The translations under genes were made by a program, and so were the position numbers. The notes below the pieces were generated by a model. That model was not told where the DNA came from. It ran no database searches and was given only the letters and a program-made list of their open reading frames with translations. Below are positions 1 through 64,000 of a stretch of DNA of 64,000 bases, in pieces. Source of the DNA: Christiangramia forsetii KT0803 (lineage in GTDB: Bacteria > Bacteroidota > Bacteroidia > Flavobacteriales > Flavobacteriaceae). Every line of letters begins with the position of its first letter. The first letter of the stretch is position 1. Location: positions 3,476,501 to 3,540,500 of the forward strand of contig NC_008571.1 in the NCBI RefSeq assembly GCF_000060345.1, read 5' to 3'.

Positions 1-679
1 CCCAGATACTAAGCATATTTCCGAAGTTACGATCTGTCCATGGCAATTGAAAATGATGATGAAATTTATGCATGTCTGGCGTTACAAATACGTAGCTCAA
101 AACCCTGTCCATATTTTTGGGAAGTTTAATATTAGCATGCGTAAAATATGTAAAGAAGACGCTTAAAATTCGATAAAATAAATAGAAGGCAACGGGCATT
201 CCCATAATAATAACAGCTATAAGAGCAAAGCTTTCACGAATCACAAAATCGAAAGGATGATGTCTGGTACCGGTAGTTGCATCTACATGGGTATCTGTAT
301 GATGTATAAGATGCAGTCTCCACATCCATTTTATTTTATGTAGCAGGAAATGAACGAAATATTGCGCAATGAGATCCAACACCATTAGAGCCAGAATAAG
401 TTCTACCCAAATTGGCAGATCTATTATTTGCAATAGACCGAATTGAGAATTATTAAGCCATAAAAATAATCCTCCCGTTAGTAATCCAAATACCAGGTTT
501 ATAAACATGACAAAACCCAGCAGAATAAAGTTTGTTTTTGCATGTTTCCACTTATTATATCGAAATTTAACTAAAGCATAGTAACCTTCAAGGATCCAGA
601 ATAGACCCAGTACAAGGCTAAGCCAGGCCAGCTTTTGCCAGGTAGCCATGTTTTCAAAGAATAGAAGAAAATTTTCCAA
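1..679 (-). CDS. Sterol desaturase / fatty acid hydroxylase family membrane protein (3' truncated by window edge)
   Basis: The frame runs leftward off the window, so the C-terminus is missing. The visible ~226 residues contain hydrophobic membrane segments and the di-iron histidine clusters of the fatty acid hydroxylase superfamily: HFLLH, then HLIHH, then HKFHHH, with HHPFDF between. Such enzymes hydroxylate or desaturate lipid chains at the membrane; the substrate here is unknown. I place the start at a TTG (677-679), which gives the N-terminus MENFLLFFEN; the stop codon two codons upstream rules out a longer form. An ATG at 647-649 would remove ten residues and is the alternative. It follows the S41 protease gene by 10 bp on the same strand and is probably cotranscribed with it and rnpA. 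Confidence 0.85.
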   Translation of the reverse strand, partial: MENFLLFFENMATWQKLAWLSLVLGLFWILEGYYALVKFRYNKWKHAKTNFILLGFVMFINLVFGLLTGGLFLWLNNSQFGLLQIIDLPIWVELILALMVLDLIAQYFVHFLLHKIKWMWRLHLIHHTDTHVDATTGTRHHPFDFVIRESFALIAVIIMGMPVAFYLFYRILSVFFTYFTHANIKLPKNMDRVLSYVFVTPDMHKFHHHFQLPWTDRNFGNMLSIW

Positions 680-689
680 AACTTAGTTT

Positions 690-2324
690 CTAATTCAAAA
701 TTTTAGAGTACTCAGATGGATTATTCAGTAGGGATTTGGCTTTGGTTATTTCAGGATTACTTTCAGTATAATATTCATATAAACCTTCTTTATAAAAATA
801 CCTTTTAATAATTTCATCGGTCAATAAACTTACTATTTCAGGCTTTTTATTATCCAGTTCCTGTTTTTTAAATGCTGAAATCTGTGCTTTTATTTTTTCA
901 ACTTCTGAAGAAATTTGAGATTTTAAAGCTTCATCTTCCGCTTTCTCCATCATCTCATTCAACTCAATTTCAGTAGCCGTTTGATATTTAAAATCTGAAG
1001 ATTCCAGATAGTTTTTAAATTCCTTAAAATCTGAATCTGTAAAACTAAAATCTGCTGGACTCTTTAGTTCATGTGAATAATAATAGTTGGTTGCATAATC
1101 AAAAATAGCGTCCTGAAGTAATAATGACTGGGTTATGTCACTAAATTCAGAAGTTTTAAGTTGTACATCCGGAAGTATTCCCCCACCATCATACACTTTT
1201 CTACCATTACGTGTGGTGAATTCGTTATAATCTTCCACTTTGGTTCTTACGGCCTTTCCATCCTCATTTCGGCGCCTGTAATCCAATGCCTGAATACATC
1301 TTCCGCTAGGGGTATAATATCTTGAAATAGTGATTTTAATCTGGGTGCCGTAAGCGAGTTCTTTAGGCCTTTGAACCAGACCTTTTCCGAAACTTCTGGC
1401 GCCAACTATCACCCCACGATCCAAATCCTGAATCGCGCCGGCTACAATTTCGCTGGCGGAAGCACTTCTACCATTAACTAAGACTATTAATGGAATTTTG
1501 GTATCTATTGGCTCTTTTTGAGTAAAATATTCCCTATTATATTTCTCGATCACAGATTTCGTAGTAACTATCAACTCATCTTTTGGAACAAAAATATTAC
1601 TAACGTTGATCGCTTCATTTAATAAGCCACCCAAATTTCCTCTTAGATCCAGTATAACTTTATCTGCTCCATCGTTTTTGAGTTCTTTAAGCGCTTGTTT
1701 AACCTGCGTAGATGCTTTTGCATTAAATTTAGACAGTACGATATAAGCCGAATTATCATCGAGTAATTTGTAAAATGGCACCGCATCAAGTTCTACAGCA
1801 CCGCGTTTTAAACTGGTAGTTTTGATTTCCCCCTGTCTGCGGTAGGTAATATTTATATCACTATCTGGAGTTCCATTAAGCAATTCTCCGGCATCTTCTT
1901 TAAATTCGGTTACATTGATATTTCCAATCTTAATAATCTCATCTCCGGCTTTTAAACCGGCTTTATCTGCGGGATAATCTTTATAAGTTTCCATGATGGT
2001 AATGGCTTCACGTCCTGTTTTCACCAAAGCACCAATGCCGGTATATTCTCCAGCACTATTGATTCTGGCTGCTTCCACGTCCTGTTCGTTCCAATAATTG
2101 GTATAAGGATCAAGATCTGTAAGCATAGATTTAATGGCCGTATCCATTAATGCAGCCGGATTGGTTTCATCTACATAATTCATGTTGATTTCCTTGAACA
2201 GTGTAGTGAAGATCTCTATCTGTTTGGCGATCTCAAAAAAATCTGATTTGAAACTTACCGTCCCAATAAAAATACCGATGAGAACTATCGGAAGTATAAT
2301 AATTCTATTGATTCGTTTTTTCAT
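690..2324 (-). CDS. S41 family C-terminal processing peptidase (tail-specific protease)
   Basis: A 544-residue protease with one N-terminal membrane anchor or signal segment (about residues 8-22), a PDZ domain (about 90-165, with the carboxylate-loop region GIGALV and PADKAGLKAGDEI) and an S41 catalytic domain. The Ser-Lys dyad appears as S289 in the stretch NGRSASASEI and K314 in SFGKG, 25 residues apart as in known CtpA enzymes. It should act in the periplasm, trimming proteins from their C-termini. A further ~150-residue helical C-terminal extension follows the catalytic domain. Its ATG overlaps the end of rnpA by 20 bp, so the two are translationally linked. Substrate unknown; family assignment is secure. 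Confidence 0.93.
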   Translation of the reverse strand: MKKRINRIIILPIVLIGIFIGTVSFKSDFFEIAKQIEIFTTLFKEINMNYVDETNPAALMDTAIKSMLTDLDPYTNYWNEQDVEAARINSAGEYTGIGALVKTGREAITIMETYKDYPADKAGLKAGDEIIKIGNINVTEFKEDAGELLNGTPDSDINITYRRQGEIKTTSLKRGAVELDAVPFYKLLDDNSAYIVLSKFNAKASTQVKQALKELKNDGADKVILDLRGNLGGLLNEAINVSNIFVPKDELIVTTKSVIEKYNREYFTQKEPIDTKIPLIVLVNGRSASASEIVAGAIQDLDRGVIVGARSFGKGLVQRPKELAYGTQIKITISRYYTPSGRCIQALDYRRRNEDGKAVRTKVEDYNEFTTRNGRKVYDGGGILPDVQLKTSEFSDITQSLLLQDAIFDYATNYYYSHELKSPADFSFTDSDFKEFKNYLESSDFKYQTATEIELNEMMEKAEDEALKSQISSEVEKIKAQISAFKKQELDNKKPEIVSLLTDEIIKRYFYKEGLYEYYTESNPEITKAKSLLNNPSEYSKILN

Positions 2325-2697
2325 CTGTATGTATTTTTTCTCTGAAACGCTCCAGAATTTTTATCATGCTTTGTTCAAGTTTTTCATAAGTCATTTCTTC
2401 ACGGGAAATATGAATGAACATGAATGCGTAAGAAGATACTAAGTCTTTGGTAACAAGATACTTATTTTTTCTATAAACTTCCCGCATTAGTCGCTTAATT
2501 CTATTACGCTTTACGGCAGTTTTCACCAATTTCTTTGGAACTGAAACACCTGTCCTTAATTCGGGATTTTCAGAATTATTTATAGGTATATATACTAATT
2601 TAAGCGGATAGGATTTAATATTCTTTCCTTCTACAAAAAGCTGATCAATGAGTTTTTTGCTTTTAAGTTTTTGTGATTTTCCAAAACTTTCATCCAT
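2305..2697 (-). CDS. rnpA: Ribonuclease P protein component
   Basis: A 130-residue basic protein that assists the RNase P RNA in maturing the 5' ends of tRNAs. The RNR signature (RNRIKRLMREVYR) and the N-terminal FGKSQKLKSKKLIDQLF stretch are typical of RnpA. Length is normal for the family. The usual neighbour rpmH is not adjacent here; instead the gene overlaps the S41 protease start by 20 bp. An exact Bacteroidota -7 box (TACTTTTG) ends only 4 nt before the ATG, which suggests a leaderless message. Confidence 0.95.
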   Translation of the reverse strand: MDESFGKSQKLKSKKLIDQLFVEGKNIKSYPLKLVYIPINNSENPELRTGVSVPKKLVKTAVKRNRIKRLMREVYRKNKYLVTKDLVSSYAFMFIHISREEMTYEKLEQSMIKILERFREKIHTDEKTNQ

Positions 2698-2701
2698 GTT
2701 T

Positions 2702-2709
2702 CAAAAGTA
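2702..2709 (-). promoter_or_regulatory. -7 box (TACTTTTG) immediately upstream of rnpA
   Basis: On the minus strand the sequence TACTTTTG matches the Bacteroidota -7 consensus TAnnTTTG and ends 4 nt before the rnpA ATG. Transcription would begin at or within a few bases of the start codon. No clear -33 TTTG is visible at the usual 19-20 bp spacing, so the call rests on the -7 box and its position. Confidence 0.45.
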
Positions 2710-2729
2710 AGCATCCTGTAAATAAAAGA

Positions 2730-2855
2730 AGCTGTCTAAAAAGTCCTTATTTCGTCAAGCTGAACTTGTTTCAGCTTCTAATTGATTTTTAATTTTCAAT
2801 TAGTAAAGATCCTGAAATAAATTCAGGACGACGTTTTGACTTCTTAGACAGCTTC
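2730..2855. repeat. 126-bp palindromic intergenic element with 18-bp terminal inverted repeats
   Basis: The ends GAAGCTGTCTAAAAAGTC and GACTTCTTAGACAGCTTC are inverted copies with one mismatch. Inside is a nested palindrome: CGTC...CTGAACTTGTTTCAG on the left answers CTGAAATAAATTCAGG...GACG on the right. It has no ORF. The form is that of a miniature inverted-repeat element or a foldback repeat; it sits between rnpA and the aminopeptidase gene and could also end transcription. Confidence 0.6.
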
Positions 2856-2884
2856 CTTGAAAATTACAATCCTAGGAACTAAAA

Positions 2885-4774
2885 TTAGTTTTCTGAAGCG
2901 GTATTTTTAGTTTCACCCCAGGTATTGTTATCTCTGTTAATATCTGCCATTAATTTTGAAGAATCAATTTCTATGGAAGTGATCTTGTCTTCTGAAGCAG
3001 GAATTTCAAGCTCGTAGGTAGGGAATCCCCATGCCCAGTCTTCTTTAACTGTTCGTTTAGTTCCTTCTTCAGCAGGTTTTTCCCATCTCATCATTTGTAA
3101 CGGGATATAAAAAGTCTCTTTATTACCATCTGCATAGGTCACATCAACTTCTACAGGCATTGGCATCATACCATTTCTCTGTAAATTTACTTTCGTCATT
3201 TCTCCCTCGCTTTCAACAGAGCCTATAGCATAATCAATAGTATTCGTGGTTTGCGTCCAATCCTGAAGATACCAGTCAAGTTCTGCACCAGATACTTTTT
3301 CAGCAATTCTTATAAAATCGTTTGGAGTTGGATGCTTGAATTTCCACTCGTCATAATAACGATTAAGTGTTTTGTCTAAATTTTCTTTCCCAATAACATA
3401 CCCAAGCTGCGCAAGAAAAACCGCCCCTTTTGAGTAAGCTGAAGCTCCATAAAGGCCATTCATCGCGTAACGATCTGCATGTGTGGTTTGTGGCTGTTCT
3501 TTACCAGAATTGGCAAGATAACCATAACCTCTGTACGATCCGGTATGAGGATTTTCGGCATTGGTTCCCATCACTACATTTTCAGCTTCAGAAGAGATAT
3601 ACGAAGTAAAACCTTCATCCATCCATTCATTAATACTTTCGTTAGTAGCCATTAGATGTTGAAACCAGGCATGAGCCATCTCGTGAGCAGTAACGCCAAC
3701 AAGACTTCCAAAAGAACGTTCACCGGTAATTAAAGTAAGCATAGCGTACTCCATACCACCATCACCACCTTGTACTACAGAATATTGATCCCAGGGATAA
3801 GGCCCGATATTTTCATTGAAATAGGTAAGTAATTCAGCAGTTTTTGGCTGAAGATTTTTCCAGTTTTCTTTTATTTCTTCATTGTCTTTATAAAGGAAAT
3901 GTAAAACAGTTCCATCTTCGGCAACCAAAGTATCATGAATATATTCCGGATCTGCGGCCCAGGTAAAATCATGAACTTTAGGAGCTTTAAAATGCCAGGT
4001 ATGCTTGTCTCCTTTGGTCTTTTTTACTTTAGTTCCTTCTTTTTCATATCCATGACCAATTTCCTGTGGATTCTGAAGATATCCTGTACTTCCGATGGTA
4101 TAATCTTTATCAATGCTAATTTTCACATCAAAATCTCCCCATACACCTTGAAATTCACGGGCGATGTAAGAATCTGCATGCCAGCCCTGAAAATCATATT
4201 CGGCTAATTTAGGATACCACTGGCTCATGGATAATGCTACACCTTCTGCACTATTTCTACCAGATCTTCTAATTTGCTCCGGCACCTGACCTTCAAATTC
4301 CATATTGAAAGTTGTTTTATCTCCCGGTAATATAGGCTTAGCAAGTTCTACTTCCAGTACCGTTCCCACCTCTTCGTATTGAAGTTCAGATCCGTTTTGG
4401 GTTAAAGAGTTTACTCTTAAATAACCAATTTGTTCAGGAGAAAGTCCGGTGATCCTGCTAACTATTTCAGGATTTTCCTTAGTTCCCTTGTTCATAGTCA
4501 TTCTACCATCTGGATCTGGTACGCTTTCCAACCTGGCATTCATTTCACTATCTGGTTGGAAGGCATTAAAATATAGATGATAAAACACTCTATTCAAGGT
4601 ATCGGGGGAATTATTGGTATATACTAATTCCTGAGTTCCGGTATATTTAAAATTTTCAACATTCATATCTACCTCCATTGTGTAATCAACATGCTGTTGC
4701 CAATAAGAAGCAGTATTCTGGGCTTGTAAGAACCCGGTTGTAATCATTAAAAAGTTTAAAAGTATTTTCTTCAT
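2885..4774 (-). CDS. M1 family metallopeptidase (secreted aminopeptidase)
   Basis: A 629-residue zinc aminopeptidase with a short N-terminal signal peptide ending near QAQ. The zinc site is complete: HEMAH at residues 364-368 and the third ligand E387 in the stretch NEWMDEGF, 18 residues after the last His. GGMEYA at 339-344 takes the place of the GAMEN substrate-binding motif. The N-terminal half is the beta-sandwich domain of the family. It should act in the periplasm or outside on N-termini of peptides. Its start lies 1 bp from the stop of the subtilisin gene upstream, so these two and the MBL gene probably form a unit on the minus strand. Confidence 0.93.
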   Translation of the reverse strand: MKKILLNFLMITTGFLQAQNTASYWQQHVDYTMEVDMNVENFKYTGTQELVYTNNSPDTLNRVFYHLYFNAFQPDSEMNARLESVPDPDGRMTMNKGTKENPEIVSRITGLSPEQIGYLRVNSLTQNGSELQYEEVGTVLEVELAKPILPGDKTTFNMEFEGQVPEQIRRSGRNSAEGVALSMSQWYPKLAEYDFQGWHADSYIAREFQGVWGDFDVKISIDKDYTIGSTGYLQNPQEIGHGYEKEGTKVKKTKGDKHTWHFKAPKVHDFTWAADPEYIHDTLVAEDGTVLHFLYKDNEEIKENWKNLQPKTAELLTYFNENIGPYPWDQYSVVQGGDGGMEYAMLTLITGERSFGSLVGVTAHEMAHAWFQHLMATNESINEWMDEGFTSYISSEAENVVMGTNAENPHTGSYRGYGYLANSGKEQPQTTHADRYAMNGLYGASAYSKGAVFLAQLGYVIGKENLDKTLNRYYDEWKFKHPTPNDFIRIAEKVSGAELDWYLQDWTQTTNTIDYAIGSVESEGEMTKVNLQRNGMMPMPVEVDVTYADGNKETFYIPLQMMRWEKPAEEGTKRTVKEDWAWGFPTYELEIPASEDKITSIEIDSSKLMADINRDNNTWGETKNTASEN

Positions 4775-4775
4775 T

Positions 4776-6461
4776 TTAATTGTTTTTCGAGATTTGATCG
4801 GCTAAAATTAGTGCATTATAAAGGTTTGCCATCTTTCCAGAAGTAGACAAACTCTCAAATTTCTTCGTATTGTTGGTATCTCCTCCTACGATTACGCTTG
4901 CTTTCGTGGTAAGACCGCTGTCCATGATCACTTGCTTTACCTGAGGAGCAGTAAGCTGCGGATAATAACCTCTTATAATGGCTGCAATTCCTGCGACTGC
5001 CGGTGAAGCCATAGAAGTTCCCTGTAAATACTCATACGTATTGTTTGGAGTGGTAGACCATATTTTGGTTCCCGGTGCAAATACGTCAACATTAGATTTT
5101 CCGTAGTTGGAGAAATCGGAAACCAGCCCTGAACCGTATTCATAATTTAATGCACCAACACTTAGAAAATTATCAGCAATTTCAGTACTGTTTTCAGGAT
5201 CCTGGTCATTTGGATATACTCTTTTCTTATCCAGATCAATCCCTTCATTTCCGGCCGCATTTACTATAAGCACATCATTTTCAGCAGCATATTTAATGGC
5301 ATCAATTACCCATTCAGGATTTGGGGAGAAATATTTACCAAAACTGGTATTTATCACTTTAGCTCCATTATCTACCGCATATCTAATCCCTAAAGCGATA
5401 TCCTTATCATACTCATCACCATCTGGCACTGCTCTTACCACAAGGATTTTTGCGTTATTAGAAACACCTTTTAAACCAATATTATTTGAGCGATCTGCTG
5501 CAATAATACCGGCAACGTGAGTACCGTGCTTTACATCTTCCTTCTTTGGATCCGGACCGGAAACTTCATTGTTACCGTAATCTGTATCTGTGATATCATA
5601 AGGATCATCCCCTACTTTCGCCCGTCCATCTAATTTCATATTGAAATGTGTGGCAAGACGATTTTTATAGTAATCTATAGCCTCTTCCAGTTCTGTAAGT
5701 GCTTCCGGAATATTTTCATTTACATTATACTGAATTTGGGAAAGGATAGATTTATACTGAGTCATCTGTTGAGATTGTGGTCTAAAATCTGAAAGTTGCT
5801 CTTTTGTATAATCCTCGGTTCCTAATTCTGCTGAAACCGCCTCGTGTGCAGCCGATATCTGCCCTTGAATTTGAACATATTGTTCACGTGTATCTATAGC
5901 TTCAGCATATTCTTTGTCATATTCTGCCTTAGCAGCCTTGTACAGATTAAATTCTTCACGATCTGCGGTGCTAATACTACTTTCAGCTTTACCATCATAT
6001 TTAGGCTGCAAACGCTTGTATATGCGGGTATACTCCATATTCTCTTCCACAGCATCCCCTAAAAAGTTCCATCCGTGGATATCGTCAATATACCCATTGT
6101 TATCATCATCTTTACCATTCCCTGGAATTTCGTCTTCATTATGCCAGATCACGGATTTTAGATCTTCATGCTCAATATCTACACCGCTATCTACCACTCC
6201 AACAATTACCGGAGAGGGTTTATTATTTCTAATGATTTCGGCATAAGCCTTATTAACACTCATTCCAGGAATGGTATCATTAACAAGATCGGCGTTTGTC
6301 CAATCCTTAAGTTGAGCATCAGAAAGATCCCGCACCTTTAAAGGAATAGAATCTATATTACTAACCGGTGTTGAAACTATTCTAGGAGCAGTACTGCTAC
6401 AACCGGTAATAATTCCGGCTGCAATTAGGGATAGAAAGGGTTTAAAAAAAGGAATTTTCAT
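4776..6461 (-). CDS. S8 family (subtilisin-like) serine peptidase, lipoprotein
   Basis: A 561-residue exported peptidase. The N-terminus (LIAAGIITGCSS) is a lipobox with Cys21, so it is probably membrane-anchored. The catalytic triad is complete: D91 in VVDSGVD, H312 in KHGTHVAG and S483 in GTSMASPA, with oxyanion N404 in NAAGN. The D-to-H distance is about 220 residues, far longer than in subtilisin, because of a charged, probably helical insertion at roughly 140-275. It is followed 1 bp downstream by the M1 aminopeptidase, which fits a joint role in protein breakdown or turnover at the cell envelope. Substrate unknown. Confidence 0.92.
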   Translation of the reverse strand: MKIPFFKPFLSLIAAGIITGCSSTAPRIVSTPVSNIDSIPLKVRDLSDAQLKDWTNADLVNDTIPGMSVNKAYAEIIRNNKPSPVIVGVVDSGVDIEHEDLKSVIWHNEDEIPGNGKDDDNNGYIDDIHGWNFLGDAVEENMEYTRIYKRLQPKYDGKAESSISTADREEFNLYKAAKAEYDKEYAEAIDTREQYVQIQGQISAAHEAVSAELGTEDYTKEQLSDFRPQSQQMTQYKSILSQIQYNVNENIPEALTELEEAIDYYKNRLATHFNMKLDGRAKVGDDPYDITDTDYGNNEVSGPDPKKEDVKHGTHVAGIIAADRSNNIGLKGVSNNAKILVVRAVPDGDEYDKDIALGIRYAVDNGAKVINTSFGKYFSPNPEWVIDAIKYAAENDVLIVNAAGNEGIDLDKKRVYPNDQDPENSTEIADNFLSVGALNYEYGSGLVSDFSNYGKSNVDVFAPGTKIWSTTPNNTYEYLQGTSMASPAVAGIAAIIRGYYPQLTAPQVKQVIMDSGLTTKASVIVGGDTNNTKKFESLSTSGKMANLYNALILADQISKNN

Positions 6462-6469
6462 GTTCTATT

Positions 6470-7333
6470 TTAGTTAAATAATTCGTTGAAAGTATGTGTT
6501 CTATCTAGTCTCACACCTTTTTCCGTATTCTTTAAGGTTATAATTTCATTGTGAGCATCGTGCTCCATAAATAAATAATAATTTTCGTCTGCTGCGGTTT
6601 CCAGAAATTTCTTTTTTTCCGGTAAGGTTAGCAAAGGTCTTGTATCAAACCCCATCACATAAGGCAAAGGGATATGACCTGCTGTAGGCAGGAGATCTGC
6701 CATAAAAACAAGTTTTTTTCCTTTATAATCTATATGCGGGATCATTTGCTTGTCTGTGTGTCCATCTACAAATAATACGCCAAAACCAAGATTTTCAATG
6801 TTGCTAAAGCTTTTATCTTCCTCTTTTTCAATGAAATGTAATTTTCCGCTTTGTTCCATAGGAATAATATTTTCCTTCAGAAAAGAAGCCTTTTCCCGGT
6901 CATTAGGTTGGGTTGCCCAAAGCCAGTGGTCTTTATTGCTCCAAAAACGTGCGTTTTTGAAAGCAGGTTCGTAACCTGTTCGATCTTTATTCCACTGAAT
7001 ACTTCCACCACAATGATCAAAATGAAGGTGGGTCATGAAAATATCGGTAATATCATCCCGGTGAAAGCCATATTTTTTCAAAGATTTATCTATGCTATGA
7101 TCGCCCCACTGGTAATAATAAGTGAAGAATTTTTCACTCTGCTTATCTCCCATCCCGGTATCTATGAGCATGAGCCTGTCTCCATCCTCAATAAGTAAAC
7201 AGCGTGCTGCAATGTCTATCATATTATTAGAATCTGCCGGATTTGTTCTTGTCCAGAGACTTTTTGGAACCACACCAAACATAGCTCCACCATCAAGTTT
7301 GAAATTTCCCGCTTCAATAGGATATAGTTTCAT
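6470..7333 (-). CDS. MBL-fold metallo-hydrolase
   Basis: A ~287-residue metallo-beta-lactamase fold hydrolase. The metal motif HLHFDHCGG is clear, followed by DGHTDKQ and HDAH-type downstream ligands. The overall sequence resembles quorum-quenching lactonase-like and alkyl-phosphonate-type MBL proteins, but the substrate cannot be read from sequence. I chose the ATG at 7333 (MKLYPIEAG) because the next in-frame ATG at 7411 would add 26 basic, low-complexity residues not expected before the MBL domain. It ends 8 bp before the start of the subtilisin gene. Confidence 0.88.
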   Translation of the reverse strand: MKLYPIEAGNFKLDGGAMFGVVPKSLWTRTNPADSNNMIDIAARCLLIEDGDRLMLIDTGMGDKQSEKFFTYYYQWGDHSIDKSLKKYGFHRDDITDIFMTHLHFDHCGGSIQWNKDRTGYEPAFKNARFWSNKDHWLWATQPNDREKASFLKENIIPMEQSGKLHFIEKEEDKSFSNIENLGFGVLFVDGHTDKQMIPHIDYKGKKLVFMADLLPTAGHIPLPYVMGFDTRPLLTLPEKKKFLETAADENYYLFMEHDAHNEIITLKNTEKGVRLDRTHTFNELFN

Positions 7334-7496
7334 TGCATTTTTTTTTAAATTACTCGCAAAATAGAAAATCTTATAGCTTTTTCGAATTATTTTCACTTCA
7401 TTTAACAACATCTTTTTATTGAAAGCCTTGGGATAATAAGCTTTCAGAGTTAAACATTTTTAATATTTTTAGCTCCTAGAAGTAAACGACGAACTT

Positions 7497-9365
7497 ATGA
7501 TTGAATTAGCAGGAATAGTTATTTTGGGTATTTTGGCTCAGTGGTTGGCATGGAGATTTAAAATTCCTGCAATTCTACCGCTTATACTTATAGGGCTTGC
7601 GGTTGGGCCACTTTCTACATTTTTCACTGTAGATGGATCTAAATTAATAGAACCTATTTGGGATGGAGACAGGGGATTGTTTCCAGGGCAGAGCCTGTTT
7701 TATTTTGTATCCCTTGCTATTGGAATCATTCTTTTTGAAGGCGGACTTACCCTTAGAAAAGGTGAAATTTTAAACGTAGGCCCCGTAATATTAAAGCTAA
7801 TAACCATCGCAGTTATAGTTACATTTTTTGGTGCAGGGGTGGCCGCTTATCTTATTTTCGATCTAAGCTGGCAAATTAGTTTTCTGTTCGCAGCATTGAT
7901 CATTGTTACAGGACCTACTGTGATAACGCCAATTCTTAGAAATATACCTTTGAAAAAAGATATTTCTGCAATTCTTAAATGGGAGGGAATTCTAATTGAT
8001 CCCATTGGAGCACTGGTTGCGGTATTGATGTTTGAATTTATAAGTGCGGGAACAGGAACTGAATTTACCGAAACCGCTTTAATGGAATTTGGGAAAATTG
8101 TGCTTTTTGGATTCACTTTTGGATTCACCTTTGCCCATGCCCTGGCTTTTGCAATAAAAAAGAATGTGATTCCGCATTATCTATTGAATGTACTTACACT
8201 GGCAACGGTTCTGGGAGTTTTTGTGCTGGCAGATCTTTTTGCCCATGAAAGCGGACTATTGGCTGTGGTAGTAATGGGTATGGTGATGGGTAACATCAAT
8301 CTGCCAAACCTAAAAGAGCTTCTTTATTTTAAAGAATCTTTGAGTGTACTCTTGATTTCCATTCTTTTCATTCTGCTGGCAGCGAATATCAACGTGGAAG
8401 ATCTATTGTTGGTTTATGATATAAAAGCTTTGATCCTCTTCGCAACCGTAGTACTTGTGGTAAGACCTTTAGGGGTATTCGTAAGTAGCATAGGTTCCTC
8501 ATTAAAAACCAATGAAAAATTATTTATTAGCTGGGTAGGTCCTCGTGGTATTGTTGCTGCAGGTATCGCTTCCCTATTCGGATTGGAACTGGCAAATCAG
8601 GGAGTTCCGGGAGCTGAATATATTACTCCGCTTGTATTTATGATAGTACTGGGAACGGTACTACTAAATGCGACTACAGCAAGACTTTTTGCACAATTGG
8701 TTGGAGTTTTCCTGAAGAATTCTCAGGGAATTTTAATTATTGGTGCTTCCACAATTTCCAGGTTGATCGGTGCTTATTTAAAGAAAAATAAAAGACACGT
8801 TGTTTTGGTTGATAGCAACGGATCTAATATTCGTAAGGCCAGAGAACTTGGTTTGGACGCGATCCAGGAAAATGTATATTCAGATGATCTTATCAATAAT
8901 ATTGAATTAAGTGATGTAGGATATCTTATGGCACTTACCGGAAATACGGAGGTTAATACAAATGCTATAGAAAAATTCAGAAAGCATTTTGGCGAAAATG
9001 GTTCTTTTAGGGTGGTATCTTCAGACGAGATGTATGATCCTGAAAATAATCCAAAGGAAGGTTTATTTTCTCAAACAGATGACTATATAAAACTAACGAA
9101 TCTTGCCAGGAAATATCCTTCTATCCATGAGATGGAACTTAACTCAAAAGAGCATTACGAAGGTTTGATAGAAATTAGTAAGACCGATCCCGATATCATC
9201 CCGCTTTTTGTGAAAAATAACGAAGGGGAATTGAGTATTATTCCATCAAATAGTATGGATGTTGAAATTGAAGAAGGCTTTTTAATTGTATATCTAGGGA
9301 AGCAAATGGAACCCGGAGATAGCGATGAGAAGGAAAATATCGAAGAAAATATAGAGAAGGATTAA
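7497..9365 (+). CDS. Cation:proton antiporter with C-terminal TrkA-N (RCK) domain
   Basis: A 622-residue inner-membrane protein. About 12 hydrophobic segments cover residues 1-395 and match the Na+/H+ exchanger (CPA1/CPA2) fold, with VTGPTVITPILR and SWVGPRGIVAAG typical of the NhaP type. From about 405 to 480 there is a Rossmann-type TrkA-N domain (ILIIGASTISRLIG, VVLVDSNGSN) that probably senses nucleotides. A charged tail follows. It would exchange Na+ or K+ for protons, useful in marine salt. It is transcribed divergently from the MBL gene and stands alone. Confidence 0.92.
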   Translation: MIELAGIVILGILAQWLAWRFKIPAILPLILIGLAVGPLSTFFTVDGSKLIEPIWDGDRGLFPGQSLFYFVSLAIGIILFEGGLTLRKGEILNVGPVILKLITIAVIVTFFGAGVAAYLIFDLSWQISFLFAALIIVTGPTVITPILRNIPLKKDISAILKWEGILIDPIGALVAVLMFEFISAGTGTEFTETALMEFGKIVLFGFTFGFTFAHALAFAIKKNVIPHYLLNVLTLATVLGVFVLADLFAHESGLLAVVVMGMVMGNINLPNLKELLYFKESLSVLLISILFILLAANINVEDLLLVYDIKALILFATVVLVVRPLGVFVSSIGSSLKTNEKLFISWVGPRGIVAAGIASLFGLELANQGVPGAEYITPLVFMIVLGTVLLNATTARLFAQLVGVFLKNSQGILIIGASTISRLIGAYLKKNKRHVVLVDSNGSNIRKARELGLDAIQENVYSDDLINNIELSDVGYLMALTGNTEVNTNAIEKFRKHFGENGSFRVVSSDEMYDPENNPKEGLFSQTDDYIKLTNLARKYPSIHEMELNSKEHYEGLIEISKTDPDIIPLFVKNNEGELSIIPSNSMDVEIEEGFLIVYLGKQMEPGDSDEKENIEENIEKD

Positions 9366-9501
9366 TTTATTCCTTTGAGTTATACATATAAGAACTGTTG
9401 ATATAGGATCTTTACACAGGACTTTTGAACGAAAATACTGTAATAACAACACATACTTCTTGGAAGTATTACCCCCATGACTATCCTACAAGATTTAAAA
9501 A

Positions 9502-9540
9502 ACCTTGTAGGTCTGAAAATTCAGAATATACCTACAAGGT
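9502..9540. repeat. Intergenic hairpin (ACCTTGTAGGT / ACCTACAAGGT)
   Basis: The 11-bp arms ACCTTGTAGGT (9502-9512) and ACCTACAAGGT (9530-9540) are perfect inverted copies, and a related half copy (AGACCTTACAGG) follows to 9556. It lies between the convergent antiporter and yebC genes. It resembles the ACCTGCGAGGTT hairpin after accC and probably serves as a bidirectional terminator or is a small dispersed repeat. Confidence 0.5.
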
Positions 9541-9604
9541 CTGACAGACCTTACAGGAAGTCGGTACCAAATTGAGAAAGAAGAAGTTAAGTACATAACT
9601 CAAA

Positions 9605-10363
9605 TTATTCTTTTTCCATCTCCAGAATTAATTCATCTGTAATTTCAAGATTATGGTAGACATTTTGAACGTCATCATCATCTTCGAACTTTTCAACCAG
9701 GTCTAAGATCTTTTGTGCATCTTCTACAGGAAGTTCTACCGTATTTAATGGAATGCGCTGTACTTCTGAATTTTTTGATTCTATTTCAAGATCTTCGAGT
9801 TTAGAAGACATTAGTCCGAAATCGGTAAAAGCTGTGTATATGGTGAGATAATCATCTTCCTTTTCAAACTTACTAGCACCACCTTCGATCAATTCTAATT
9901 CAAGCTCTTCAAGATCCATTTCAATATTTTCTTTTTCCAGAACGAACACTCCCTTTTTATCAAAAAGGAATTCCAGAGATCCGTTAGTTCCTAGACTCCC
10001 GTTATTCTTAGAAAATATAGAGCGTATGGAGGCTACGGTTCTATTGGTGTTATCGGTAGTGCATTCTACAAAAATGGCAATTCCGTTAGGCCCGTAACCT
10101 TCAAAAGTTACCGTTTCATAATTATCAGCATCGGCACCACTCGCCTTTTTAATAGCACGTTCAATAGTATCTTTGGGCATGTTCACACCCTTGGCATTTT
10201 GAATAGCATTTCTTAGCGATGGATTGGTTTCTGAATCATCGCTTCCACCCTCTTTTACAGCAACGGTAATTTCCTTGATCGCTCTGGTAAATTGCTTAGC
10301 CCTTTTCTTATCCTGTGCTCCTTTTCTGTGCTTTATATTCGCCCATTTGCTATGTCCGGCCAT
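9605..10363 (-). CDS. YebC/PmpR family DNA-binding regulatory protein
   Basis: A 252-residue YebC-family protein with the invariant start MAGHSKWANIKHRKGAQDKK and the conserved ERAIKKASG and ECTTDNTNRT stretches. Members act as transcriptional regulators, and some have been linked to relief of ribosome stalling; which applies here cannot be told from sequence. The C-terminal EDDDDVQNVYHN motif is intact and the length is normal. The symbol is left blank because function in this phylum is not settled. Confidence 0.93.
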   Translation of the reverse strand: MAGHSKWANIKHRKGAQDKKRAKQFTRAIKEITVAVKEGGSDDSETNPSLRNAIQNAKGVNMPKDTIERAIKKASGADADNYETVTFEGYGPNGIAIFVECTTDNTNRTVASIRSIFSKNNGSLGTNGSLEFLFDKKGVFVLEKENIEMDLEELELELIEGGASKFEKEDDYLTIYTAFTDFGLMSSKLEDLEIESKNSEVQRIPLNTVELPVEDAQKILDLVEKFEDDDDVQNVYHNLEITDELILEMEKE

Positions 10364-10366
10364 AAG

Positions 10367-10400
10367 TTAGTATTTAGTCTTTAGTTCGTAGTCAGTAGAT
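10367..10400. repeat. Short TTAG/AGTC-rich repeat left of the four-helix-bundle gene
   Basis: The stretch is composed of TTAGT, TTAGTC and GTAGTC words. A matching stretch in inverted orientation (CTAAAGACT...GTCTAACGAC) lies on the other side of the gene at 10891-10923. The pair brackets the four-helix-bundle gene between yebC and lepA. Confidence 0.4.
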
Positions 10401-10528
10401 TTTCTACCAGTTTTAAATTAAAAATTTGAGATAATTACAAAGTTATAAAAATGCAATCATGAAGAAAATTGCTTATACGACTATTGAAAATGAATAGTTT
10501 AGACTAGTTTTATTTAAGATTGTAAAAG

Positions 10529-10885
10529 ATGGAAAAGTTCAATTTTGAAGAATTAAAGGTGTATCAAAAGTCTTTAATGTTAATTGATGAGGTATATAAA
10601 CAAACCAGACATTTTCCAAAAGAGGAAATTTATGGACTAACTTCTCAATTTCGAAGAGCAGCCTCTTCTATTGCTTTGAATATATCAGAGGGAGCAGGTA
10701 GTACAAATCCTGAATTTCGGAGATATTTACAAATTGCATTGAATTCTGTAAAAGAATGCGTTGTGTGCGTTGAAATAGCCAAACGGCAATCATTTATTAA
10801 GAAAGATGACTATGATAAATTCAGAAATAACTTAGCTGAATTATCGAAAATGATAACTTCTCTTATGAAATACCTAAATAAATAA
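10529..10885 (+). CDS. Four-helix-bundle protein (23S rRNA-intervening-sequence protein family)
   Basis: A 118-residue all-helical protein of the family first seen inside intervening sequences of 23S rRNA genes. Typical stretches are FEELKVYQKSL, LTSQFRRAASSIALNISEGAG and FLQIALNS-like YLQIALNSVKEC. No rRNA lies nearby, so this is a free-standing copy. The molecular role of the family is unknown. It is the only plus-strand gene between two minus-strand housekeeping genes and is flanked by inverted GACTAA-type short repeats, which suggests it arrived as a unit. Confidence 0.88.
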   Translation: MEKFNFEELKVYQKSLMLIDEVYKQTRHFPKEEIYGLTSQFRRAASSIALNISEGAGSTNPEFRRYLQIALNSVKECVVCVEIAKRQSFIKKDDYDKFRNNLAELSKMITSLMKYLNK

Positions 10886-10890
10886 AATTT

Positions 10891-10923
10891 TCTAAAGACT
10901 TTATACTACAGTCTAACGACCAA
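10891..10923. repeat. Short GACTAA-type repeat right of the four-helix-bundle gene
   Basis: It contains CTAAAGACT and CAGTCTAACGAC, the inverted counterpart of the TTAGTC-rich stretch at 10367-10400. It runs up to the stop codon of lepA. Confidence 0.4.
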
Positions 10924-12720
10924 TTAGTCATTTAACTTAAGAACCGCCATAAAGGCTTCTTGCGGAATTTCTACATTCCCCACCTGGCGCATACGTTTTT
11001 TACCTTTTTTCTGCTTTTCCAGAAGCTTTCTCTTACGAGAGATATCACCACCATAACATTTTGCGGTAACGTCTTTTCTAAGCGCTTTTACAGTCTCTCT
11101 GGCAATTATTTTCGCTCCAATAGCCGCTTGAATAGGAATATCAAACTGCTGTCTCGGGATCAATTCTTTCAGTTTTTCACACATTTTCTTACCAATATCG
11201 TAAGCATTATCTACGTGTAATAAGGCTGAAAGCGCATCAACAATATTGGCATTTAGAAGAACATCAACTTTCACCAGTTTAGACTCGCGAAGACCAATTG
11301 GTGTATAATCAAAGGATGCATATCCGCGGGAAACAGTCTTTAATCTGTCATAGAAATCGAAAACAATTTCAGCTAAAGGCATGTCAAAAGTTAGTTCAAC
11401 TCTTTCTGTCGTTAGATAAGTTTGGTTTGTGATCTCTCCCCTTTTCTCAATACAAAGCCCCATAACATTCCCAACATAATCTGCTTTTGTAATGATGGTT
11501 GCTTTGATAAAAGGTTCTTCTACTCTATTTAAACTTGAAGGTTCCGGAAGATCTGATGGATTATTTACCAAAATCACATCATCCGGATTTTTGTTGGTAT
11601 ACGCGTGATAGGATACGTTAGGAACCGTAGTGATCACGGTCATATCAAATTCACGTTCCAGTCTTTCCTGAATAATTTCCAGGTGAAGCATTCCAAGGAA
11701 TCCACATCTAAAACCAAATCCAAGTGCGGCAGAACTTTCAGGAAGAAACACCAGCGAAGCATCATTCAGCTGAAGTTTTTCCATCGAAGATCTTAAGTCT
11801 TCATAATCTTCAGTATCTACAGGGTAAATTCCGGCGAAAACCATTGGCTTTACGTCCTCAAACCCGGCAACAGCTTCGGTAGTAGGGTTTACTGCGCTGG
11901 TAATCGTATCACCTACTTTCACCTCGCGTGCATCCTTAATTCCGGTAATCAAATATCCAACATCCCCTGTTTTGATCTCTTTCCTCGGAAATTGTTTTAA
12001 CCGAAGTGTTCCTACTTCATCTGCATCATAAGTTTTTCCGGTAGCAACAAATTTAATTTTCTCCCCCTTTTTAATAGAACCATTAATGACCCTAAAATAG
12101 GTTTCCACTCCTCTAAAAGGATTGTAAACCGAGTCAAAGATCAGTGCTCTTAAAGGAGCATCCACTTTTCCACTTGGAGCAGGAACGCGATTAATGATAG
12201 CATCCAGAATTTCCTTAATTCCCAGTCCGGTTTTTGCACTGGCAGGAATAACTTCAGAAGGATCACATCCTAAAAGATCTACAATATCATCGGTAACTTC
12301 TTCAGGATTTGCACTTGGAAGATCTACTTTATTAAGTACGGGAATGATTTCCAGGTCGTTTTCCAAAGCCAGGTAAAGGTTTGAAATGGTCTGAGCCTGT
12401 ATACTTTGTGCTGCATCAACTACCAAAAGAGCTCCTTCACAGGCAGCAATAGAACGGGAAACTTCATAAGAAAAATCCACATGTCCGGGAGTATCGATGA
12501 GATTCAATACAAATTCTTCGCCTTCATGAACGTAATCCATTTGAATGGCATGGGATTTAATGGTAATCCCACGTTCACGCTCAAGATCCATACTATCCAG
12601 GAGTTGTTCCTGTTTTTCCCTTTCGGTCACAGCACCGGTAAAATCGAGTAATCGATCTGCCAGCGTACTCTTCCCGTGATCTATATGAGCAATTATGCAA
12701 AAGTTTCGAATATTCTTCAT
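10924..12720 (-). CDS. lepA: Elongation factor 4 (LepA), ribosome back-translocating GTPase
   Basis: A 598-residue translational GTPase. The G1 motif [15 protein letters not shown], switch region [12 protein letters not shown]3 DTPGHVDF and G4 NKVDLP are all present, followed by EF-G-like domains and the LepA-specific C-terminal domain ([37 protein letters not shown]). I chose the ATG at 12720, giving the canonical [17 protein letters not shown]; a TTG two codons upstream (12726) is less likely. It acts on stalled ribosomes in the cytoplasm. An exact -7 box lies 50 bp upstream on the minus strand. Confidence 0.97.
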
Positions 12721-12770
12721 CTTCAAATTTCACAGTTAATTAATATAAATAACTAACTTATTTAAGTTTG

Positions 12771-12778
12771 CAAATATA
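12771..12778 (-). promoter_or_regulatory. -7 box (TATATTTG) upstream of lepA
   Basis: Minus-strand TATATTTG matches the TAnnTTTG consensus exactly and would give a leader of about 45 nt before the lepA ATG. No convincing -33 element was seen. The rest of the 298-bp gap to 13018 holds only this box and the promoter of the plus-strand operon. Confidence 0.45.
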
Positions 12779-12887
12779 GTTTATTTGTATCTCTTCAGAG
12801 AATAAATCGGGTAGGACAATCTTTTCTTCTTAGATTGGTGAATCATTTGGAAAATTATAGATCTTTCAGATAGAATTAAAAAAAGCT

Positions 12888-12919
12888 TTTGACTATATAA
12901 AAACAATATATATACTTTG
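12888..12919 (+). promoter_or_regulatory. Candidate promoter of the murein-recovery operon
   Basis: TTTG at 12888-12891 is followed after 19 bp by TATACTTTG at 12911-12919, close to the Bacteroidota -33 TTTG / -7 TAnnTTTG arrangement with one extra base inside the -7 box. It would leave a leader of about 95 nt before the MFS transporter ATG at 13019. Confidence 0.45.
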
Positions 12920-13018
12920 TTAGAAGCCATTTTTGTTTTGCGTAAATAGACATTGACAGATATCCTTTCAAAAGCTTATAAATTTTAGTTTTAGCATAAA
13001 TTTTATTCTCAAACCAAT

Positions 13019-14296
13019 ATGGCAAAATCAGTTAAAGAAGAAAAAGCAAACGGCAGTACCACTCGTTCCATAATTATTATTGGGGCATTATTTTTTATTT
13101 TCGGATTTGTTACCTGGCTAAATTCTCTCTTGATTCCATATCTGGAGATTGCTTGTGAATTGACCAAATTCCAGTCATTTTTCGTGACTTTTGCCTTTTA
13201 TATCGCCTATGTAGTCATGGCGCCTATCTCCACCAGAACCTTAAATAAATTAGGATTTAAAAAAGGAATGTCTGTAGCGCTGGTCATAATGGCCTTTGGA
13301 GCCTTATTATTTATTCCGGCAGCTATTACCAGAACTTATTTGTTGTTTTTAACTGGTTTATTTATTATGGGTAGCGGACTGGCAATTCTACAAACAGCTT
13401 CCAATCCTTATGTAACGATTGTGGGTCCTGCAGAAAGTGCTGCAAAACGAATAAGTATCATGGGGATTTGCAATAAACTTGCTGGCGCCATTGCTCCTAT
13501 TTTGATAGGATTTTTTTTACAGCTGGAAAAAGCAGATGAGCTGCAATCTGACGTAGCAAATTTGACTACCGCAGAAAGAATTAATGAATTAAATGAAATG
13601 GCACTGCGGGTTATTCCACCTTATATTGGAATTATTATAGTCTTATTGCTTTTAGCACTATGGGTTTATAAATCCAGCCTGCCGGAAATAGATACCGATG
13701 AAGAGGACGACACACTATCTTCAACAAATGCATCCAAAAAAAGTGTTTTTGATTTTCCACATGTGGTCTTAGGAGTCATTACACTTTTTATCTATGTAGG
13801 GGCAGAGGTTATTGCAGTAGATACCATTATTAGCTATGGTGATTCCCTGGGAATTCCTCTTACCACGGCAAAGTATTTTGTCACAGGAACGATGGTTTCT
13901 ATGGTGGTAGGTTATATTATTGGGATTGTAAGCATTCCTAAATATATCAAACAGGAAAATGCTTTAAGGGTTTCGGCTGTTTTGGGGATACTATTTTCTA
14001 TAATTGCCATTTTTACCGAAGGCTATGTTTCCCTTGCCTTTATAGCTTTATTGGGGCTGGCAAATTCATTGATGTGGCCAGCAATTTGGCCATTGGCCTT
14101 GGCTGATGTTGGTAGGTTTACCAAAGCAGCATCCTCGTTACTGGTGATGGGAATTGCCGGCGGAGCTATAATTCCACTTGCTTATGGTGCTTTAGCTGAA
14201 AACTGGAATCCACAGGAAGCCTATTGGGTATTAATTCCCTGCTACTTATTCATATTATATTTTGCAGTTTCGGGGTATAAAATTAGAAGAGCATAA
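13019..14296 (+). CDS. Sugar MFS transporter (FucP/GluP-type)
   Basis: A 425-residue major facilitator with about 12 membrane segments and the FucP/glucose-galactose type signatures (FFIFGFVTWLNSLLIPYL near the N-terminus, GSGLAILQTASNPYV, and SLMWPAIWPLALADVG late in the protein). Relatives are sugar/proton symporters. It heads a plus-strand block with murQ, so I infer MurNAc or an anhydro-muropeptide sugar as substrate; this rests on context only. It does not phosphorylate its cargo, so a kinase is needed to make the MurQ substrate, and none is encoded in the window. Confidence 0.88.
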   Translation: MAKSVKEEKANGSTTRSIIIIGALFFIFGFVTWLNSLLIPYLEIACELTKFQSFFVTFAFYIAYVVMAPISTRTLNKLGFKKGMSVALVIMAFGALLFIPAAITRTYLLFLTGLFIMGSGLAILQTASNPYVTIVGPAESAAKRISIMGICNKLAGAIAPILIGFFLQLEKADELQSDVANLTTAERINELNEMALRVIPPYIGIIIVLLLLALWVYKSSLPEIDTDEEDDTLSSTNASKKSVFDFPHVVLGVITLFIYVGAEVIAVDTIISYGDSLGIPLTTAKYFVTGTMVSMVVGYIIGIVSIPKYIKQENALRVSAVLGILFSIIAIFTEGYVSLAFIALLGLANSLMWPAIWPLALADVGRFTKAASSLLVMGIAGGAIIPLAYGALAENWNPQEAYWVLIPCYLFILYFAVSGYKIRRA

Positions 14297-14400
14297 GATG
14301 TTATTTTCTATTCGGAAATCTATTATGAAAAAGAAAATGAAGTTTGTTTTTATACTATGAGATAATTTAAAAGCAAAAAAGCTTTTGAAAAAGAAATAAG

Positions 14401-15225
14401 ATGAATAAAAAAAGTCCTGATACCGAAAAAGTTTCAAATTACGATTATCTGGAAAAGATGAACACTTTTGAATTACTTTCCAACATCAATAAAGAAGACC
14501 ATACTATTGCAGAAAATGTAAAAAAACAGATCCCTTCTATTGAAAAACTGGTAGATGAAATCATACCTAGAATTGATTCTGGAGGAAGATTATTTTACAT
14601 TGGAGCGGGTACTAGTGGTAGGTTGGGAGTTTTAGATGCATCAGAATGTCCTCCTACTTTTGGGGTAAGCCCGGGGATTGTAATTGGCCTTATAGCAGGT
14701 GGGGATACTGCCCTGAGAAATGCCGTGGAAAATGCTGAAGATGATACGAATCAGGCATGGAAAGATCTTCAGGAATATGATATTTCAGAAAAAGATGTGC
14801 TTGTAGGGATTGCAGCTTCAGGAACTACACCTTATGTTATTGGCGGAATTAAAGATGCTCGCAATAATGGCATCATTACCGGCTGTATTACCTGTAGTTC
14901 CGGGAGCCCGTTGGCTGAAGCTTCAGAATATCCCATTGAAGTGGTTACAGGTCCAGAATTTGTTACCGGAAGTACCAGAATGAAGGCAGGAACTGCTCAA
15001 AAATTGGTGCTGAACATGATTTCTACTTCAGTTATGATCAAATTGGGACGGGTTAAGGGCAATAAAATGGTAGATATGCAGCTCTCTAATGATAAACTGG
15101 TGGGACGTGGTATTAGAATGATCATGGAAGACCTGAATATTGAAAAAGAACAGGCCGAAAAATTGCTATTAGAGCATAAGAGTGTTAGAAAGGTGCTGGA
15201 TGCTCACAAAAACGAAAGAAATTAA
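14401..15225 (+). CDS. murQ: N-acetylmuramic acid 6-phosphate etherase
   Basis: A 274-residue SIS-domain enzyme that cleaves the lactyl ether of MurNAc-6-phosphate to give GlcNAc-6-phosphate and D-lactate in murein recycling. Signature stretches are YIGAGTSGRLGVLDASECPPTFG, IAASGTTPYV and VTGPEFVTGSTRMKAGTAQK. It is a little shorter than the ~300 residues of E. coli MurQ, mainly at the C-terminus; all family motifs remain. Its TAA overlaps the ATG of the next gene by one base (TAATG), so the two are translationally coupled. Confidence 0.94.
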   Translation: MNKKSPDTEKVSNYDYLEKMNTFELLSNINKEDHTIAENVKKQIPSIEKLVDEIIPRIDSGGRLFYIGAGTSGRLGVLDASECPPTFGVSPGIVIGLIAGGDTALRNAVENAEDDTNQAWKDLQEYDISEKDVLVGIAASGTTPYVIGGIKDARNNGIITGCITCSSGSPLAEASEYPIEVVTGPEFVTGSTRMKAGTAQKLVLNMISTSVMIKLGRVKGNKMVDMQLSNDKLVGRGIRMIMEDLNIEKEQAEKLLLEHKSVRKVLDAHKNERN

Positions 15226-16847
15226 TGCGGAAAGATTGTTGCTTATCAAATCACTTCAGAATACCAATTTTTATCCTGTTGATGCTATTTCTAAATGCCT
15301 GTAAATCCACTAAGGTAGCTCCACCAAAACCTGTTGAGCCACAGGTGGAGGAAGAAAAATCAGAGCAAAATGTAGATCAGGTTCCGGAAGTAGAAGAACC
15401 GGAAGCATCTTCAGAAAATAAGATAGTTGAACCACCCATTGATATTGAAGAATTTAGAGGAGCCTGGATAGCCACCGTTGCAAATATTAACTGGCCTAGC
15501 AAAAACAATCTTTCTACTGAAGCTCAGAAAGCCGAAGCTATTGAAATGCTGGATTTTCTAGAGAACCATAATTTCAATGCTGTAATTTTGCAAGTAAGAC
15601 CACAGGCAGATGCTCTTTACGATAGTGAAATTGAACCCTGGTCTTACTTTCTAACTGGAAAAAGTGGAAAAGCACCACAGCCATATTATGATCCCTTGAA
15701 ATTCTGGATTGAAGAAGCTCATAATCGGGGATTGGAATTACACGTATGGCTAAATCCTTATAGGGCACATCATACAACTGGAAAGGAAATAGGGGAGAAG
15801 TCTATTGTTAAAACCAACCCAGAACTGGTGATGGAATTAAAAAATGGAATGTGGTGGATGGATCCGGGGAGTAGTAAGGTTCAGGATCATTCAGCAGCTG
15901 TGGTCATGGATATTGTAAAAAGATATGATATTGATGCGGTTCATTTTGACGATTACTTTTATCCATATGCTTCTTATAACGGTAAAAAAGACTTCCCCGA
16001 CGAAAAAAGTTGGGAGAAGTATGTGAATAGTGGCGGAGAACTTTCCAGGGGAGATTGGAGAAGGAAAAATGTAAACGATTTTATTGAAAGGATCGCCGAG
16101 GAGATTAAAGCTGAAAAGTCTTTCGTAAAATTTGGAATTAGTCCATTTGGAATCTGGAGACCGGGATTTCCAAAGGGAATTAGTGGTATGGATCAATATG
16201 AAGAACTCTATGCCGATGCTAAATTATGGCTGAATAAAGGCTGGATAGATTATTTCACCCCGCAGTTATATTGGCCAACAAGACAGATAGGACAGAGTTT
16301 CCCCGTGCTTCTTGGTTGGTGGGAATCTGAAAATGTAGTAGGCCGTCATGTATGGCCTGGAATAAACCTTGGTTTGGAAGATAAAGAAGAGAATAAAGGA
16401 GAGATCGCCTCTCAAATCCTTATTTCAAGAGGTATATTAAGAGATAATCCAGGAACAGTTCACTGGAATATTGGTCCACTTATGAAAAATGACAGACTTG
16501 CGAAATCTTTAATAAATGGGCCTTATGATCGCAATGCAACTGTTCCCGCAAGTCCATGGTTAGATTCTGAAGTACCCAATACTCCAGAATTTGAACTTAA
16601 AAATTTAGAGGATGCTATTCAGTTAAACTGGATTAAAAATGAGTCGGATAAAGCATTTCGGAGCGTAGTGTATTACCGTTATGAGAATTCTGGCTGGGAG
16701 TTTAAAATTTTAAATTTAAATTCAGGAAAATTAGAGATCCCTAAATTAAATTCAGGAGAAAAAAAGCTTGAAAAAATTGGTGTGACCGCAGTGGATAGAT
16801 TGGGAAATCAAAGTGACTTTGAAGAAATAGACATAAAAAATAAGTAG
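15225..16847 (+). CDS. GHL10 family glycoside hydrolase-like lipoprotein (DigH/YngK-type)
   Basis: A 540-residue lipoprotein (lipobox FLNAC, Cys26) with a proline/glutamate-rich linker at about 30-70 and a GH10-like (DUF187/GHL10) barrel at about 75-430, beginning FRGAWIATVANINWPS and containing ILQVRPQADALY, HVWLNPYRAH, AVHFDDYFYPY and FTPQLYWPTRQ. A fibronectin-like C-terminal domain follows. The E. coli member DigH cuts denuded murein glycan strands, and the coupling here to murQ by one shared base supports the same role at the outer-membrane side of the periplasm. Substrate is inferred, not shown. Confidence 0.87.
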   Translation: MRKDCCLSNHFRIPIFILLMLFLNACKSTKVAPPKPVEPQVEEEKSEQNVDQVPEVEEPEASSENKIVEPPIDIEEFRGAWIATVANINWPSKNNLSTEAQKAEAIEMLDFLENHNFNAVILQVRPQADALYDSEIEPWSYFLTGKSGKAPQPYYDPLKFWIEEAHNRGLELHVWLNPYRAHHTTGKEIGEKSIVKTNPELVMELKNGMWWMDPGSSKVQDHSAAVVMDIVKRYDIDAVHFDDYFYPYASYNGKKDFPDEKSWEKYVNSGGELSRGDWRRKNVNDFIERIAEEIKAEKSFVKFGISPFGIWRPGFPKGISGMDQYEELYADAKLWLNKGWIDYFTPQLYWPTRQIGQSFPVLLGWWESENVVGRHVWPGINLGLEDKEENKGEIASQILISRGILRDNPGTVHWNIGPLMKNDRLAKSLINGPYDRNATVPASPWLDSEVPNTPEFELKNLEDAIQLNWIKNESDKAFRSVVYYRYENSGWEFKILNLNSGKLEIPKLNSGEKKLEKIGVTAVDRLGNQSDFEEIDIKNK

Positions 16848-16869
16848 ATGAGTTCTTAAGTATATTTTA

Positions 16870-16930
16870 TGTCACATTGAGCGCAGTCGAAATGTCTTTT
16901 ATTAATCCTTCGACTGCGCTCAGGATGACA
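16870..16930. repeat. Palindromic intergenic repeat (GAGCGCAGTCGAA / TTCGACTGCGCTC)
   Basis: Outer TGTCA/TGACA and inner GAGCGCAGTCGAA/TTCGACTGCGCTC form a 61-bp imperfect palindrome between the GHL10 gene and the epimerase gene. Such TGTCAnnnTGAGCGCAGTCGAA units are, as I recall, scattered in flavobacterial genomes. It can fold as a strong hairpin and may attenuate read-through inside the block. Confidence 0.65.
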
Positions 16931-17034
16931 AAATTTATAGTAGGTGTTGAACCGGACAAGCATTTTTATTATTTTGTTTGTTGTTAGTAATTCTGTATAT
17001 AACAAGTATAGGGAATGAATTTGAATAGCTTTAG

Positions 17035-18054
17035 ATGGAAATAAAATACAGATCATTTAATCTTGAACTGAAGAACACCTTTACCATAAGTCATGGTTCG
17101 CGAGATTTTCAGCCAACGCTTATTGTAATTCTATCTGATGGAGAATTTACCGGCTATGGTGAAGCTGCCGCTACAGTTTATTACGGAGTTTCAGTGGAAA
17201 AAATGATTGCTTCCATCAAATCTGTAGAACCAATTATTGCTGAAAATATTCATCGCACGCCAGAAGAATTATGGGAATTAACATTTCCGCATTTAAGAGA
17301 CGATCCATTTGCTCAATGCGCCCTGGATATCGCCATGCACGATCTCCATGGGAAAAGAAACGAACTCCCTCTTTATAAAATGTGGGGACTGGATATTTCT
17401 AATGTGCCCTTAACCAATTATACCATTGGGATAGATACGGTAGATACTATGGTGCGGAAGATTAAAGAGTTTCCCTGGCCACTATATAAAATAAAATTGG
17501 GTACTAATAAAGATGTAGCCATTGTCAAAGAACTTCGAAAACATACAAATTCGGTATTTAGGTTGGATGCGAATGCGGCCTGGACATTAGAGCAGGCGAT
17601 TGAAAACAGTATTATTTTGAAAGAACTAAATGTAGAATTCCTGGAACAGCCTTTAAAGCCAGGAGATGTAGAAGGAATGAAAGATCTTTATAAAAAAACT
17701 TCACTTCCGCTGATTGCAGATGAAAGTTGCATTTTAGAAGGCGATGTAGAAAAATGTGCTCCATTTTTTCATGGCGTGAACATAAAACTTACCAAAGCCG
17801 GGGGAATTACACCGGGGAGAAGAATGATAAAAAAGGCACGTAAACTTGGATTAAAAGTGATGGTAGGTTGTATGACGGAATCTACGATTTCAATGTCGGC
17901 GATTGGCCAGCTATTACCAATGCTGGATTATGTAGATATGGATGGTGCCATGCTTATTCGTAATGATATTGCAGATGGGGTAAAGATTTATAATAAAAAA
18001 GTACATTTTCCCGATAGAAACGGAACCGGTGCAAAATTGTTTAATTTTGAATAA
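17035..18054 (+). CDS. L-Ala-D/L-Glu (dipeptide) epimerase
   Basis: A 339-residue enolase-superfamily enzyme that epimerises L-Ala-D-Glu from murein peptides to L-Ala-L-Glu. The catalytic lysines are in YKIKLG (K152/K154) and IKLTK (K251/K254), the metal ligands are D178, E204 and D229, and the DMD pair at D301/D303 matches the DxD motif that holds the substrate amino group in AEE enzymes. The next gene, 13 bp downstream, encodes an NlpC/P60 peptidase, the usual YkfB-YkfC partnership for murein tripeptides. It is an orthodox member in length and motifs. Confidence 0.9.
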   Translation: MEIKYRSFNLELKNTFTISHGSRDFQPTLIVILSDGEFTGYGEAAATVYYGVSVEKMIASIKSVEPIIAENIHRTPEELWELTFPHLRDDPFAQCALDIAMHDLHGKRNELPLYKMWGLDISNVPLTNYTIGIDTVDTMVRKIKEFPWPLYKIKLGTNKDVAIVKELRKHTNSVFRLDANAAWTLEQAIENSIILKELNVEFLEQPLKPGDVEGMKDLYKKTSLPLIADESCILEGDVEKCAPFFHGVNIKLTKAGGITPGRRMIKKARKLGLKVMVGCMTESTISMSAIGQLLPMLDYVDMDGAMLIRNDIADGVKIYNKKVHFPDRNGTGAKLFNFE

Positions 18055-18067
18055 AACTTTGGATATC

Positions 18068-19291
18068 ATGAAAATGAAGTTGAATTATATGGCCATAGTG
18101 GCTTTTTTGGTATTTATGTCCTGTGAAGAAAAAGCTGAAAAGGATACTACTAATGAAGCAGATGCTTTTATTTCACAAGTAAGTGAAGAATATGCTCCAG
18201 ATAGTCGGGTAGCGCTTTTTGATGTTGAGGCAGTAAAAAAAGATCAATCTTATATTCTGAAGGGAGAATCTAACCTGCCTGCTGCGGTGGAAGGTCTGAA
18301 ACAAAAGATGACCGCGCAAAATCTGAAATTTACCGATAGTATAAGAATGCTTCCCGATAATGAAGGTTTGGAAGACAAAACGATGGGGGTGGTAAAAATT
18401 TCTGTAGCGAATTTAAGAGACGAACCAAAACATTCAGCTCAACTGGTGACACAGGCTACCTTGGGAATGCCTTTAAAAGTTTACAAAAAACAGGGAGGCT
18501 GGTATTATATCCAGACTCCAGATGGTTATCTGGGCTGGGTAGACTACGGCGGAATTGCCAATAAAACTAAAGAAGAGTTTTCAGAATGGAAATCTTCTGA
18601 AAAGCTAATTTATCTAAAACCTTTTGGGAGTTCACATGAGAAACCAGATAACAACTCTCAAAGTGTTACAGATCTTGTTGCAGGAGATATTTTAGAGCTT
18701 TTAAGCGAAGAAAATGGTTTTTTTAAGGCAATTTATCCTGATGGGAGAGAAGCCTTTATAGCGAAAGCAGAAGCGCAACCTTATCAAAACTGGCTTTCTT
18801 CCCTTGACATGCAAAAAGAAGATCTTGTTGAAACTTCCAAAAAACTGATGGGTCTGCCATATTTATGGGGAGGAACTTCGCCAAAAGGAGTAGATTGTAG
18901 TGGCTTTACGAAAACGGTATATTTTCTAAACGGGATGGTAATTCCCAGAGATGCTTCCCAGCAGATACACACAGGTAAACTGGTAGATTCCACAAAAAGT
19001 TTTGAAAATCTTATTCCCGGAGATCTTTTATTCTTCGGAAGACCAGCAACAGATTCAACTTCAGAACGAGTGATACATGTAGGAATGTGGATTGGAGAGA
19101 ATCGGTTTATCCATTCCATGGGGGATGTTCATGTAAGTACTATGGACACCACCGCTTCAGATTTTGACGAGTATAATTACAATCGTTATCTGCGTACTAA
19201 AAGAGTTTTTAATGAGACCGATGATCAACTAATTTACCTGAAACAGAAAGATATTTTCACAGATGCTAATTCAGAAGTAGTATCAGAATAA
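18068..19291 (+). CDS. SH3 - NlpC/P60 family lipoprotein (murein gamma-D-Glu-diamino acid endopeptidase-like)
   Basis: A 407-residue lipoprotein with signal VAFLVFMSC (lipid Cys19). Two bacterial SH3 domains lie at about 105-165 and 180-235, then an NlpC/P60 domain with catalytic C277 in GVDCSGF, H337 in VIHVGMW and H349 in RFIHS. This is the layout of YkfC-type enzymes, which free L-Ala-D-Glu from murein tripeptides and so feed the epimerase encoded just upstream. I chose the ATG at 18068; the longer in-frame form would overlap the epimerase gene and bury the signal peptide. Periplasmic. Confidence 0.9.
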   Translation: MKMKLNYMAIVAFLVFMSCEEKAEKDTTNEADAFISQVSEEYAPDSRVALFDVEAVKKDQSYILKGESNLPAAVEGLKQKMTAQNLKFTDSIRMLPDNEGLEDKTMGVVKISVANLRDEPKHSAQLVTQATLGMPLKVYKKQGGWYYIQTPDGYLGWVDYGGIANKTKEEFSEWKSSEKLIYLKPFGSSHEKPDNNSQSVTDLVAGDILELLSEENGFFKAIYPDGREAFIAKAEAQPYQNWLSSLDMQKEDLVETSKKLMGLPYLWGGTSPKGVDCSGFTKTVYFLNGMVIPRDASQQIHTGKLVDSTKSFENLIPGDLLFFGRPATDSTSERVIHVGMWIGENRFIHSMGDVHVSTMDTTASDFDEYNYNRYLRTKRVFNETDDQLIYLKQKDIFTDANSEVVSE

Positions 19292-19487
19292 CCTTATTTG
19301 GTTAAAGTAGATAGTTAATAAGTTGGCAGGAATTCTCATACTAAATGGAATAGATATTTTAATTTTTCAAATTCAATAGCATTTGACTTCATTTAGTAAT
19401 AGCGACGTTATATTTCCTTAATTCCTAAAAAATAAGCTTAAAAGCTAAGAGACTTCTTTTAAAACAGCAGAAGTATTCAATAAATTT

Positions 19488-19495
19488 TATATTTG
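19488..19495 (+). promoter_or_regulatory. -7 box (TATATTTG) upstream of the TonB-dependent receptor gene
   Basis: Exact match to TAnnTTTG, 34 bp before the ATG at 19530. It implies that the receptor gene is transcribed separately from the murein block. No clear -33 box. Confidence 0.5.
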
Positions 19496-19529
19496 TCGAG
19501 GTTTTATTGAATATTATACTAACCATTCT

Positions 19530-21953
19530 ATGCTGAAAAATAAGTTCATCCCCCTTGTTGTCCTATTAATTCCATATGTTTTCTTTTCTCAGAATTCGGT
19601 TTCAGGAAAAATACTAAATCAGGATAATGATCCGGTGGCCTTTGCTAATGTAATTTTACTGAGCGCAAAAGATTCCACCAGCGTATATAAAGGAAGCACT
19701 TCAGAAGAAGACGGAAGTTTTGTAATAGAGAATGTAGAAGATAGTACTTACCTTTTAAAAGTCTCTTTTGTAGGATATGCGGAATATCTTCAAAAGCTTC
19801 GTGTAAAAGGCGATACAAATATTCCCCTTATCAGTCTTGAAGAGGCATCAGACGCCCTGGACGAAGTAACTGTAAATGCCAGAAAACCTAAGGTAACCAG
19901 AGAGATAGACAGGTTGGTCTTTGATGTGGAGAACACTATACTTTCTACCGGAAACACTTTTGAAGTTTTAAAAAGGACACCGGGAGTGATCGTGAGCCAG
20001 GGAAATTTGTTAGTAAAGAACAGAGCTGCCACAGTTTACATCAATGACAGGAAGGTGTATTTAAGCTCAACCGAACTGCAACAATTACTGGAAGGTTTTT
20101 CTGCGGAAAATATAAAATCTGTTGAAGTAATTACCAATCCTCCGGCAAAATATGATGCAGAAGGCGGTGCTATTCTGAATATCAAGACTTCAAAAAATAT
20201 TTCCATTGGCTACAAAGGAAGTTTGAATGCTTCCAATACCATTGCTATAGTTCCCAAGTATAATGTTGGTACCAGCCATTATTATAAAACAGACTGGTTA
20301 AATGTGTATGCAAGTTATAATTACAACCAGCGGGATTTAGTAAAAAAGGACGAAGGCTTTATAGAATATTATACACCTAACGGTGACGTTGATTCAAGGT
20401 GGTTAACCGATTTTGAGAGGAATACGAATATGAATTCACACAGCCTTAATACCATTCTTGACTTTACACTTAGTGAAGCGAGTACATTAAGTCTGAGTGC
20501 CAATATCCAGATTACTCCAGACACTGACAGTGATATAAACGGTTTGACGAATATCAATGACAGTACGAATTCGCTGGATTCATTATTCACAACAGATAGT
20601 CGACTACACAGCCAAACAGATAATATACTTCTTGCGGCTACTTATAATACCAGTCTTGGTGAAAATGGAACTTTAGCTGCCATTGGAAATTATATCAATT
20701 ATGATAATAGCCAATTTCAGCATATCATGACGAATTATTTTGACGAGGACGGGAGTTTTTTAAGAAATAATTCTTTCACAACAGAAGCGATGCAAAATAG
20801 TGAGATCTACACGGGACAGGTAGACATTTCAACCCCATTAGGTTCTACAAGTTTTGAATCTGGGTTGAAATATTCCAGTTTACGAACAGAAAGCGGGCAG
20901 GATTATTTTGATACCAACACGGGAACGAGACAATTTTCAGAAGAATTATCTGATGAACTTGATTATGAGGAAGATATTTACGCCGCTTATGCCAGTATGT
21001 CTAAAGACTGGGAAAAATGGTCTCTGAAATTAGGGCTGCGCGGAGAATATACCGATGTACAGGGAGTTTCAGAAAGTATGGGATTGGTTAATTCCCAGGA
21101 TTATTTTGAACTATTTCCTACATTCTACCTGAATTATAATGCATCTGAAGACCATTCATTTAGTGCGGAATATAGTAGACGAATTACCAGGCCACGTTTT
21201 GAAGATTTAAATACCTATAGATATTTTCTGAATGAGAATAATTTTCAGGACGGAAATCCAAATTTGATGCCTGCGATTTCGAATATGATCAAATTTAGTT
21301 ATGGATATAAGAATAAATTATTTTTTGATCTCTACTGGGACAAGGCCAATAATGAGATTGCAACCATACCTTTTCAGGATAATACTAACAGAAATCTTCG
21401 ATCTTCCAGTTTGAATATGGATTTTTCTCAGCAATATAGTTTTGATATAAGCTATTATGATTATTTGAATGATTGGTGGACTTTTTCTGCCTATACCTCA
21501 TTTTTCTATATGCAAAATGATTTTCCGGCTTTGGAAAGTGGAGGCCAGATTGTGACCAATGATACTTTTGGAGCCTATATATATGCCGGGAATTTCTTTA
21601 CATTATCTAAGGATGGCACTTTTTCCGGGGAAGTTACTACCACCTATATTCCAGATTATGTAGTGGGTTCGTATGAATTTGAAGAATCTCAATTTGGTTT
21701 GAACTTCGGTTTAAGAAAGACTTTTTTCGATTCCAGGTTAATTACCACCGTGAATGTTGAAGACGTTTTTAATACGATGAACATGCCGTTGCGATCTCAA
21801 TATTTAAATCAGAATAACTCTTTTTTCGCCATGCCAGAGTCACGTATGATCAGGTTTGGAGTCACCTATAAATTTGGAAATTTCAAACTAGGTGATAATA
21901 AGAGAGCGATCACTGCAGACGAAAGTGAACGTTTAGAAACTAAAAATCCATAA
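19530..21953 (+). CDS. TonB-dependent receptor family outer membrane protein
   Basis: An 807-residue protein with signal peptide (to about residue 20), a carboxypeptidase-regulatory-like beta-sandwich (about 22-105, GKILNQDNDPVAFANVILLSA), a plug domain (about 120-220, with VITNPPAKYDAEGGAILNIKT) and a C-terminal outer-membrane beta-barrel rich in aromatic, Asp/Asn-containing strands. This is the barrel-3 type (often named outer membrane beta-barrel protein) rather than a SusC. Its cargo is unknown. It has its own -7 box but follows the murein-recovery genes, so uptake of wall fragments is one possible role; this is speculation from position. Confidence 0.88.
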   Translation: MLKNKFIPLVVLLIPYVFFSQNSVSGKILNQDNDPVAFANVILLSAKDSTSVYKGSTSEEDGSFVIENVEDSTYLLKVSFVGYAEYLQKLRVKGDTNIPLISLEEASDALDEVTVNARKPKVTREIDRLVFDVENTILSTGNTFEVLKRTPGVIVSQGNLLVKNRAATVYINDRKVYLSSTELQQLLEGFSAENIKSVEVITNPPAKYDAEGGAILNIKTSKNISIGYKGSLNASNTIAIVPKYNVGTSHYYKTDWLNVYASYNYNQRDLVKKDEGFIEYYTPNGDVDSRWLTDFERNTNMNSHSLNTILDFTLSEASTLSLSANIQITPDTDSDINGLTNINDSTNSLDSLFTTDSRLHSQTDNILLAATYNTSLGENGTLAAIGNYINYDNSQFQHIMTNYFDEDGSFLRNNSFTTEAMQNSEIYTGQVDISTPLGSTSFESGLKYSSLRTESGQDYFDTNTGTRQFSEELSDELDYEEDIYAAYASMSKDWEKWSLKLGLRGEYTDVQGVSESMGLVNSQDYFELFPTFYLNYNASEDHSFSAEYSRRITRPRFEDLNTYRYFLNENNFQDGNPNLMPAISNMIKFSYGYKNKLFFDLYWDKANNEIATIPFQDNTNRNLRSSSLNMDFSQQYSFDISYYDYLNDWWTFSAYTSFFYMQNDFPALESGGQIVTNDTFGAYIYAGNFFTLSKDGTFSGEVTTTYIPDYVVGSYEFEESQFGLNFGLRKTFFDSRLITTVNVEDVFNTMNMPLRSQYLNQNNSFFAMPESRMIRFGVTYKFGNFKLGDNKRAITADESERLETKNP

Positions 21954-22026
21954 TAGCGCCGCTTAGTTAAGTAATTTTCAGGCATAGGAATTATTTAGTA
22001 ATTTTGCCTCCTGAAAAACAGCAGCT

Positions 22027-23019
22027 TTGGCAAAAATTGGAAATATAGAGGTAGGAGACTTCCCGTTGCTTTTGGCACCGATGGAAGATGTGAGTGACCC
22101 GCCGTTTCGCGCACTTTGCAAGGAACAGGGAGCAGACGTGGTGTATACTGAATTTATCTCTTCTGAAGGGCTTATTCGTGAAGCCGCGAAAAGCACTATG
22201 AAACTCGATATTTACGAAAAAGAACGTCCTGTTGGAATTCAAATTTTTGGAGCCAATTTGGAGTCTATGCTTCAATCGGTTGAAATTGTTGAAAAATCGG
22301 GCCCCGATATTATAGACATCAATTTTGGATGTCCGGTAAAGAAAGTGGTTTCTAAAGGAGCCGGAGCCGGAATTCTGAAGGATATAGACCTAATGGTTTC
22401 TTTAACAGAAGCCATGGTAAAAAACACAAGCTTACCCATTACTGTAAAGACGAGATTGGGTTGGGATCATGATTCCATTAAAATTGTGGAGGTAGCAGAA
22501 AGATTGCAGGATGTTGGCTGCAAGGCAATTTCTATTCATGGCAGAACCAGGGCCCAGATGTATAAGGGAGAAGCCGACTGGGCGCCTATTGCTGAGGTGA
22601 AAAATAATCCAAGAATGCATATTCCTGTTTTTGGAAACGGCGATGTGGATTCACCGGAAAAAGCAATGGAAATGCGTGATAATTTCGGCCTGGATGGCGC
22701 TATGATTGGTCGTGCAAGCATTGGCTATCCATGGTTTTTTAGAGAAGTAAAACACTATTTTGAAACCGGAAAACATTTGGCTCCTCCAACGCTGGAAGAG
22801 CGCGTAGATGCTGCTAGAAGGCATCTTCAAATGGCGATTGACTGGAAGGGGGAACGTCTAGGTGTATTTGAAACCCGACGTCATTATACCAATTATTTTA
22901 AAGGAATTCCGCACTTTAAAGAATATCGAATGAAGATGGTCACCAGTGATGATTCCGTAGACGTTTTTAAAGCTTTCGATGAGGTAGAGAAAGAATTTGC
23001 TGGATACGAATTCGCCTAA
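22027..23019 (+). CDS. dusB: tRNA-dihydrouridine synthase DusB-type
   Basis: A 330-residue flavoenzyme that reduces uridines in the tRNA D-loop. Signatures are LLAPMEDVSDPPFR, INFGCPVKKVVSKGAGAGIL, the catalytic-Cys stretch FGCP, ITVKTRLGWD, ISIHGRTRAQMYKG and GDGAMIGRAS-like LDGAMIGRASIGYPW. The start is a TTG (MAKIGNIEVGDFPLLLAPM): the upstream in-frame stop lies within 13 codons and no ATG occurs before the FMN site. Length and motifs are normal. It converges with the permease gene, the two stops lying on adjacent bases. Confidence 0.94.
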   Translation: MAKIGNIEVGDFPLLLAPMEDVSDPPFRALCKEQGADVVYTEFISSEGLIREAAKSTMKLDIYEKERPVGIQIFGANLESMLQSVEIVEKSGPDIIDINFGCPVKKVVSKGAGAGILKDIDLMVSLTEAMVKNTSLPITVKTRLGWDHDSIKIVEVAERLQDVGCKAISIHGRTRAQMYKGEADWAPIAEVKNNPRMHIPVFGNGDVDSPEKAMEMRDNFGLDGAMIGRASIGYPWFFREVKHYFETGKHLAPPTLEERVDAARRHLQMAIDWKGERLGVFETRRHYTNYFKGIPHFKEYRMKMVTSDDSVDVFKAFDEVEKEFAGYEFA

Positions 23020-24222
23020 TTAAACCAGGGCTTTTTTACTTCTTCCTGCAGCGATATAGGAAGCGATAAAACCAAGGGTGAAAATGGTAATTAGAACAAT
23101 AAAAATATTTTCGATTTCCATTGCTACAGGATAAGGTAGATTTGGTGTGATCATTACCAGATCATAATTCATTTGAAGAATAATAAGTACTACTGCTACG
23201 GCAAGACCTATAATCCCTCCTAAACCAGTCATTAACATTCCCTGTAAAAAGAAGATATTTTTAATCTGGTTTGGAGTAGCGCCTAGGCTATGCAGTGTTT
23301 TGATGTTTTCCCTTTTATCCAGGATCATCACAATGATAGATCCCACAACATTAAATAGGGCAATGGTCAATACAAGGGTGAAAATAAGATAGACGAAGAG
23401 GTTTTCTGAATTCAACATTTTATTAAGCGCGTCATTAAGTTCTGCACGTGTTTTAATCGTTGCATTACCATCAAAAACTTTATTGATTTCTTCTGTCACC
23501 TGATCTGTAGAGACTCCAGGTCTTAATTTAAATTCAATCGCAGAATATTCTTCAGCTCCAAGATTCAGAAGATCTTTTGCGAAGTTAAGGTGTGTAAAAA
23601 CGTATTTATCATCCAGTTCTTCATTCACACTATAAATACCACTTACAATAGTTTGTCTGGTATTAAACGCATCCTGAAGATTGGTCATCGTGATAGCGCC
23701 CTTTCCGGGCTTTGGAACCATGATTTTGAGAAGATTCTGATAATTAAAAGTTCCTACGTCAAGCAATCTTGAAAGTCCGTTCCCTATAACTACCTGTGGT
23801 TCACTGTTGGTAAGCCAGGTTCCAAATACAATGGAACTATCAATTTTATTAACGCTTCTGTACTTTTCGTCTACTCCTTTGATATAAGCGGGTTGCTCTT
23901 TAGATTTATAAGTAAGTATCACCCTTTCTTCAACGATCTTACTAAAAGTTTCAACACCATCAATTTGCTGAAGTTGATTGATTTGTTCTTCTGAAATTTT
24001 GATCACCTTTCCCTCCTGCGGAAATGCTTTAAGGTCGGGATCAAATTCGTTGGAAAAGGAAAGACTGAAATCTCTCAGGCCTGAAAATCCGCTGAGTACG
24101 ATAAATAACGAAAATGCTCCTGCAAAAACTCCAATCGCTGCGATAATGGTAATAATATTAATGGCATTGCTTTTACTTTTAGTAAAAAGGTACCTTTTAG
24201 CGATATAGAGTGGAAATTTCAA
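23020..24222 (-). CDS. ABC transporter permease, LolC/LolE (FtsX-like) type
   Basis: A 400-residue inner-membrane protein with one membrane segment near the N-terminus (about 20-45), a periplasmic MacB-PCD-like domain (about 50-250) and three segments in the C-terminal FtsX-like part (about 275-395). The N-terminal stretch FPLYIAKRYLFTKSKSNAINIIT is typical of the lipoprotein-releasing LolC/E family. It likely works with a LolD ATPase encoded elsewhere to extract lipoproteins for transfer to the outer membrane. Its start lies 1 bp from the stop of rbfA, so the two are cotranscribed. Confidence 0.88.
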   Translation of the reverse strand: MKFPLYIAKRYLFTKSKSNAINIITIIAAIGVFAGAFSLFIVLSGFSGLRDFSLSFSNEFDPDLKAFPQEGKVIKISEEQINQLQQIDGVETFSKIVEERVILTYKSKEQPAYIKGVDEKYRSVNKIDSSIVFGTWLTNSEPQVVIGNGLSRLLDVGTFNYQNLLKIMVPKPGKGAITMTNLQDAFNTRQTIVSGIYSVNEELDDKYVFTHLNFAKDLLNLGAEEYSAIEFKLRPGVSTDQVTEEINKVFDGNATIKTRAELNDALNKMLNSENLFVYLIFTLVLTIALFNVVGSIIVMILDKRENIKTLHSLGATPNQIKNIFFLQGMLMTGLGGIIGLAVAVVLIILQMNYDLVMITPNLPYPVAMEIENIFIVLITIFTLGFIASYIAAGRSKKALV

Positions 24223-24223
24223 A

Positions 24224-24619
24224 TTAAGATTTTTTCCTCTTATCTAATAAATCTGGATTAGCAACAGGATCTTCTTTACCTTTTATAGACTTTTCAATTC
24301 CATCTATATATTCCAGGGAATCGTCTACGTAAAAGCTCAAATCTGGCATTTTTCTTAACTGATGTCTGGTGCGTTGAGCCATCTCATGCTTTATTTGAGA
24401 TTTATTTTCATTAATTTCCTTTATCACTTCTTCCTGATGTTTTGAAGGAAAAATGCTTACATAAGCCTTGGCAATAGAAAGGTCTGTAGTGACTCTAACT
24501 TTGGAAACAGAAATCAAGATTCCTGTCCTGCCGCTTTCTCTAAGAGAATTTTGTAAAATATCGGCCAGGTCCTTCTGCAACAATCCACCTATCTTCTTTT
24601 GTCTGTTTGTTTCTTCCAT
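24224..24619 (-). CDS. rbfA: 30S ribosome-binding factor A
   Basis: A 131-residue KH-fold protein that assists maturation of the 16S rRNA 5' end. The stretches RQKKIGGLLQKDLADIL, TDLSIAKAYVSIFP and HQLRKMPDLSFYVDDSLEY are characteristic of RbfA. Normal length. A TACTTTTG -7 box ends 4 nt before the ATG, again suggesting a leaderless message. The downstream partner on the same transcript is the LolC/E-type permease, an arrangement common in this family of bacteria. Confidence 0.94.
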   Translation of the reverse strand: MEETNRQKKIGGLLQKDLADILQNSLRESGRTGILISVSKVRVTTDLSIAKAYVSIFPSKHQEEVIKEINENKSQIKHEMAQRTRHQLRKMPDLSFYVDDSLEYIDGIEKSIKGKEDPVANPDLLDKRKKS

Positions 24620-24623
24620 GCTA

Positions 24624-24631
24624 CAAAAGTA
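24624..24631 (-). promoter_or_regulatory. -7 box (TACTTTTG) immediately upstream of rbfA
   Basis: Minus-strand TACTTTTG fits TAnnTTTG exactly and is separated from the rbfA ATG by only 4 nt, the same geometry as at rnpA and at the antitoxin gene at 46596. Confidence 0.45.
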
Positions 24632-24804
24632 AAATATTTAGATGTGAAATAGCGATTTACGATGTTTTTTGAATCAATTGTCTATAAATTTTGATCTTTG
24701 TACAGATTACAAATAGAAGAAAACAGTAAATGCTGAAATGCACAAACAGGTTTTTCATATTTGAATATATTATTTCAGTGATTAAAGATGTATAAGAAAG
24801 TATT

Positions 24805-25203
24805 ATGAAAAGAATAGAACATATAGGGATAGCGGTAAAAGATCTGGAAGCGGCTAATAAAACATATGCAACTGTGATGGGCGCCGAACATTATAAAACG
24901 GAAACAGTAGAAAGTGAAGGAGTTTCTACTTCATTTTTTCAAGTTGGCGAAAGTAAGATTGAATTGCTTGCCGCCACGAATCCGGAAAGTCCCATTGCAA
25001 AATTTATTGAAAAGAGAGGCGAGGGCATTCACCACATAGCTTTTTATGTAGACGATATTAATACTGAAATTGAGAGGCTTAAAGGGGAAGGTTTTAGATT
25101 GTTAAATGAAATTCCAAAGCCAGGAGCCGACAATAAGTTGGTTGCTTTTATGCACCCAAAAGATGTAAATGGGGTATTGGTAGAACTGTGTCAGGAAAAA
25201 TAG
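24805..25203 (+). CDS. mce: Methylmalonyl-CoA epimerase
   Basis: A 132-residue glyoxalase/VOC-fold enzyme that interconverts (S)- and (R)-methylmalonyl-CoA in propionate metabolism. It starts MKRIEHIGIAVKDLEAA, the metal ligands are the His in HIGIAV, the Glu/Gln in ESKIELLA-like SKIELLAAT, His in GEGIHHIAFYV and the final Glu in GVLVELCQ. Length is typical. The gene stands alone before a tRNA gene; the mutase is not in the window. Confidence 0.92.
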   Translation: MKRIEHIGIAVKDLEAANKTYATVMGAEHYKTETVESEGVSTSFFQVGESKIELLAATNPESPIAKFIEKRGEGIHHIAFYVDDINTEIERLKGEGFRLLNEIPKPGADNKLVAFMHPKDVNGVLVELCQEK

Positions 25204-25269
25204 AAATATTTTGTTTGGTGCATAAGCTGCAATTATCTAAATTTGCGCTCGCGATATAAATACGTATCC

Positions 25270-25343
25270 GGTCCCATAGCTCAGTTGGTTAGAGCACCTG
25301 ACTCATAATCAGGTGGTCCTTGGTTCGAGCCCAAGTGGGACCA
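25270..25343 (+). tRNA. tRNA with CAU anticodon (tRNA-Ile2 or elongator tRNA-Met)
   Basis: A complete cloverleaf: acceptor GGTCCCA/TGGGACC, D-arm with AGCTCAGTTGGTTAGAGC, anticodon stem CCTGA/TCAGG with loop CTCATAA, and T-arm with GGTTCGAGCC. The CCA end is not encoded. The base pairs C4-G69 and C5-G68 are those known to be read by TilS in E. coli tRNA-Ile2, so I lean to tRNA-Ile(CAU) needing lysidine, but elongator tRNA-Met cannot be excluded from sequence alone. It is not the initiator. Confidence 0.93.
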
Positions 25344-25344
25344 C

Positions 25345-25378
25345 AAAAAAAGCCTTGCAGAAATGCAGGGCTTTTTTA
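25345..25378 (+). terminator. Intrinsic terminator after the CAU tRNA
   Basis: The stem AAGCCTTGCA/TGCAGGGCTT with GAAA loop is followed by a T run (25372-25377). An A run precedes it, so it can also act on the minus strand. Confidence 0.85.
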
Positions 25379-25415
25379 ATTAAAATCGGGTTCTAAAAAT
25401 TATATTATATCTTTT

Positions 25416-25514
25416 CTAAATTGTTATCACAAAGTAAATAAAAGCTATCAATGCAAGAACGGAAAGACTTATAGAGAGAATCAATATTCTTTTTTCATTT
25501 TTATTCTTAATCAT
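25416..25514 (-). CDS. Putative 32-residue single-span membrane microprotein
   Basis: A short frame with ATG at 25514: a charged N-terminus (MIKNKNEKRILIL) and one strongly hydrophobic stretch to the end (SVLALIAFIYFVITI). The layout, basic start then one membrane helix, is that of real bacterial microproteins and is more ordered than expected by chance in AT-rich DNA. I cannot name a family. It is alone between the tRNA terminator and a long non-coding stretch, so it could be spurious. Confidence 0.4.
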   Translation of the reverse strand: MIKNKNEKRILILSISLSVLALIAFIYFVITI

Positions 25515-26160
25515 CGCAAATTATATTTCTGCAAAAGTATATTAAGATTGTTAATTCAGTTAACGTTTTAAAATTTTAATTTAACAGTTTTATAAGATTT
25601 ATAAGGGAAGATAGGTAAAAATGCTCGTGAATTCTATTTTACGTAAAATTGGCTATACCTACATTATGCTTAAAATTTGTAATACGATAGATGTCGCTTT
25701 TAAATTTTCAGAAAGTTCTTTTATTGAAGTTCTACAATAAATACGGGAACCTCTGGTAACAAGGAGAAAGAGTGAAAATATAGATTTACAAAATTCAGTA
25801 TTAGGGATAAATTTTGATGGGTAAAACAAAGATGCTTATAAACAAGTCATAATATCCTGAAAATGGTTAATTTAGATAGATAATCAATTGAAAGGTAGAA
25901 GTTTGTTCTTCAAAGTCTGTTGCCTGACTCAAACAAAACAGATATTTGTTTAATCAGAATGAACTATTTGATTTTTAGTTGATTATTAAAACTTCGTTTT
26001 GATTATTTTCGTAGTTATTATAAATGACCGGAAGTTTTTTAAAAAGACTTCGATTCGAAGGTAAATCGAGTCAGAAGTGGAAAATTCTTACCTTAGTCGT
26101 TTAATTGTTTATAGAATTTTAAATTTGTTGGCTTTCGCCGATACTATTAACCGAACATCA
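25515..26160. other. 646-bp intergenic stretch without a convincing gene
   Basis: Very AT-rich. I see only weak structure: AAACAAA...TTTGTTT (7-bp arms) at about 25931-25951 and a CTTCG/CGAAG hairpin at about 26048-26060. A 39-codon frame from 25621 lacks any recognisable feature. The stretch may be the long leader and promoter region of the PID-CTERM gene. Confidence 0.5.
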
Positions 26161-26427
26161 ATGGGGCAGATTAGATGTATATTCTTGATCTTGACACTTT
26201 TATTAGGTGTCTCTGTCACGTCTTATGCCCAAAAAGATGGACCTCCTGCACCTACTGAAAAAAGGCATAAAGGTCCGCCTTGTGATCCTGGAAATGGCAA
26301 CGGTAACGGTAATGGCCCATCAGTGCCACCGGGACTTTGTCTACCTATAGACGATTACGTTTATATTCTAATGGGAGTGGGTTTGATGTATGGCTGCTAT
26401 AAACTGCGCAATTTTGAACCGGTCTAG
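26161..26427 (+). CDS. Small secreted protein with C-terminal PID-CTERM sorting signal
   Basis: An 88-residue protein from the ATG at 26161 (MGQIRCIFLILTLLLG). It has an N-terminal signal peptide ending near SYAQ, a charged and proline-rich segment (KDGPPAPTEKRHKGPP), a GNGNGNGNG run, and a C-terminal tail with the LPID motif, one hydrophobic helix (YVYILMGVGLMYG) and basic residues. That tripartite tail is the PID-CTERM sorting signal of Bacteroidota, thought to direct surface or envelope sorting. An upstream in-frame ATG (26077) would hide the signal peptide and is rejected. Function unknown. Its stop overlaps the end of the convergent riboflavin synthase gene. Confidence 0.72.
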   Translation: MGQIRCIFLILTLLLGVSVTSYAQKDGPPAPTEKRHKGPPCDPGNGNGNGNGPSVPPGLCLPIDDYVYILMGVGLMYGCYKLRNFEPV

Positions 26428-27011
26428 GAAAATTCGCTAATCCTTTTTACATACTTTCCAATAACGTCAAACTCCAGATTTACCATATCTCCAGCCTTTA
26501 AGTTATTGAAAATAGTATTATTAAAAGTGTATGGAATAATAGCTACGCTAAATTCATTTTTCTTTGAATTTACAACAGTAAGACTTACGCCATTTACAGT
26601 AATTGAACCTTTTTCTATAGTAATGTTTCCAATTTCAGGATTGTATTCAAAGGTAAATTCCCAGCTTCCGTCTTTTTCGATAATTTCTTTACAAGTGGCA
26701 GTTTGATCTACATGTCCCTGAACAATATGTCCGTCTAAACGCGCGCCTAACTTCATACCTCTTTCAAGATTTACCTGATCACCTTTATCCAGGCTTCCCA
26801 GGTTAGTTTTTTCAAGAGTTTCATTAACTGCTGTAACGGTGTATTCATTGTCTTGAATAGAAACAACAGTAAGACAAACGCCATTATGGGAAACACTCTG
26901 GTCTATTTTCAGCTCAGGGGTCATTTTAGCTTTTACGGTAATATCCAAATTGCCTGCCGATTTCGTAATACTGATTATTTTTCCTATTTCTTCTACGATC
27001 CCTGTGAACAT
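26424..27011 (-). CDS. ribE: Riboflavin synthase alpha subunit
   Basis: A 195-residue enzyme that dismutates two lumazine molecules to riboflavin. The two tandem lumazine-binding barrels are evident: MFTGIVEEIGKI and its repeat partner GHIVQGHVDQTATC, each with SLTVV/CLTVV and VNETL/IPYTF type stretches (HNGVCLTVV, VNGVSLTVV). Length is normal. No FMN riboswitch is visible upstream. It is divergent from pdxA with a 61-bp gap that must hold both promoters. Confidence 0.94.
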   Translation of the reverse strand: MFTGIVEEIGKIISITKSAGNLDITVKAKMTPELKIDQSVSHNGVCLTVVSIQDNEYTVTAVNETLEKTNLGSLDKGDQVNLERGMKLGARLDGHIVQGHVDQTATCKEIIEKDGSWEFTFEYNPEIGNITIEKGSITVNGVSLTVVNSKKNEFSVAIIPYTFNNTIFNNLKAGDMVNLEFDVIGKYVKRISEFS

Positions 27012-27038
27012 TGTTTTCTATAATAATGGTTACATTTG
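27011..27038 (+). promoter_or_regulatory. Promoter of pdxA (TTG / TACATTTG)
   Basis: TTG at 27011-27013 and an exact -7 box TACATTTG at 27031-27038, 17 bp apart, lie 35 bp before the pdxA ATG. The -33 element overlaps the first codon of the divergent ribE gene. Confidence 0.5.
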
Positions 27039-27072
27039 TGTGTAAAATTAAAATATTATATCGGGAAAGTTT

Positions 27073-28119
27073 ATGAAACAAAGCGAAATGATCAAATTGG
27101 GAATCAGCATTGGAGATTTGAATGGCATTGGAAGTGAGATTGTGCTTAAGACATTTGATGATTCCAGAATGCTGGATTTTTGCACCCCGATTATCTTTGC
27201 ATCGTCAAAAATTCTCAATTTTTTAAAAAAGCATTATAAGCTCTCCATGCATTTTCAGGGGATAGACCATCCGTCTAATGCGATAGATGGAAAAGTAAAT
27301 GTGGTAAATGTTTGGAAAGAAAATGTCAATATTAATTTTGGCGAGGAAGATGTGAAAATAGGGGATTATGCATTCCGCTCTCTGGAAGCAGCTACTATTG
27401 CTCTAAAAAAAGATGAAATCGATGTATTGGTGACAGCTCCAATTAATAAAGCAACGATACAATCTGATAAATTCAAATTTCCAGGTCATACAGATTACCT
27501 TGCACAAGAGCTGGGTGGAGAAAGTCTCATGTTTATGATCACAGATAACCTGAAAATTGGTTTATTAACAGATCATGTTGCACTTAAAGATATAGCTTCG
27601 GTGATTACTCCTGAATTGATTGAAAAGAAAATTAAAACTATTCAGAAAACCTTAAAGCAGGATTTTAGAGTTCAGAAACCAAAAATTGCTGTTTTAGGAA
27701 TTAATCCACATAGTGGAGATAACGGGGTAATAGGTAAGGAGGATGAGGAAATATTAAAACCTACTATTCAAAAGATACGGGATAAAGGAGACCTTGTCTT
27801 TGGGCCATATTCAGCAGATAGCTTTTTTGGATCCAAGAACTACAAGAATTTTGATGCCGTAGTCGCCTCTTATCACGACCAGGGATTAATACCGTTTAAA
27901 ACCCTTTCTTTTGGGATGGGAGTTAATTTTACTGCGGGACTAACAAAGGTGAGAACGTCGCCAGACCATGGTACCGCTTTTGAGATCGCCGGAAAGAATG
28001 AAGCTAATATCAATTCATTTAAGGAAGCTGTATTTAAAGGAATCGAGATATATAAGGCTCGGGAAGAATATAAAGTTTTGACCGAAAATCCGTTGAAGAA
28101 ACAAGGCAAGAAGATATAA
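27073..28119 (+). CDS. pdxA: 4-hydroxythreonine-4-phosphate dehydrogenase
   Basis: A 348-residue metal-dependent dehydrogenase of pyridoxal-phosphate synthesis. Motifs: GISIGDLNGIGSEI at the N-terminus, TAPINKATI, the metal-binding His in FPGHTDYLAQ, INPHSGDNG, and YHDQGLIPFKTL with a further His ligand, then RTSPDHGTAFEIAGK. Length normal. In Bacteroidota it commonly precedes the DUF177-rpmF-fabH block, as here, though an internal -7 box suggests that block has its own promoter. Confidence 0.95.
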   Translation: MKQSEMIKLGISIGDLNGIGSEIVLKTFDDSRMLDFCTPIIFASSKILNFLKKHYKLSMHFQGIDHPSNAIDGKVNVVNVWKENVNINFGEEDVKIGDYAFRSLEAATIALKKDEIDVLVTAPINKATIQSDKFKFPGHTDYLAQELGGESLMFMITDNLKIGLLTDHVALKDIASVITPELIEKKIKTIQKTLKQDFRVQKPKIAVLGINPHSGDNGVIGKEDEEILKPTIQKIRDKGDLVFGPYSADSFFGSKNYKNFDAVVASYHDQGLIPFKTLSFGMGVNFTAGLTKVRTSPDHGTAFEIAGKNEANINSFKEAVFKGIEIYKAREEYKVLTENPLKKQGKKI

Positions 28120-28162
28120 ACAAAAATTTGTTTATAAAAAGTACATAATTGATTAATTTTTA

Positions 28163-28170
28163 TATCTTTG
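28163..28170 (+). promoter_or_regulatory. -7 box (TATCTTTG) upstream of DUF177-rpmF-fabH-accB-accC
   Basis: Exact TAnnTTTG match, 44 bp before the DUF177 ATG and 43 bp after the pdxA stop. It probably drives the fatty-acid-initiation block. Confidence 0.5.
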
Positions 28171-28214
28171 CACCCGCCTTTACGGAAACGTTGGGCACTC
28201 AAAACTGAGGAGAG

Positions 28215-28748
28215 ATGAGGAATTTAGCGGAGTTTACTATTCCTTTCAAGGGATTAAAACTTGGGAAACACCAGTTTGAGTATGAGTTAGATAACAGGTT
28301 CTTTGAACATTTTGAGTACGAGGAATTCAATAGTGCAGATGTAAAGATCGATCTATTGTTTGAGAAGAAAAGCACTATGATGGAGCTAACTTTTCGAGCA
28401 ACTGGAACAGTGAATGTCAATTGTGATCTTACTAATGAGCCATACGATCAGCCAATAGATAGTGAATTATTTCTGGTGATTAAATTTGGTGACGAGTTCA
28501 ACAACGAAGATGAAGATTTGCTCATATTGCCGCATGGTGATTATGAGGTTAATATTCAACAATATGTGTATGAATTGGTAGTACTTTCTGTACCACCTAA
28601 GAGAATTCATCCGGGAGTTGAAGATGGAACACTGGAATCTGAAGTACTTGATAAGCTAGAAGAGCTTAGTTTGAAAAATCAGAAAAAGAAGAAAGAGGAT
28701 GATATAGATCCTCGCTGGGACAAATTAAAAAATTTATTAAACGAATAA
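28215..28748 (+). CDS. YceD family protein (DUF177)
   Basis: A 177-residue DUF177/YceD protein. Recognisable parts are the central VNCDLTNEPYD region, the SVPPKRIHPG motif and the C-terminal IDPRWDKLKNLLNE. The family is almost always encoded directly before rpmF (13 bp here) and has been linked to 23S rRNA or L32 handling in other bacteria; its exact role in this phylum is not settled. A lysine-rich stretch (KNQKKKKEDD) precedes the end. Confidence 0.9.
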   Translation: MRNLAEFTIPFKGLKLGKHQFEYELDNRFFEHFEYEEFNSADVKIDLLFEKKSTMMELTFRATGTVNVNCDLTNEPYDQPIDSELFLVIKFGDEFNNEDEDLLILPHGDYEVNIQQYVYELVVLSVPPKRIHPGVEDGTLESEVLDKLEELSLKNQKKKKEDDIDPRWDKLKNLLNE

Positions 28749-28761
28749 TTAACAGGAAGCC

Positions 28762-28959
28762 ATGGCACATCCAAAGAGAAAAATCTCGAAAACCAGAAGA
28801 GATAAGAGAAGAACACATTATAAAGCTTCAGCTCCAAAAGTGGCTGTAGATGCTGTAACAGGTGAAGCACACTTGTATCACAGAGCTCACTGGCACGAAG
28901 GTAAACTATATTACCGAGGTCAGGTATTAATTGATAATACTGAAGAAGTAGAAGCATAG
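28762..28959 (+). CDS. rpmF: 50S ribosomal protein L32
   Basis: A 65-residue ribosomal protein beginning [21 protein letters not shown] with the [18 protein letters not shown] region. It lacks the zinc-binding cysteines of the C+ type, so this is a zinc-independent L32. It is followed by a terminator-like hairpin before fabH. Confidence 0.97.
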
Positions 28960-28988
28960 TCAAGGATTAAGAGCTTCAAAAATCACAG

Positions 28989-29015
28989 AAACTCTCACAT
29001 GGTGGGAGTTTTTTG
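28989..29015 (+). terminator. Hairpin after rpmF (attenuating terminator)
   Basis: AAACTCTCAC-ATGG-style stem: AACTCTCAC pairs with the GTGGGAGTT region and a T run follows. It may reduce read-through from rpmF into fabH, giving more L32 than FabH. Confidence 0.7.
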
Positions 29016-29138
29016 TTTTTAGTTGAATAAGTCCTAAAAAGACCTTAATTTGCACGCCGGTTATAATTAAATTTAGTACTTTTCTATGAAGATTAGACGC
29101 ATTTATGGATCGGCAAAGGGTGAATTAAATCCAATTTT

Positions 29139-30137
29139 ATGAATAAAATCACAGCAGCAATCACAGCTGTAGGTGGCTATGTGCCTGAAGATGTTTTGAC
29201 CAACGAAATGTTGGAAAAGATGGTTGATACAACAGATGAGTGGATCTTTAGCAGAACAGGAATTAAAGAAAGACGTATTCTCAAAGATCCTGACAAAGGG
29301 ACTTCATATTTAGCAATTCAGGCTGCAAAAGAAATTCTTCGAAAAACAGATCTGGATCCCAAAGAAATAGATCTTATTATCCTGGGGACAGTCTCTCCCG
29401 ATATGCCAGTAGCTGCTACTGGGGTTCATGTCGCAACCGAGATTGGCGCAACTAACGCATTTTCTTATGATTTGCAGGCAGCGTGTTCCAGTTTTTTATA
29501 TGGAATGTCTACCGGCGCAGCTTATATTGAATCTGGGCGCTACAAAAAAGTTCTTGTAATTGGTGCCGATAAGATGTCATCTATCATTGATTATACAGAT
29601 CGTACCACCTGTATTATTTTCGGAGATGGAGCAGGAGCAGTTCTTATGGAACCAAATGAAGAAGGTTTAGGTCTTCAGGATGAAATTTTACGTTGCGATT
29701 CTATTGGTAGAAATTCTCTCAAAATCGCTGCCGGAGGATCCCTTATACCACCAACTAAAGAAACAATAGAGCAAAAACTTCATTACGTTAGACAGGACGG
29801 GAAAACTGTATTCAAATTTGCGGTTTCCAACATGGCAGACGTCAGCGAAGAGATCATGAAAAAGAATAATCTTACGAATGAGGATGTAAACTGGCTGGTA
29901 GCTCATCAGGCAAATAAGCGTATTATAGATGCCACCGCCAATAGAATGAACCTTACTGATGAAGATAAAGTATTGATGAATATCCAGAGGTATGGAAACA
30001 CCACTGCCGCAACCCTGCCTTTATTATTAAGTGATTACGAAAAGAAATTTAAAAAAGGAGATAATTTAATATTTGCCTCTTTTGGGGGTGGCTTCACATG
30101 GGGAGCTACTTACCTTAAATGGGCTTATAACTCATAA
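29139..30137 (+). CDS. fabH: Beta-ketoacyl-ACP synthase III
   Basis: A 332-residue thiolase-fold enzyme that starts fatty acid chains by joining an acyl-CoA to malonyl-ACP. The triad is complete: C116 in QAACSSFL, H256 in VAHQANKR and N287 in YGNTTAA. Normal length. It lies in the DUF177-rpmF-fabH-accB-accC block; plsX, often found before fabH in other phyla, is absent here. Confidence 0.96.
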   Translation: MNKITAAITAVGGYVPEDVLTNEMLEKMVDTTDEWIFSRTGIKERRILKDPDKGTSYLAIQAAKEILRKTDLDPKEIDLIILGTVSPDMPVAATGVHVATEIGATNAFSYDLQAACSSFLYGMSTGAAYIESGRYKKVLVIGADKMSSIIDYTDRTTCIIFGDGAGAVLMEPNEEGLGLQDEILRCDSIGRNSLKIAAGGSLIPPTKETIEQKLHYVRQDGKTVFKFAVSNMADVSEEIMKKNNLTNEDVNWLVAHQANKRIIDATANRMNLTDEDKVLMNIQRYGNTTAATLPLLLSDYEKKFKKGDNLIFASFGGGFTWGATYLKWAYNS

Positions 30138-30155
30138 AAACCAACACCAATTATT

Positions 30156-30662
30156 ATGGATTTAAAGGAAATTCAGAATCTGATAAAATTTGTAGCCAAA
30201 TCTGGCGCAAGTGAGGTAAAACTGGAAACAGGAGATGTTAAAATTACCATTAGAACAGGTTCAGACGAAAAGGAAACTACCATAGTACAGCAGGTTCCGG
30301 TAGGAGGACAACAACAAATGCCTCAAATGCCGGCTCAGCAGCCACAACAACAGGCTCCTGCACAGCAGGAAAGTGCTCCTCAGCAGGATTCAAAAGACGC
30401 TGCAGCTGAAGACAACTCAAAATATATTACGGTAAAGTCTCCAATTATTGGTACTTTCTATAGAAAACCTTCTCCAGACAAACCTACTTTTGCTGAAGTT
30501 GGGGATACCATTAAAGAGGGGGATGTACTTTGTATCATTGAAGCGATGAAACTTTTCAACGAGATTGAAAGTGAAGTTTCAGGAAAGATCGTAAAAGTAC
30601 TTGTTGAAGATTCTTCTCCGGTAGAATTTGATCAACCTTTATTCTTAGTAGATCCGTCATAA
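30156..30662 (+). CDS. accB: Biotin carboxyl carrier protein of acetyl-CoA carboxylase
   Basis: A 168-residue protein with an N-terminal helical part, a Gln/Pro-rich flexible linker at about 50-75, and a biotinyl domain with the biotin site K132 in [12 protein letters not shown]. It carries CO2 between biotin carboxylase and carboxyltransferase. The partner accC follows after 65 bp; the carboxyltransferase genes are elsewhere. Confidence 0.96.
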
Positions 30663-30727
30663 ATTACTGCCCGTTTTAACAACTGCAAGCCCTTTTCTGG
30701 GCTTCAGAACTTTAAAAGCAACTAGGT

Positions 30728-32083
30728 ATGTTTAAAAAAATATTGATTGCCAACAGAGGGGAAATCGCATTACGCGTGATTCGTACCTGTAAAGAAATGG
30801 GGATTAAAACGGTTGCGGTATATTCTACTGCCGACGCTGAAAGTCTGCACGTAAGATTTGCTGATGAAGCCGTTTGTATAGGTCCCGCACCAAGTAACCT
30901 TTCTTACCTCAAAATATCGAATATCATTGCTGCTGCAGAAATTACTAATGCAGACGCAATACATCCGGGATATGGATTCCTGTCTGAAAATGCCAAATTT
31001 TCAAAAATATGTGAAGAGCACGAGATTAAATTCATCGGTGCTTCCCCAGATATGATCGCGAAAATGGGAGATAAGGCAACTGCCAAAGCTACAATGAGAG
31101 CTGCAGGTGTACCTTGTGTTCCGGGATCTGAAGGAATTATAAAAGATTTTAAGGAATGCCAAAAACTGGCAAAAGAGGTAGGTTATCCTGTTATGCTCAA
31201 AGCTACCGCCGGTGGTGGAGGTAAAGGAATGCGTGCTGTTTGGAAAGAAGAAGAACTTGAACCAGCCTGGGAATCTGCAAGAAAAGAAGCGGATGCTTCT
31301 TTCGGGAATGATGGGATGTACATGGAAAAGCTTATTGAAGAGCCTCGCCATATCGAAATCCAGATCGTTGGAGACAGCAGTGGAAAAGCATGTCACCTTT
31401 CTGAAAGGGATTGTTCTGTACAACGCCGTCACCAAAAATTAACCGAAGAAACACCCTCTCCATTCATGACGGATACCCTCCGTAAAAAGATGGGAGATGC
31501 GGCTGTAAAAGCAGCTGAATATATTAAATATGAAGGTGCCGGAACGGTAGAATTTCTTGTAGATAAACATAGAAATTTCTATTTCATGGAAATGAATACC
31601 CGTATCCAGGTGGAACACCCTATTACCGAACAGGTGATAGATTACGATCTAATTAGAGAGCAAATTCTGGTTGCTTCTGGGGTGCCAATTTCAGGAAAAA
31701 ATTATTTTCCGCAGTTACATTCCATAGAATGTAGAATTAATGCGGAAGATCCTTTTCATAATTTCCGTCCTTCCCCAGGGAAGATCACGAATCTTCATGC
31801 ACCTGGAGGACACGGAGTTCGTATAGACACTCATGTGTATAGCGGTTATATAATTCCGCCAAACTATGATTCTATGATCGCTAAACTAATCACTACTGCT
31901 CAAACAAGAGAAGAAGCGATCAGTAAGATGAAGCGTGCATTGGACGAATTTGTGATTGAAGGAGTTAAAACCACCATTCCTTTTCATCGTCAGTTGATGG
32001 ATCATCCAGATTATGTAGAAGGAAATTATACTACAAAATTCATGGAGGATTTCAAGATGAAACCTCTGGAAGAAGATTCTTAA
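30728..32083 (+). CDS. accC: Acetyl-CoA carboxylase biotin carboxylase subunit
   Basis: A 451-residue ATP-grasp enzyme that carboxylates biotin on AccB. The start [21 protein letters not shown], the glycine-rich ATP loop [24 protein letters not shown], and the catalytic [16 protein letters not shown] stretch are all present. Normal length. A strong terminator follows. Confidence 0.97.
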
Positions 32084-32104
32084 AGGAGCTTTAAGATAAA
32101 ATTC

Positions 32105-32141
32105 AAACCTCGCAGGCTTTTAAAACCTGCGAGGTTTTTTT
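32105..32141 (+). terminator. Intrinsic terminator after accC
   Basis: A perfect 12-bp stem AAACCTCGCAGG/CCTGCGAGGTTT with a CTTTTAAAAC-type loop, then a T run. It ends the fabH-accB-accC block and lies just before the FAD oxidoreductase gene. Confidence 0.88.
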
Positions 32142-32172
32142 GTACATTCAGATTTTGAAAAAATTATCGCTT

Positions 32173-33294
32173 ATGAATTTTTCCTTCTGGGAAACAGATT
32201 CCTGGTTTTCGGATATTGATTATTGTATTGTTGGCAGTGGAATTACCGGGCTTAATTGTGCACTAAGAATAAAGCAACAGCAACCCAATTCAAAAGTGAT
32301 CATGCTCGAAAAAGGGATGCTGCCGGAAGGAGCTAGTACTAAAAATGCCGGATTCGCCTGTTTCGGAAGTATTTCAGAGATTCTGGACGATCTTAACACA
32401 CATTCTAAGCATGAGGTTGTAAGATTAGTTGAAAAGCGCAAAAAAGGTCTTGAATTGCTTCGGAATAATTTAGGGGATGAGATCATAGATTATCAACAAA
32501 ATGGAGGTTACGAATTGTTTACAGAGGCAGACGAGGAGCTTTATAAACAATGCCTTGAAAGAATTCCTGAAGTAAATGAAATTTTAAAACCAGTTTTTGA
32601 TAAGGAGGTATTTGAGAAATCGAGGAATAAGTTTGGTTTTAAAAAGATTCAACAAGATCTTATTTTCAATAAATTCGAAGGACAGATTGATACTGGAAAG
32701 ATGATGACCGCCTTAGTGAAAAAGGCCATTACTAAAGAGATTCGTATTCTTAATGGAGTAGAAGTTGAATCATTTGAAGAAATTGGTAGTAGAATTTCCA
32801 TAACAACCAATAAATTCAATTTTCAATCAAAAAAGCTCATTATTGCTACCAATGGTTTTGCTTCCAGATTGGGAATAGAGCAGGTCAAACCGGCCAGAGC
32901 TCAGGTTTTAGTTACAAAACCGATTAAAGATATTCCATTCAAAGGGACTTTTCATTTAGATAAAGGCTATTATTATTTCCGTAATATTGGGAATAGAGTA
33001 TTGTTTGGTGGTGGTAGAAACCTGGATTTTGAGACCGAAGAAACCGATAAATCCGGTCTAACAGGTATTATTCAGAATAGACTTAAAGAGCTCTTAAAAA
33101 CCTGTGTGTTACCTGAAATAGATTTTGAGATCCAGCAATCCTGGAGCGGAATTATGGGGGTTGGAGATCAAAAAAAACCAATTATCAGGGAAATTTCAAA
33201 TAATATATACTGCGGTGTACGCCTTGGCGGAATGGGAATTGCCATTGGAAGTATGGTAGGGAAAGAATTAGCAGATCTAGCATTAAAATCATGA
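32173..33294 (+). CDS. FAD-dependent oxidoreductase (DAO family)
   Basis: A 373-residue glycine/D-amino-acid-oxidase-like flavoprotein. The N-terminal dinucleotide fold reads YCIVGSGITGLNCALR, followed by the ATG-box-like stretch IIATNGFAS and a C-terminal GVRLGGMGIAIG flavin motif. The substrate is unknown. I chose the ATG at 32173 (MNFSFWETDSWFS); an upstream TTG in frame lies inside the accC terminator. Its TGA overlaps the mtgA start (ATGA), so it is translationally coupled with a murein glycosyltransferase; whether they share a pathway is unclear. Confidence 0.88.
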   Translation: MNFSFWETDSWFSDIDYCIVGSGITGLNCALRIKQQQPNSKVIMLEKGMLPEGASTKNAGFACFGSISEILDDLNTHSKHEVVRLVEKRKKGLELLRNNLGDEIIDYQQNGGYELFTEADEELYKQCLERIPEVNEILKPVFDKEVFEKSRNKFGFKKIQQDLIFNKFEGQIDTGKMMTALVKKAITKEIRILNGVEVESFEEIGSRISITTNKFNFQSKKLIIATNGFASRLGIEQVKPARAQVLVTKPIKDIPFKGTFHLDKGYYYFRNIGNRVLFGGGRNLDFETEETDKSGLTGIIQNRLKELLKTCVLPEIDFEIQQSWSGIMGVGDQKKPIIREISNNIYCGVRLGGMGIAIGSMVGKELADLALKS

Positions 33295-33962
33295 TAAAAA
33301 AAATATTCAGATTCATTTTCAAGGTCTTATTGGGGCTTTTTCTTTTTAGCGTTTTTATCGTCGTAGTGTATAAATGGGTGCCCGTTCCATTTACACCTTT
33401 AATGGCAATAAGGTACTTTGAGAATCCTGAAGAGTCGGTTGAACACGACTGGGTGCATATGGAAGATATTTCCAGACATCTTCAACTTGCCGTAATTGCC
33501 AGTGAAGATCAAAATTTTGCCAATCATAGTGGTTTCGATTTTAAGGCTATAGAAAAAGCAATGGAGGACAATCGCTCTGGGAGAAAGATTCGAGGAGCCT
33601 CCACAATTTCTCAACAAACTGCAAAAAATGTGTTTCTCTGGCCTAGCCGAACATGGTTTAGGAAAGGGATGGAAGCATATTTCACATTTTTAATCGAGAT
33701 CATTTGGACCAAAGAAAGAATATTGGAGGTTTATTTAAATAGTATAGAAATGGGGAAAGGGGTTTATGGAGCCCAGGCGGCCGCTCAGCACTGGTTTAAA
33801 AAAGATGCTGAAACTCTTAATCCCTACGAAGCGGCGGCGATTGCGGCAGTATTACCAAATCCAAGACAATATAGAGCTAATCCTGCTTCAAGTTTTATTC
33901 AGGGAAGGAAAAACTGGATCGTGAGGCAGATGCAGAATTATGGTAAATTTATACTTGATTAA
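33291..33962 (+). CDS. mtgA: Monofunctional peptidoglycan glycosyltransferase
   Basis: A 223-residue GT51 enzyme with one N-terminal membrane anchor (about 8-27) that polymerises lipid II into glycan strands. The catalytic motifs are intact: ASEDQNFANHSGFD with the catalytic Glu, RGASTISQQTAKNVFLW, KERILEVYLNSIEMGKGVYGA and the AAIAAVLPNPRQY stretch. No transpeptidase domain, as expected for MtgA. It is coupled on both sides: ATGA with the oxidoreductase and a one-base overlap with the next gene. Confidence 0.95.
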   Translation: MIKKIFRFIFKVLLGLFLFSVFIVVVYKWVPVPFTPLMAIRYFENPEESVEHDWVHMEDISRHLQLAVIASEDQNFANHSGFDFKAIEKAMEDNRSGRKIRGASTISQQTAKNVFLWPSRTWFRKGMEAYFTFLIEIIWTKERILEVYLNSIEMGKGVYGAQAAAQHWFKKDAETLNPYEAAAIAAVLPNPRQYRANPASSFIQGRKNWIVRQMQNYGKFILD

Positions 33963-34417
33963 TGGAAGACTTAACCCGTATTGAACTAATTCAGGATTGC
34001 CGGGAATATCTGAACAAACGAATTGCTGTTGTTCAAAAAGCTATGAATGGCCTTAAGGAAGACCTGGAAAATGAGTCTAAAAGCAGTGCCGGTGATAAAT
34101 ATGAAACCGGCAGGGAAATGATCAATATTGAATGGAATAAATTGACTGTTCAGATGAACGAATATGAGCGTTTGTCGCAAATTCTAAAAAGGATCGAAGA
34201 TCATAAACCTACAGATAAAGTGGTTTTAGGAAGTGTAGTAATGACAAATGCGGCGAACTATTTTATCTCCATCCCGGCGGGAGAAATTAAGGCAGCAAAT
34301 CAAAAATGTTATGCGGTAGGGGTTAAAGCTCCTATTTCACAGCAACTTCTTGGAAAAGAAGAAGGAGATCAATTCACAATAAATGGAAAGGATTTCAGAA
34401 TCCTGGATATTATTTAA
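33962..34417 (+). CDS. GreA/GreB-like small protein (commonly mislabelled 3-oxoacyl-ACP synthase)
   Basis: A 151-residue protein with a predicted N-terminal helical coiled coil (about 1-80), containing the conserved NESKSSAGDKYETGREM stretch at the helical turn, and a C-terminal beta domain with VVLGSVVMTN and LGKEEGDQFTINGKDFRI. That two-part plan is that of transcript-cleavage factors GreA/GreB and the Rnk group, and the C-terminal G-G-F pattern matches the FKBP-like domain. I recall homologues in this phylum being named 3-oxoacyl-ACP synthase, which the sequence does not support. It starts one base inside mtgA. Function unproven. Confidence 0.7.
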   Translation: MEDLTRIELIQDCREYLNKRIAVVQKAMNGLKEDLENESKSSAGDKYETGREMINIEWNKLTVQMNEYERLSQILKRIEDHKPTDKVVLGSVVMTNAANYFISIPAGEIKAANQKCYAVGVKAPISQQLLGKEEGDQFTINGKDFRILDII

Positions 34418-35378
34418 GTCGTTTTTGAATTAGATCTTCTGAAATCTTGAGTTTTATTTTCTTTCCGGGAGTTATCTCTTTTTTATGATCCACAAGAATT
34501 TTCTCTCCATTTAAACCTGCTTCTATCAGATAATTCTCTCCTTTGAAATAGGTCTTTATCACTTCGGCTTCAATTTCTGAAGAGCCTGTGATCTTTATTT
34601 CATGAGGATATAGAATTACTCGTTTTCGGCTGGATTCTTTCTTCCGAAGGTTTTTCAGCATTACATGGTTCACATCCCCGAAGAGCGAAGCCACATATTT
34701 ATTGGGCGGATTTTGATATAATTCTTCCGGAGTCCCATCAGCATAAATGCGGGTGTTTTTTAAAACAAAGGTCCTGTCGGCAAACGATAGCGCATCGGTA
34801 CTATCGTGCGTAGCGATCATACAGGTAATATTCTTTTCTTTTAGATATGAAAATAGTCGTCTTCTTAAATTATTTTTTCTGAAGTGATCTATATGGCTAA
34901 AAGGCTCATCTAACAAGATTATTTCCGGCTCTTTTGCCAATGCTCTTGCCAAAGCGATGCGTTGCTGTTGGCCGCCGCTTAATAATTTCGCTTTTTTATC
35001 GGCAAGATCTTCCATTTCCACAACCTCAAGCAATTCCTTAATTCTACGTTTCTTTTTAATAGGGTAGAAGTTGCTAAGGTGCTTTCCCACATTCTCTGCT
35101 GCGGTTAATGGGAGCATTAGATCAAAATCCTGTGCCAGATATTTGATAAAGGGTTCTCCGGGAACGAGGTTGAAATTTGGTCCTAGCAGTTCTTTGTTTC
35201 CCCAATAAATTTCCCCTTCTGTATGTAAAAGACCGTAAATTAGCTTTAATAAAGTGCTTTTTCCACAGCCACTCTGGCCAATAATAGAAACATTCTCACC
35301 TTTTTCCAGTGTAAAGCTAATATTCTTTAAAACGGGATCTTTGTCGTAAGCGAAGGATACATTTTCAAGTTTCAGCAT
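34410..35378 (-). CDS. ABC transporter ATP-binding protein with C-terminal TOBE-like domain
   Basis: A 322-residue ATPase. Walker A GQSGCGKSTLL, Q-loop QDF, signature LLSGGQQQRIALARAL, Walker B IILLDEPFSHID and the switch His in ATHDSTDAL are all present. The C-terminal ~90 residues resemble a TOBE regulatory/substrate-sensing domain, so the gene belongs with importer ATPases of the spermidine/iron/molybdate type. No permease or binding protein is adjacent, so the substrate is unknown. The 3' end overlaps the convergent Gre-like gene by 8 bp. Confidence 0.9.
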   Translation of the reverse strand: MLKLENVSFAYDKDPVLKNISFTLEKGENVSIIGQSGCGKSTLLKLIYGLLHTEGEIYWGNKELLGPNFNLVPGEPFIKYLAQDFDLMLPLTAAENVGKHLSNFYPIKKKRRIKELLEVVEMEDLADKKAKLLSGGQQQRIALARALAKEPEIILLDEPFSHIDHFRKNNLRRRLFSYLKEKNITCMIATHDSTDALSFADRTFVLKNTRIYADGTPEELYQNPPNKYVASLFGDVNHVMLKNLRKKESSRKRVILYPHEIKITGSSEIEAEVIKTYFKGENYLIEAGLNGEKILVDHKKEITPGKKIKLKISEDLIQKRLK

Positions 35379-35397
35379 AAGTATTTATAAGTTAAAA

Positions 35398-35428
35398 TAA
35401 AAAAAGCGCAGAACATAATCCGCGCTTT
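35398..35428 (-). terminator. Intrinsic terminator of the prolyl oligopeptidase gene
   Basis: Stem AAAGCGC/GCGCTTT (35403-35409 and 35422-35428) with the A run at 35398-35405, which is the T tract on the minus strand. It ends transcription coming from 37613. Confidence 0.75.
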
Positions 35429-35453
35429 AACTTTTAAAGTGATAATAGCTGTT

Positions 35454-37613
35454 TTATCCTTTCACTTTTTTATTTGCTTCACTAGGTAGAGTCTCAAAAC
35501 CCATATTATAAAGGGTGAAACCAAAAATATCTGCATATTCATCAATGATCATACTGGTAGGTTTCCCGGCTCCATGCCCTGCTTTTGTTTCAATTCTAAT
35601 TAAAACAGGCTCGTTTCCGGCATGTTTTTCCTGTAATTCAGCAGCAAATTTAAAGGAATGTGCTGGTACTACACGATCATCATGATCTCCGGTGGTAACC
35701 ATAGTTGCAGGATATTCCACTCCTTCTTTTACGTTGTGAACAGGAGAATATTCAAAAAGGTAATTAAACATTTCCTTGTTGTCTTCAGCAGTTCCATAAT
35801 CATAAGCCCACCCTGCCCCAGCAGTAAACGTATGATATCTTAGCATGTCCATAACTCCTACAGCGGGTAATGCTACCTTCATTAGATCTGGACGTTGCGT
35901 CATGGTTGCTCCAACTAATAAACCACCGTTAGATCCACCTCTAATGGCTAAGTAGTCACTAGAAGTATAATTATTTTCAATTAAATATTCTGCAGCAGCA
36001 ATAAAGTCATCAAACACATTCTGTTTTTTCAGCTTTGTTCCTGCGTCATGCCATTTTTTCCCATATTCTCCACCACCTCGAAGGTTAGGAACCGCATATA
36101 CGCCGCCCTGTTCCAGCCAAACGCTCATGGCAGTACTGAATCCAGGGGTTAAGCTAATGTTGAATCCGCCGTAACCGTATAAGATTGTTGGGTTCTTACC
36201 ATTTAATTCTGTTCCCTTTTTATAAGTAATGATCATTGGAACTTTTGTGCCGTCCTTGGAGTTATAGAAAACCTGCTTGCTTTCGTAATTTTCAGGATTA
36301 AAATCGATATTCGGTTTGTTGTAAACTTCAGAAGTTCCTTCTTTAATGTCGTATTTATAGATCGTTCCAGGAGTTACATAATTTGTAAATGAATAATATA
36401 AAACCTCTTCCTCTTCTTTAGCTCCAAAACCTCCGGCTGAACCAATTCCTGGTAATTCAACTTCACGAATCATTTTTCCTTGAGCATCATATTGCTTTAC
36501 TTTAGAAATGGCATCTACCATATATTCAGCAAAGAAATAACCACCACCAGTTGAAGGGCTTAGTACATTTTCTGTTTCCGGAATAAAATCTTCCCAGTTA
36601 TCAGGAGTAGGATTTGATGCATCTACGCTCACTACTCTTTTATTAGGAGCATCAAGATTTGTTACTATAAATAGCTTGCTTCCTTCGTTTTTTAGTACAT
36701 AGGTATCAGTGTCTTCGTTGTCCAGAATTGTTACTAATTCAGGATTCTTTTTGGTGAGATCCATTAAAAACAGCTTTCCACCCGAAGTGGAGTTTCTAGC
36801 AGAAATCGTAAGATAACGATCATCTTCGGTAACACCACCGCCAACATATCTGTGTTTTTGGTCTGCACTTTCCCCAAAGATCACTTTGTCTTCAGATTGT
36901 GCGGTCCCTAATTTATGATAGTATAATTTATGCTGATCGGTTTTAGCGGAAAGCTCACTCCCATCAGGTTTATCATAACTGGAGTAGTAAAATCCATCGT
37001 TGCCTTTCCAGGACATCCCACTGAATTTAACGTCTTTGATAGTGTCTCCAAGAATTTCGTTGTTTTCAGCATTCATCACAATTACTTTTCTCCAGTCACT
37101 TCCTCCTTCTGAAATTGCATAAGCGAATTTTGTACCGTCTTTAGAAAAGCTTAGACCTCCAAGAGAAGTTGTTCCATCTTCACTAAATTTATTAGGATCG
37201 AGGAAAATTTCAGCATCTCCATCTTCACCCTTTTTGCGATACATCACGCTTTGGTTCTGTAAACCATCATTCTTGAAAAAATAGATATAATCCCCCTCGG
37301 TAAATGGCGCACTCAGTTTTTCATAGTCCCAAAGTTTGGTAAGCCTTTTTTTGAGTTTATCCCGGTAAGGAATATTATCGAGATAATTAAACGTCACTTT
37401 GTTTTCAGCTTCTACCCAATTCTCGGTTTCTTCGCTGCGGTCGTCTTCCAACCAGCGATAGGGATCTTTTACTTTAGTTCCGAAATAATCGGTAATAGTA
37501 TCTACTTTTTTAGTTTCTGGATAATTCAAGGCAGTAGCTTCAGTTTTTTTATCATCATCATTACAGGCGATTAATATTCCTGCAGCAATGACCATGGTAA
37601 GGATTTTTTTCAT
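35454..37613 (-). CDS. Prolyl oligopeptidase family serine peptidase (S9), lipoprotein
   Basis: A 719-residue S9A peptidase with lipobox ([10 protein letters not shown]). The N-terminal seven-bladed propeller spans about 70-430, the alpha/beta hydrolase domain follows, with catalytic Ser in RGGSNGGLL, Asp in GDHDDRVV and His in KAGHGAG. It should cut short proline-containing peptides in the periplasm or at the outer membrane. Length and motifs are normal. An exact -7 box lies upstream, so the gene is monocistronic between two terminators. Confidence 0.94.
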
Positions 37614-37634
37614 GTTATGGGTTTAATTAATGTA

Positions 37635-37642
37635 CAAAATTA
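37635..37642 (-). promoter_or_regulatory. -7 box (TAATTTTG) upstream of the prolyl oligopeptidase gene
   Basis: Minus-strand exact TAnnTTTG, about 21 bp before the ATG. Confidence 0.45.
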
Positions 37643-37646
37643 GTAT

Positions 37647-37680
37647 AAAAAAAGGCCTGAAAGTTACATTCCTTCAGGCC
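37647..37680 (-). terminator. Intrinsic terminator after asd
   Basis: Perfect 8-bp stem GGCCTGAA/TTCAGGCC with the A run at 37647-37653 serving as T tract on the minus strand. Confidence 0.85.
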
Positions 37681-37706
37681 CTTAAGATATTGAATTATTT
37701 AAACCT

Positions 37707-38696
37707 TTATAAAAGCTTGTTTTCTAATAAATATTCCGCAATTTGAACTGCATTGGTCGCAGCTCCTTTTCTAAGATTATCAGCAACGATCCACATATTA
37801 ATAGTGTTTGGCTGAGAGTAATCCCTTCTTATCCTTCCTACAAATACATCATCTTTTCCTTCAGCATAGATAGGCATCGGATAGGTGTTCACTGCCGGAT
37901 TATCCTGAACAGTAATTCCTGGAAAATCGCTAAGTATTTTTCTTACATCAGCTTCGTCAAAATCTTTATTGAACTCGATATTTACAGATTCTGAATGTCC
38001 CCCTACCACAGGAATTCTTATAGCGGTAGCTGTCACATTTACTGAATCATCTCCAAGAATTTTTTTGGTTTCATTGCTAAGCTTCATCTCTTCTTTAGTG
38101 TAGCCGTTCTCCTGAAAAACATCACAATGTGGTAATGCATTTTTATGAATTGGATAAGGATACGCCATTTCACCATTTTCACCAGCATATTCATTTTCCA
38201 GTTGCTGTACTGCTTTTACCCCGGTTCCGGTAATAGATTGATAGGTTGAAACAACCACTCTTTTTATTCCGAAGGCATCATGCAAAGGTTTTAGCGCCAT
38301 CAAAAGCTGAATGGTAGAGCAGTTTGGATTGGCAATAACTTTATCTGTCCTGGTTAAAAGATTTGCATTAATTTCAGGAATTACGAGTTTATTATCGGGA
38401 TTCATTCTCCAGGCTGAAGAATTGTCGATCACTGTAGTTCCCACTTCTGCAAATTTAGGAGCCCATTCAAGTGAAGTATCACCGCCTGCTGAAAAAATAG
38501 CGATCTCTGGTTTCATAGAAACAGCGGTTTCCAGTCCAACAACTTCAAATTCTTTATCTGCGAACTTCACCTTTTTACCAACAGATCTTTCTGAAGCTAC
38601 AGGAATAAGTTCAGTTAATGGAAAATTTCTTTCTTCGAGGACTTTTAGCATTACGCTTCCTACCATTCCGGTGGCTCCAACAACAGCTACTTTCAT
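37707..38696 (-). CDS. asd: Aspartate-semialdehyde dehydrogenase
   Basis: A 329-residue NADPH enzyme of the lysine/threonine/methionine pathway and of diaminopimelate supply. N-terminal GATGMVGSVML, catalytic C126 in NPNCSTIQ, and the later GGHSESVNIEF stretch with the substrate-binding His are all present. Normal length. Own promoter and terminator flank it, so it is monocistronic. Confidence 0.96.
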   Translation of the reverse strand: MKVAVVGATGMVGSVMLKVLEERNFPLTELIPVASERSVGKKVKFADKEFEVVGLETAVSMKPEIAIFSAGGDTSLEWAPKFAEVGTTVIDNSSAWRMNPDNKLVIPEINANLLTRTDKVIANPNCSTIQLLMALKPLHDAFGIKRVVVSTYQSITGTGVKAVQQLENEYAGENGEMAYPYPIHKNALPHCDVFQENGYTKEEMKLSNETKKILGDDSVNVTATAIRIPVVGGHSESVNIEFNKDFDEADVRKILSDFPGITVQDNPAVNTYPMPIYAEGKDDVFVGRIRRDYSQPNTINMWIVADNLRKGAATNAVQIAEYLLENKLL

Positions 38697-38727
38697 AATT
38701 ACGGGTACTTTATTAAAAATTTGATTG

Positions 38728-38735
38728 CAAAGGTA
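38728..38735 (-). promoter_or_regulatory. -7 box (TACCTTTG) upstream of asd
   Basis: Minus-strand exact TAnnTTTG, 31 bp before the asd ATG. Confidence 0.5.
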
Positions 38736-38817
38736 TTAGTTGTATATAAACCTAATAAGTTAAAAGCTAAAAAATTGTTTCAGATATAAAAATTTGTACG
38801 CATTTATTAATATTGTT

Positions 38818-38848
38818 AAAAAAAGGACCCCGATTCTCATCGGGGTTT
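38818..38848 (-). terminator. Intrinsic terminator after mscL
   Basis: Perfect 8-bp stem ACCCCGAT/ATCGGGGT with TCTC loop; the A run at 38818-38824 is the minus-strand T tract. Confidence 0.85.
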
Positions 38849-38887
38849 ATAGTTAAATATACGTAGTGTAGCGGTAAGCGTACTTCT

Positions 38888-39316
38888 TTATGAATTTTGC
38901 TTTTTAAGCTCATCTCTTATTTCTAAGAGTATTTGTTCTTGTGTAGGTCCTTTTGGCGCATCTGCACCTTCTACATCCTCTTTTTGTTTAGTTTTTTCAT
39001 ATGCCCTTAGTACCAGGAATATAAATAAGCCAATAATAATAAAATAAATAATAGCCTGAATCAAATTTCCGTAGGTTAATACAGCGGCTTCAGCTGCTTT
39101 TGCAGCCTCCAGGTTTTCATATTGACGGCCATCCAGAGCGATGTATTTCTGTGAAAAATCGACCCCACCGGTTATAATACCTATAATGGGCATAATAATG
39201 TCGTCTACTACTGAAGATACGATCTTATTGAATGCTGCGCCAATTACCACCGCTGTTGCCAGCATGATAATATCTTTTTTGAAAAGGAAGGTTTTAAAAT
39301 CTTTGAAAAAAGCCAT
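38888..39316 (-). CDS. mscL: Large-conductance mechanosensitive channel
   Basis: A 142-residue MscL with two membrane helices (about 15-45 and 80-105). The N-terminal [40 protein letters not shown] region is the conserved pore helix. It opens under membrane tension to release solutes after hypo-osmotic shock. A charged C-terminal helix ([14 protein letters not shown]) completes the family plan. Stands alone with its own terminator. Confidence 0.96.
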
Positions 39317-39368
39317 AAAAAATTGATTAGTTATTAGGTTGGGCTAATTTATGCAAAAAATCTAATTC

Positions 39369-40478
39369 CTATTCAGGAATGATTTTCCGGGTAACCCTGC
39401 GTTGAATTCCTGTAATAAGTTCGTAGGAAATTGTTCCTCCGGCCCGAGCGAAATCTACAGGATGTTGAGGTCCGCCAAAAATGATCACTTCATCACCTTC
39501 TTCACAGTCTATCCCTGTAACATCGATCATAATAATATCCATACAGACATTTCCAACAATAGGAGCGTATTTACCGTTTACAAATACTCCGGCTTTTTGT
39601 TTTCCATAAATGCGGTTGATACCATCTGCATGTCCAATGGGTAAAGTTGCGATCTTGGATTCTTTTTCTGTTTTAAAAGCACGATTATAACCTACGCTAG
39701 CTCCAGGATCTAGTTTTCTTATTTGAGAGATGATGGTTTTTAGTTTCCCAACCGGTTTTAAATGTGGATCTATAGTTTTGTCATTGCTATAGCCATATAA
39801 TCCAATTCCGGTTCTAACCATGCTAAAAGCGGCTTTCGGATAATTGATAACTCCTGAAGTATTACAAATATGAAGTAAGGGCTCATAATCAAGATTCTCG
39901 ATGAGTTGCCAGGTCATTTTTCTGAAAAGATCTATCTGGCTTAACGTAAATTCCCTTTCCTGCCAGTCTTCACTTGCAGCAAGATGGGAGAAAACAGAAG
40001 CAATCTTTATACTGTTTGTATTTTTAATCGTTTCAAAAACCCTGGGAATTTCAGATTGATCAAAACCAAGACGATTAAGTCCGGTATTAAGTTTTATATG
40101 AACCGGATAATTCTTCTGATTTAATCTTTCCGCAAGGGAAACAAAAGATTCTAGCGTTTTTTGGCTATAAAGATTAGGTTCCAGGCAGTGTTCTATGATT
40201 TCTTCAAAATGTGAAGGTTGGGGATGCAATACAAGAATTGGTTTTGAAATCCCATTTTCCCTTAGTCTTATACCTTCTTCAACATAAGCAACCGCAAAAT
40301 AATCGGTCCCCAGTTCTTCCAGTTTTTTAGCGATCTCTACGGAATCACTTCCATAAGCATGCGCTTTAACTACAGAAAGAAACTTTGCTTCCTTATCTGT
40401 TTTTGATCTTAAAAAACGGTAGTTATGCGCCAGGTTTCCCAGATTGATCTCCAGAACAGTTTCTTTAGCTTCAGGCAT
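39369..40478 (-). CDS. alr: Alanine racemase
   Basis: A 369-residue PLP enzyme making D-alanine for the cell wall. PLP lysine K38 lies in VVKAHAYGS, the second catalytic Tyr in VGYNRAF, and IGLYGYSN and [10 protein letters not shown] are typical. It begins 8 bp inside the end of tdk, so the two are cotranscribed. No MurF fusion, which is found in some Bacteroidota. Confidence 0.95.
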
Positions 40479-41118
40479 TTTCCTCTTTGGCTTTTTGATT
40501 CAATTCTTCCGCATCGTTTACATCCAGTTTCCTAACCCTTTCTCTAAGCATAGCTTTATAATAGGCCGCCCGACTTAGCGGTTCATATTCTTCATTCTCT
40601 CCTAGAAATACCAGATCGTCGTTTATAGCTTTCCTATAGCTGAACTGAGCAAGATTCCCGGTTCGGGTACATACCGCGTGCACTTTGGTAACATACTCTG
40701 CAGTGGCCATTAAATTTGGCATCGGCCCGAAGGGATTTCCTTTAAAATCCATGTCAAGTCCTGCTACAATAACCCGAACGCCCCTATTGGCAAGATCATT
40801 ACATACCGTGACTATCTCATCATCAAAAAACTGGGCTTCATCAATTCCTACTACGTCACATCCATCTGCTAATAATCTGATATTTGAAGCTGAAGGAACC
40901 GGGGTGGAACGTATTTCATTAGAATCGTGAGACACCACCATTTCCTCGTCATAACGAGTATCTATAGCAGGTTTAAAGATCTCTACATTCTGTTTAGCAA
41001 ATTTCGCACGCTTGAGTCTACGGATGAGTTCTTCCGTTTTTCCGGAAAACATCGAGCCGCAAATTACCTCAATCCAGCCAAATTGCTCTTCGTGATTTAC
41101 TGTATTTTCGAGAAACAT
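40471..41118 (-). CDS. tdk: Thymidine kinase (type II)
   Basis: A 215-residue thymidine kinase. P-loop [13 protein letters not shown], the DEAQFF stretch with the catalytic Glu nearby, and the lasso region FSYRKA are present. The zinc-binding cysteines of the lasso are not: the first motif reads CTRTG instead of CxxC and the second (usually CRKC/H) reads SRAAYY. It overlaps alr by 8 bp. It salvages thymidine in the cytoplasm. Confidence 0.94.
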
Positions 41119-41171
41119 TTTGTATTTTTCAAATCGAAACGGGGAAATACCTCTTTCGTATAAAGGTGGAA

Positions 41172-41179
41172 CAAATTTA
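41172..41179 (-). promoter_or_regulatory. -7 box (TAAATTTG) upstream of tdk-alr
   Basis: Minus-strand exact TAnnTTTG, 53 bp before the tdk ATG. Confidence 0.4.
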
Positions 41180-41309
41180 TTAAAAATACAACCCGGTTAA
41201 GGGGCGAATCTTTAAAGTTATGAAATGGGCCATACGCAAAGTTTGACTTAAACTAGAATTAATATTTGCGAATCGCATCTGACCGATAAAGAACAAATAA
41301 AATAAACAG

Positions 41310-42047
41310 ATGAAAAAGAAAATTGAAGCAGATCTCATTCGAATTGCTGAAAATATCATTCAGAATAAAGGCAAATTAGATGCGAATGTACTGAAAGAAA
41401 AAGCGAAGAATCTTTATGAGAAACTTACTGTTTTGGCTTTTATTGAAAAACATCTAGAGGAAGATAATAGCGAAGTAGCAGTAGAAAAGCCTGTTCAGAA
41501 AAAAGCTAAAAAAGTCTCTTATGATGAGTTTTATCCTGACGGAACTGAATATAATAAAGATTCTGATGCTATTACGGAGCCAAATACTGAAAAAATAAAG
41601 GATATTGTAGCGCAAATGCCTCCGGAAACTGAGAAAGTAGATTCCATGATGAGTCAGATAAATACCGCTCCAGAACCACCAAAATCAGCTGAAACAGGAC
41701 AGGAGAAAAGGGATTTTAGAAATATTGGTGTAGATTATGATAACCTTCCGGATTTTGAACCGGTGAATCATGTAGAAAAACCCAACAAACCGAGATCTTT
41801 AAACGACCGACTTAAAAAAGGTATTAATATAGGTCTTAATCAACGCCTTTCATATATTAAACATCTTTTTGGTGGTGATACAGCCGACTATAACCGTGTA
41901 CTTTCCCAGTTAAATACTTTCACTAGTCTTGAGGAATCCAGAAAATTTATTGAAAAGGTGGTAAAACCAGATTATAATCACTGGGAAGGGAAAGAGGAAT
42001 ATGAGGAGCGTTTTATGTCTCATATAGAGAATAAATTCAGCAATTAG
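41310..42047 (+). CDS. Conserved hypothetical protein next to rsmI
   Basis: A 245-residue protein with no domain I can name. The N-terminal third is helical and charged, the middle is acidic, Pro/Glu-rich and probably disordered (about 70-160), and the C-terminal ~80 residues form a compact block (LNQRLSYIKHLFGGDTADYNRVLSQLNT, FIEKVVKPDYNHWEGKEEYEERF). The C-terminal block recalls proteins found beside rsmI in other Flavobacteriia, where it looks conserved. No signal peptide or membrane span. It ends 13 bp before rsmI and is likely in its operon. Function unknown. Confidence 0.8.
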   Translation: MKKKIEADLIRIAENIIQNKGKLDANVLKEKAKNLYEKLTVLAFIEKHLEEDNSEVAVEKPVQKKAKKVSYDEFYPDGTEYNKDSDAITEPNTEKIKDIVAQMPPETEKVDSMMSQINTAPEPPKSAETGQEKRDFRNIGVDYDNLPDFEPVNHVEKPNKPRSLNDRLKKGINIGLNQRLSYIKHLFGGDTADYNRVLSQLNTFTSLEESRKFIEKVVKPDYNHWEGKEEYEERFMSHIENKFSN

Positions 42048-42060
42048 GATAAAAGGATTT

Positions 42061-42732
42061 ATGGGAAAATTGTTTCTCGTACCAACCCCAATAGGGAACC
42101 TGGAAGATATTACTTTTAGAGCGATAAGAGTTTTAAAGGAAGCCGATCTAATTTTAGCTGAAGATACGCGTAACAGTGGGAAGTTATTAAAGCATTTTGA
42201 GATCCAGACTCAAATGCACAGCCATCATATGCATAATGAGCATAAAACAGTAGAAGGAATCGTTTCAAGAATCCAGGCTGGAGAAACGATCGCTTTAATA
42301 AGCGATGCGGGAACTCCGGCTATTTCAGATCCAGGATTTTTGTTAACCAGGGCATGTGTAGAAGCCGGTGTTGAGGTAGATTGTCTACCCGGGGCCACCG
42401 CATTTGTTCCCGCACTTGTAAACAGCGGACTTCCAAACGATAAATTTGTATTTGAAGGTTTTCTTCCTGTAAAAAAGGGAAGACAAACTCGTTTAAAGAT
42501 TCTGGCCGAGGAAACCAGAACAATCGTTTTTTATGAATCTCCGCATAAATTAATTAAAACTTTAGGCCATTTTACCGAATATTTTGGTGAAGATAGACGG
42601 GTTTCAGTTTCCAGGGAAATCACAAAAATGCATGAAGAGACTATTCGTGGGACAGCTTTGGAAGTACTTCAGCATTATACAGATAATCCACCAAAAGGTG
42701 AAATTGTGATCGTAGTAGAAGGAAAATCCTGA
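42061..42732 (+). CDS. rsmI: 16S rRNA (cytidine(1402)-2'-O)-methyltransferase
   Basis: A 223-residue SAM-dependent methyltransferase of the tetrapyrrole-methylase fold. It begins KLFLVPTPIGNLEDITFRAIRVLKEADLILAEDTRNS, with ISDAGTPAISDPG, LPGATAFVPALVNSGL and FYESPHKL typical of RsmI. It methylates C1402 of 16S rRNA to tune decoding. A little shorter at the C-terminus than E. coli RsmI, as is usual in this group. Confidence 0.94.
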   Translation: MGKLFLVPTPIGNLEDITFRAIRVLKEADLILAEDTRNSGKLLKHFEIQTQMHSHHMHNEHKTVEGIVSRIQAGETIALISDAGTPAISDPGFLLTRACVEAGVEVDCLPGATAFVPALVNSGLPNDKFVFEGFLPVKKGRQTRLKILAEETRTIVFYESPHKLIKTLGHFTEYFGEDRRVSVSREITKMHEETIRGTALEVLQHYTDNPPKGEIVIVVEGKS

Positions 42733-42736
42733 TATT

Positions 42737-43303
42737 TTGGAAGATCTTTTGTGTACTATTAGAGACTGTAAGGTTTGTAAAAATCATCTTCCGATGGGTG
42801 CGAGACCCATCATTGAAGCTGCTAAAAACTCAAAAATTGTATTGATTAGTCAGGCACCCGGTAGGATTGTTCACGAATCTGGTATTGCCTGGAACGATCA
42901 AAGCGGTAAAAAACTAAGAGAATGGCTGGGTGTAAACGAAAATATTTTTTATAAGGTAGATAACTTTGCGGTGCTCCCTATGGGCTTCTGCTATCCCGGA
43001 AAAGCTAAAACCGGCGATCTGCCCCCACGAAAAGAATGTGCCCCATTATGGCATGATGTTGTATGGAGTGAGTTCAAGAATGTACAGCTAAAAATCATTA
43101 TCGGTTCGTATGCCGCAAATTATTATCTGGGAAAAGAGCAGAATCTTACTGAGAAAGTTCAGGATTATAAACGATTTCTCCCTGAATTCTGGACACTCCC
43201 TCATCCTTCACCGGTAAATAGATTTTGGCGAATGAAAAACCCATGGTTTGAAGAGGGCGTTGTTCCTAAACTTCAGGATAAAATTGCTGAAATTTTAAAA
43301 TGA
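42737..43303 (+). CDS. Uracil-DNA glycosylase family protein, Fe-S (family 4-like)
   Basis: A 188-residue protein. It starts at a TTG 4 bp after rsmI. Cysteines C11, C14, C85 and C101 have the same spacing as the [4Fe-4S] ligands of family 4 uracil-DNA glycosylases. Motif A reads SQAPGRIVHESG (the family has GEAPG) and motif B reads HPSPVNRFW. It would remove uracil from DNA in base-excision repair, although the Q in place of the motif A acidic residue may alter activity. Note PMGFCYPGKAKTGDLPPRKEC, which carries the last two cysteines. A hairpin terminator follows directly. Confidence 0.85.
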   Translation: MEDLLCTIRDCKVCKNHLPMGARPIIEAAKNSKIVLISQAPGRIVHESGIAWNDQSGKKLREWLGVNENIFYKVDNFAVLPMGFCYPGKAKTGDLPPRKECAPLWHDVVWSEFKNVQLKIIIGSYAANYYLGKEQNLTEKVQDYKRFLPEFWTLPHPSPVNRFWRMKNPWFEEGVVPKLQDKIAEILK

Positions 43304-43341
43304 AATAATGTTCTTTACAGGAACATTATTTTACAATTTTT
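43303..43341 (+). terminator. Hairpin terminator after the UDG gene
   Basis: Perfect 11-bp stem AAATAATGTTC/GAACATTATTT with TTTACAG loop directly at the stop codon, followed by TTACAATTTTT. Confidence 0.65.
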
Positions 43342-43391
43342 GTTCTTATTGATAACAAAATAAATTATATTTGTTATCAATAAGAACAAAA
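43338..43391. promoter_or_regulatory. Perfect 22-bp inverted repeat around the -7 box of the AAA ATPase gene
   Basis: Two perfect 22-bp inverted arms, 43338-43359 (beginning TTTTGTTCTTATTG) and 43370-43391 (ending AATAAGAACAAAA), are separated by 10 bp. The right arm ends on the A of the gene's ATG. An exact -7 box TATATTTG (43366-43373) spans the spacer and the right arm. It can be an operator that hides the promoter, or, in RNA, a hairpin at the start codon. Confidence 0.7.
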
Positions 43392-44584
43392 TGGAAGAGC
43401 TTTTATTATTTCAACAAATATTACTCGAAGGTATTTCCAATAAGACTAGATATCTTTTAGATAAAATAGATTGGTCTAATAGGCTTATCGCTATAAAAGG
43501 TGCTAGGGGAACAGGGAAAACAACCCTGCTTTTACAAAGACTTGGTAGGCAGTCTTCTAATAACAGCGAAATGTTATATGCTACTTTAGATGATCTTTAT
43601 TTTCTGAAAAGCAGTCTTATAGATCTAGCAAAGGAATTCACTTTAAACGGGGGTACCCATTTATTTTTGGATGAAGTCCATAAATATCCCTACTGGTCCC
43701 GGGAATTAAAATTAATATACGATCGCTATCCTAAATTGAATATTGTATTCACTTCATCCTCTATGCTTGAAATATATAAAGGAGAGTCAGATTTAAGCAG
43801 ACGGGCAGTTACTTATGAACTTAATGAACTTTCCTTTCGGGAGTTTTTGGAATTTGGTTATGATATAGAATTACCGGTCTTCCAGCTGGAGGAAATTCTC
43901 GATCATCATCAAAATATCTCCAGAGAAATAATTCAAAAACTGGATAGTCCGGTTAAATATTTTCAAGAGTATCTGCAATATGGCTGTTATCCTTATTTTC
44001 AGGAAGGTCGCGAAGTATATTTGGGAAAATTATTGCGTACAGCCAGTCTTATTATTGAAACAGATATGAATGTAGTAGAGGGTATCGTATATGAAGATAG
44101 TCTCAAAATAAAAAAATTACTGGTTGCTATTGCACAAAGCGCGCCTTTTACTCCAAATATTAGTAAACTCAGCGAGCGTTTGGGCATGAACCGTAAATTT
44201 CTTATTCAGGCTATCCGATTATTGGAAAGTGCACATTTGATAATGCAGTTTTTTAAACCGGGAAAGGGGATAGGAACATTTACAAAACCTGAAAAATTAT
44301 ACCTTAACAATCCTAATCTGGTGGTTGCACTTGGAGAAACTAAAGCCGAAAAAGGTACCTTAAGGGAAACTTTTTTTGCCAATCAAATAAGAAATTTTCA
44401 TCAGGTAAATCTGGCTGAAAAGGGTGATTTTTTGATCGATGAAAAATTTATCTTTGAAGTTGGAGGGAAAAGTAAAAATAATAAACAAATCCAGAATATA
44501 CCTAATTCGTTCGTAGTTAGGGATGATATTGAAGTGGGTGTCATGAACACGATCCCGCTATGGTTGTTTGGTTTTTTGTATTAA
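43391..44584 (+). CDS. AAA family ATPase with DUF4143 C-terminal domain
   Basis: A 397-residue ATP-binding protein. Walker A GARGTGKTTLL (37-47), Walker B HLFLDEVHKYPYW (about 92-104) and a sensor-like FTSSSMLEIYKGE stretch lie in the AAA domain; LNELSFREFLEFGY marks the link to the C-terminal part, which holds a winged-helix-like segment (IQAIRLLESAHLI) and a DUF4143 nuclease-like tail (LREtFFANQIR, DFLIDEKFIFEVGGK). The role of these ATPases is unknown. The perfect 22-bp inverted repeat just before the ATG suggests self-regulation. It is a lone gene between UDG and recJ and may be horizontally mobile. Confidence 0.85.
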   Translation: MEELLLFQQILLEGISNKTRYLLDKIDWSNRLIAIKGARGTGKTTLLLQRLGRQSSNNSEMLYATLDDLYFLKSSLIDLAKEFTLNGGTHLFLDEVHKYPYWSRELKLIYDRYPKLNIVFTSSSMLEIYKGESDLSRRAVTYELNELSFREFLEFGYDIELPVFQLEEILDHHQNISREIIQKLDSPVKYFQEYLQYGCYPYFQEGREVYLGKLLRTASLIIETDMNVVEGIVYEDSLKIKKLLVAIAQSAPFTPNISKLSERLGMNRKFLIQAIRLLESAHLIMQFFKPGKGIGTFTKPEKLYLNNPNLVVALGETKAEKGTLRETFFANQIRNFHQVNLAEKGDFLIDEKFIFEVGGKSKNNKQIQNIPNSFVVRDDIEVGVMNTIPLWLFGFLY

Positions 44585-44632
44585 ACTCGTTTAATTTTTT
44601 TGTAGAACTAAAATTATAAATTTTCAAACTAT

Positions 44633-46327
44633 ATGCGCTGGACCTTAAAACCCAAACCTGACCCTATAACTGTAAATTCATTGGCAGAGAAGTTAGGAAT
44701 TGGAATTCCGGTTGCAAAACTGCTTGTTCAACGAGGCATTTCAAGCTTTAAAGAAGCTAAAAAATTCTTTCGTCCGGATCTAAAAGATCTCCATGATCCA
44801 TTTTTGATGAAGGATATGGATAAGGCGGTAGATCGTATTGAAAAAGCCATAGAAAATGAGGAAAATATCATGGTATATGGCGATTATGATGTAGATGGCA
44901 CTACAAGCGTTGCGCTTATGTCCTCATTCCTGAAATTCCGATATCCAAATGTGACCACTTATATCCCAGATCGTTATGAAGAAGGATATGGAGTTTCTTA
45001 TAAAGGAATAGATTACGCTGCAGATAATGACATCAGCCTCATTATTGCTTTGGATTGCGGAATCAAGGCTATAGAAAAAGTTGCTTATGCAAAAGAAAAA
45101 GGAATAGATTTCGTGATTTGTGACCACCACCGTCCCGGTAGTGAAATTCCGAATGCCATTGCCGTATTAGATCCAAAACGGGAAGATTGTAGTTATCCTT
45201 ATGATGAACTTTGTGGTTGTGGAGTAGGCTTTAAGCTGATTCAGGCAATCACTCAAAAGAATAATGAGCCAGAAGAAGTTTTATTGCCATATCTGGACCT
45301 GGTGGCCACCGCCATTGGTGCCGATATTGTACCTATTACGGGTGAGAATAGGATCCTGGCCTATCATGGGCTTCATGTGATCAACGTTGCTCCTCGAAAA
45401 GGAATTAAAAGTCTTCTTGGCGACCGCAAGAATGTTAGTATTACTGATGTGGTGTTTATTGTAGCGCCGCGAATTAATGCTGCGGGAAGAATGAAACATG
45501 GTCTTCATGCCGTAAACTTGTTAAGCGAGGAGGATGAAGCTATTTCAAAGAAATATGCTGAAGAAATTGAAATTTATAATACTGATAGACGAAGTGCCGA
45601 TAAAACCATTACTGAAGAAGCAAAACAACAGATCATCAACTCTAAGGAAGAAGATCGCATTACCACCGTTGTTTATGACGAGAATTGGCATAAAGGCGTT
45701 ATTGGGATTGTAGCTTCAAGACTAACAGAAACCTGGTATAGGCCGACACTGGTTTTTACCAAAAGTGGAGAAAGGCTGGCCGCTTCAGCAAGATCTGTCA
45801 AGGGATATGATGTGTATGAAGCTTTGGAAGGCTGTAAAGAACATATTGAGCAATTTGGTGGGCATAAGTATGCCGCCGGACTCACGCTTTTAGAATCTGA
45901 ATACTTAAACTTCAAAAAGAAATTTGAAGAAGTAGTTTCTGAAACTATAGACAGAAACCTTTTAACACCTGAAATTGGTATTGATGCGGAATTAGATCTA
46001 AAAGATATAACCCCTAAATTTTACCGAATTTTAAAACAATTTGCCCCTTTTGGCCCAGGGAATATGTCTCCGGTGTTTATTAGTAGGGGATTGACAGATA
46101 CTGGTTATGGGAAATGTGTGGGAGAAGATAAAACCCATTTAAAATGTCAGGTAAAACAAGAAGGTTCAAAAGCAACATTTGATGTTATTGGTTTTAACCT
46201 GGGAGAAAAATTGGACTTAATAAAAGATGGTAAAAAGTTTGATGCGGTTTATAGTCTGGATGAAAATACCTGGAATGGGAATACCAAAATTCAGTTGAAA
46301 CTAAAGGATATTAGGGAAAGTGTTTAG
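44633..46327 (+). CDS. recJ: Single-stranded-DNA-specific exonuclease RecJ
   Basis: A 564-residue 5'-3' ssDNA exonuclease. The DHH-family motifs are in order: MVYGDYDVDGTTS (motif I), LDCGIKA, CDHHRPG (DHH motif III) and DLVATAIGADIVP. The DHHA1 domain follows with GRMKHGLHAVNLL and FGGHKYAAGLTL, then an OB domain near 475-560 with FAPFGPGNMSPVF. It acts in recombination and mismatch repair. Normal length and motifs. Confidence 0.96.
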   Translation: MRWTLKPKPDPITVNSLAEKLGIGIPVAKLLVQRGISSFKEAKKFFRPDLKDLHDPFLMKDMDKAVDRIEKAIENEENIMVYGDYDVDGTTSVALMSSFLKFRYPNVTTYIPDRYEEGYGVSYKGIDYAADNDISLIIALDCGIKAIEKVAYAKEKGIDFVICDHHRPGSEIPNAIAVLDPKREDCSYPYDELCGCGVGFKLIQAITQKNNEPEEVLLPYLDLVATAIGADIVPITGENRILAYHGLHVINVAPRKGIKSLLGDRKNVSITDVVFIVAPRINAAGRMKHGLHAVNLLSEEDEAISKKYAEEIEIYNTDRRSADKTITEEAKQQIINSKEEDRITTVVYDENWHKGVIGIVASRLTETWYRPTLVFTKSGERLAASARSVKGYDVYEALEGCKEHIEQFGGHKYAAGLTLLESEYLNFKKKFEEVVSETIDRNLLTPEIGIDAELDLKDITPKFYRILKQFAPFGPGNMSPVFISRGLTDTGYGKCVGEDKTHLKCQVKQEGSKATFDVIGFNLGEKLDLIKDGKKFDAVYSLDENTWNGNTKIQLKLKDIRESV

Positions 46328-46390
46328 GATTAATCAGCACAAATTTTTGTAATTGTTATAACATTGTTTCAAATTTATAAAAATTAGAAA

Positions 46391-46528
46391 ATGGAATCGA
46401 ATGCAGAGAATAAGTTGAGGGAAGGATGGGAAGAAATGATCAAGAAGGAAATTGAAACCAGCGGTCAGCCTGAAAAATTGATTCCTGATTTTTTTGAAGA
46501 TGAAGAAACCGATGAGTGTAATGACTAA
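46391..46528 (+). CDS. 45-residue peptide like the C-terminal tail of a MazE-type antitoxin
   Basis: A short acidic frame from the ATG at 46391. The stretch REGWEEMIKKEIE...LIPDFFEDEETDE closely resembles the toxin-binding tail of AbrB/MazE-type antitoxins of Bacteroidota (REGWEEAFK...L-IPDVFEDE pattern, from memory). The N-terminal AbrB DNA-binding fold is missing; only 63 bp separate it from recJ, too little for it. It is followed by a lone YefM-type antitoxin. It may be a decayed remnant or a stand-alone peptide that still binds a toxin. Confidence 0.5.
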   Translation: MESNAENKLREGWEEMIKKEIETSGQPEKLIPDFFEDEETDECND

Positions 46529-46583
46529 ATCCTTATCAGATTTCGAGAGATACAATTAAAGTGCCTTTTTGAGTGCTTATTAT

Positions 46584-46591
46584 TAAATTTG
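46584..46591 (+). promoter_or_regulatory. -7 box (TAAATTTG) immediately upstream of the antitoxin gene
   Basis: Exact TAnnTTTG ending 4 nt before the ATG at 46596, the same geometry as rnpA and rbfA. It supports a leaderless message and active expression of the orphan antitoxin. Confidence 0.5.
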
Positions 46592-46595
46592 TAAT

Positions 46596-46838
46596 ATGAA
46601 AATCGTCAATTTTAGTAATTTTCGTTCAAACCTTAAATATTGGTTTGATAAGGTTGTGGATGATGTTAATGAATTAATTATCAAACGTAAAGGAGGAAAG
46701 GATCTTGTTTTGATATCCTTAGATGAATATAATTCATTAAAGGAAACTACTTATTTATTAAGTGGTAAAAACAGGGAAGTTTTATTGAATTCTATTAATG
46801 AATTGGAAAGAAGAAAGTCTGATAATAGCCGCCTGTAG
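46596..46838 (+). CDS. Phd/YefM family antitoxin, without a toxin partner
   Basis: An 80-residue protein with the YefM fold: MKIVNFSNFRSNLKYWFDKVVDDVNELIIKR, the RKGGKDLVLISLDEYNSLKETTYLL stretch (normally ...VVMSLDEYNSL...), and a short C-terminal tail. YefM binds DNA and neutralises a YoeB-type RNase that is usually encoded directly downstream. No toxin follows here: 28 bp later the minus-strand lpxH gene ends. So this is an orphan antitoxin, or the toxin was lost. The preceding MazE-like tail adds to the picture of a decayed toxin-antitoxin site. Confidence 0.85.
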   Translation: MKIVNFSNFRSNLKYWFDKVVDDVNELIIKRKGGKDLVLISLDEYNSLKETTYLLSGKNREVLLNSINELERRKSDNSRL

Positions 46839-46866
46839 ATATCATTATGGAAAATAGAGCTTTAAC

Positions 46867-47619
46867 TTATAATTTCTGTAAGCTTGTTATTTTCCCATCA
46901 AAAACCGCATAGGTATAATGACTTATCCAGTCGCCGGTGTTGATATATTTGGATTTTTCGTTAAGGTCTATTTCTAATGGTAAATGCCGGTGACCAAATA
47001 AAAAGTAATCGTAATGCTTTTTTTCAAGTTTTCTTCTGCAGTATTGGATTAGCCATTCCTTATCTTCTCCTAAAAACTTCTGATCTTCATCTCCCGAGAT
47101 CATTTTATTTTTTACTGAAAAGTATTGTGCGAGGGGAACACCAAGATCTGGATGCAACCACCTGTAAAGCCATTTGGAAAGCGGATTGGTAAAGACCTTT
47201 TTCATTCTTTTGTAGCCTTTATCTCCGGGCCCCAGGCCGTCACCATGGCCTACTAAAAAAGTTTTATTATTGAATTCAAATTCTTTAGGCTGATGATAAA
47301 CAGGAATATTTAATTCTGTTTTAAAATAATCGTTCATCCACAAGTCATGATTTCCCACAAAGAAATAGATAGGAATTCCGCTGTCTTTTATTTCTGCCAG
47401 TTTCCCAAGCGTTCTAACAAAACCTTTGGGAACCACATGTTTATATTCAAACCAGAAATCAAAAAGATCTCCTAATAAAAAAATAGCCGCAGCATCTTTT
47501 TTTATCTCATCCAGCCATTTCACAAATACAGCTTCCCTTCTTCGGCTTTCTTCCATAGTGGGTGCGCCAAGATGATTATCGCTTGAAAAGTATATTTTTT
47601 TGCCTGGCAGGATATTCAT
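46867..47619 (-). CDS. UDP-2,3-diacylglucosamine diphosphatase (LpxH-type)
   Basis: A 250-residue calcineurin-like phosphoesterase. The metal ligands are in YFSSDNHLGAP, LLGDLFDFWFEY, FFVGNHDLWM, VGHGDGLGPGD and FGHRHLP, the pattern of the LpxH/YbbF group that makes lipid X for lipid A. The first motif reads SDNHLG, where E. coli LpxH has SDLHL. It lies opposite the antitoxin gene and stands alone. Peripheral inner membrane enzyme by homology. Confidence 0.9.
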   Translation of the reverse strand: MNILPGKKIYFSSDNHLGAPTMEESRRREAVFVKWLDEIKKDAAAIFLLGDLFDFWFEYKHVVPKGFVRTLGKLAEIKDSGIPIYFFVGNHDLWMNDYFKTELNIPVYHQPKEFEFNNKTFLVGHGDGLGPGDKGYKRMKKVFTNPLSKWLYRWLHPDLGVPLAQYFSVKNKMISGDEDQKFLGEDKEWLIQYCRRKLEKKHYDYFLFGHRHLPLEIDLNEKSKYINTGDWISHYTYAVFDGKITSLQKL

Positions 47620-47668
47620 AAATGCTTTGTTCGGGGGTAAAGATATGGAAATATCAATATTTGCAGAA

Positions 47669-47769
47669 TGTCAACCTGAATAATATATCATCTCGACCCA
47701 AGGGAGAGATCTCTTTTGAGTCAGAATTGTGCATGAGATTTCTCATTCGCTAAGCTCGTCGAATTGACA
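47669..47769. repeat. 101-bp dispersed palindromic repeat (TGTCAA ... TTGACA)
   Basis: The ends TGTCAA and TTGACA are inverted, and GAGAGATCTC inside answers GAGATTTCTC. A further unit (GAGATTGCTTCGCTGC...CGCAATGAC) follows at about 47780-47808. These resemble the common CATTTCGACnnnnGGAGAGATCTC repeats of Flavobacteriaceae. Non-coding. Confidence 0.6.
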
Positions 47770-47818
47770 TTTGGTAAATTGAGATTGCTTCGCTGCACTC
47801 GCAATGACTCTAAAGAGC

Positions 47819-47898
47819 ATTGCGCAAGGGATAGCAGCGGTTAGCTCCCGCTTTTCGCGGGACTATGAGCGAATAGCCCGACCCGTAAGGGTTGCGCA
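47819..47898. repeat. 80-bp structured element abutting the queD stop codon
   Basis: It contains the strong hairpin TCCCGC-TTTTC-GCGGGA (47846-47862), a small hairpin ACCC-GTAA-GGGT (47881-47892) and conserved-looking words GGATAGCAGCGG and GCGAATAGCCCGACCCG. From memory, closely similar stretches occur next to many flavobacterial genes without annotation. It is G+C-rich compared with its surroundings and directly follows the queD stop, so it may also act as its terminator. Confidence 0.55.
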
Positions 47899-48351
47899 CT
47901 AAGTATTATCACTCGCATACCACTCTGCAAAAGAGGTTTCAGTTTCCTGCAATTTTAGGGAATGTAAATTAATATGTGTAGGAAGGTGTTTTTTAATCTT
48001 TTCAGCGAAATCTATTACCATATTTTCGCTCGTAGGCTGATATTCTACCAGGATCACGTCATGCCCTCGATCTTTCAATTCGTTTGCAAGTTCCACGTGA
48101 GGAGTGTTTTTATTGAAAACAGTAGCATGATCAAACTGGTCTACAATTTCAGATTTCACGATCTTTTTGAGGTCTCCGAAATCTATCACCATCCCGAATT
48201 TCACATGTTCGCTATCGGTAATAGGGGTACCAATTACCGTAACACTTAACTTATAGCTGTGACCATGCACATTGCGACATTTTCCGTCGTAGCCGTAAAG
48301 GGCGTGACCGGTTTCGAATGAAAATTGTTTGGTGATTCTAATTTTGCTCAT
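47899..48351 (-). CDS. queD: 6-carboxytetrahydropterin synthase (QueD)
   Basis: A 150-residue tunnelling-fold enzyme of the queuosine/archaeosine pathway. The zinc histidines are in ETGHALYGY and NVHGHSYKL, with catalytic Cys in GKCRNVHG; the further MVIDFGDLKKIV and FDHATVFN stretches are typical, with PTSENMVIDFAEKI near the C-terminus. It makes 6-carboxytetrahydropterin from dihydroneopterin triphosphate. Other queuosine genes are not in the window. Alternative members (pyruvoyl-tetrahydropterin synthase) have a different Cys context. Confidence 0.92.
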   Translation of the reverse strand: MSKIRITKQFSFETGHALYGYDGKCRNVHGHSYKLSVTVIGTPITDSEHVKFGMVIDFGDLKKIVKSEIVDQFDHATVFNKNTPHVELANELKDRGHDVILVEYQPTSENMVIDFAEKIKKHLPTHINLHSLKLQETETSFAEWYASDNT

Positions 48352-48425
48352 TTCAGCATGTTTTGGTGCAAAGATAAGTGATTTTTCAAGCCTTTATTTT
48401 AACAGTTTCAATTTCTTTTCTAGCC

Positions 48426-48433
48426 TATATTTG
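48426..48433 (+). promoter_or_regulatory. -7 box (TATATTTG) upstream of the 2OG-Fe(II) oxygenase gene
   Basis: Exact TAnnTTTG, 16 bp before the ATG at 48450. It shows that codons upstream of it in the same frame are not translated, which decides against a longer protein. Confidence 0.55.
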
Positions 48434-48449
48434 TCAAATAATACATGTT

Positions 48450-49103
48450 ATGTTGCAAACAGGAACAGAGCTTTTTGAACAAATGGAATTCAAAGAAAAT
48501 CCGCTATATGAGCAGATTATTCAGGATATTCTGGAAAAGAAATACAGTATTGTTGATGGTTTCTTTGATTCGGCTGAGGTTGATATTCTTAGAGCGCATT
48601 TACTTGAAAAATATGAAGAAGATAATTTCAAGAAAGCGGCGATAGGGAATAAAACCAGTGAAGTTATTGCACGTTCTATTCGTGGGGATTTTATTCTCTG
48701 GATCAATGAGGCCGATGCGGGAACAGCCGAAAAAATCTATTTTAACAAGATAAATTCTCTGGTAGATTATCTAAATCGAACCTGTTTTATGGGGATTCTA
48801 ACTAAGGAATTTCATTATGCAGTCTATCCTGAAGGAACTTTTTATAAGCGGCATCTGGATACCTTTCAGAATGACGGAAGAAGAAAACTTTCCATGGTTT
48901 GTTATCTAAACAATGAAGACTGGAAGCCGGAAAATGGCGGAGAACTAAGTATTTACACGAATGAAGGAGCTCGGGAAGAAGAAATAAAGATCTATCCTTT
49001 TCCGGGAAGAGTGGTGATCTTTGAAAGTCAGGAACTGGAACATGAGGTAAAACCTGTAAAAGTCCCACGTTTGAGTATTACAGGCTGGCTTAAAACCCGA
49101 TAA
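48450..49103 (+). CDS. 2OG-Fe(II) oxygenase family protein
   Basis: A ~217-residue prolyl-4-hydroxylase-like enzyme. The facial triad is visible: KRHLDTFQND (His, Asp), LEHEVKPV (His) and the 2-oxoglutarate Arg in PRLSITGW. An N-terminal ~50-residue helical part precedes the double-stranded beta-helix. The substrate is unknown; some members hydroxylate ribosomal or elongation factors. I chose the ATG at 48450 because the -7 box lies just upstream; an ATG at 48483 is the alternative. It is divergent from queD. Confidence 0.85.
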   Translation: MLQTGTELFEQMEFKENPLYEQIIQDILEKKYSIVDGFFDSAEVDILRAHLLEKYEEDNFKKAAIGNKTSEVIARSIRGDFILWINEADAGTAEKIYFNKINSLVDYLNRTCFMGILTKEFHYAVYPEGTFYKRHLDTFQNDGRRKLSMVCYLNNEDWKPENGGELSIYTNEGAREEEIKIYPFPGRVVIFESQELEHEVKPVKVPRLSITGWLKTR

Positions 49104-49214
49104 TTATTTTCGGAATTTCTTATAAACAAATACTCCAATAAGAACGAGGGCTAAAATTAGCCAAAATCCCATTCCGCTTAAAAAGCTTAAAAACTCCCAG
49201 GTATCCTGATCCAT
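49104..49214 (-). CDS. 36-residue single-span membrane microprotein (third of three)
   Basis: ATG at 49214 shares bases with the stop of the preceding microprotein gene (TGATG). The peptide has an acidic N-terminus (MDQDTWEFLSF), one hydrophobic helix (GMGFWLILALVLIGVFVY) and a basic end (KKFRK), an N-out, C-in anchor by the positive-inside rule. It is the last gene of the operon and ends on the base next to the stop of the convergent oxygenase gene. No family recognised. Confidence 0.6.
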   Translation of the reverse strand: MDQDTWEFLSFLSGMGFWLILALVLIGVFVYKKFRK

Positions 49215-49396
49215 CAGTTCTTATATTTTCGTGAATTTCTAACATTCCATCGATAGCGGGCAAAAAAGAACAGAGCCAGAAGCACAATAATTCCCAGCAA
49301 ATACCAGAAGTTTTCTGTTATGAACTCTTGAATAGTCCATCCCCATTCCTGTACTTCATTAGGATCTTTATCTTTTGGTAAATGTTCCTGTATCAT
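49214..49396 (-). CDS. 60-residue single-span membrane microprotein (second of three)
   Basis: It has an acidic soluble N-terminus (MIQEHLPKDKDPNEVQEWGW), one hydrophobic helix (NFWYLLGIIVLLALFFFA) and a basic end (RYRWNVRNSRKYKN). Its ATG overlaps the stop of the first microprotein gene (ATGA) and its stop overlaps the start of the third, so the three are tightly coupled. Function unknown. Confidence 0.65.
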   Translation of the reverse strand: MIQEHLPKDKDPNEVQEWGWTIQEFITENFWYLLGIIVLLALFFFARYRWNVRNSRKYKN

Positions 49397-49557
49397 GGTT
49401 TAACCTTTAAATTTTTTCTCATAACAATGGCAACGATCAATCCAATTAGTAAGCCTGCTATTAGATATATATTATCTCCTACAAAACTGCCAATATCGTA
49501 TCCGAATTGATAGGCTTTATCTCCTTGTGACTGCAAAACCAAGCTATTTAATAACAT
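49393..49557 (-). CDS. 54-residue membrane microprotein (first of three)
   Basis: ATG at 49557 lies 2 bp after the enoyl-CoA hydratase stop, and the stop overlaps the next ATG. The peptide has a polar N-terminal half (LQSQGDKAYQFGYDIGSF), one hydrophobic helix (NIYLIAGLLIGLIVAIVM) and a basic end (RKNLKVKP). Coupled spacing on both sides argues that it is a real gene despite its size. Function unknown. Confidence 0.6.
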   Translation of the reverse strand: MLLNSLVLQSQGDKAYQFGYDIGSFVGDNIYLIAGLLIGLIVAIVMRKNLKVKP

Positions 49558-49559
49558 CT

Positions 49560-50327
49560 TTACTTTTTAAATTTAGCCAACGCTTTCTTTGTAAAGTCTG
49601 AAAGTACTAATTCTCCGGAAACTGCAGCCCTTTCGTTTAAAAGTTCTGACCAATGATCAGTGTTTTTCCAAAAGATCTTCTTCATTTCTAAAAGCGCTTG
49701 TGGATTGTAAGAGGCTAATTTTTCAGTAAAAATCGATATCTCATTATCCAGATCTTTAGCAGATTCAAAGACCTTAGCATATAGCCCTTTTTCTTTCGCC
49801 CAATAGGCATTTTTCCATTCATGTGCTGCAAGGCTTAATTCAGCTAAAGCATCTACACCCATTTTTCTTTCAACAGCGGGAGCGATGACAAAAGGTCCTA
49901 TTCCTATACTTAATTCAGAAAGTTTTATAGCTGCCGCATCTGTAGCCATGGCATAGTCACAGGCGGCAACCAGACCTACGCCTCCACCAACTGTTTTTCC
50001 CTGAACACGACCCACGATGAGTTTTTTACACTTCCTCATAGCATTGATCACATTGGCAAAGCCGGAGAAAAATTGCTTTCCGGTTTCCAGATCTTCAATT
50101 TCAATCAATTCATTAAAGGAAGCGCCGGCACAAAAGGCTTTTTCTCCTTCAGATTTAAGCAGGATCACATTCACTTCCTCATTTTCTGAAAGTTGGTTGA
50201 TCTCTTTCTCCAACCTGTCTAAAAGCACTGAAGGAAAAGAATTACTTGCGGGATGGCCAAATTCTACAGTAGCGATCTTATTTTCAATATTGGTATATAA
50301 GCTTCCGTTTTCGCGGCTGGTAGTCAT
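49560..50327 (-). CDS. Enoyl-CoA hydratase/isomerase family protein
   Basis: A 255-residue crotonase-fold enzyme. The oxyanion-hole stretches are AFCAGASFNEL and RVQGKTVGGGVGLVAACDYAMA, followed by KLSELSIGIGPFVIAP where the canonical second Glu would lie. It may be a hydratase, isomerase or other crotonase; the exact reaction is open. It heads a compact operon whose next three genes encode membrane microproteins, an unusual setting. A TAACTTTG -7 box (50345-50352) lies 17 bp upstream. Confidence 0.88.
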   Translation of the reverse strand: MTTSRENGSLYTNIENKIATVEFGHPASNSFPSVLLDRLEKEINQLSENEEVNVILLKSEGEKAFCAGASFNELIEIEDLETGKQFFSGFANVINAMRKCKKLIVGRVQGKTVGGGVGLVAACDYAMATDAAAIKLSELSIGIGPFVIAPAVERKMGVDALAELSLAAHEWKNAYWAKEKGLYAKVFESAKDLDNEISIFTEKLASYNPQALLEMKKIFWKNTDHWSELLNERAAVSGELVLSDFTKKALAKFKK

Positions 50328-50390
50328 AAATAGTCAGTTTTTATCAAAGTTAAGGATATTGAAGTAAAGCGAAAGACTCCTTAACAGAAT

Positions 50391-51719
50391 CTAAACTTCC
50401 TTCTGTAGATATTTCCTTCGGAAATAAATAACCAGCGTACTACTTCTTATAAGCATCCAGACGAAAAAAGCGATCCAGATTCCGTATAATTTCAATCCGA
50501 AATAATCTGAAATAAGCAGGGCAGGTGTAAACCCCAGAAAAGTTGCTACTAAAAGTACATTTCGTAAGTATTTCGCTTCTCCGAGGCCTTTAAATATTCC
50601 GTCGAACATAAAGGCAATCGCATTGATTGGTTGCATAAGAAGAACAATCCAGAATACAGAAGAGAATAATGCCAGGACACTGGTTTCTTTATTAAATAAA
50701 AGTCCAATTTCATCATAAAACAAAGCGCAAATTCCCATTAGAATAAGGGCTATAAAAACGGCATATTTGCTAATTTTTTTGCTCAACTCCCATAGATTCT
50801 TATAATCTAATGCTCCCAAGAGTTTTCCGCCAATCGCATTTCCCGCATTCGCATACCCATCAATAAAAAAACTGAAGAAGAGCCAGATATTCATTAAGAT
50901 ACTTTGTGCAGCAATATAATTTTTACCGTAATCTGTAGCATATGCGTTAGCCAGGTAGATCGCAAAATTTAAAGCGGCGGTGCGAACAAAAAGATTTGCG
51001 GCCATAAGCAGGAGACCTTTCATTCGTGGATTAATATTAAAACTCAGTTTTAAATGAAACGGTGTCTTTTTGAAGAAAAACCATAGCGCCATAATTAACA
51101 TGGTTCCCTGGGCGGCAAGACTGGCGTATGCAGCTCCTTTAAGGTGCATTGGAGGAATTAGTCCATCCACTCCATAAACCAGCAAAAAATCCAGTGCAAC
51201 ATTTACTGCAGCTCCAGCGAGACTACACTTCATAGCCCAAAGTGTATTTTGCAATCCTCTAAACACTCCAAAGATGGCAAAAGTAACCAGCGTTAAAGGA
51301 TAGCCTAAAGCTCGAATTTGATAATAATCTTCAGAATACTGTAAAATCAGTCCGTCTGCATTGTAAGCACTGAAAATAGCTTCAGCAAAAAATGCGGTGA
51401 GGCCGTAAATAAGTAAGCTAAATAGAAAATTGAAAAAGATCGCCTGCGGAACGAGTGTTTTTACCGCATGTAGTCTATTTGCCCCCAGGTGTTGGGAAAC
51501 AATGGCTGAAATTGCTGTTTTTGTCTGGGCTACGATCCAGATGATCGCAGAGAGAAAGGAACCCACGATTCCAGCGGCAGCAAGCGCTTCAATAGAGTTC
51601 TCGTCTACATTTCCGATAACAGCGATATCGGTTAAGGAAATGAGCGGCTCGGCAATTCCTGCAATGATAGCGGGAATCGCGATCTTATTGATACTTTTAA
51701 AACTGACTGAATTATCCAA
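50391..51719 (-). CDS. MATE family efflux transporter
   Basis: A 442-residue inner-membrane exporter with 12 hydrophobic segments, in the DinF-like branch: PAIIAGIAEPLISLTDIAVIGN, GIVGSFLSAIIWIVAQTKTAISAIVSQHLGA, and later FIDGYANAGNAIGGKLLGA. It would couple drug or metabolite efflux to Na+ or H+. The start is a TTG (MDNSVSFKSIN); an in-frame stop lies just upstream and no ATG is available. Transcribed alone between the enoyl-CoA hydratase and GNAT genes. Confidence 0.93.
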   Translation of the reverse strand: MDNSVSFKSINKIAIPAIIAGIAEPLISLTDIAVIGNVDENSIEALAAAGIVGSFLSAIIWIVAQTKTAISAIVSQHLGANRLHAVKTLVPQAIFFNFLFSLLIYGLTAFFAEAIFSAYNADGLILQYSEDYYQIRALGYPLTLVTFAIFGVFRGLQNTLWAMKCSLAGAAVNVALDFLLVYGVDGLIPPMHLKGAAYASLAAQGTMLIMALWFFFKKTPFHLKLSFNINPRMKGLLLMAANLFVRTAALNFAIYLANAYATDYGKNYIAAQSILMNIWLFFSFFIDGYANAGNAIGGKLLGALDYKNLWELSKKISKYAVFIALILMGICALFYDEIGLLFNKETSVLALFSSVFWIVLLMQPINAIAFMFDGIFKGLGEAKYLRNVLLVATFLGFTPALLISDYFGLKLYGIWIAFFVWMLIRSSTLVIYFRRKYLQKEV

Positions 51720-51758
51720 GAATGCTTAAACTGAAAGGTAAATATAAAATCCCCTGAA

Positions 51759-52259
51759 TTAAATAAGCAATTCGTAACAATAAAAAGGATGTGCGCTTTG
51801 CTTCGGAAAATAGATATCACCCAGGCGCTGATATCCTCGGGTCTCGTAAAATTTTTGATTTCGCTTATTCTGACTGAAAGTATCTAGTCTTACCGATTCA
51901 AAATGATGTTTCCGAGCATAGTTTTCAGCAAAATCCATGAGTTTTTGCGCGAAACCTTGCCCCCAGAAATCTGGATGTGTTGCCAGGCGGTGTATATAGA
52001 TGTTATTATCAGTTTCGCTCAGCCATTTAATAGGAATGTATTCTTCATCCCGGACTTTGGTAATTACAATAATTCCTAAGATATTTTTATTCTTCTCCAG
52101 AACGTAAAGCTCCTCTTTCAAAATATCATTGCGAAGCTTTTCAATGGAAGGATAATGTTCGTTCCATTGAAAGATATCTTTCTTTATCATGGCCTTTGCA
52201 CAGGCTTCGGTTAGCTTTTTCACCTCTGGAAGATTCGTAATATTGGCCTTTTTGATCAT
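51759..52259 (-). CDS. GNAT family N-acetyltransferase
   Basis: A 166-residue acetyltransferase. The acetyl-CoA motif A is IYIHRLATHPDFWGQGFAQKLMDFAENYA with the Q/RxxGxG/A loop, followed by SVRLDTFSQNKRNQKFYETRGYQRLG. The acceptor is unknown. It is divergent from the tRNA-Ala gene. Length is typical. Confidence 0.9.
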   Translation of the reverse strand: MIKKANITNLPEVKKLTEACAKAMIKKDIFQWNEHYPSIEKLRNDILKEELYVLEKNKNILGIIVITKVRDEEYIPIKWLSETDNNIYIHRLATHPDFWGQGFAQKLMDFAENYARKHHFESVRLDTFSQNKRNQKFYETRGYQRLGDIYFPKQSAHPFYCYELLI

Positions 52260-52320
52260 TTTAAAGAGAAAAAATAAACATTTCTATATTTGGGAAAAAT
52301 TGTTACATTTGCCCCTAGTC

Positions 52321-52394
52321 GGGGGATTAGCTCAGTTGGCTAGAGCGTTTGGCTGGCAGCCAAAAGGTCATCGGTTCGACTCCGATATTCTCCA
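52321..52394 (+). tRNA. tRNA-Ala (anticodon GGC)
   Basis: Cloverleaf with acceptor GGGGGAT/ATTCTCC, D-arm TAGCTCAGTTGGCTAGAGC, anticodon stem TTTGG/CCAAA with loop CTGGCAG (anticodon GGC) and T-arm ATCGG-TTCGACT-CCGAT. The G3-U70 pair, the identity mark of tRNA-Ala, is present. CCA is not encoded. A terminator follows. Confidence 0.96.
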
Positions 52395-52396
52395 CA

Positions 52397-52427
52397 AAAA
52401 AACCACTGTTTCTGCAGTGGTTTTTTT
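52397..52427 (+). terminator. Bidirectional terminator between tRNA-Ala and the hydrolase gene
   Basis: Stem AAAACCACTG/CAGTGGTTTT with TTTCTG loop and T run; an A run on the other side lets it serve the convergent hydrolase gene as well. Confidence 0.88.
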
Positions 52428-52431
52428 ATTT

Positions 52432-53328
52432 CTAATCGTCATCAGATTCTCCATATTCATCCCATAAAGATTTGGAATCAGTCTTTAGGAAATCAATACT
52501 CTTTTTGATCACGTGTTTAAATTCCTTCGGAAGTTCTTGTTCTTCCCATGGATGTTCAGTTCCAAAAACATGATCGGCATTTTCAACTAGTAATAGCTTT
52601 GGTGCCGGGCTCCATTCAAATAAATTTCCTGCTTCTCCAATAGAAACGCTGGTATCACTACTTCCGTGAGCGATTAAATGCGGAATTTGAAGTTTCTTTG
52701 CCGCCTTTTTTATATTTAGACGCTCTTTGTTTTCTTTAAAGTTCTTATAAAACTGGTAATGATGAGGTAATTGCTGACCTGTTCTTGTGTTTTTAATATA
52801 CCGTACACCTTTTTTCTCCCATGCTTCAAGTTCCTTAGTTTCGGGAAAACGGGAAGCAAAGTCTGAAACAGAAGCGAGCGTAATAACTTTTGTAATCCTT
52901 TTATCTTCAGCAGCCTTTAGAACAACAATACCTCCCCCTCTTGAATGGCCAATAAGATTAATATTATCTGGCTTAATTTGTTTAGCGAACTTAAAGTCGG
53001 GTAGAAGTGTCCAATCTATTACAGATTGCAGATCATCTAATTCAATAACATAATTATTATCACCAAAGGCTTCAATATTTAGAAATTTTGTAGGGTTCTC
53101 TGCATCAGTACCGTTATGGCTAAAATTGAATTTAAGGAAGAAAAAGCCTTCGTCAGCAATTTGCTCACCCATTTTATCCCATGCACCCCAGTCTTTAAAA
53201 CCTTTGTAGCCATGACAAAAAATAACGATTGGTTTTGGTTTACCATCGTCCTTAAAAATAATATCGGCTGCTATAGGTTTATTGTGTTTGCCATCTATGA
53301 CAATATTCTTTTCTCTAGAAACTTCCAT
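52432..53328 (-). CDS. Alpha/beta hydrolase (S9/dienelactone-hydrolase-like)
   Basis: A 298-residue cytoplasmic hydrolase. Nucleophile Ser in GHSRGGGIVVL, acid in AHGSSDTSVS and His in NADHVFGTEHPW form the triad; HGYKGFKDWGAWD lines the oxyanion side. No signal peptide. Substrate unknown. It begins 14 bp inside the end of the AddB-like gene and is probably on the same transcript. Confidence 0.9.
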   Translation of the reverse strand: MEVSREKNIVIDGKHNKPIAADIIFKDDGKPKPIVIFCHGYKGFKDWGAWDKMGEQIADEGFFFLKFNFSHNGTDAENPTKFLNIEAFGDNNYVIELDDLQSVIDWTLLPDFKFAKQIKPDNINLIGHSRGGGIVVLKAAEDKRITKVITLASVSDFASRFPETKELEAWEKKGVRYIKNTRTGQQLPHHYQFYKNFKENKERLNIKKAAKKLQIPHLIAHGSSDTSVSIGEAGNLFEWSPAPKLLLVENADHVFGTEHPWEEQELPKEFKHVIKKSIDFLKTDSKSLWDEYGESDDD

Positions 53329-56071
53329 ATTTCTTTTTTATTTCCTTTTCTATAAATGGAATCTCCGGATTACAGATTTCCATAATTAAATTCTTTAATT
53401 CATTTTGGAACATTTCTAAAGTTTCCCCAGTAATTAAAGAGTCTTTTTGTCGTGTTCCAGCTTCTCTTTTTTCAAACTTTAAAAATCCTGACTTTAAATT
53501 TTTAAAGGAAACAATCCCTGCTTCGGCGGGGAATTTAAGACCTTTCTCGAGCGCAATCAAGGAGGCGTAAGTTAAAACCTGAAAACTTTTTGAGTAATTG
53601 TCATAATCTTTTGTTATTTCCCCCCAATCAGTGACATTCAGATTTCTAGACTCCACTTTTCCGGTCTTATAATCTATAATTCTGGGGGTAGATTTAGAAT
53701 TTTCAAAGCGGTCTACTTTTCCGCGAAGATAAACCGAAAAAGGCAATTTTTCGATAGGAAGTTTTACTTTGAGGTCTTTTTCGATTTGAATTATTTGAAT
53801 CTCTTCTCCTTGTTTTAATCTTTTTAATTCGAATCTCAGGAAATTGTGCAGATAGCGTTTGGCGACTTCAAAAATTAAAAGGTTTTTTCCCTTCTCCAGT
53901 GGTATTTTGCTGTAGGTTTTAGAGAATTCATTTGCGATTTCACGATCTGCAATTTTTATAAAACCCTGAATAATCTCTTCAGTAATTAATTTTCCTTCAT
54001 AAGGTTTATAGAGATTTTCCAGAGCATCATGAACTACCGTACCTAAAGTATTGAAAGCTACTGTTTCCTCAACTTCTTCCTGATCCCTGACTCCCAGAAC
54101 ATATTGATGATAGAAATCAAGCGGATTCCTGATATAAGTAGTAAGTGCCGAAGGGGAAAACCCGGAATTTGCCAGGGACTTCAATTTGTCCATGATTTCA
54201 GGAGTTTTCCTTACCTCTTTCAGATTCTTGTTAATTCCTGGTACTTCGGGACTAATGAGTAGTTTTCTAAGAGTATGAGTTTTAAGATTTTCAATTTCCA
54301 GTTGGGTTATGAACCTGCTCTTTTCACCGGAATTTAAACCATCTGCCTCCGTGTTATAAAGCAAATACACATTTTTAGCCCTTTGTAGCAATCTGTAGAA
54401 ATGATAGGTATATACAGCGTCTTTTTCCCGGTAAGTAGGGAGTTTGTATTCCTGTTTAAGATCATAAGGAATAAAAGAATTATCAGATTTTCCCGCGGGC
54501 AAAACTCCTTCATTCAATGAAGTGATAATTACCGTTTCAAAATCTAATGCCCGGGATTCCAGCATTCCCATTAATTGAAGACCCTGAAATGGTCTTCCCT
54601 GAAAATCCAGGGTTTCGGTGCCTACCATCTCTCTATAAAATCCATAAAGCGATTTTATTGTTTTAAGATGGGGATAGGTTTCATTAAGGTTTTGCAGTTT
54701 ATTAAAAAGAATATGGAAATGGTATAGAAACTCCAGAGCGATTTTGTCTTCTTCCTTTTTTAAATGGGTTTTTAGATTCTGAATTATCTGCTGAACATCT
54801 GAAATGAATATTGAAACAGCGTCATTTTTTGGGTTGAAGCAGGCAGTAATCAGTTCTTTTATTTCGGTTGGAAAAGAGGAAATAATCTTTTTGGGTTCTA
54901 AATAGATCAGGTTTTCTGAATTTATTTTGATTATTAACTCTTCAGCATAATTTTTCAGAATAGGATTAAAAGATGGATGGTTAATGATTGAAATTACATC
55001 CTTATAATAATAGGTATCCGTCTTATTAATATGAATTTGGAAAAGACTTTCGAAAAGTGAATTTATAGGGGCATTTTTCACCGGAAACCCCATAGTGATA
55101 TTCAAATCCTGTATTTCCTCCGGTAATGAATTTAAGACAGGTAAAAGTAACTCCTCTTCACCAAGAACAATGGCGGTATTTTCCAGTTGGGCGGAGTTAA
55201 GATTAGTCAATATTTCTCCAAGGTATTTTGCCTGGCCAATATTTTTAGGAACTCCTATTAGTTCAAATTGTTTTTCTTTTCCAAAGTTCTCTGATAATTC
55301 ATTTGGTTCATTATCCTGGTAATATTTCCAGTTCTTAAAATAATCTCTAATGAAAATAGAGGCTCCATGAGCTGGATCTTTGTAGAAAGTTTTATCCAAA
55401 TCCCAGTAAATTTCAGCTAATTTGGTTTCTAGTAAATTTTGAATAATTAATTGTTCGGAAGCGTTCAAGGCATTAAAACCTATAAATACATGTTTTTGCT
55501 TGTGAGTTGCCGCATAGTCGGTGATGTTTTCTGCAGCCTTTCTGTAAATAAGGCCTTGATATCCCTGGTTTTTAGAAAGTAATTTCCTGGACAGTGCCTC
55601 GTAAAAACCAGGTAGATTTTTCCAGAATTTCAAGTATCTCTTAATTAGGTCGGTTTTTTCATCTTTCAAATACCAGTGATTTATATCCTGAATTCCGGCT
55701 AAGTAGTTAAAAAATGGTTTATAATCAATGAGGTAACGATCAATTTCATTAAAGTCATGGATAAGGTTTTGAGCCCAGGTTATAAAGGTTTCAAAGTCTT
55801 CCAGGCTATTTTCTTCAGTTAGATCTTCATATACATCATAAAATTCGAAAAGACTGGAAGTATTATCTATAGATTCCAGACCCGAGACGACTTCAGTAAA
55901 TTCTTCAATGCTATAAATAGTAGGAGAAAACAGGTTTTTATCTGAGATGGAAGAGAGCTCTTTGATAAGATAGGATCCAGCTCTTTTACTGGGAAGTATA
56001 AAGGTAACTTCAGATAAAGGAGTGCCTGAATTTTTAAGTTTCTGTAGAACTTCGCGTATAAATGATTCCAT
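53315..56071 (-). CDS. PD-(D/E)XK nuclease family protein, AddB-like subunit
   Basis: A 918-residue protein that plays the AddB role in double-strand-break resection. The N-terminal region is a helicase-like fold without a proper Walker A (ILPSKRAGSYLIKEL), the middle has superfamily-1-like stretches (SLNEGVLPAGKSD, RLLQRAKNVYLLYNTE), and the C-terminal nuclease domain carries LRGKVDRF and IIDYKTGKV with the Asp and Lys of the active site. Only two cysteines are present, so the four-Cys Fe-S cluster of B. subtilis AddB is absent. I chose the ATG at 56071; an upstream in-frame ATG reads through the terminator hairpin. Partner at 59016-62123. Confidence 0.87.
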   Translation of the reverse strand: MESFIREVLQKLKNSGTPLSEVTFILPSKRAGSYLIKELSSISDKNLFSPTIYSIEEFTEVVSGLESIDNTSSLFEFYDVYEDLTEENSLEDFETFITWAQNLIHDFNEIDRYLIDYKPFFNYLAGIQDINHWYLKDEKTDLIKRYLKFWKNLPGFYEALSRKLLSKNQGYQGLIYRKAAENITDYAATHKQKHVFIGFNALNASEQLIIQNLLETKLAEIYWDLDKTFYKDPAHGASIFIRDYFKNWKYYQDNEPNELSENFGKEKQFELIGVPKNIGQAKYLGEILTNLNSAQLENTAIVLGEEELLLPVLNSLPEEIQDLNITMGFPVKNAPINSLFESLFQIHINKTDTYYYKDVISIINHPSFNPILKNYAEELIIKINSENLIYLEPKKIISSFPTEIKELITACFNPKNDAVSIFISDVQQIIQNLKTHLKKEEDKIALEFLYHFHILFNKLQNLNETYPHLKTIKSLYGFYREMVGTETLDFQGRPFQGLQLMGMLESRALDFETVIITSLNEGVLPAGKSDNSFIPYDLKQEYKLPTYREKDAVYTYHFYRLLQRAKNVYLLYNTEADGLNSGEKSRFITQLEIENLKTHTLRKLLISPEVPGINKNLKEVRKTPEIMDKLKSLANSGFSPSALTTYIRNPLDFYHQYVLGVRDQEEVEETVAFNTLGTVVHDALENLYKPYEGKLITEEIIQGFIKIADREIANEFSKTYSKIPLEKGKNLLIFEVAKRYLHNFLRFELKRLKQGEEIQIIQIEKDLKVKLPIEKLPFSVYLRGKVDRFENSKSTPRIIDYKTGKVESRNLNVTDWGEITKDYDNYSKSFQVLTYASLIALEKGLKFPAEAGIVSFKNLKSGFLKFEKREAGTRQKDSLITGETLEMFQNELKNLIMEICNPEIPFIEKEIKKKYGSF

Positions 56072-56084
56072 ACGCCTAAAATAA

Positions 56085-56113
56085 AAAACGCCCCGCAATG
56101 CGGGGCGTTTTCT
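56085..56113 (-). terminator. Intrinsic terminator after ompA
   Basis: Stem ACGCCCCGC/GCGGGGCGT with AAT loop; A run on the left gives the minus-strand T tract. It separates ompA from the AddB-like gene and strongly limits read-through. Confidence 0.9.
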
Positions 56114-56134
56114 GTTATGATTTATTCAGAAAGA

Positions 56135-57553
56135 TTATTTTTTGTCTTTAGACTTATCTTTCATCTCTTTGTCTTTGTCAAGAGAAATTTCAACACGTCT
56201 GTTATCCTGTCTTCCTTTTGCAGTACTGTTAGTAGCAATAGGTTGAGTTTCACCGTAACCTTCAGAAGTTAATCTTTTTGCAGGAATACCGTTTTGCTCT
56301 AACCAAGTAGCTACAGATGCAGCACGCTCTTTAGAAAGTTTCATGTTATAAGAATCACTACCAGAACTATCTGTATGTCCCTCAATGTGGAAGATAGTAG
56401 TAGAATACTCATGCATGATATCATGGATTGATTGAAGTGCTTCTTCAGATTCTGGTCTGATAGTCGCTTTGTTCAAGTCGAAAAGTACAGTCTTAGAATA
56501 CTCATTCAATTCAGAAATTACTTCAGCAGTTGGTTCTGGACATCCGTTAGATGCAGCAGGACCAGCTTCTTCTGGACAATCGTCATCTTTATCAAGAACT
56601 CCGTCACCGTCAGTATCAGCCCAAGGACATCCGTCGTTTTCAGCAGGACCAGCTTCGTCTGGACAGTTATCTTCATCATCTCTTACACCATCACCATCAG
56701 CATCTGGACAACCGTTCATTTCAGCAAGACCAGCAACTTCTGGACAATCATCATCAGGATCAGCTACACCGTCACCATCAGAATCAGGACATCCGTCAAA
56801 TTCAGCAAGACCAGCTTCATTAGGACAAGCATCCTGACGATCTTCGATTCCATCACCGTCAGTATCAGGACAACCGTTGAATTCTTCTAGACCTGGTTGT
56901 TCTGGACATTCATCATCTTTATCATAAATTCCGTCACCGTCAGAATCAGTTCCTCCGAACATAAATTTGATTCCAGCAGCATGTTGGAAATGTTGAGCTC
57001 CATCAGTATCAAATGTATGCTTGTATTTAGATTCAAGTGTTAATGCAATGTTGTCTGAAAACCAAAAGTTAACTCCAGCCTTACCGTTTAAGGTAGGGTT
57101 GCTAAAATTCTCAAGGTCAGATCCGTCTTGATCACCAATCCAGGTATAACCACCACCAATACCAAGAACGGGATCAATCCACCCATCGTTAAGTAAAGCT
57201 CTAAGGCTATAATCTGCACTAAGATCAACAGCATAGTATGATAAATCTCCAACAGATCTATCTCCATACTTATCAATTTGGTTGATAGAACCACTTATTT
57301 CACCAACAAATCCAGCTCCAATATATCTGGATACAGATAATTTAGAAACCGCTGGTAGAATATTCCAGTGATCTCCAGTATTGAAGTATTCGTCGAACAT
57401 ACCGCCAAGAGGTGCGTCTTCACCAGTTGGGTAGAAGTCAACTGCATTGGTACCTATACCAATTGCCCATGGGTTGTCGGCATCCTGTGCCTGAACCGAA
57501 GTAAAGCCCAAAAACAGTAGTGAGGCCAGTACAATTTTGCTAAGATGTTTCAT
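56135..57553 (-). CDS. OmpA family outer membrane protein with thrombospondin type 3 repeats
   Basis: A 472-residue protein with signal peptide (to about residue 22), a beta-barrel of about 180 residues, at least five calcium-binding TSP3 repeats ([15 protein letters not shown] type, about 203-330) and a C-terminal OmpA-like murein-binding domain with [31 protein letters not shown] and the RRVEISL end. A charged tail ([14 protein letters not shown]) closes it. It links outer membrane and wall. The TSP3 region is nearly repetitive in DNA. The promoter is among the best in the window, consistent with a very abundant protein. Confidence 0.95.
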
Positions 57554-57587
57554 ATTTAATAGTTTAGTTTTAAGTGTTAATTGTAAG

Positions 57588-57619
57588 CAAAAGTATATGC
57601 TTAATGCATATTAACAAAA
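57588..57619 (-). promoter_or_regulatory. Promoter of ompA (TTTTG - 19 bp - TACTTTTG)
   Basis: On the minus strand an exact -7 box TACTTTTG (57588-57595) follows TTTTG (57615-57619) after 19 bp, the classical Bacteroidota spacing. A leader of about 30 nt would precede the ATG. Confidence 0.65.
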
Positions 57620-57737
57620 GTAAAAATAATAAAGTTTTCTTAATTACAGCGCCCTTCCAAAGGATTTATAAGGTTTTTATTAACTGATTATCAACCGTTT
57701 TGGCGATGAATTAGAAAAATTTTAATGTGAAAAAAAA

Positions 57738-58931
57738 TTAAATAACCTTTAATTCTTTTCCTACTTTCTTAAAAGCCGCAATAGCTTTGTCTAAATGTTC
57801 TTTATTGTGAGCGGCAGAAAGTTGCACTCTAATTCTAGCTTTTCCCTTAGGAACTACGGGATAAAAGAATCCAATCACATAAATTCCTTCTTCCAGTAAT
57901 TTATCAGCCATGTCCTGAGATAATTTAGCATCGTGAAGCATTACTGGAACGATAGCTGCCTCTCCATCTATAATTTCAAAACCAGCTTCTTTAATTTCTT
58001 TTTTGAAATAAGCTGTGTTTTCCTTTAACTTTTTACGCAGACTATCATCATTTTTGAGCATATCAAATACTTTGATCGAAGCCCCTACAATAGAGGGTGC
58101 CAAAGAATTTGAAAACAAATAGGGTCTGGATCTTTGTCTTAAGATCTCAATGATCTCTTTTTTGGCAGTTGTATAACCGCCCATTGCACCACCGAGTGCT
58201 TTACCTAATGTTCCGGTAATAATATCTACCCGGTCTAAAACCCCTTTTTCTTCAGGAGTTCCAATTCCCTTCTCTCCTATAAAACCGGTAGCATGACATT
58301 CATCTATCATTACCATCGCATCATATTTATCTGCGAGGTCACATATTTTATCCAAAGGAGCTACTAATCCATCCATAGAAAACACACCGTCGGTAACAAT
58401 TAATTTGAATCTGGCTCCTTTCTCATTCGCATCTATCAATTGTTTTTCCAGGTCTTCCATATTCCCGTTTTCGTAACGGTATCTGGCAGCTTTGCACAGT
58501 CTAACGCCGTCAATAATTGAAGCATGATTGAGAGAATCAGAAATTATGGCATCTTCTTTTGTTAATAGCGGTTCAAAAATCCCTCCGTTCGCATCAAAAC
58601 AGGCAGCATAAAGTATCGTGTCTTCAGTTCCGTAGAAATCGGAAATCTTTTGTTCCAGTTCCTTGTGAATATCCTGAGTTCCGCAAATAAAACGTACGCT
58701 GGACATTCCAAATCCGTGGGTATCCATAGTATCTTTTGCGGCTTGAATTACTTCAGGATGTGAAGACAATCCCAGGTAATTATTAGCACAGAAGTTAATC
58801 ACTTCCTGGCCTGATGCTATTTTTATAACGGCATCCTGAGGCCCGGTAATAATCCGTTCCCTTTTATAAAGTCCGTCATCTTTGATTTCTTCAATTTCCT
58901 TTTCTAAATGTTCTTTTATTTTTCCGTACAT
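57738..58931 (-). CDS. kbl: Glycine C-acetyltransferase (2-amino-3-ketobutyrate CoA ligase)
   Basis: A 397-residue PLP enzyme of the alpha-oxoamine synthase group. [47 protein letters not shown] and the PLP lysine in [15 protein letters not shown] are present. It cleaves 2-amino-3-ketobutyrate with CoA to glycine and acetyl-CoA in threonine breakdown. The partner tdh is not adjacent; it sits between the AddA- and AddB-like genes. BioF is the main alternative, but the full-length similarity in the N-terminal half fits Kbl. Confidence 0.92.
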
Positions 58932-59015
58932 ATTCGTTTATTTTTCTTCTAATTATTTTGCAACATAGTCAACATAAAATTATATACCGACTCAATTCAC
59001 AAATTTAAACTTCTT

Positions 59016-62000
59016 TTATACATTCTTGATAAGAATAGGATTATTGGTATAGACCAACAAGCATTTATCTACATTATACCCCATTTCACTCAAAGCATCC
59101 GAATAATTTGAAATTTGCTTTGTATGAGTATCTACAAATCCTCCGGTTTTATAGTCGATAATAGTAATATTCTTTCCGTCGATATTTATCCTGTCTGGCC
59201 TTAAGCGTTTACCTTCTGTGGTGATAATCTCTTTTTCATTAAGATTTTTTGTTCCGCCGGTATAATATTGATGTAATTCTGGATGATTTATAATTCCTGA
59301 AATAAGATCTGTAATTTCTCTTTTAGATGCTTTAGTGATCATTCCTGAATTTATTGCCCAGATAACTGCTTTGTCAAGATCTGCAGAAGTATTGATTTGT
59401 GCCAGGATCTCATGAGCAATCTCCCCTTTCTCAATGGCTTCCTGTTGTTTAGAATCCCATAGCGAGCCAGATCTTGTAACAATATGCACGGCTTTATTTT
59501 GAGTGGAGGATGAGTAGTAATGCTTATTGGAAATACTAAAATTTCCGGCTTTTTTTGATTCAATTAATTTTTCTGAATCCCCAAATTCATATTTCAAGCT
59601 ATCATTCCATTTACCAGTAGATCTGAGATAATTGATAAGTAGATCAGGAATATTGGGAGAATTCTTGGCTTTATCGTGATAATTGGAAAGAATATATAAT
59701 TGTTGGGCAGCCCTGGTTGATGCAACATACAGTACATTTAACGTATCCAGTTCATTTTTGTAGATCAGGTCATTATATTTTGCTGCCGCATTCTCGTTCC
59801 AGTTGAGCATTTTCTGAGATGCGCTTACATAAGCGACAGGGATGTTTTCATCATTTATATTTAACCATAAATTATCATTTCTGGTATCCTGAAGGTCTGA
59901 ATTTGCAAATGGATATATCACCACCGGGAACTCCAATCCTTTAGATTTATGAATGGTCATGATCTGCACCGCATTGTCTGTTTCGGGAACCACAATGCTG
60001 AGTTTATCTTTTTTCTGATCCCATTTTTCAAGAAAATCATTCAGACTGTTCGAAGTTTTTTGAGAGGTTTCAAAAACAAAATCCAGAAAGAATTGAATGT
60101 AAGCATCAGATTTTTCAACTAAATGAAAACTTTTAATGATATACTCAATAGATTCATATAAGGAGAGTCTTTTAAGCTGCTCCATTTCAAACTGAACATT
60201 ATAATCTGAAAGCCAATCGAAGAATTCTGCTCCATTTTTTGGTAAATTTTGCAAAAGGATTTGATGAGTTTCTTCAGGAGCTACATAAGTTTCAGCTAAA
60301 TAATCAAAAACCTGGAGTTTTAATTGGTCATCCTCAGAATTCACAGAGAATGCAAGGAGATTTACTATAAACTGGACTTTTTTCGATTGGGAAAGAAGCA
60401 AGGTTTCAGACGAAATTACTGAAATTGAATGCTCGTTTAGAAATTCGGCAATGGCTACACCTTCACTCTTTTTTCTGGTTAAAATGCAAATGTCTCTTCT
60501 GTTAAGGCCTTTTAAATCCAGGTTCTTTATGATTTCCAGGATCTTTTTAGGATAGATTTCAAATTCTTCCTCCCGGTTATCGGCTTCTACAAATTCAATA
60601 TTCACATAACCGAAATCTCCTTTTTTAGGTTTTTGAGCAGACGCTTGAAAAAGCTCAGCATATTCTGGAAAACTAATTATAGATGCAGCAAACTGAAAAA
60701 AACTGTTATTGAAATTCACAATTTCAGAACCACTTCTAAAATTGTCGGGGAGATTTACCACCTTTTGTTCCGTTTGAAAAGGTGTTATCTTTAGGTTGCT
60801 AAGGTCTAATAATTGCTCAGCTCTTCCGCCACGCCACCTGTAAATACTTTGTTTGGCATCACCAACGAGCGTAAGTCCCGCAGCTTCGGCAGAATCTAAC
60901 TTGTTGCCAATTAAAGGAATTAAATTTTCCCATTGCATAGTAGAAGTATCCTGAAATTCGTCTATAAAATAATGTTGATACCGTTCACCAAGCCGTTCAT
61001 ATATAAAAGGCACCGGTTGATCTTTTACCTGCTCACTAATTTTTGGATTGAATTCTGAGATAAGGACTAGATTTCTATCTTTTTTAATCTCTTGGACTTC
61101 ACGGTTTATTTCATTTAATAAAGACAATTGTACCAGGTTTTTCCTTATTTCATTGAGAAATTCAATTTGGAAAAAAGCTTGCCTGGAAGCATTAAATATT
61201 TCGGCTATATCACTTTGAATAGAATCGAGAGCAATTTTAGCGACTTCACTTGCTTTCTTCGGATATAATGGCTGGTCTCCAATTTTTTCTGCCCATTTAG
61301 CATTAAAATTTACAGATGTATTTCCAGATTGAAGTTTTCTGAAATGTTTGGGCACATATTGCCCGCTAAAATCTGTTTCCTGGATGTCATTATTCTGTAT
61401 AAGTTCAAAAAATGAATCTGCAGTAAGTTTTAATGTTTCTCCGGCAATTTTAATGTCAGATCGCAACTTCTTACCAAATTTCTCAAAATCCTCTAAGCTT
61501 TTATTCCTTAGTTGTTCAATAGGTTTTTGGTGGTTCTCATTAATTAAGAGTTTCGAAATACTAAAAAGATCCCGACTAATATCCCAGCTTTTATCGTCAT
61601 CGGTTTTAGATAGCGTATAGTCTACAAGAACTTTTGTGAGTTTTTTATCTGAACCTGCACGACTAATCAAACTATCTACTGCTTCCAGTAAAATTTCATC
61701 GGCACTAAGTTCTACCTCAAAATTCATCGGGATGCCAAGATCTCGTGCAAAGGTTCTCAAAACCCTGTGTGTAAAACCATCGATAGTTGAAATTTCAAAA
61801 GCAGCATAGTTATGGATAATACTCTTTAAAATTTCAGCAGATTTAGTTCTGATGCACTCTGTTGAATACCCAGTTTCTTCAATAATTGCTTTTAAAAGCG
61901 GATTATTTTCTGAAGAAACTTCTGCTTTCGAGAATTCAGAAAGACTTTCTATGATCCTGGTTTTCATCTCTCCCACAGCTTTATTCGTAAAAGTTATCGC

Positions 62001-62123
62001 CAGAATATTTTTATATCGATCTCTTTTTTTAGAAGAATATAGTATGATGAGATATTCCTTTACGAGGGTAAAGGTCTTGCCCGAGCCAGCAGAGGCATTA
62101 TAAATAGTAAAAGAGTTTTTCAA
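59016..62123 (-). CDS. UvrD-like helicase/nuclease, AddA-like subunit
   Basis: A 1035-residue protein. The N-terminal helicase has Walker A NASAGSGKTFTLVKEYL, motif Ia AITFTNKAVGEMK, motif II YHFIDEFQDTSTMQW, LVGDAKQSIYRWRGG (III) and the late motifs VQIMTIHKSKGLEFPVV and LYVASTRAAQQLYIL. The C-terminal nuclease carries GEIAHEIL and RPDRI...ITIIDYKTGG. It is the motor and one nuclease of an AddAB-type complex. The start is TTG at 62123 (MKNSFTIYNASAGSGK). AddB-like partner is at 53315-56071, separated by kbl and ompA. Confidence 0.92.
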   Translation of the reverse strand: MKNSFTIYNASAGSGKTFTLVKEYLIILYSSKKRDRYKNILAITFTNKAVGEMKTRIIESLSEFSKAEVSSENNPLLKAIIEETGYSTECIRTKSAEILKSIIHNYAAFEISTIDGFTHRVLRTFARDLGIPMNFEVELSADEILLEAVDSLISRAGSDKKLTKVLVDYTLSKTDDDKSWDISRDLFSISKLLINENHQKPIEQLRNKSLEDFEKFGKKLRSDIKIAGETLKLTADSFFELIQNNDIQETDFSGQYVPKHFRKLQSGNTSVNFNAKWAEKIGDQPLYPKKASEVAKIALDSIQSDIAEIFNASRQAFFQIEFLNEIRKNLVQLSLLNEINREVQEIKKDRNLVLISEFNPKISEQVKDQPVPFIYERLGERYQHYFIDEFQDTSTMQWENLIPLIGNKLDSAEAAGLTLVGDAKQSIYRWRGGRAEQLLDLSNLKITPFQTEQKVVNLPDNFRSGSEIVNFNNSFFQFAASIISFPEYAELFQASAQKPKKGDFGYVNIEFVEADNREEEFEIYPKKILEIIKNLDLKGLNRRDICILTRKKSEGVAIAEFLNEHSISVISSETLLLSQSKKVQFIVNLLAFSVNSEDDQLKLQVFDYLAETYVAPEETHQILLQNLPKNGAEFFDWLSDYNVQFEMEQLKRLSLYESIEYIIKSFHLVEKSDAYIQFFLDFVFETSQKTSNSLNDFLEKWDQKKDKLSIVVPETDNAVQIMTIHKSKGLEFPVVIYPFANSDLQDTRNDNLWLNINDENIPVAYVSASQKMLNWNENAAAKYNDLIYKNELDTLNVLYVASTRAAQQLYILSNYHDKAKNSPNIPDLLINYLRSTGKWNDSLKYEFGDSEKLIESKKAGNFSISNKHYYSSSTQNKAVHIVTRSGSLWDSKQQEAIEKGEIAHEILAQINTSADLDKAVIWAINSGMITKASKREITDLISGIINHPELHQYYTGGTKNLNEKEIITTEGKRLRPDRINIDGKNITIIDYKTGGFVDTHTKQISNYSDALSEMGYNVDKCLLVYTNNPILIKNV

Positions 62124-62251
62124 AGAAATATTATTATCTAAATTAACTACAATTGTGAAACTTTAAATTTAAAATAAAAATGACTTTTAATGTGTAGATG
62201 CTTTTAAGTATTTTATAACACTAAATAATTTCCATTAAATACCTGAATAGC

Positions 62252-62259
62252 TAAATTTG
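62252..62259 (+). promoter_or_regulatory. -7 box (TAAATTTG) upstream of sodB
   Basis: Exact TAnnTTTG, 39 bp before the ATG. No clear -33. Confidence 0.45.
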
Positions 62260-62298
62260 GGTGAGTTTAAGTACTAATCACTAAAAAATCAGATAATT

Positions 62299-62907
62299 AT
62301 GTCTTTTGAATTACCAAAATTAAAATATGCTTTTGATGCATTGGAGCCACATATAGATGCGAAAACTATGGAAATTCACCATGGTAAGCACCATGCGGGT
62401 TATACTAAGAAACTAAATGCCGCAATCGAAGGAACCGATATGGATGGAAAAAATATCGAGAACATTTTGAAAAATCTTGATAAGTCTAATAAAGCAGTTC
62501 GTAACAACGGTGGTGGATTTTACAATCACAGTTTATTCTGGGAAATTATGTCTCCTGATGGAGGTGGAAAGCCAGAAGGTGAACTTGCAAGCGCGATAGA
62601 TGCTGCTTACGGTTCTTTTGAAGCTTTTAAGGAAGAATTTTCAAAAGCTGCGGCAGGACAGTTTGGTTCTGGATGGGCTTGGCTTTGTGTACATAACGGA
62701 GGTAAAGTAGAAGTTTGCTCAACTCCAAATCAGGATAATCCACTTATGCCAGAAGTAGGTTGTGGTGGAGCTCCAATTTTAGGACTTGATGTTTGGGAAC
62801 ATGCTTATTATTTAAATTATCAAAATAAGCGTCCAGAATATATTGATGCCTTCTTTAATGTAATAGACTGGAAAGAAGTTTCAAGTAGATATGCTAAGGC
62901 AAAATAA
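62299..62907 (+). CDS. Superoxide dismutase (Fe/Mn family)
   Basis: A 202-residue SOD with metal ligands in [21 protein letters not shown] and [19 protein letters not shown], and the FGSGWAWLC region near the active site. Either Fe or Mn could be used; the sequence alone does not decide. It removes superoxide in the cytoplasm. A terminator follows at once, and the small-RNA cluster lies beyond it on the opposite strand. Confidence 0.95.
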
Positions 62908-62935
62908 TATTATTAAAACTATTTATATAGCATAG

Positions 62936-62962
62936 AAAAGGCCGCAGATGCGGCTTTTTTTA
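62936..62962 (+). terminator. Intrinsic terminator after sodB
   Basis: Stem GCCGC-AGAT-GCGGC extended by AAAAG/CTTTT, then a T run. Confidence 0.9.
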
Positions 62963-62986
62963 TGCACTTATCTGAGTTAACGCCAT

Positions 62987-63060
62987 AAAAAAAGGCGGAA
63001 TAAATTCCACCTTTCTTTGCCCCAAATCTACCATGAACTTAACCTACTTATGCTATGGTA
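62987..63060 (-). ncRNA. Putative small RNA, tandem copy 1 (74 nt)
   Basis: Read on the minus strand it begins TACCATAGCATAAGTAGG, folds a first hairpin (TACCAT/ATGGTA, 20-nt loop), has a single-stranded GATTTGGGGCAAAG stretch, and ends in an intrinsic terminator (GGTGGAA/TTCCGCC followed by seven Ts, 62993-62987). It differs from copies 2 and 3 at a handful of bases. A TAnnTTTA box ends 3 nt before the first base. No ORF of note. It does not match any RNA family I can name. Confidence 0.6.
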
Positions 63061-63127
63061 CAATAAATATATATCGAATTATCTTCTGAAATTTAATTTT
63101 TAGACGAAATACCCAGATATTAGTTAA
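63061..63127 (-). promoter_or_regulatory. Upstream region of small-RNA copy 1
   Basis: On the minus strand: TTAACTAAT (63119-63127), then exactly 58 bp to the RNA element, within which lie RTCTAAA (about 63099-63105) and the -7-like TATATTTA (63064-63071). The same words occur at the same distances in copies 2 and 3. Confidence 0.5.
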
Positions 63128-63206
63128 ATAGCTGTTTTTTAGTTTTTTGAGTGTTTGATCGATTAATTTTCTGGTTATAACTAGTTGATACTTCATTTTA
63201 TGTCAT

Positions 63207-63282
63207 AAAAAAAGGCGGAATTAAAATTCCACCTTTTTTTGCCCCAAATCTACCATGAACTTAACCTACTTATGCTATGGTA
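63207..63282 (-). ncRNA. Putative small RNA, tandem copy 2 (76 nt)
   Basis: Nearly identical to copy 1 with a 2-nt longer terminator loop (GGTGGAATTTTAATTCCGCC). Same 5' hairpin TACCAT/ATGGTA, same GATTTGGGGCAAAA linker, same terminal T run (63213-63207). The -7-like box is TATCTTTA. Confidence 0.6.
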
Positions 63283-63349
63283 TATTAAAGATAATAAGAA
63301 TCTATCTTCGATTTTGTTTTTTTAGATGAAGTGCCTGTAAATTAGTTAA
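63283..63349 (-). promoter_or_regulatory. Upstream region of small-RNA copy 2
   Basis: TTAACTAAT (63341-63349), 58 bp to the element, with ATCTAAA and TATCTTTA (63286-63293) at the same offsets as in copy 1. Confidence 0.5.
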
Positions 63350-63420
63350 AATACTGAAATTCAAAAAAGTGAAAAATAATTAAGGGATATTTTGCTACAA
63401 ATTTGGAGTTGAGTAGAAAT

Positions 63421-63494
63421 AAAAAAAGGCGGAATAAATTCCACCTTTTTTTGCCCCAAATCTACCATGAACTTAACCTACTTATGTTATGGTA
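63421..63494 (-). ncRNA. Putative small RNA, tandem copy 3 (74 nt)
   Basis: Same layout as copies 1 and 2, with one change in the loop (ATAACATAAG for ATAGCATAAG). Terminal T run at 63427-63421. It is the copy nearest purF. Confidence 0.6.
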
Positions 63495-63561
63495 TCACTA
63501 AAGTATATAGAAATGAACAACGCACAAAGAATATTAGACCAAGTGCAGTTATATTAGTTAA
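63495..63561 (-). promoter_or_regulatory. Upstream region of small-RNA copy 3
   Basis: TTAACTAAT (63553-63561), 58 bp to the element, with GTCTAAT and a slightly shifted TACTTTA box. Only this copy also has TTTG (63525-63528) at about the -33 position. Eleven bases separate it from the purF stop. Confidence 0.5.
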
Positions 63562-63572
63562 AAGGTATAATT

Positions 63573-64000
63573 TTAATAAGCTCGTCCCTCTTTCCCTTCG
63601 AAAAAGTTCATAAATGCTCTATTTACAACCCGGTTACCTCCTGCAGTGGGATAGTTTCCGGTAAAATACCAATCACCGAGGTTTTTGGGACAGGCCAAAT
63701 GTAGATTATCTACCGTTTGATAAATAACTTTTACCTCTGCATTCACATCTTCATCACATAACAATTCTGAAATTTTATCAGAAATTTCTTCATCGGTAAA
63801 AGGATCATAAATTTCCTTTACAAAATTTTGAACATCCTTATCGTCCAGGTCTACCTGTTCTTTACATTTATTGTAAACTTTTTCTACAATGTCGTATTGG
63901 TTATTATCCTTTAAAAGTTCAAGAGCCGCTCTAAAAGCTACCAGACCTTCTAATCTGGCCATGTCTATTCCGTAACAATCTGGATATCTAATTTGTGGTG
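63573..64000 (-). CDS. purF: Amidophosphoribosyltransferase (5' end beyond the window)
   Basis: Only the C-terminal ~142 residues lie in the window; the frame runs on past the right edge (PQIRYPDCYGIDMARLEGLVAFRAA). The end CPKNLGDWYFTGNYPTAGGNRVVNRAFMNFF is typical of the long Bacteroidota PurF, which opens purine synthesis by making phosphoribosylamine from PRPP and glutamine. The N-terminal glutaminase part cannot be checked here. No terminator is seen before the small-RNA cluster, so read-through into it is possible. Confidence 0.88.
   Translation of the reverse strand, partial: PQIRYPDCYGIDMARLEGLVAFRAALELLKDNNQYDIVEKVYNKCKEQVDLDDKDVQNFVKEIYDPFTDEEISDKISELLCDEDVNAEVKVIYQTVDNLHLACPKNLGDWYFTGNYPTAGGNRVVNRAFMNFFEGKEGRAY

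Follow-up and report, generated by a model that had tools for sequence, protein, structure and literature searches.

The Qrr sRNAs of Vibrio are present in multiple copies and answer to one response regulator, being dependent on Hfq and driven by sigma-54 and LuxO. In Listeria, lhrC1-5 lie in tandem within one intergenic region; LisR is a regulator of the OmpR type and not of the LytTR type, and the seed of LhrC is C-rich. For Qrr or LhrC it has been proposed that several copies bring a benefit of dose and speed, and the usual mode of action of such RNAs is the pairing of exposed motifs with mRNAs. CsrB-type RNAs titrate a protein, and carry many copies of the motif per RNA. To our knowledge, few sRNA circuits have been described in Bacteroidota outside Bacteroides. 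The RNA reported here belongs to this phylum, where the nearest described system by kind is FopS/GibS of Bacteroides, which are likewise multicopy sRNAs of about 70 nt with a TAnnTTTG-type box and a 3' terminator. As a circuit, the closest counterpart is LhrC1-5 under LisR, a set of similar sRNAs with their own promoters and one response regulator (available part of PMC5880928), from a different phylum. The Qrr family is named in the part of PMC11697453 that is available.

The window analysed here, a stretch of 64,000 nucleotides from Christiangramia forsetii KT0803, carries three copies of a unit of 73-75 nt on the minus strand of the gap between sodB and purF. The copy nearest purF occupies positions 63421..63493 (5' end 63493, predicted transcript of 73 nt, R1 95.9 bits, terminator-like hairpin), the middle copy 63207..63281 (5' end 63281, predicted transcript of 75 nt, R1 90.6 bits) and the copy nearest sodB 62987..63059 (5' end 63059, predicted transcript of 73 nt, R1 92.2 bits). 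The flanking genes, named as in the initial annotation, are convergent, with the superoxide dismutase gene sodB at 62299..62907 on the plus strand and the 3' part of purF at 63573..63998 on the minus strand, from where the gene extends beyond the window. Both flanks are conserved with the array, and no regulator gene was found in the gap between them. Right after sodB, positions 62938-62962 of the plus strand hold a separate GC-rich hairpin and T-run, which is probably the sodB terminator.

A core 33-mer searched with up to three mismatches gave three matches in the window, all of them exact, and none in 100 dinucleotide shuffles, while a pattern covering 32 bases of the 5' hairpin, also with up to three mismatches, gave three matches in the 3.80 Mb genome and none for the reversed-pattern control. 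In the complete genome, a single contig of 3,798,465 bases, DNA and pattern searches found no further strong copy, the next-best DNA match having an E value of 0.003 and covering the terminator end alone. The initial annotation had placed an element of about 75 bp in this gap in three copies, and this is borne out by the window and genome searches. The spaced array also stands, with start-to-start distances of 222 and 212 bp compared with the approximate 221 and 214 bp first given. The reading preferred here, to which a probability of roughly 70% is given, is that these units belong to a multicopy family of trans-acting sRNAs switched on by an orphan LytTR regulator encoded between priA and rpsF.

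Every copy reads on the minus strand as a TACCAT/ATGGTA hairpin, the G-rich linker GATTTGGGG, a terminator hairpin and a run of seven T, in agreement with the elements first described for this locus. The TACCAT/ATGGTA stem is as described, but the 5' hairpin is longer, with an inner stem that closes a GUAGG loop, and its predicted fold is ACCAUARC-A-UAA-GUAGG-UUA-A-GUU-C-AUGGU. Between this hairpin and the terminator, the linker AGAUUUGGGGC is unpaired in the predicted fold. In FopS a single-stranded 5' stretch is found where the RNA of Flavobacteriaceae has the GUAGG hairpin. The Rfp sRNAs of Flavobacterium psychrophilum come from the same bacterial family and some of them are conserved in other species, but for Rfp18 pairing is predicted to occur through a third stem-loop, whereas the present RNA folds into two hairpins (available part of PMC9723704).

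Covariation supports this fold. In an unfitted alignment, two-sided changes were found in 14 of 25 pairs, compared with 6.5 for shuffles, and 88.8% of the cells pair versus at most 56.6% for slid versions. The corresponding values for a model-fitted alignment are 20 of 24 pairs (shuffles 9.8) and 97.0% of cells; this alignment is by construction fitted to the model, and takes in two weak plus-strand matches and one incomplete match. Alignment A1 consists of 62 sequences chosen by hand, 123 distinct bodies having passed the terminator rule. The signal comes mostly from the terminator, two-sided changes in the 5' hairpin being present in few sequences and its outer stem varying little. Stem covariation across homologues from Flavobacteriaceae, put forward at the outset as a check of RNA function, was found, strongly in the terminator and in few sequences in the 5' hairpin. 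By contrast with these varying stems, the loop (GUAGG) and the UUUGGGG of the linker are nearly constant across genera.

This pattern bears on two readings in which the units would not be regulatory RNAs. Given that sodB and purF converge and that the terminator hairpin, with its A-runs and T-runs, is nearly symmetrical and gives weak matches on the plus strand as well, the units might be mere bidirectional terminators or insulators between the two genes. This is considered highly improbable, because conservation peaks in the loop of the 5' hairpin and in the linker and not in the terminator, every copy comes with a promoter box and half-sites of its own, and two relocated copies lie away from both sodB and purF. 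It is scarcely credible that the short reading frame ATGGTAGATTTGGGG... encodes a micropeptide, even though 162 of 164 copies contain ATGGTA. Different copies would yield peptides in different frames (MVDLGQ.. versus MVRFG..), a stop codon falls within the RNA in 19 of the 162 and the remaining frames run through the terminator, so that the frames with a stop span from 8 to 112 codons and one of the 162 meets no stop before the end of the locus. Moreover, the letters after the ATG vary as base pairs, and in locus L031 the ATG itself is lost through a change from a C-G to a U-A pair that is compensated in the stem of the 5' hairpin.

The initial annotation had recognised no known family, which agrees with the search of Rfam (4227 families, Flavo-1 included), where nothing reached the gathering score for these units and the window gave two tRNAs alone. 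Neither Flavo-1 nor Qrr was present among the matches listed, sub-threshold ones in the case of Flavo-1. The best score for FopS (RF04319) was 21.1 bits, compared with a gathering score of 56. Both RNAs have in common the stretch UUCAUGGUA..AGAUUU, but homology was not supported, given that 110 of 20000 shuffles reached the alignment score of this 5' seed region in a single comparison, uncorrected for the number of families scanned. A class draw gave FopS matches in 8 of 197 genomes, with none among the seven genomes of Flavobacteriaceae listed, and in the genome of the window the model matched nowhere at E<=0.01. On the other side, the pattern TTCATGGTAN{0,3}GATTT occurs in 87 of 296 genomes of the phylum, mostly as scattered single matches outside the family, and its reversed control matches too, in fewer genomes.

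Upstream of each copy, a -7 promoter box with the consensus TAnnTTTG is recognised on the minus strand by the family profile: TACTTTAG at 63498..63505 for the copy nearest purF (-12 to -5), TATCTTTA at 63286..63293 for the middle copy and TATATTTA at 63064..63071 for the copy nearest sodB. Across 164 distinct promoters, among them those of the three copies, the box spans -12 to -5 counted from the first base of the stem, with conservation of T 89%, A 92%, T 95% and T 92%; these 164 rows come from 69 loci, after removal of near-duplicates and of copies near the locus ends. In the transcriptome of F. psychrophilum the sigma-A box is also located at -12 to -5 (available part of PMC9723704). The promoter box and the hairpin are thus in independent agreement on the predicted 5' end of the RNA. 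Such a sigma-A-like box differs from the sigma-54 promoters of Qrr. On sequence grounds, near-identical non-coding units which each have a promoter box and terminator of their own qualify as a predicted multicopy sRNA. Indeed, the reading of the units as small-RNA genes gains support from the compensated stems, from the near-constant loop and linker, and from the fact that box, hairpin and terminator are in register. The sequence between copies had been described as drifted, and this holds in part, the exceptions being the promoter box and a direct pair of half-sites that are kept upstream of each copy.

These half-site pairs, found with a pattern and a profile, are predicted LytTR sites and lie on the minus strand at 63534..63562 for the copy nearest purF, 63322..63350 for the middle copy and 63100..63128 for the copy nearest sodB. 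The promoters have two direct half-sites 20 bp apart, with a consensus of about GCATTTCATCTA. With a half-site model that was learned from the proximal site and then used to score the best second occurrence, the distance to the second half-site upstream was exactly 20 bp for 129 of 164 promoters, compared with 6 of 164 after shuffling, and the other 35 did not give this exact distance; the proximal half-site starts at about -53 in 125 of 164. In the genome of the window the site pattern is matched exactly at three places, all of them at the RNA genes, and allowing one mismatch adds two sites, versus three for the reversed control. Since the pattern was written from the three copies, it could miss further members of a larger regulon whose sites are looser. 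For FopS, the half-site pair was not seen by eye in five upstream stretches.

The YpdB sites of E. coli have a period of 21 bp, versus 20 bp at the promoters of the present RNA. LytTR sites consist of two repeats of 9-11 nt with a spacer of 11-13 nt, and those of YpdB are direct repeats of GGCATTTCAT, comparable with a half-site of about GCATTTCATC here, although YpdB acts on yhjX and not on sRNAs (available part of PMC4847170). Direct LytTR repeats with 11-13 bp between them have been placed just upstream of the -35 box (available part of PMC6193735). The half-site pairs with their period of 20 bp upstream of the promoter correspond to this arrangement, and the promoters of the RNA are predicted to have the architecture of a LytTR response regulator.

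In several loci of the Maribacter type, the copy nearest sodB has UUUGGGAC in place of UUUGGGG. A divergent linker GATTTGGGACGAAAAGGG is present in the copy nearest sodB of nine loci (L022, L024, L025, L029, L032, L045, L058, L067 and L311), and where their upstream region is seen it has a common CAATACCAGTA stretch instead of clear half-sites. The two features together suggest a paralogue under its own control.

The genome of the window contains nine LytTR genes. The candidate regulator is an orphan between priA and rpsF (about G000:C1:1177580-1178296) with a receiver and a LytTR domain. All nine proteins were searched together in 20 RNA-bearing genomes of the family, hand-picked from those available, and in 14 RNA-lacking ones that are at least 90% complete, leaving out G026 and G045, which are less complete, and G038, which has a diverged unit. 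The gene between priA and rpsF was found in 19 of the 20 RNA-bearing and in 1 of the 14 RNA-lacking genomes (Fisher p=2e-7, ignoring kinship). The cut-off was 1e-45 in the RNA-bearing genomes and 1e-15 in the RNA-lacking ones and, being looser in the latter, biases the comparison against the claim of co-occurrence. This orphan alone among the nine clearly separates both sets of genomes, the other eight giving 16-9, 14-6, 7-5, 5-3, 2-1, 1-0, 0-3 and 0-0 (bearing of 20 versus lacking of 14) in a hand count of rows at E<=1e-45 with each place assigned to its best-matching segment. In all seven loci viewed, the regulator is flanked by priA-like and rpsF-like genes, as named from their sequences. 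The RNA-lacking genome with the regulator, G033, is an assembly of 120 contigs in which the RNA was unrecognised, and arrays can drop out of a fragmented assembly; conversely, G043 has the RNA and, by eye, apparent half-sites, while the regulator was unmatched at the cut-off.

It is possible, although doubtful, that the half-sites belong to another regulator, for instance one of the AraC type, and that the co-occurrence with the LytTR gene reflects shared ancestry. The period of 20 bp falls towards the lower limit of the LytTR range (available part of PMC4847170), the gap between sodB and purF is without a regulator gene, and the co-occurrence counts ignore phylogeny. Against this reading, one of the nine LytTR proteins clearly separates the genome sets, the half-site resembles the YpdB repeat, and the small RNA-bearing genomes G066 and G069 keep the priA-rpsF type as their sole LytTR protein at the cut-off. 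The orthologues of these two genomes (L297 and L296) are without the second acidic residue of the receiver pair (VIDK.., VIDP..), which suggests that phosphorylation may be dispensable. LytTR mutations described in F. johnsoniae concern a gene whose tag adjoins a histidine kinase (available part of PMC10197871), and it was taken as different from the priA-rpsF orphan.

In a DNA search of 119 genomes, 66 had matches at E<=1e-3, namely every one of the 24 genomes of the genus, counting that of the window, 36 of 48 other genomes of the family, and six with weak matches elsewhere in the order; within Flavobacteriaceae, which are a large group with marine and soil members, the RNA was matched in 60 of 72 genomes. 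When the covariance model was run on a class-wide draw of 296 genomes, matches at E<=1.2e-11 were obtained in seven of the 11 genomes shown from the family, and weak ones, with E from 5e-5 to 0.008, in 20 of the 285 genomes outside it. UUUGGGG was present in none of the 20 distant loci and GUAGG in three, as judged from the matched letters in ten of them and from the surrounding stretch in the other ten, and given the missing UUUGGGG these matches are read as terminators. Regarding the genomic setting, 42 of 80 sodB-anchored loci (the best 80 of 588 relatives) carry 94 copies on the minus strand, from one to six per locus, the two plus-strand matches being weak. In a hand count of 51 loci with the exact loop motif, some of which overlap one another, sodB, purF or both were found in 49 and both genes in 38. 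In genomes G030 and G037 one copy is found beside sodB and one beside purF, as though the array had been broken apart.

From these features we infer that each copy would be transcribed from its own sigma-A promoter and end at its intrinsic terminator, and that the orphan LytTR regulator would bind the pair of direct half-sites in front of every copy and turn on the whole set at once, activation being the presumed direction of control. On the RNA, the GUAGG loop and the AUUUGGGG linker would form two exposed, near-invariant surfaces rich in G, whereas the seed of LhrC is C-rich. Through both surfaces the RNA would most likely pair with several mRNAs near their starts, altering translation or stability, and the several copies may serve dose and speed. 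A multicopy regulator of the Qrr or OmrAB type had been proposed from the start, and the predicted response-regulator sites and the co-occurring regulator gene support that model, in which the word regulator is itself inferred.

Candidate targets were sought in 21 genomes of the genus as CCCCAAATC with an ATG no more than 30 nt downstream, and among the matches listed no conserved target was found in the 33 loci with a complement of the linker near ATG, some of which are duplicated sites. Many of the complements fall within long reading frames or on their antisense strand. Plausible sites at gene starts were seen in L249, L198 and L196, one each in different genomes, and none was taken as a target. 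In a recurring CCCCAAATCtcaaatttt stretch, the ATG opens no ORF. In L249 (G005), a reading frame of at least 414 codons, whose beginning resembles a signal peptide, has the CCCCAAATC complement starting 16 bases ahead of its ATG, at about position 491 of the plus strand, and is a target candidate from a single genome. Pairing with the start region of sodB in 17 related loci gave z values from -3.8 to 1.3 (mean about -1.1), 16 of them negative and three below -2. This is only slightly above shuffles and comes from loci that are too related, and sodB was not counted as a target, yet the result is not a clean zero.

The RNA may instead act as a decoy, with the GUAGG loop and the UUUGGGG linker binding an RNA-binding protein, for example one with an RRM, that the copies would titrate. 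Both exposed motifs are near-constant across genera, the searches found no conserved mRNA target, and the FopS sRNAs of Bacteroides bind the RRM protein RbpB, according to the available part of the source. Nonetheless, each motif occurs once per RNA, versus many times in CsrB, and invariant seeds fit equally well the pairing with many mRNAs; this reading is considered improbable.

A tentative extension of the preferred reading, somewhat unlikely in its full form, is that driving the array is the main or only job of the orphan LytTR regulator beside rpsF, and that the RNAs form a core post-transcriptional layer of Flavobacteriaceae, acting through the two G-rich motifs on mRNAs or on an RNA-binding protein. 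If the regulator is dedicated to the RNAs, Bacteroidota would have their own equivalent of LuxO-Qrr or LisR-LhrC, assembled from unrelated components. An RNA family that is present in most of the Flavobacteriaceae genomes sampled, at the same site in almost all the loci viewed and with a candidate regulator, makes the whole circuit testable. No description of the RNA was recognised among the papers that the literature searches listed, but it may already have been detected among the 85 newly described F. psychrophilum RNAs in the supplementary tables of PMC9723704. The paired direct half-sites in the promoters of the RNA, with their predicted LytTR-type architecture, appear to be new.

The two exceptions among the 51 loci with the exact loop motif are relocated copies away from sodB and purF, at about 1594 of L315 (G029) on the plus strand and at about 1554 of L317 (G047) on the minus strand. 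Both lie near a gene that by its sequence resembles those of TonB-dependent receptors, which is possibly due to chance or a hint to a target. G038 (L266/L302) has a diverged unit in which the outer stem and a AGATTTGGGGC linker are retained and the loop is a different one without GUAGG; this unit may represent a sister RNA.
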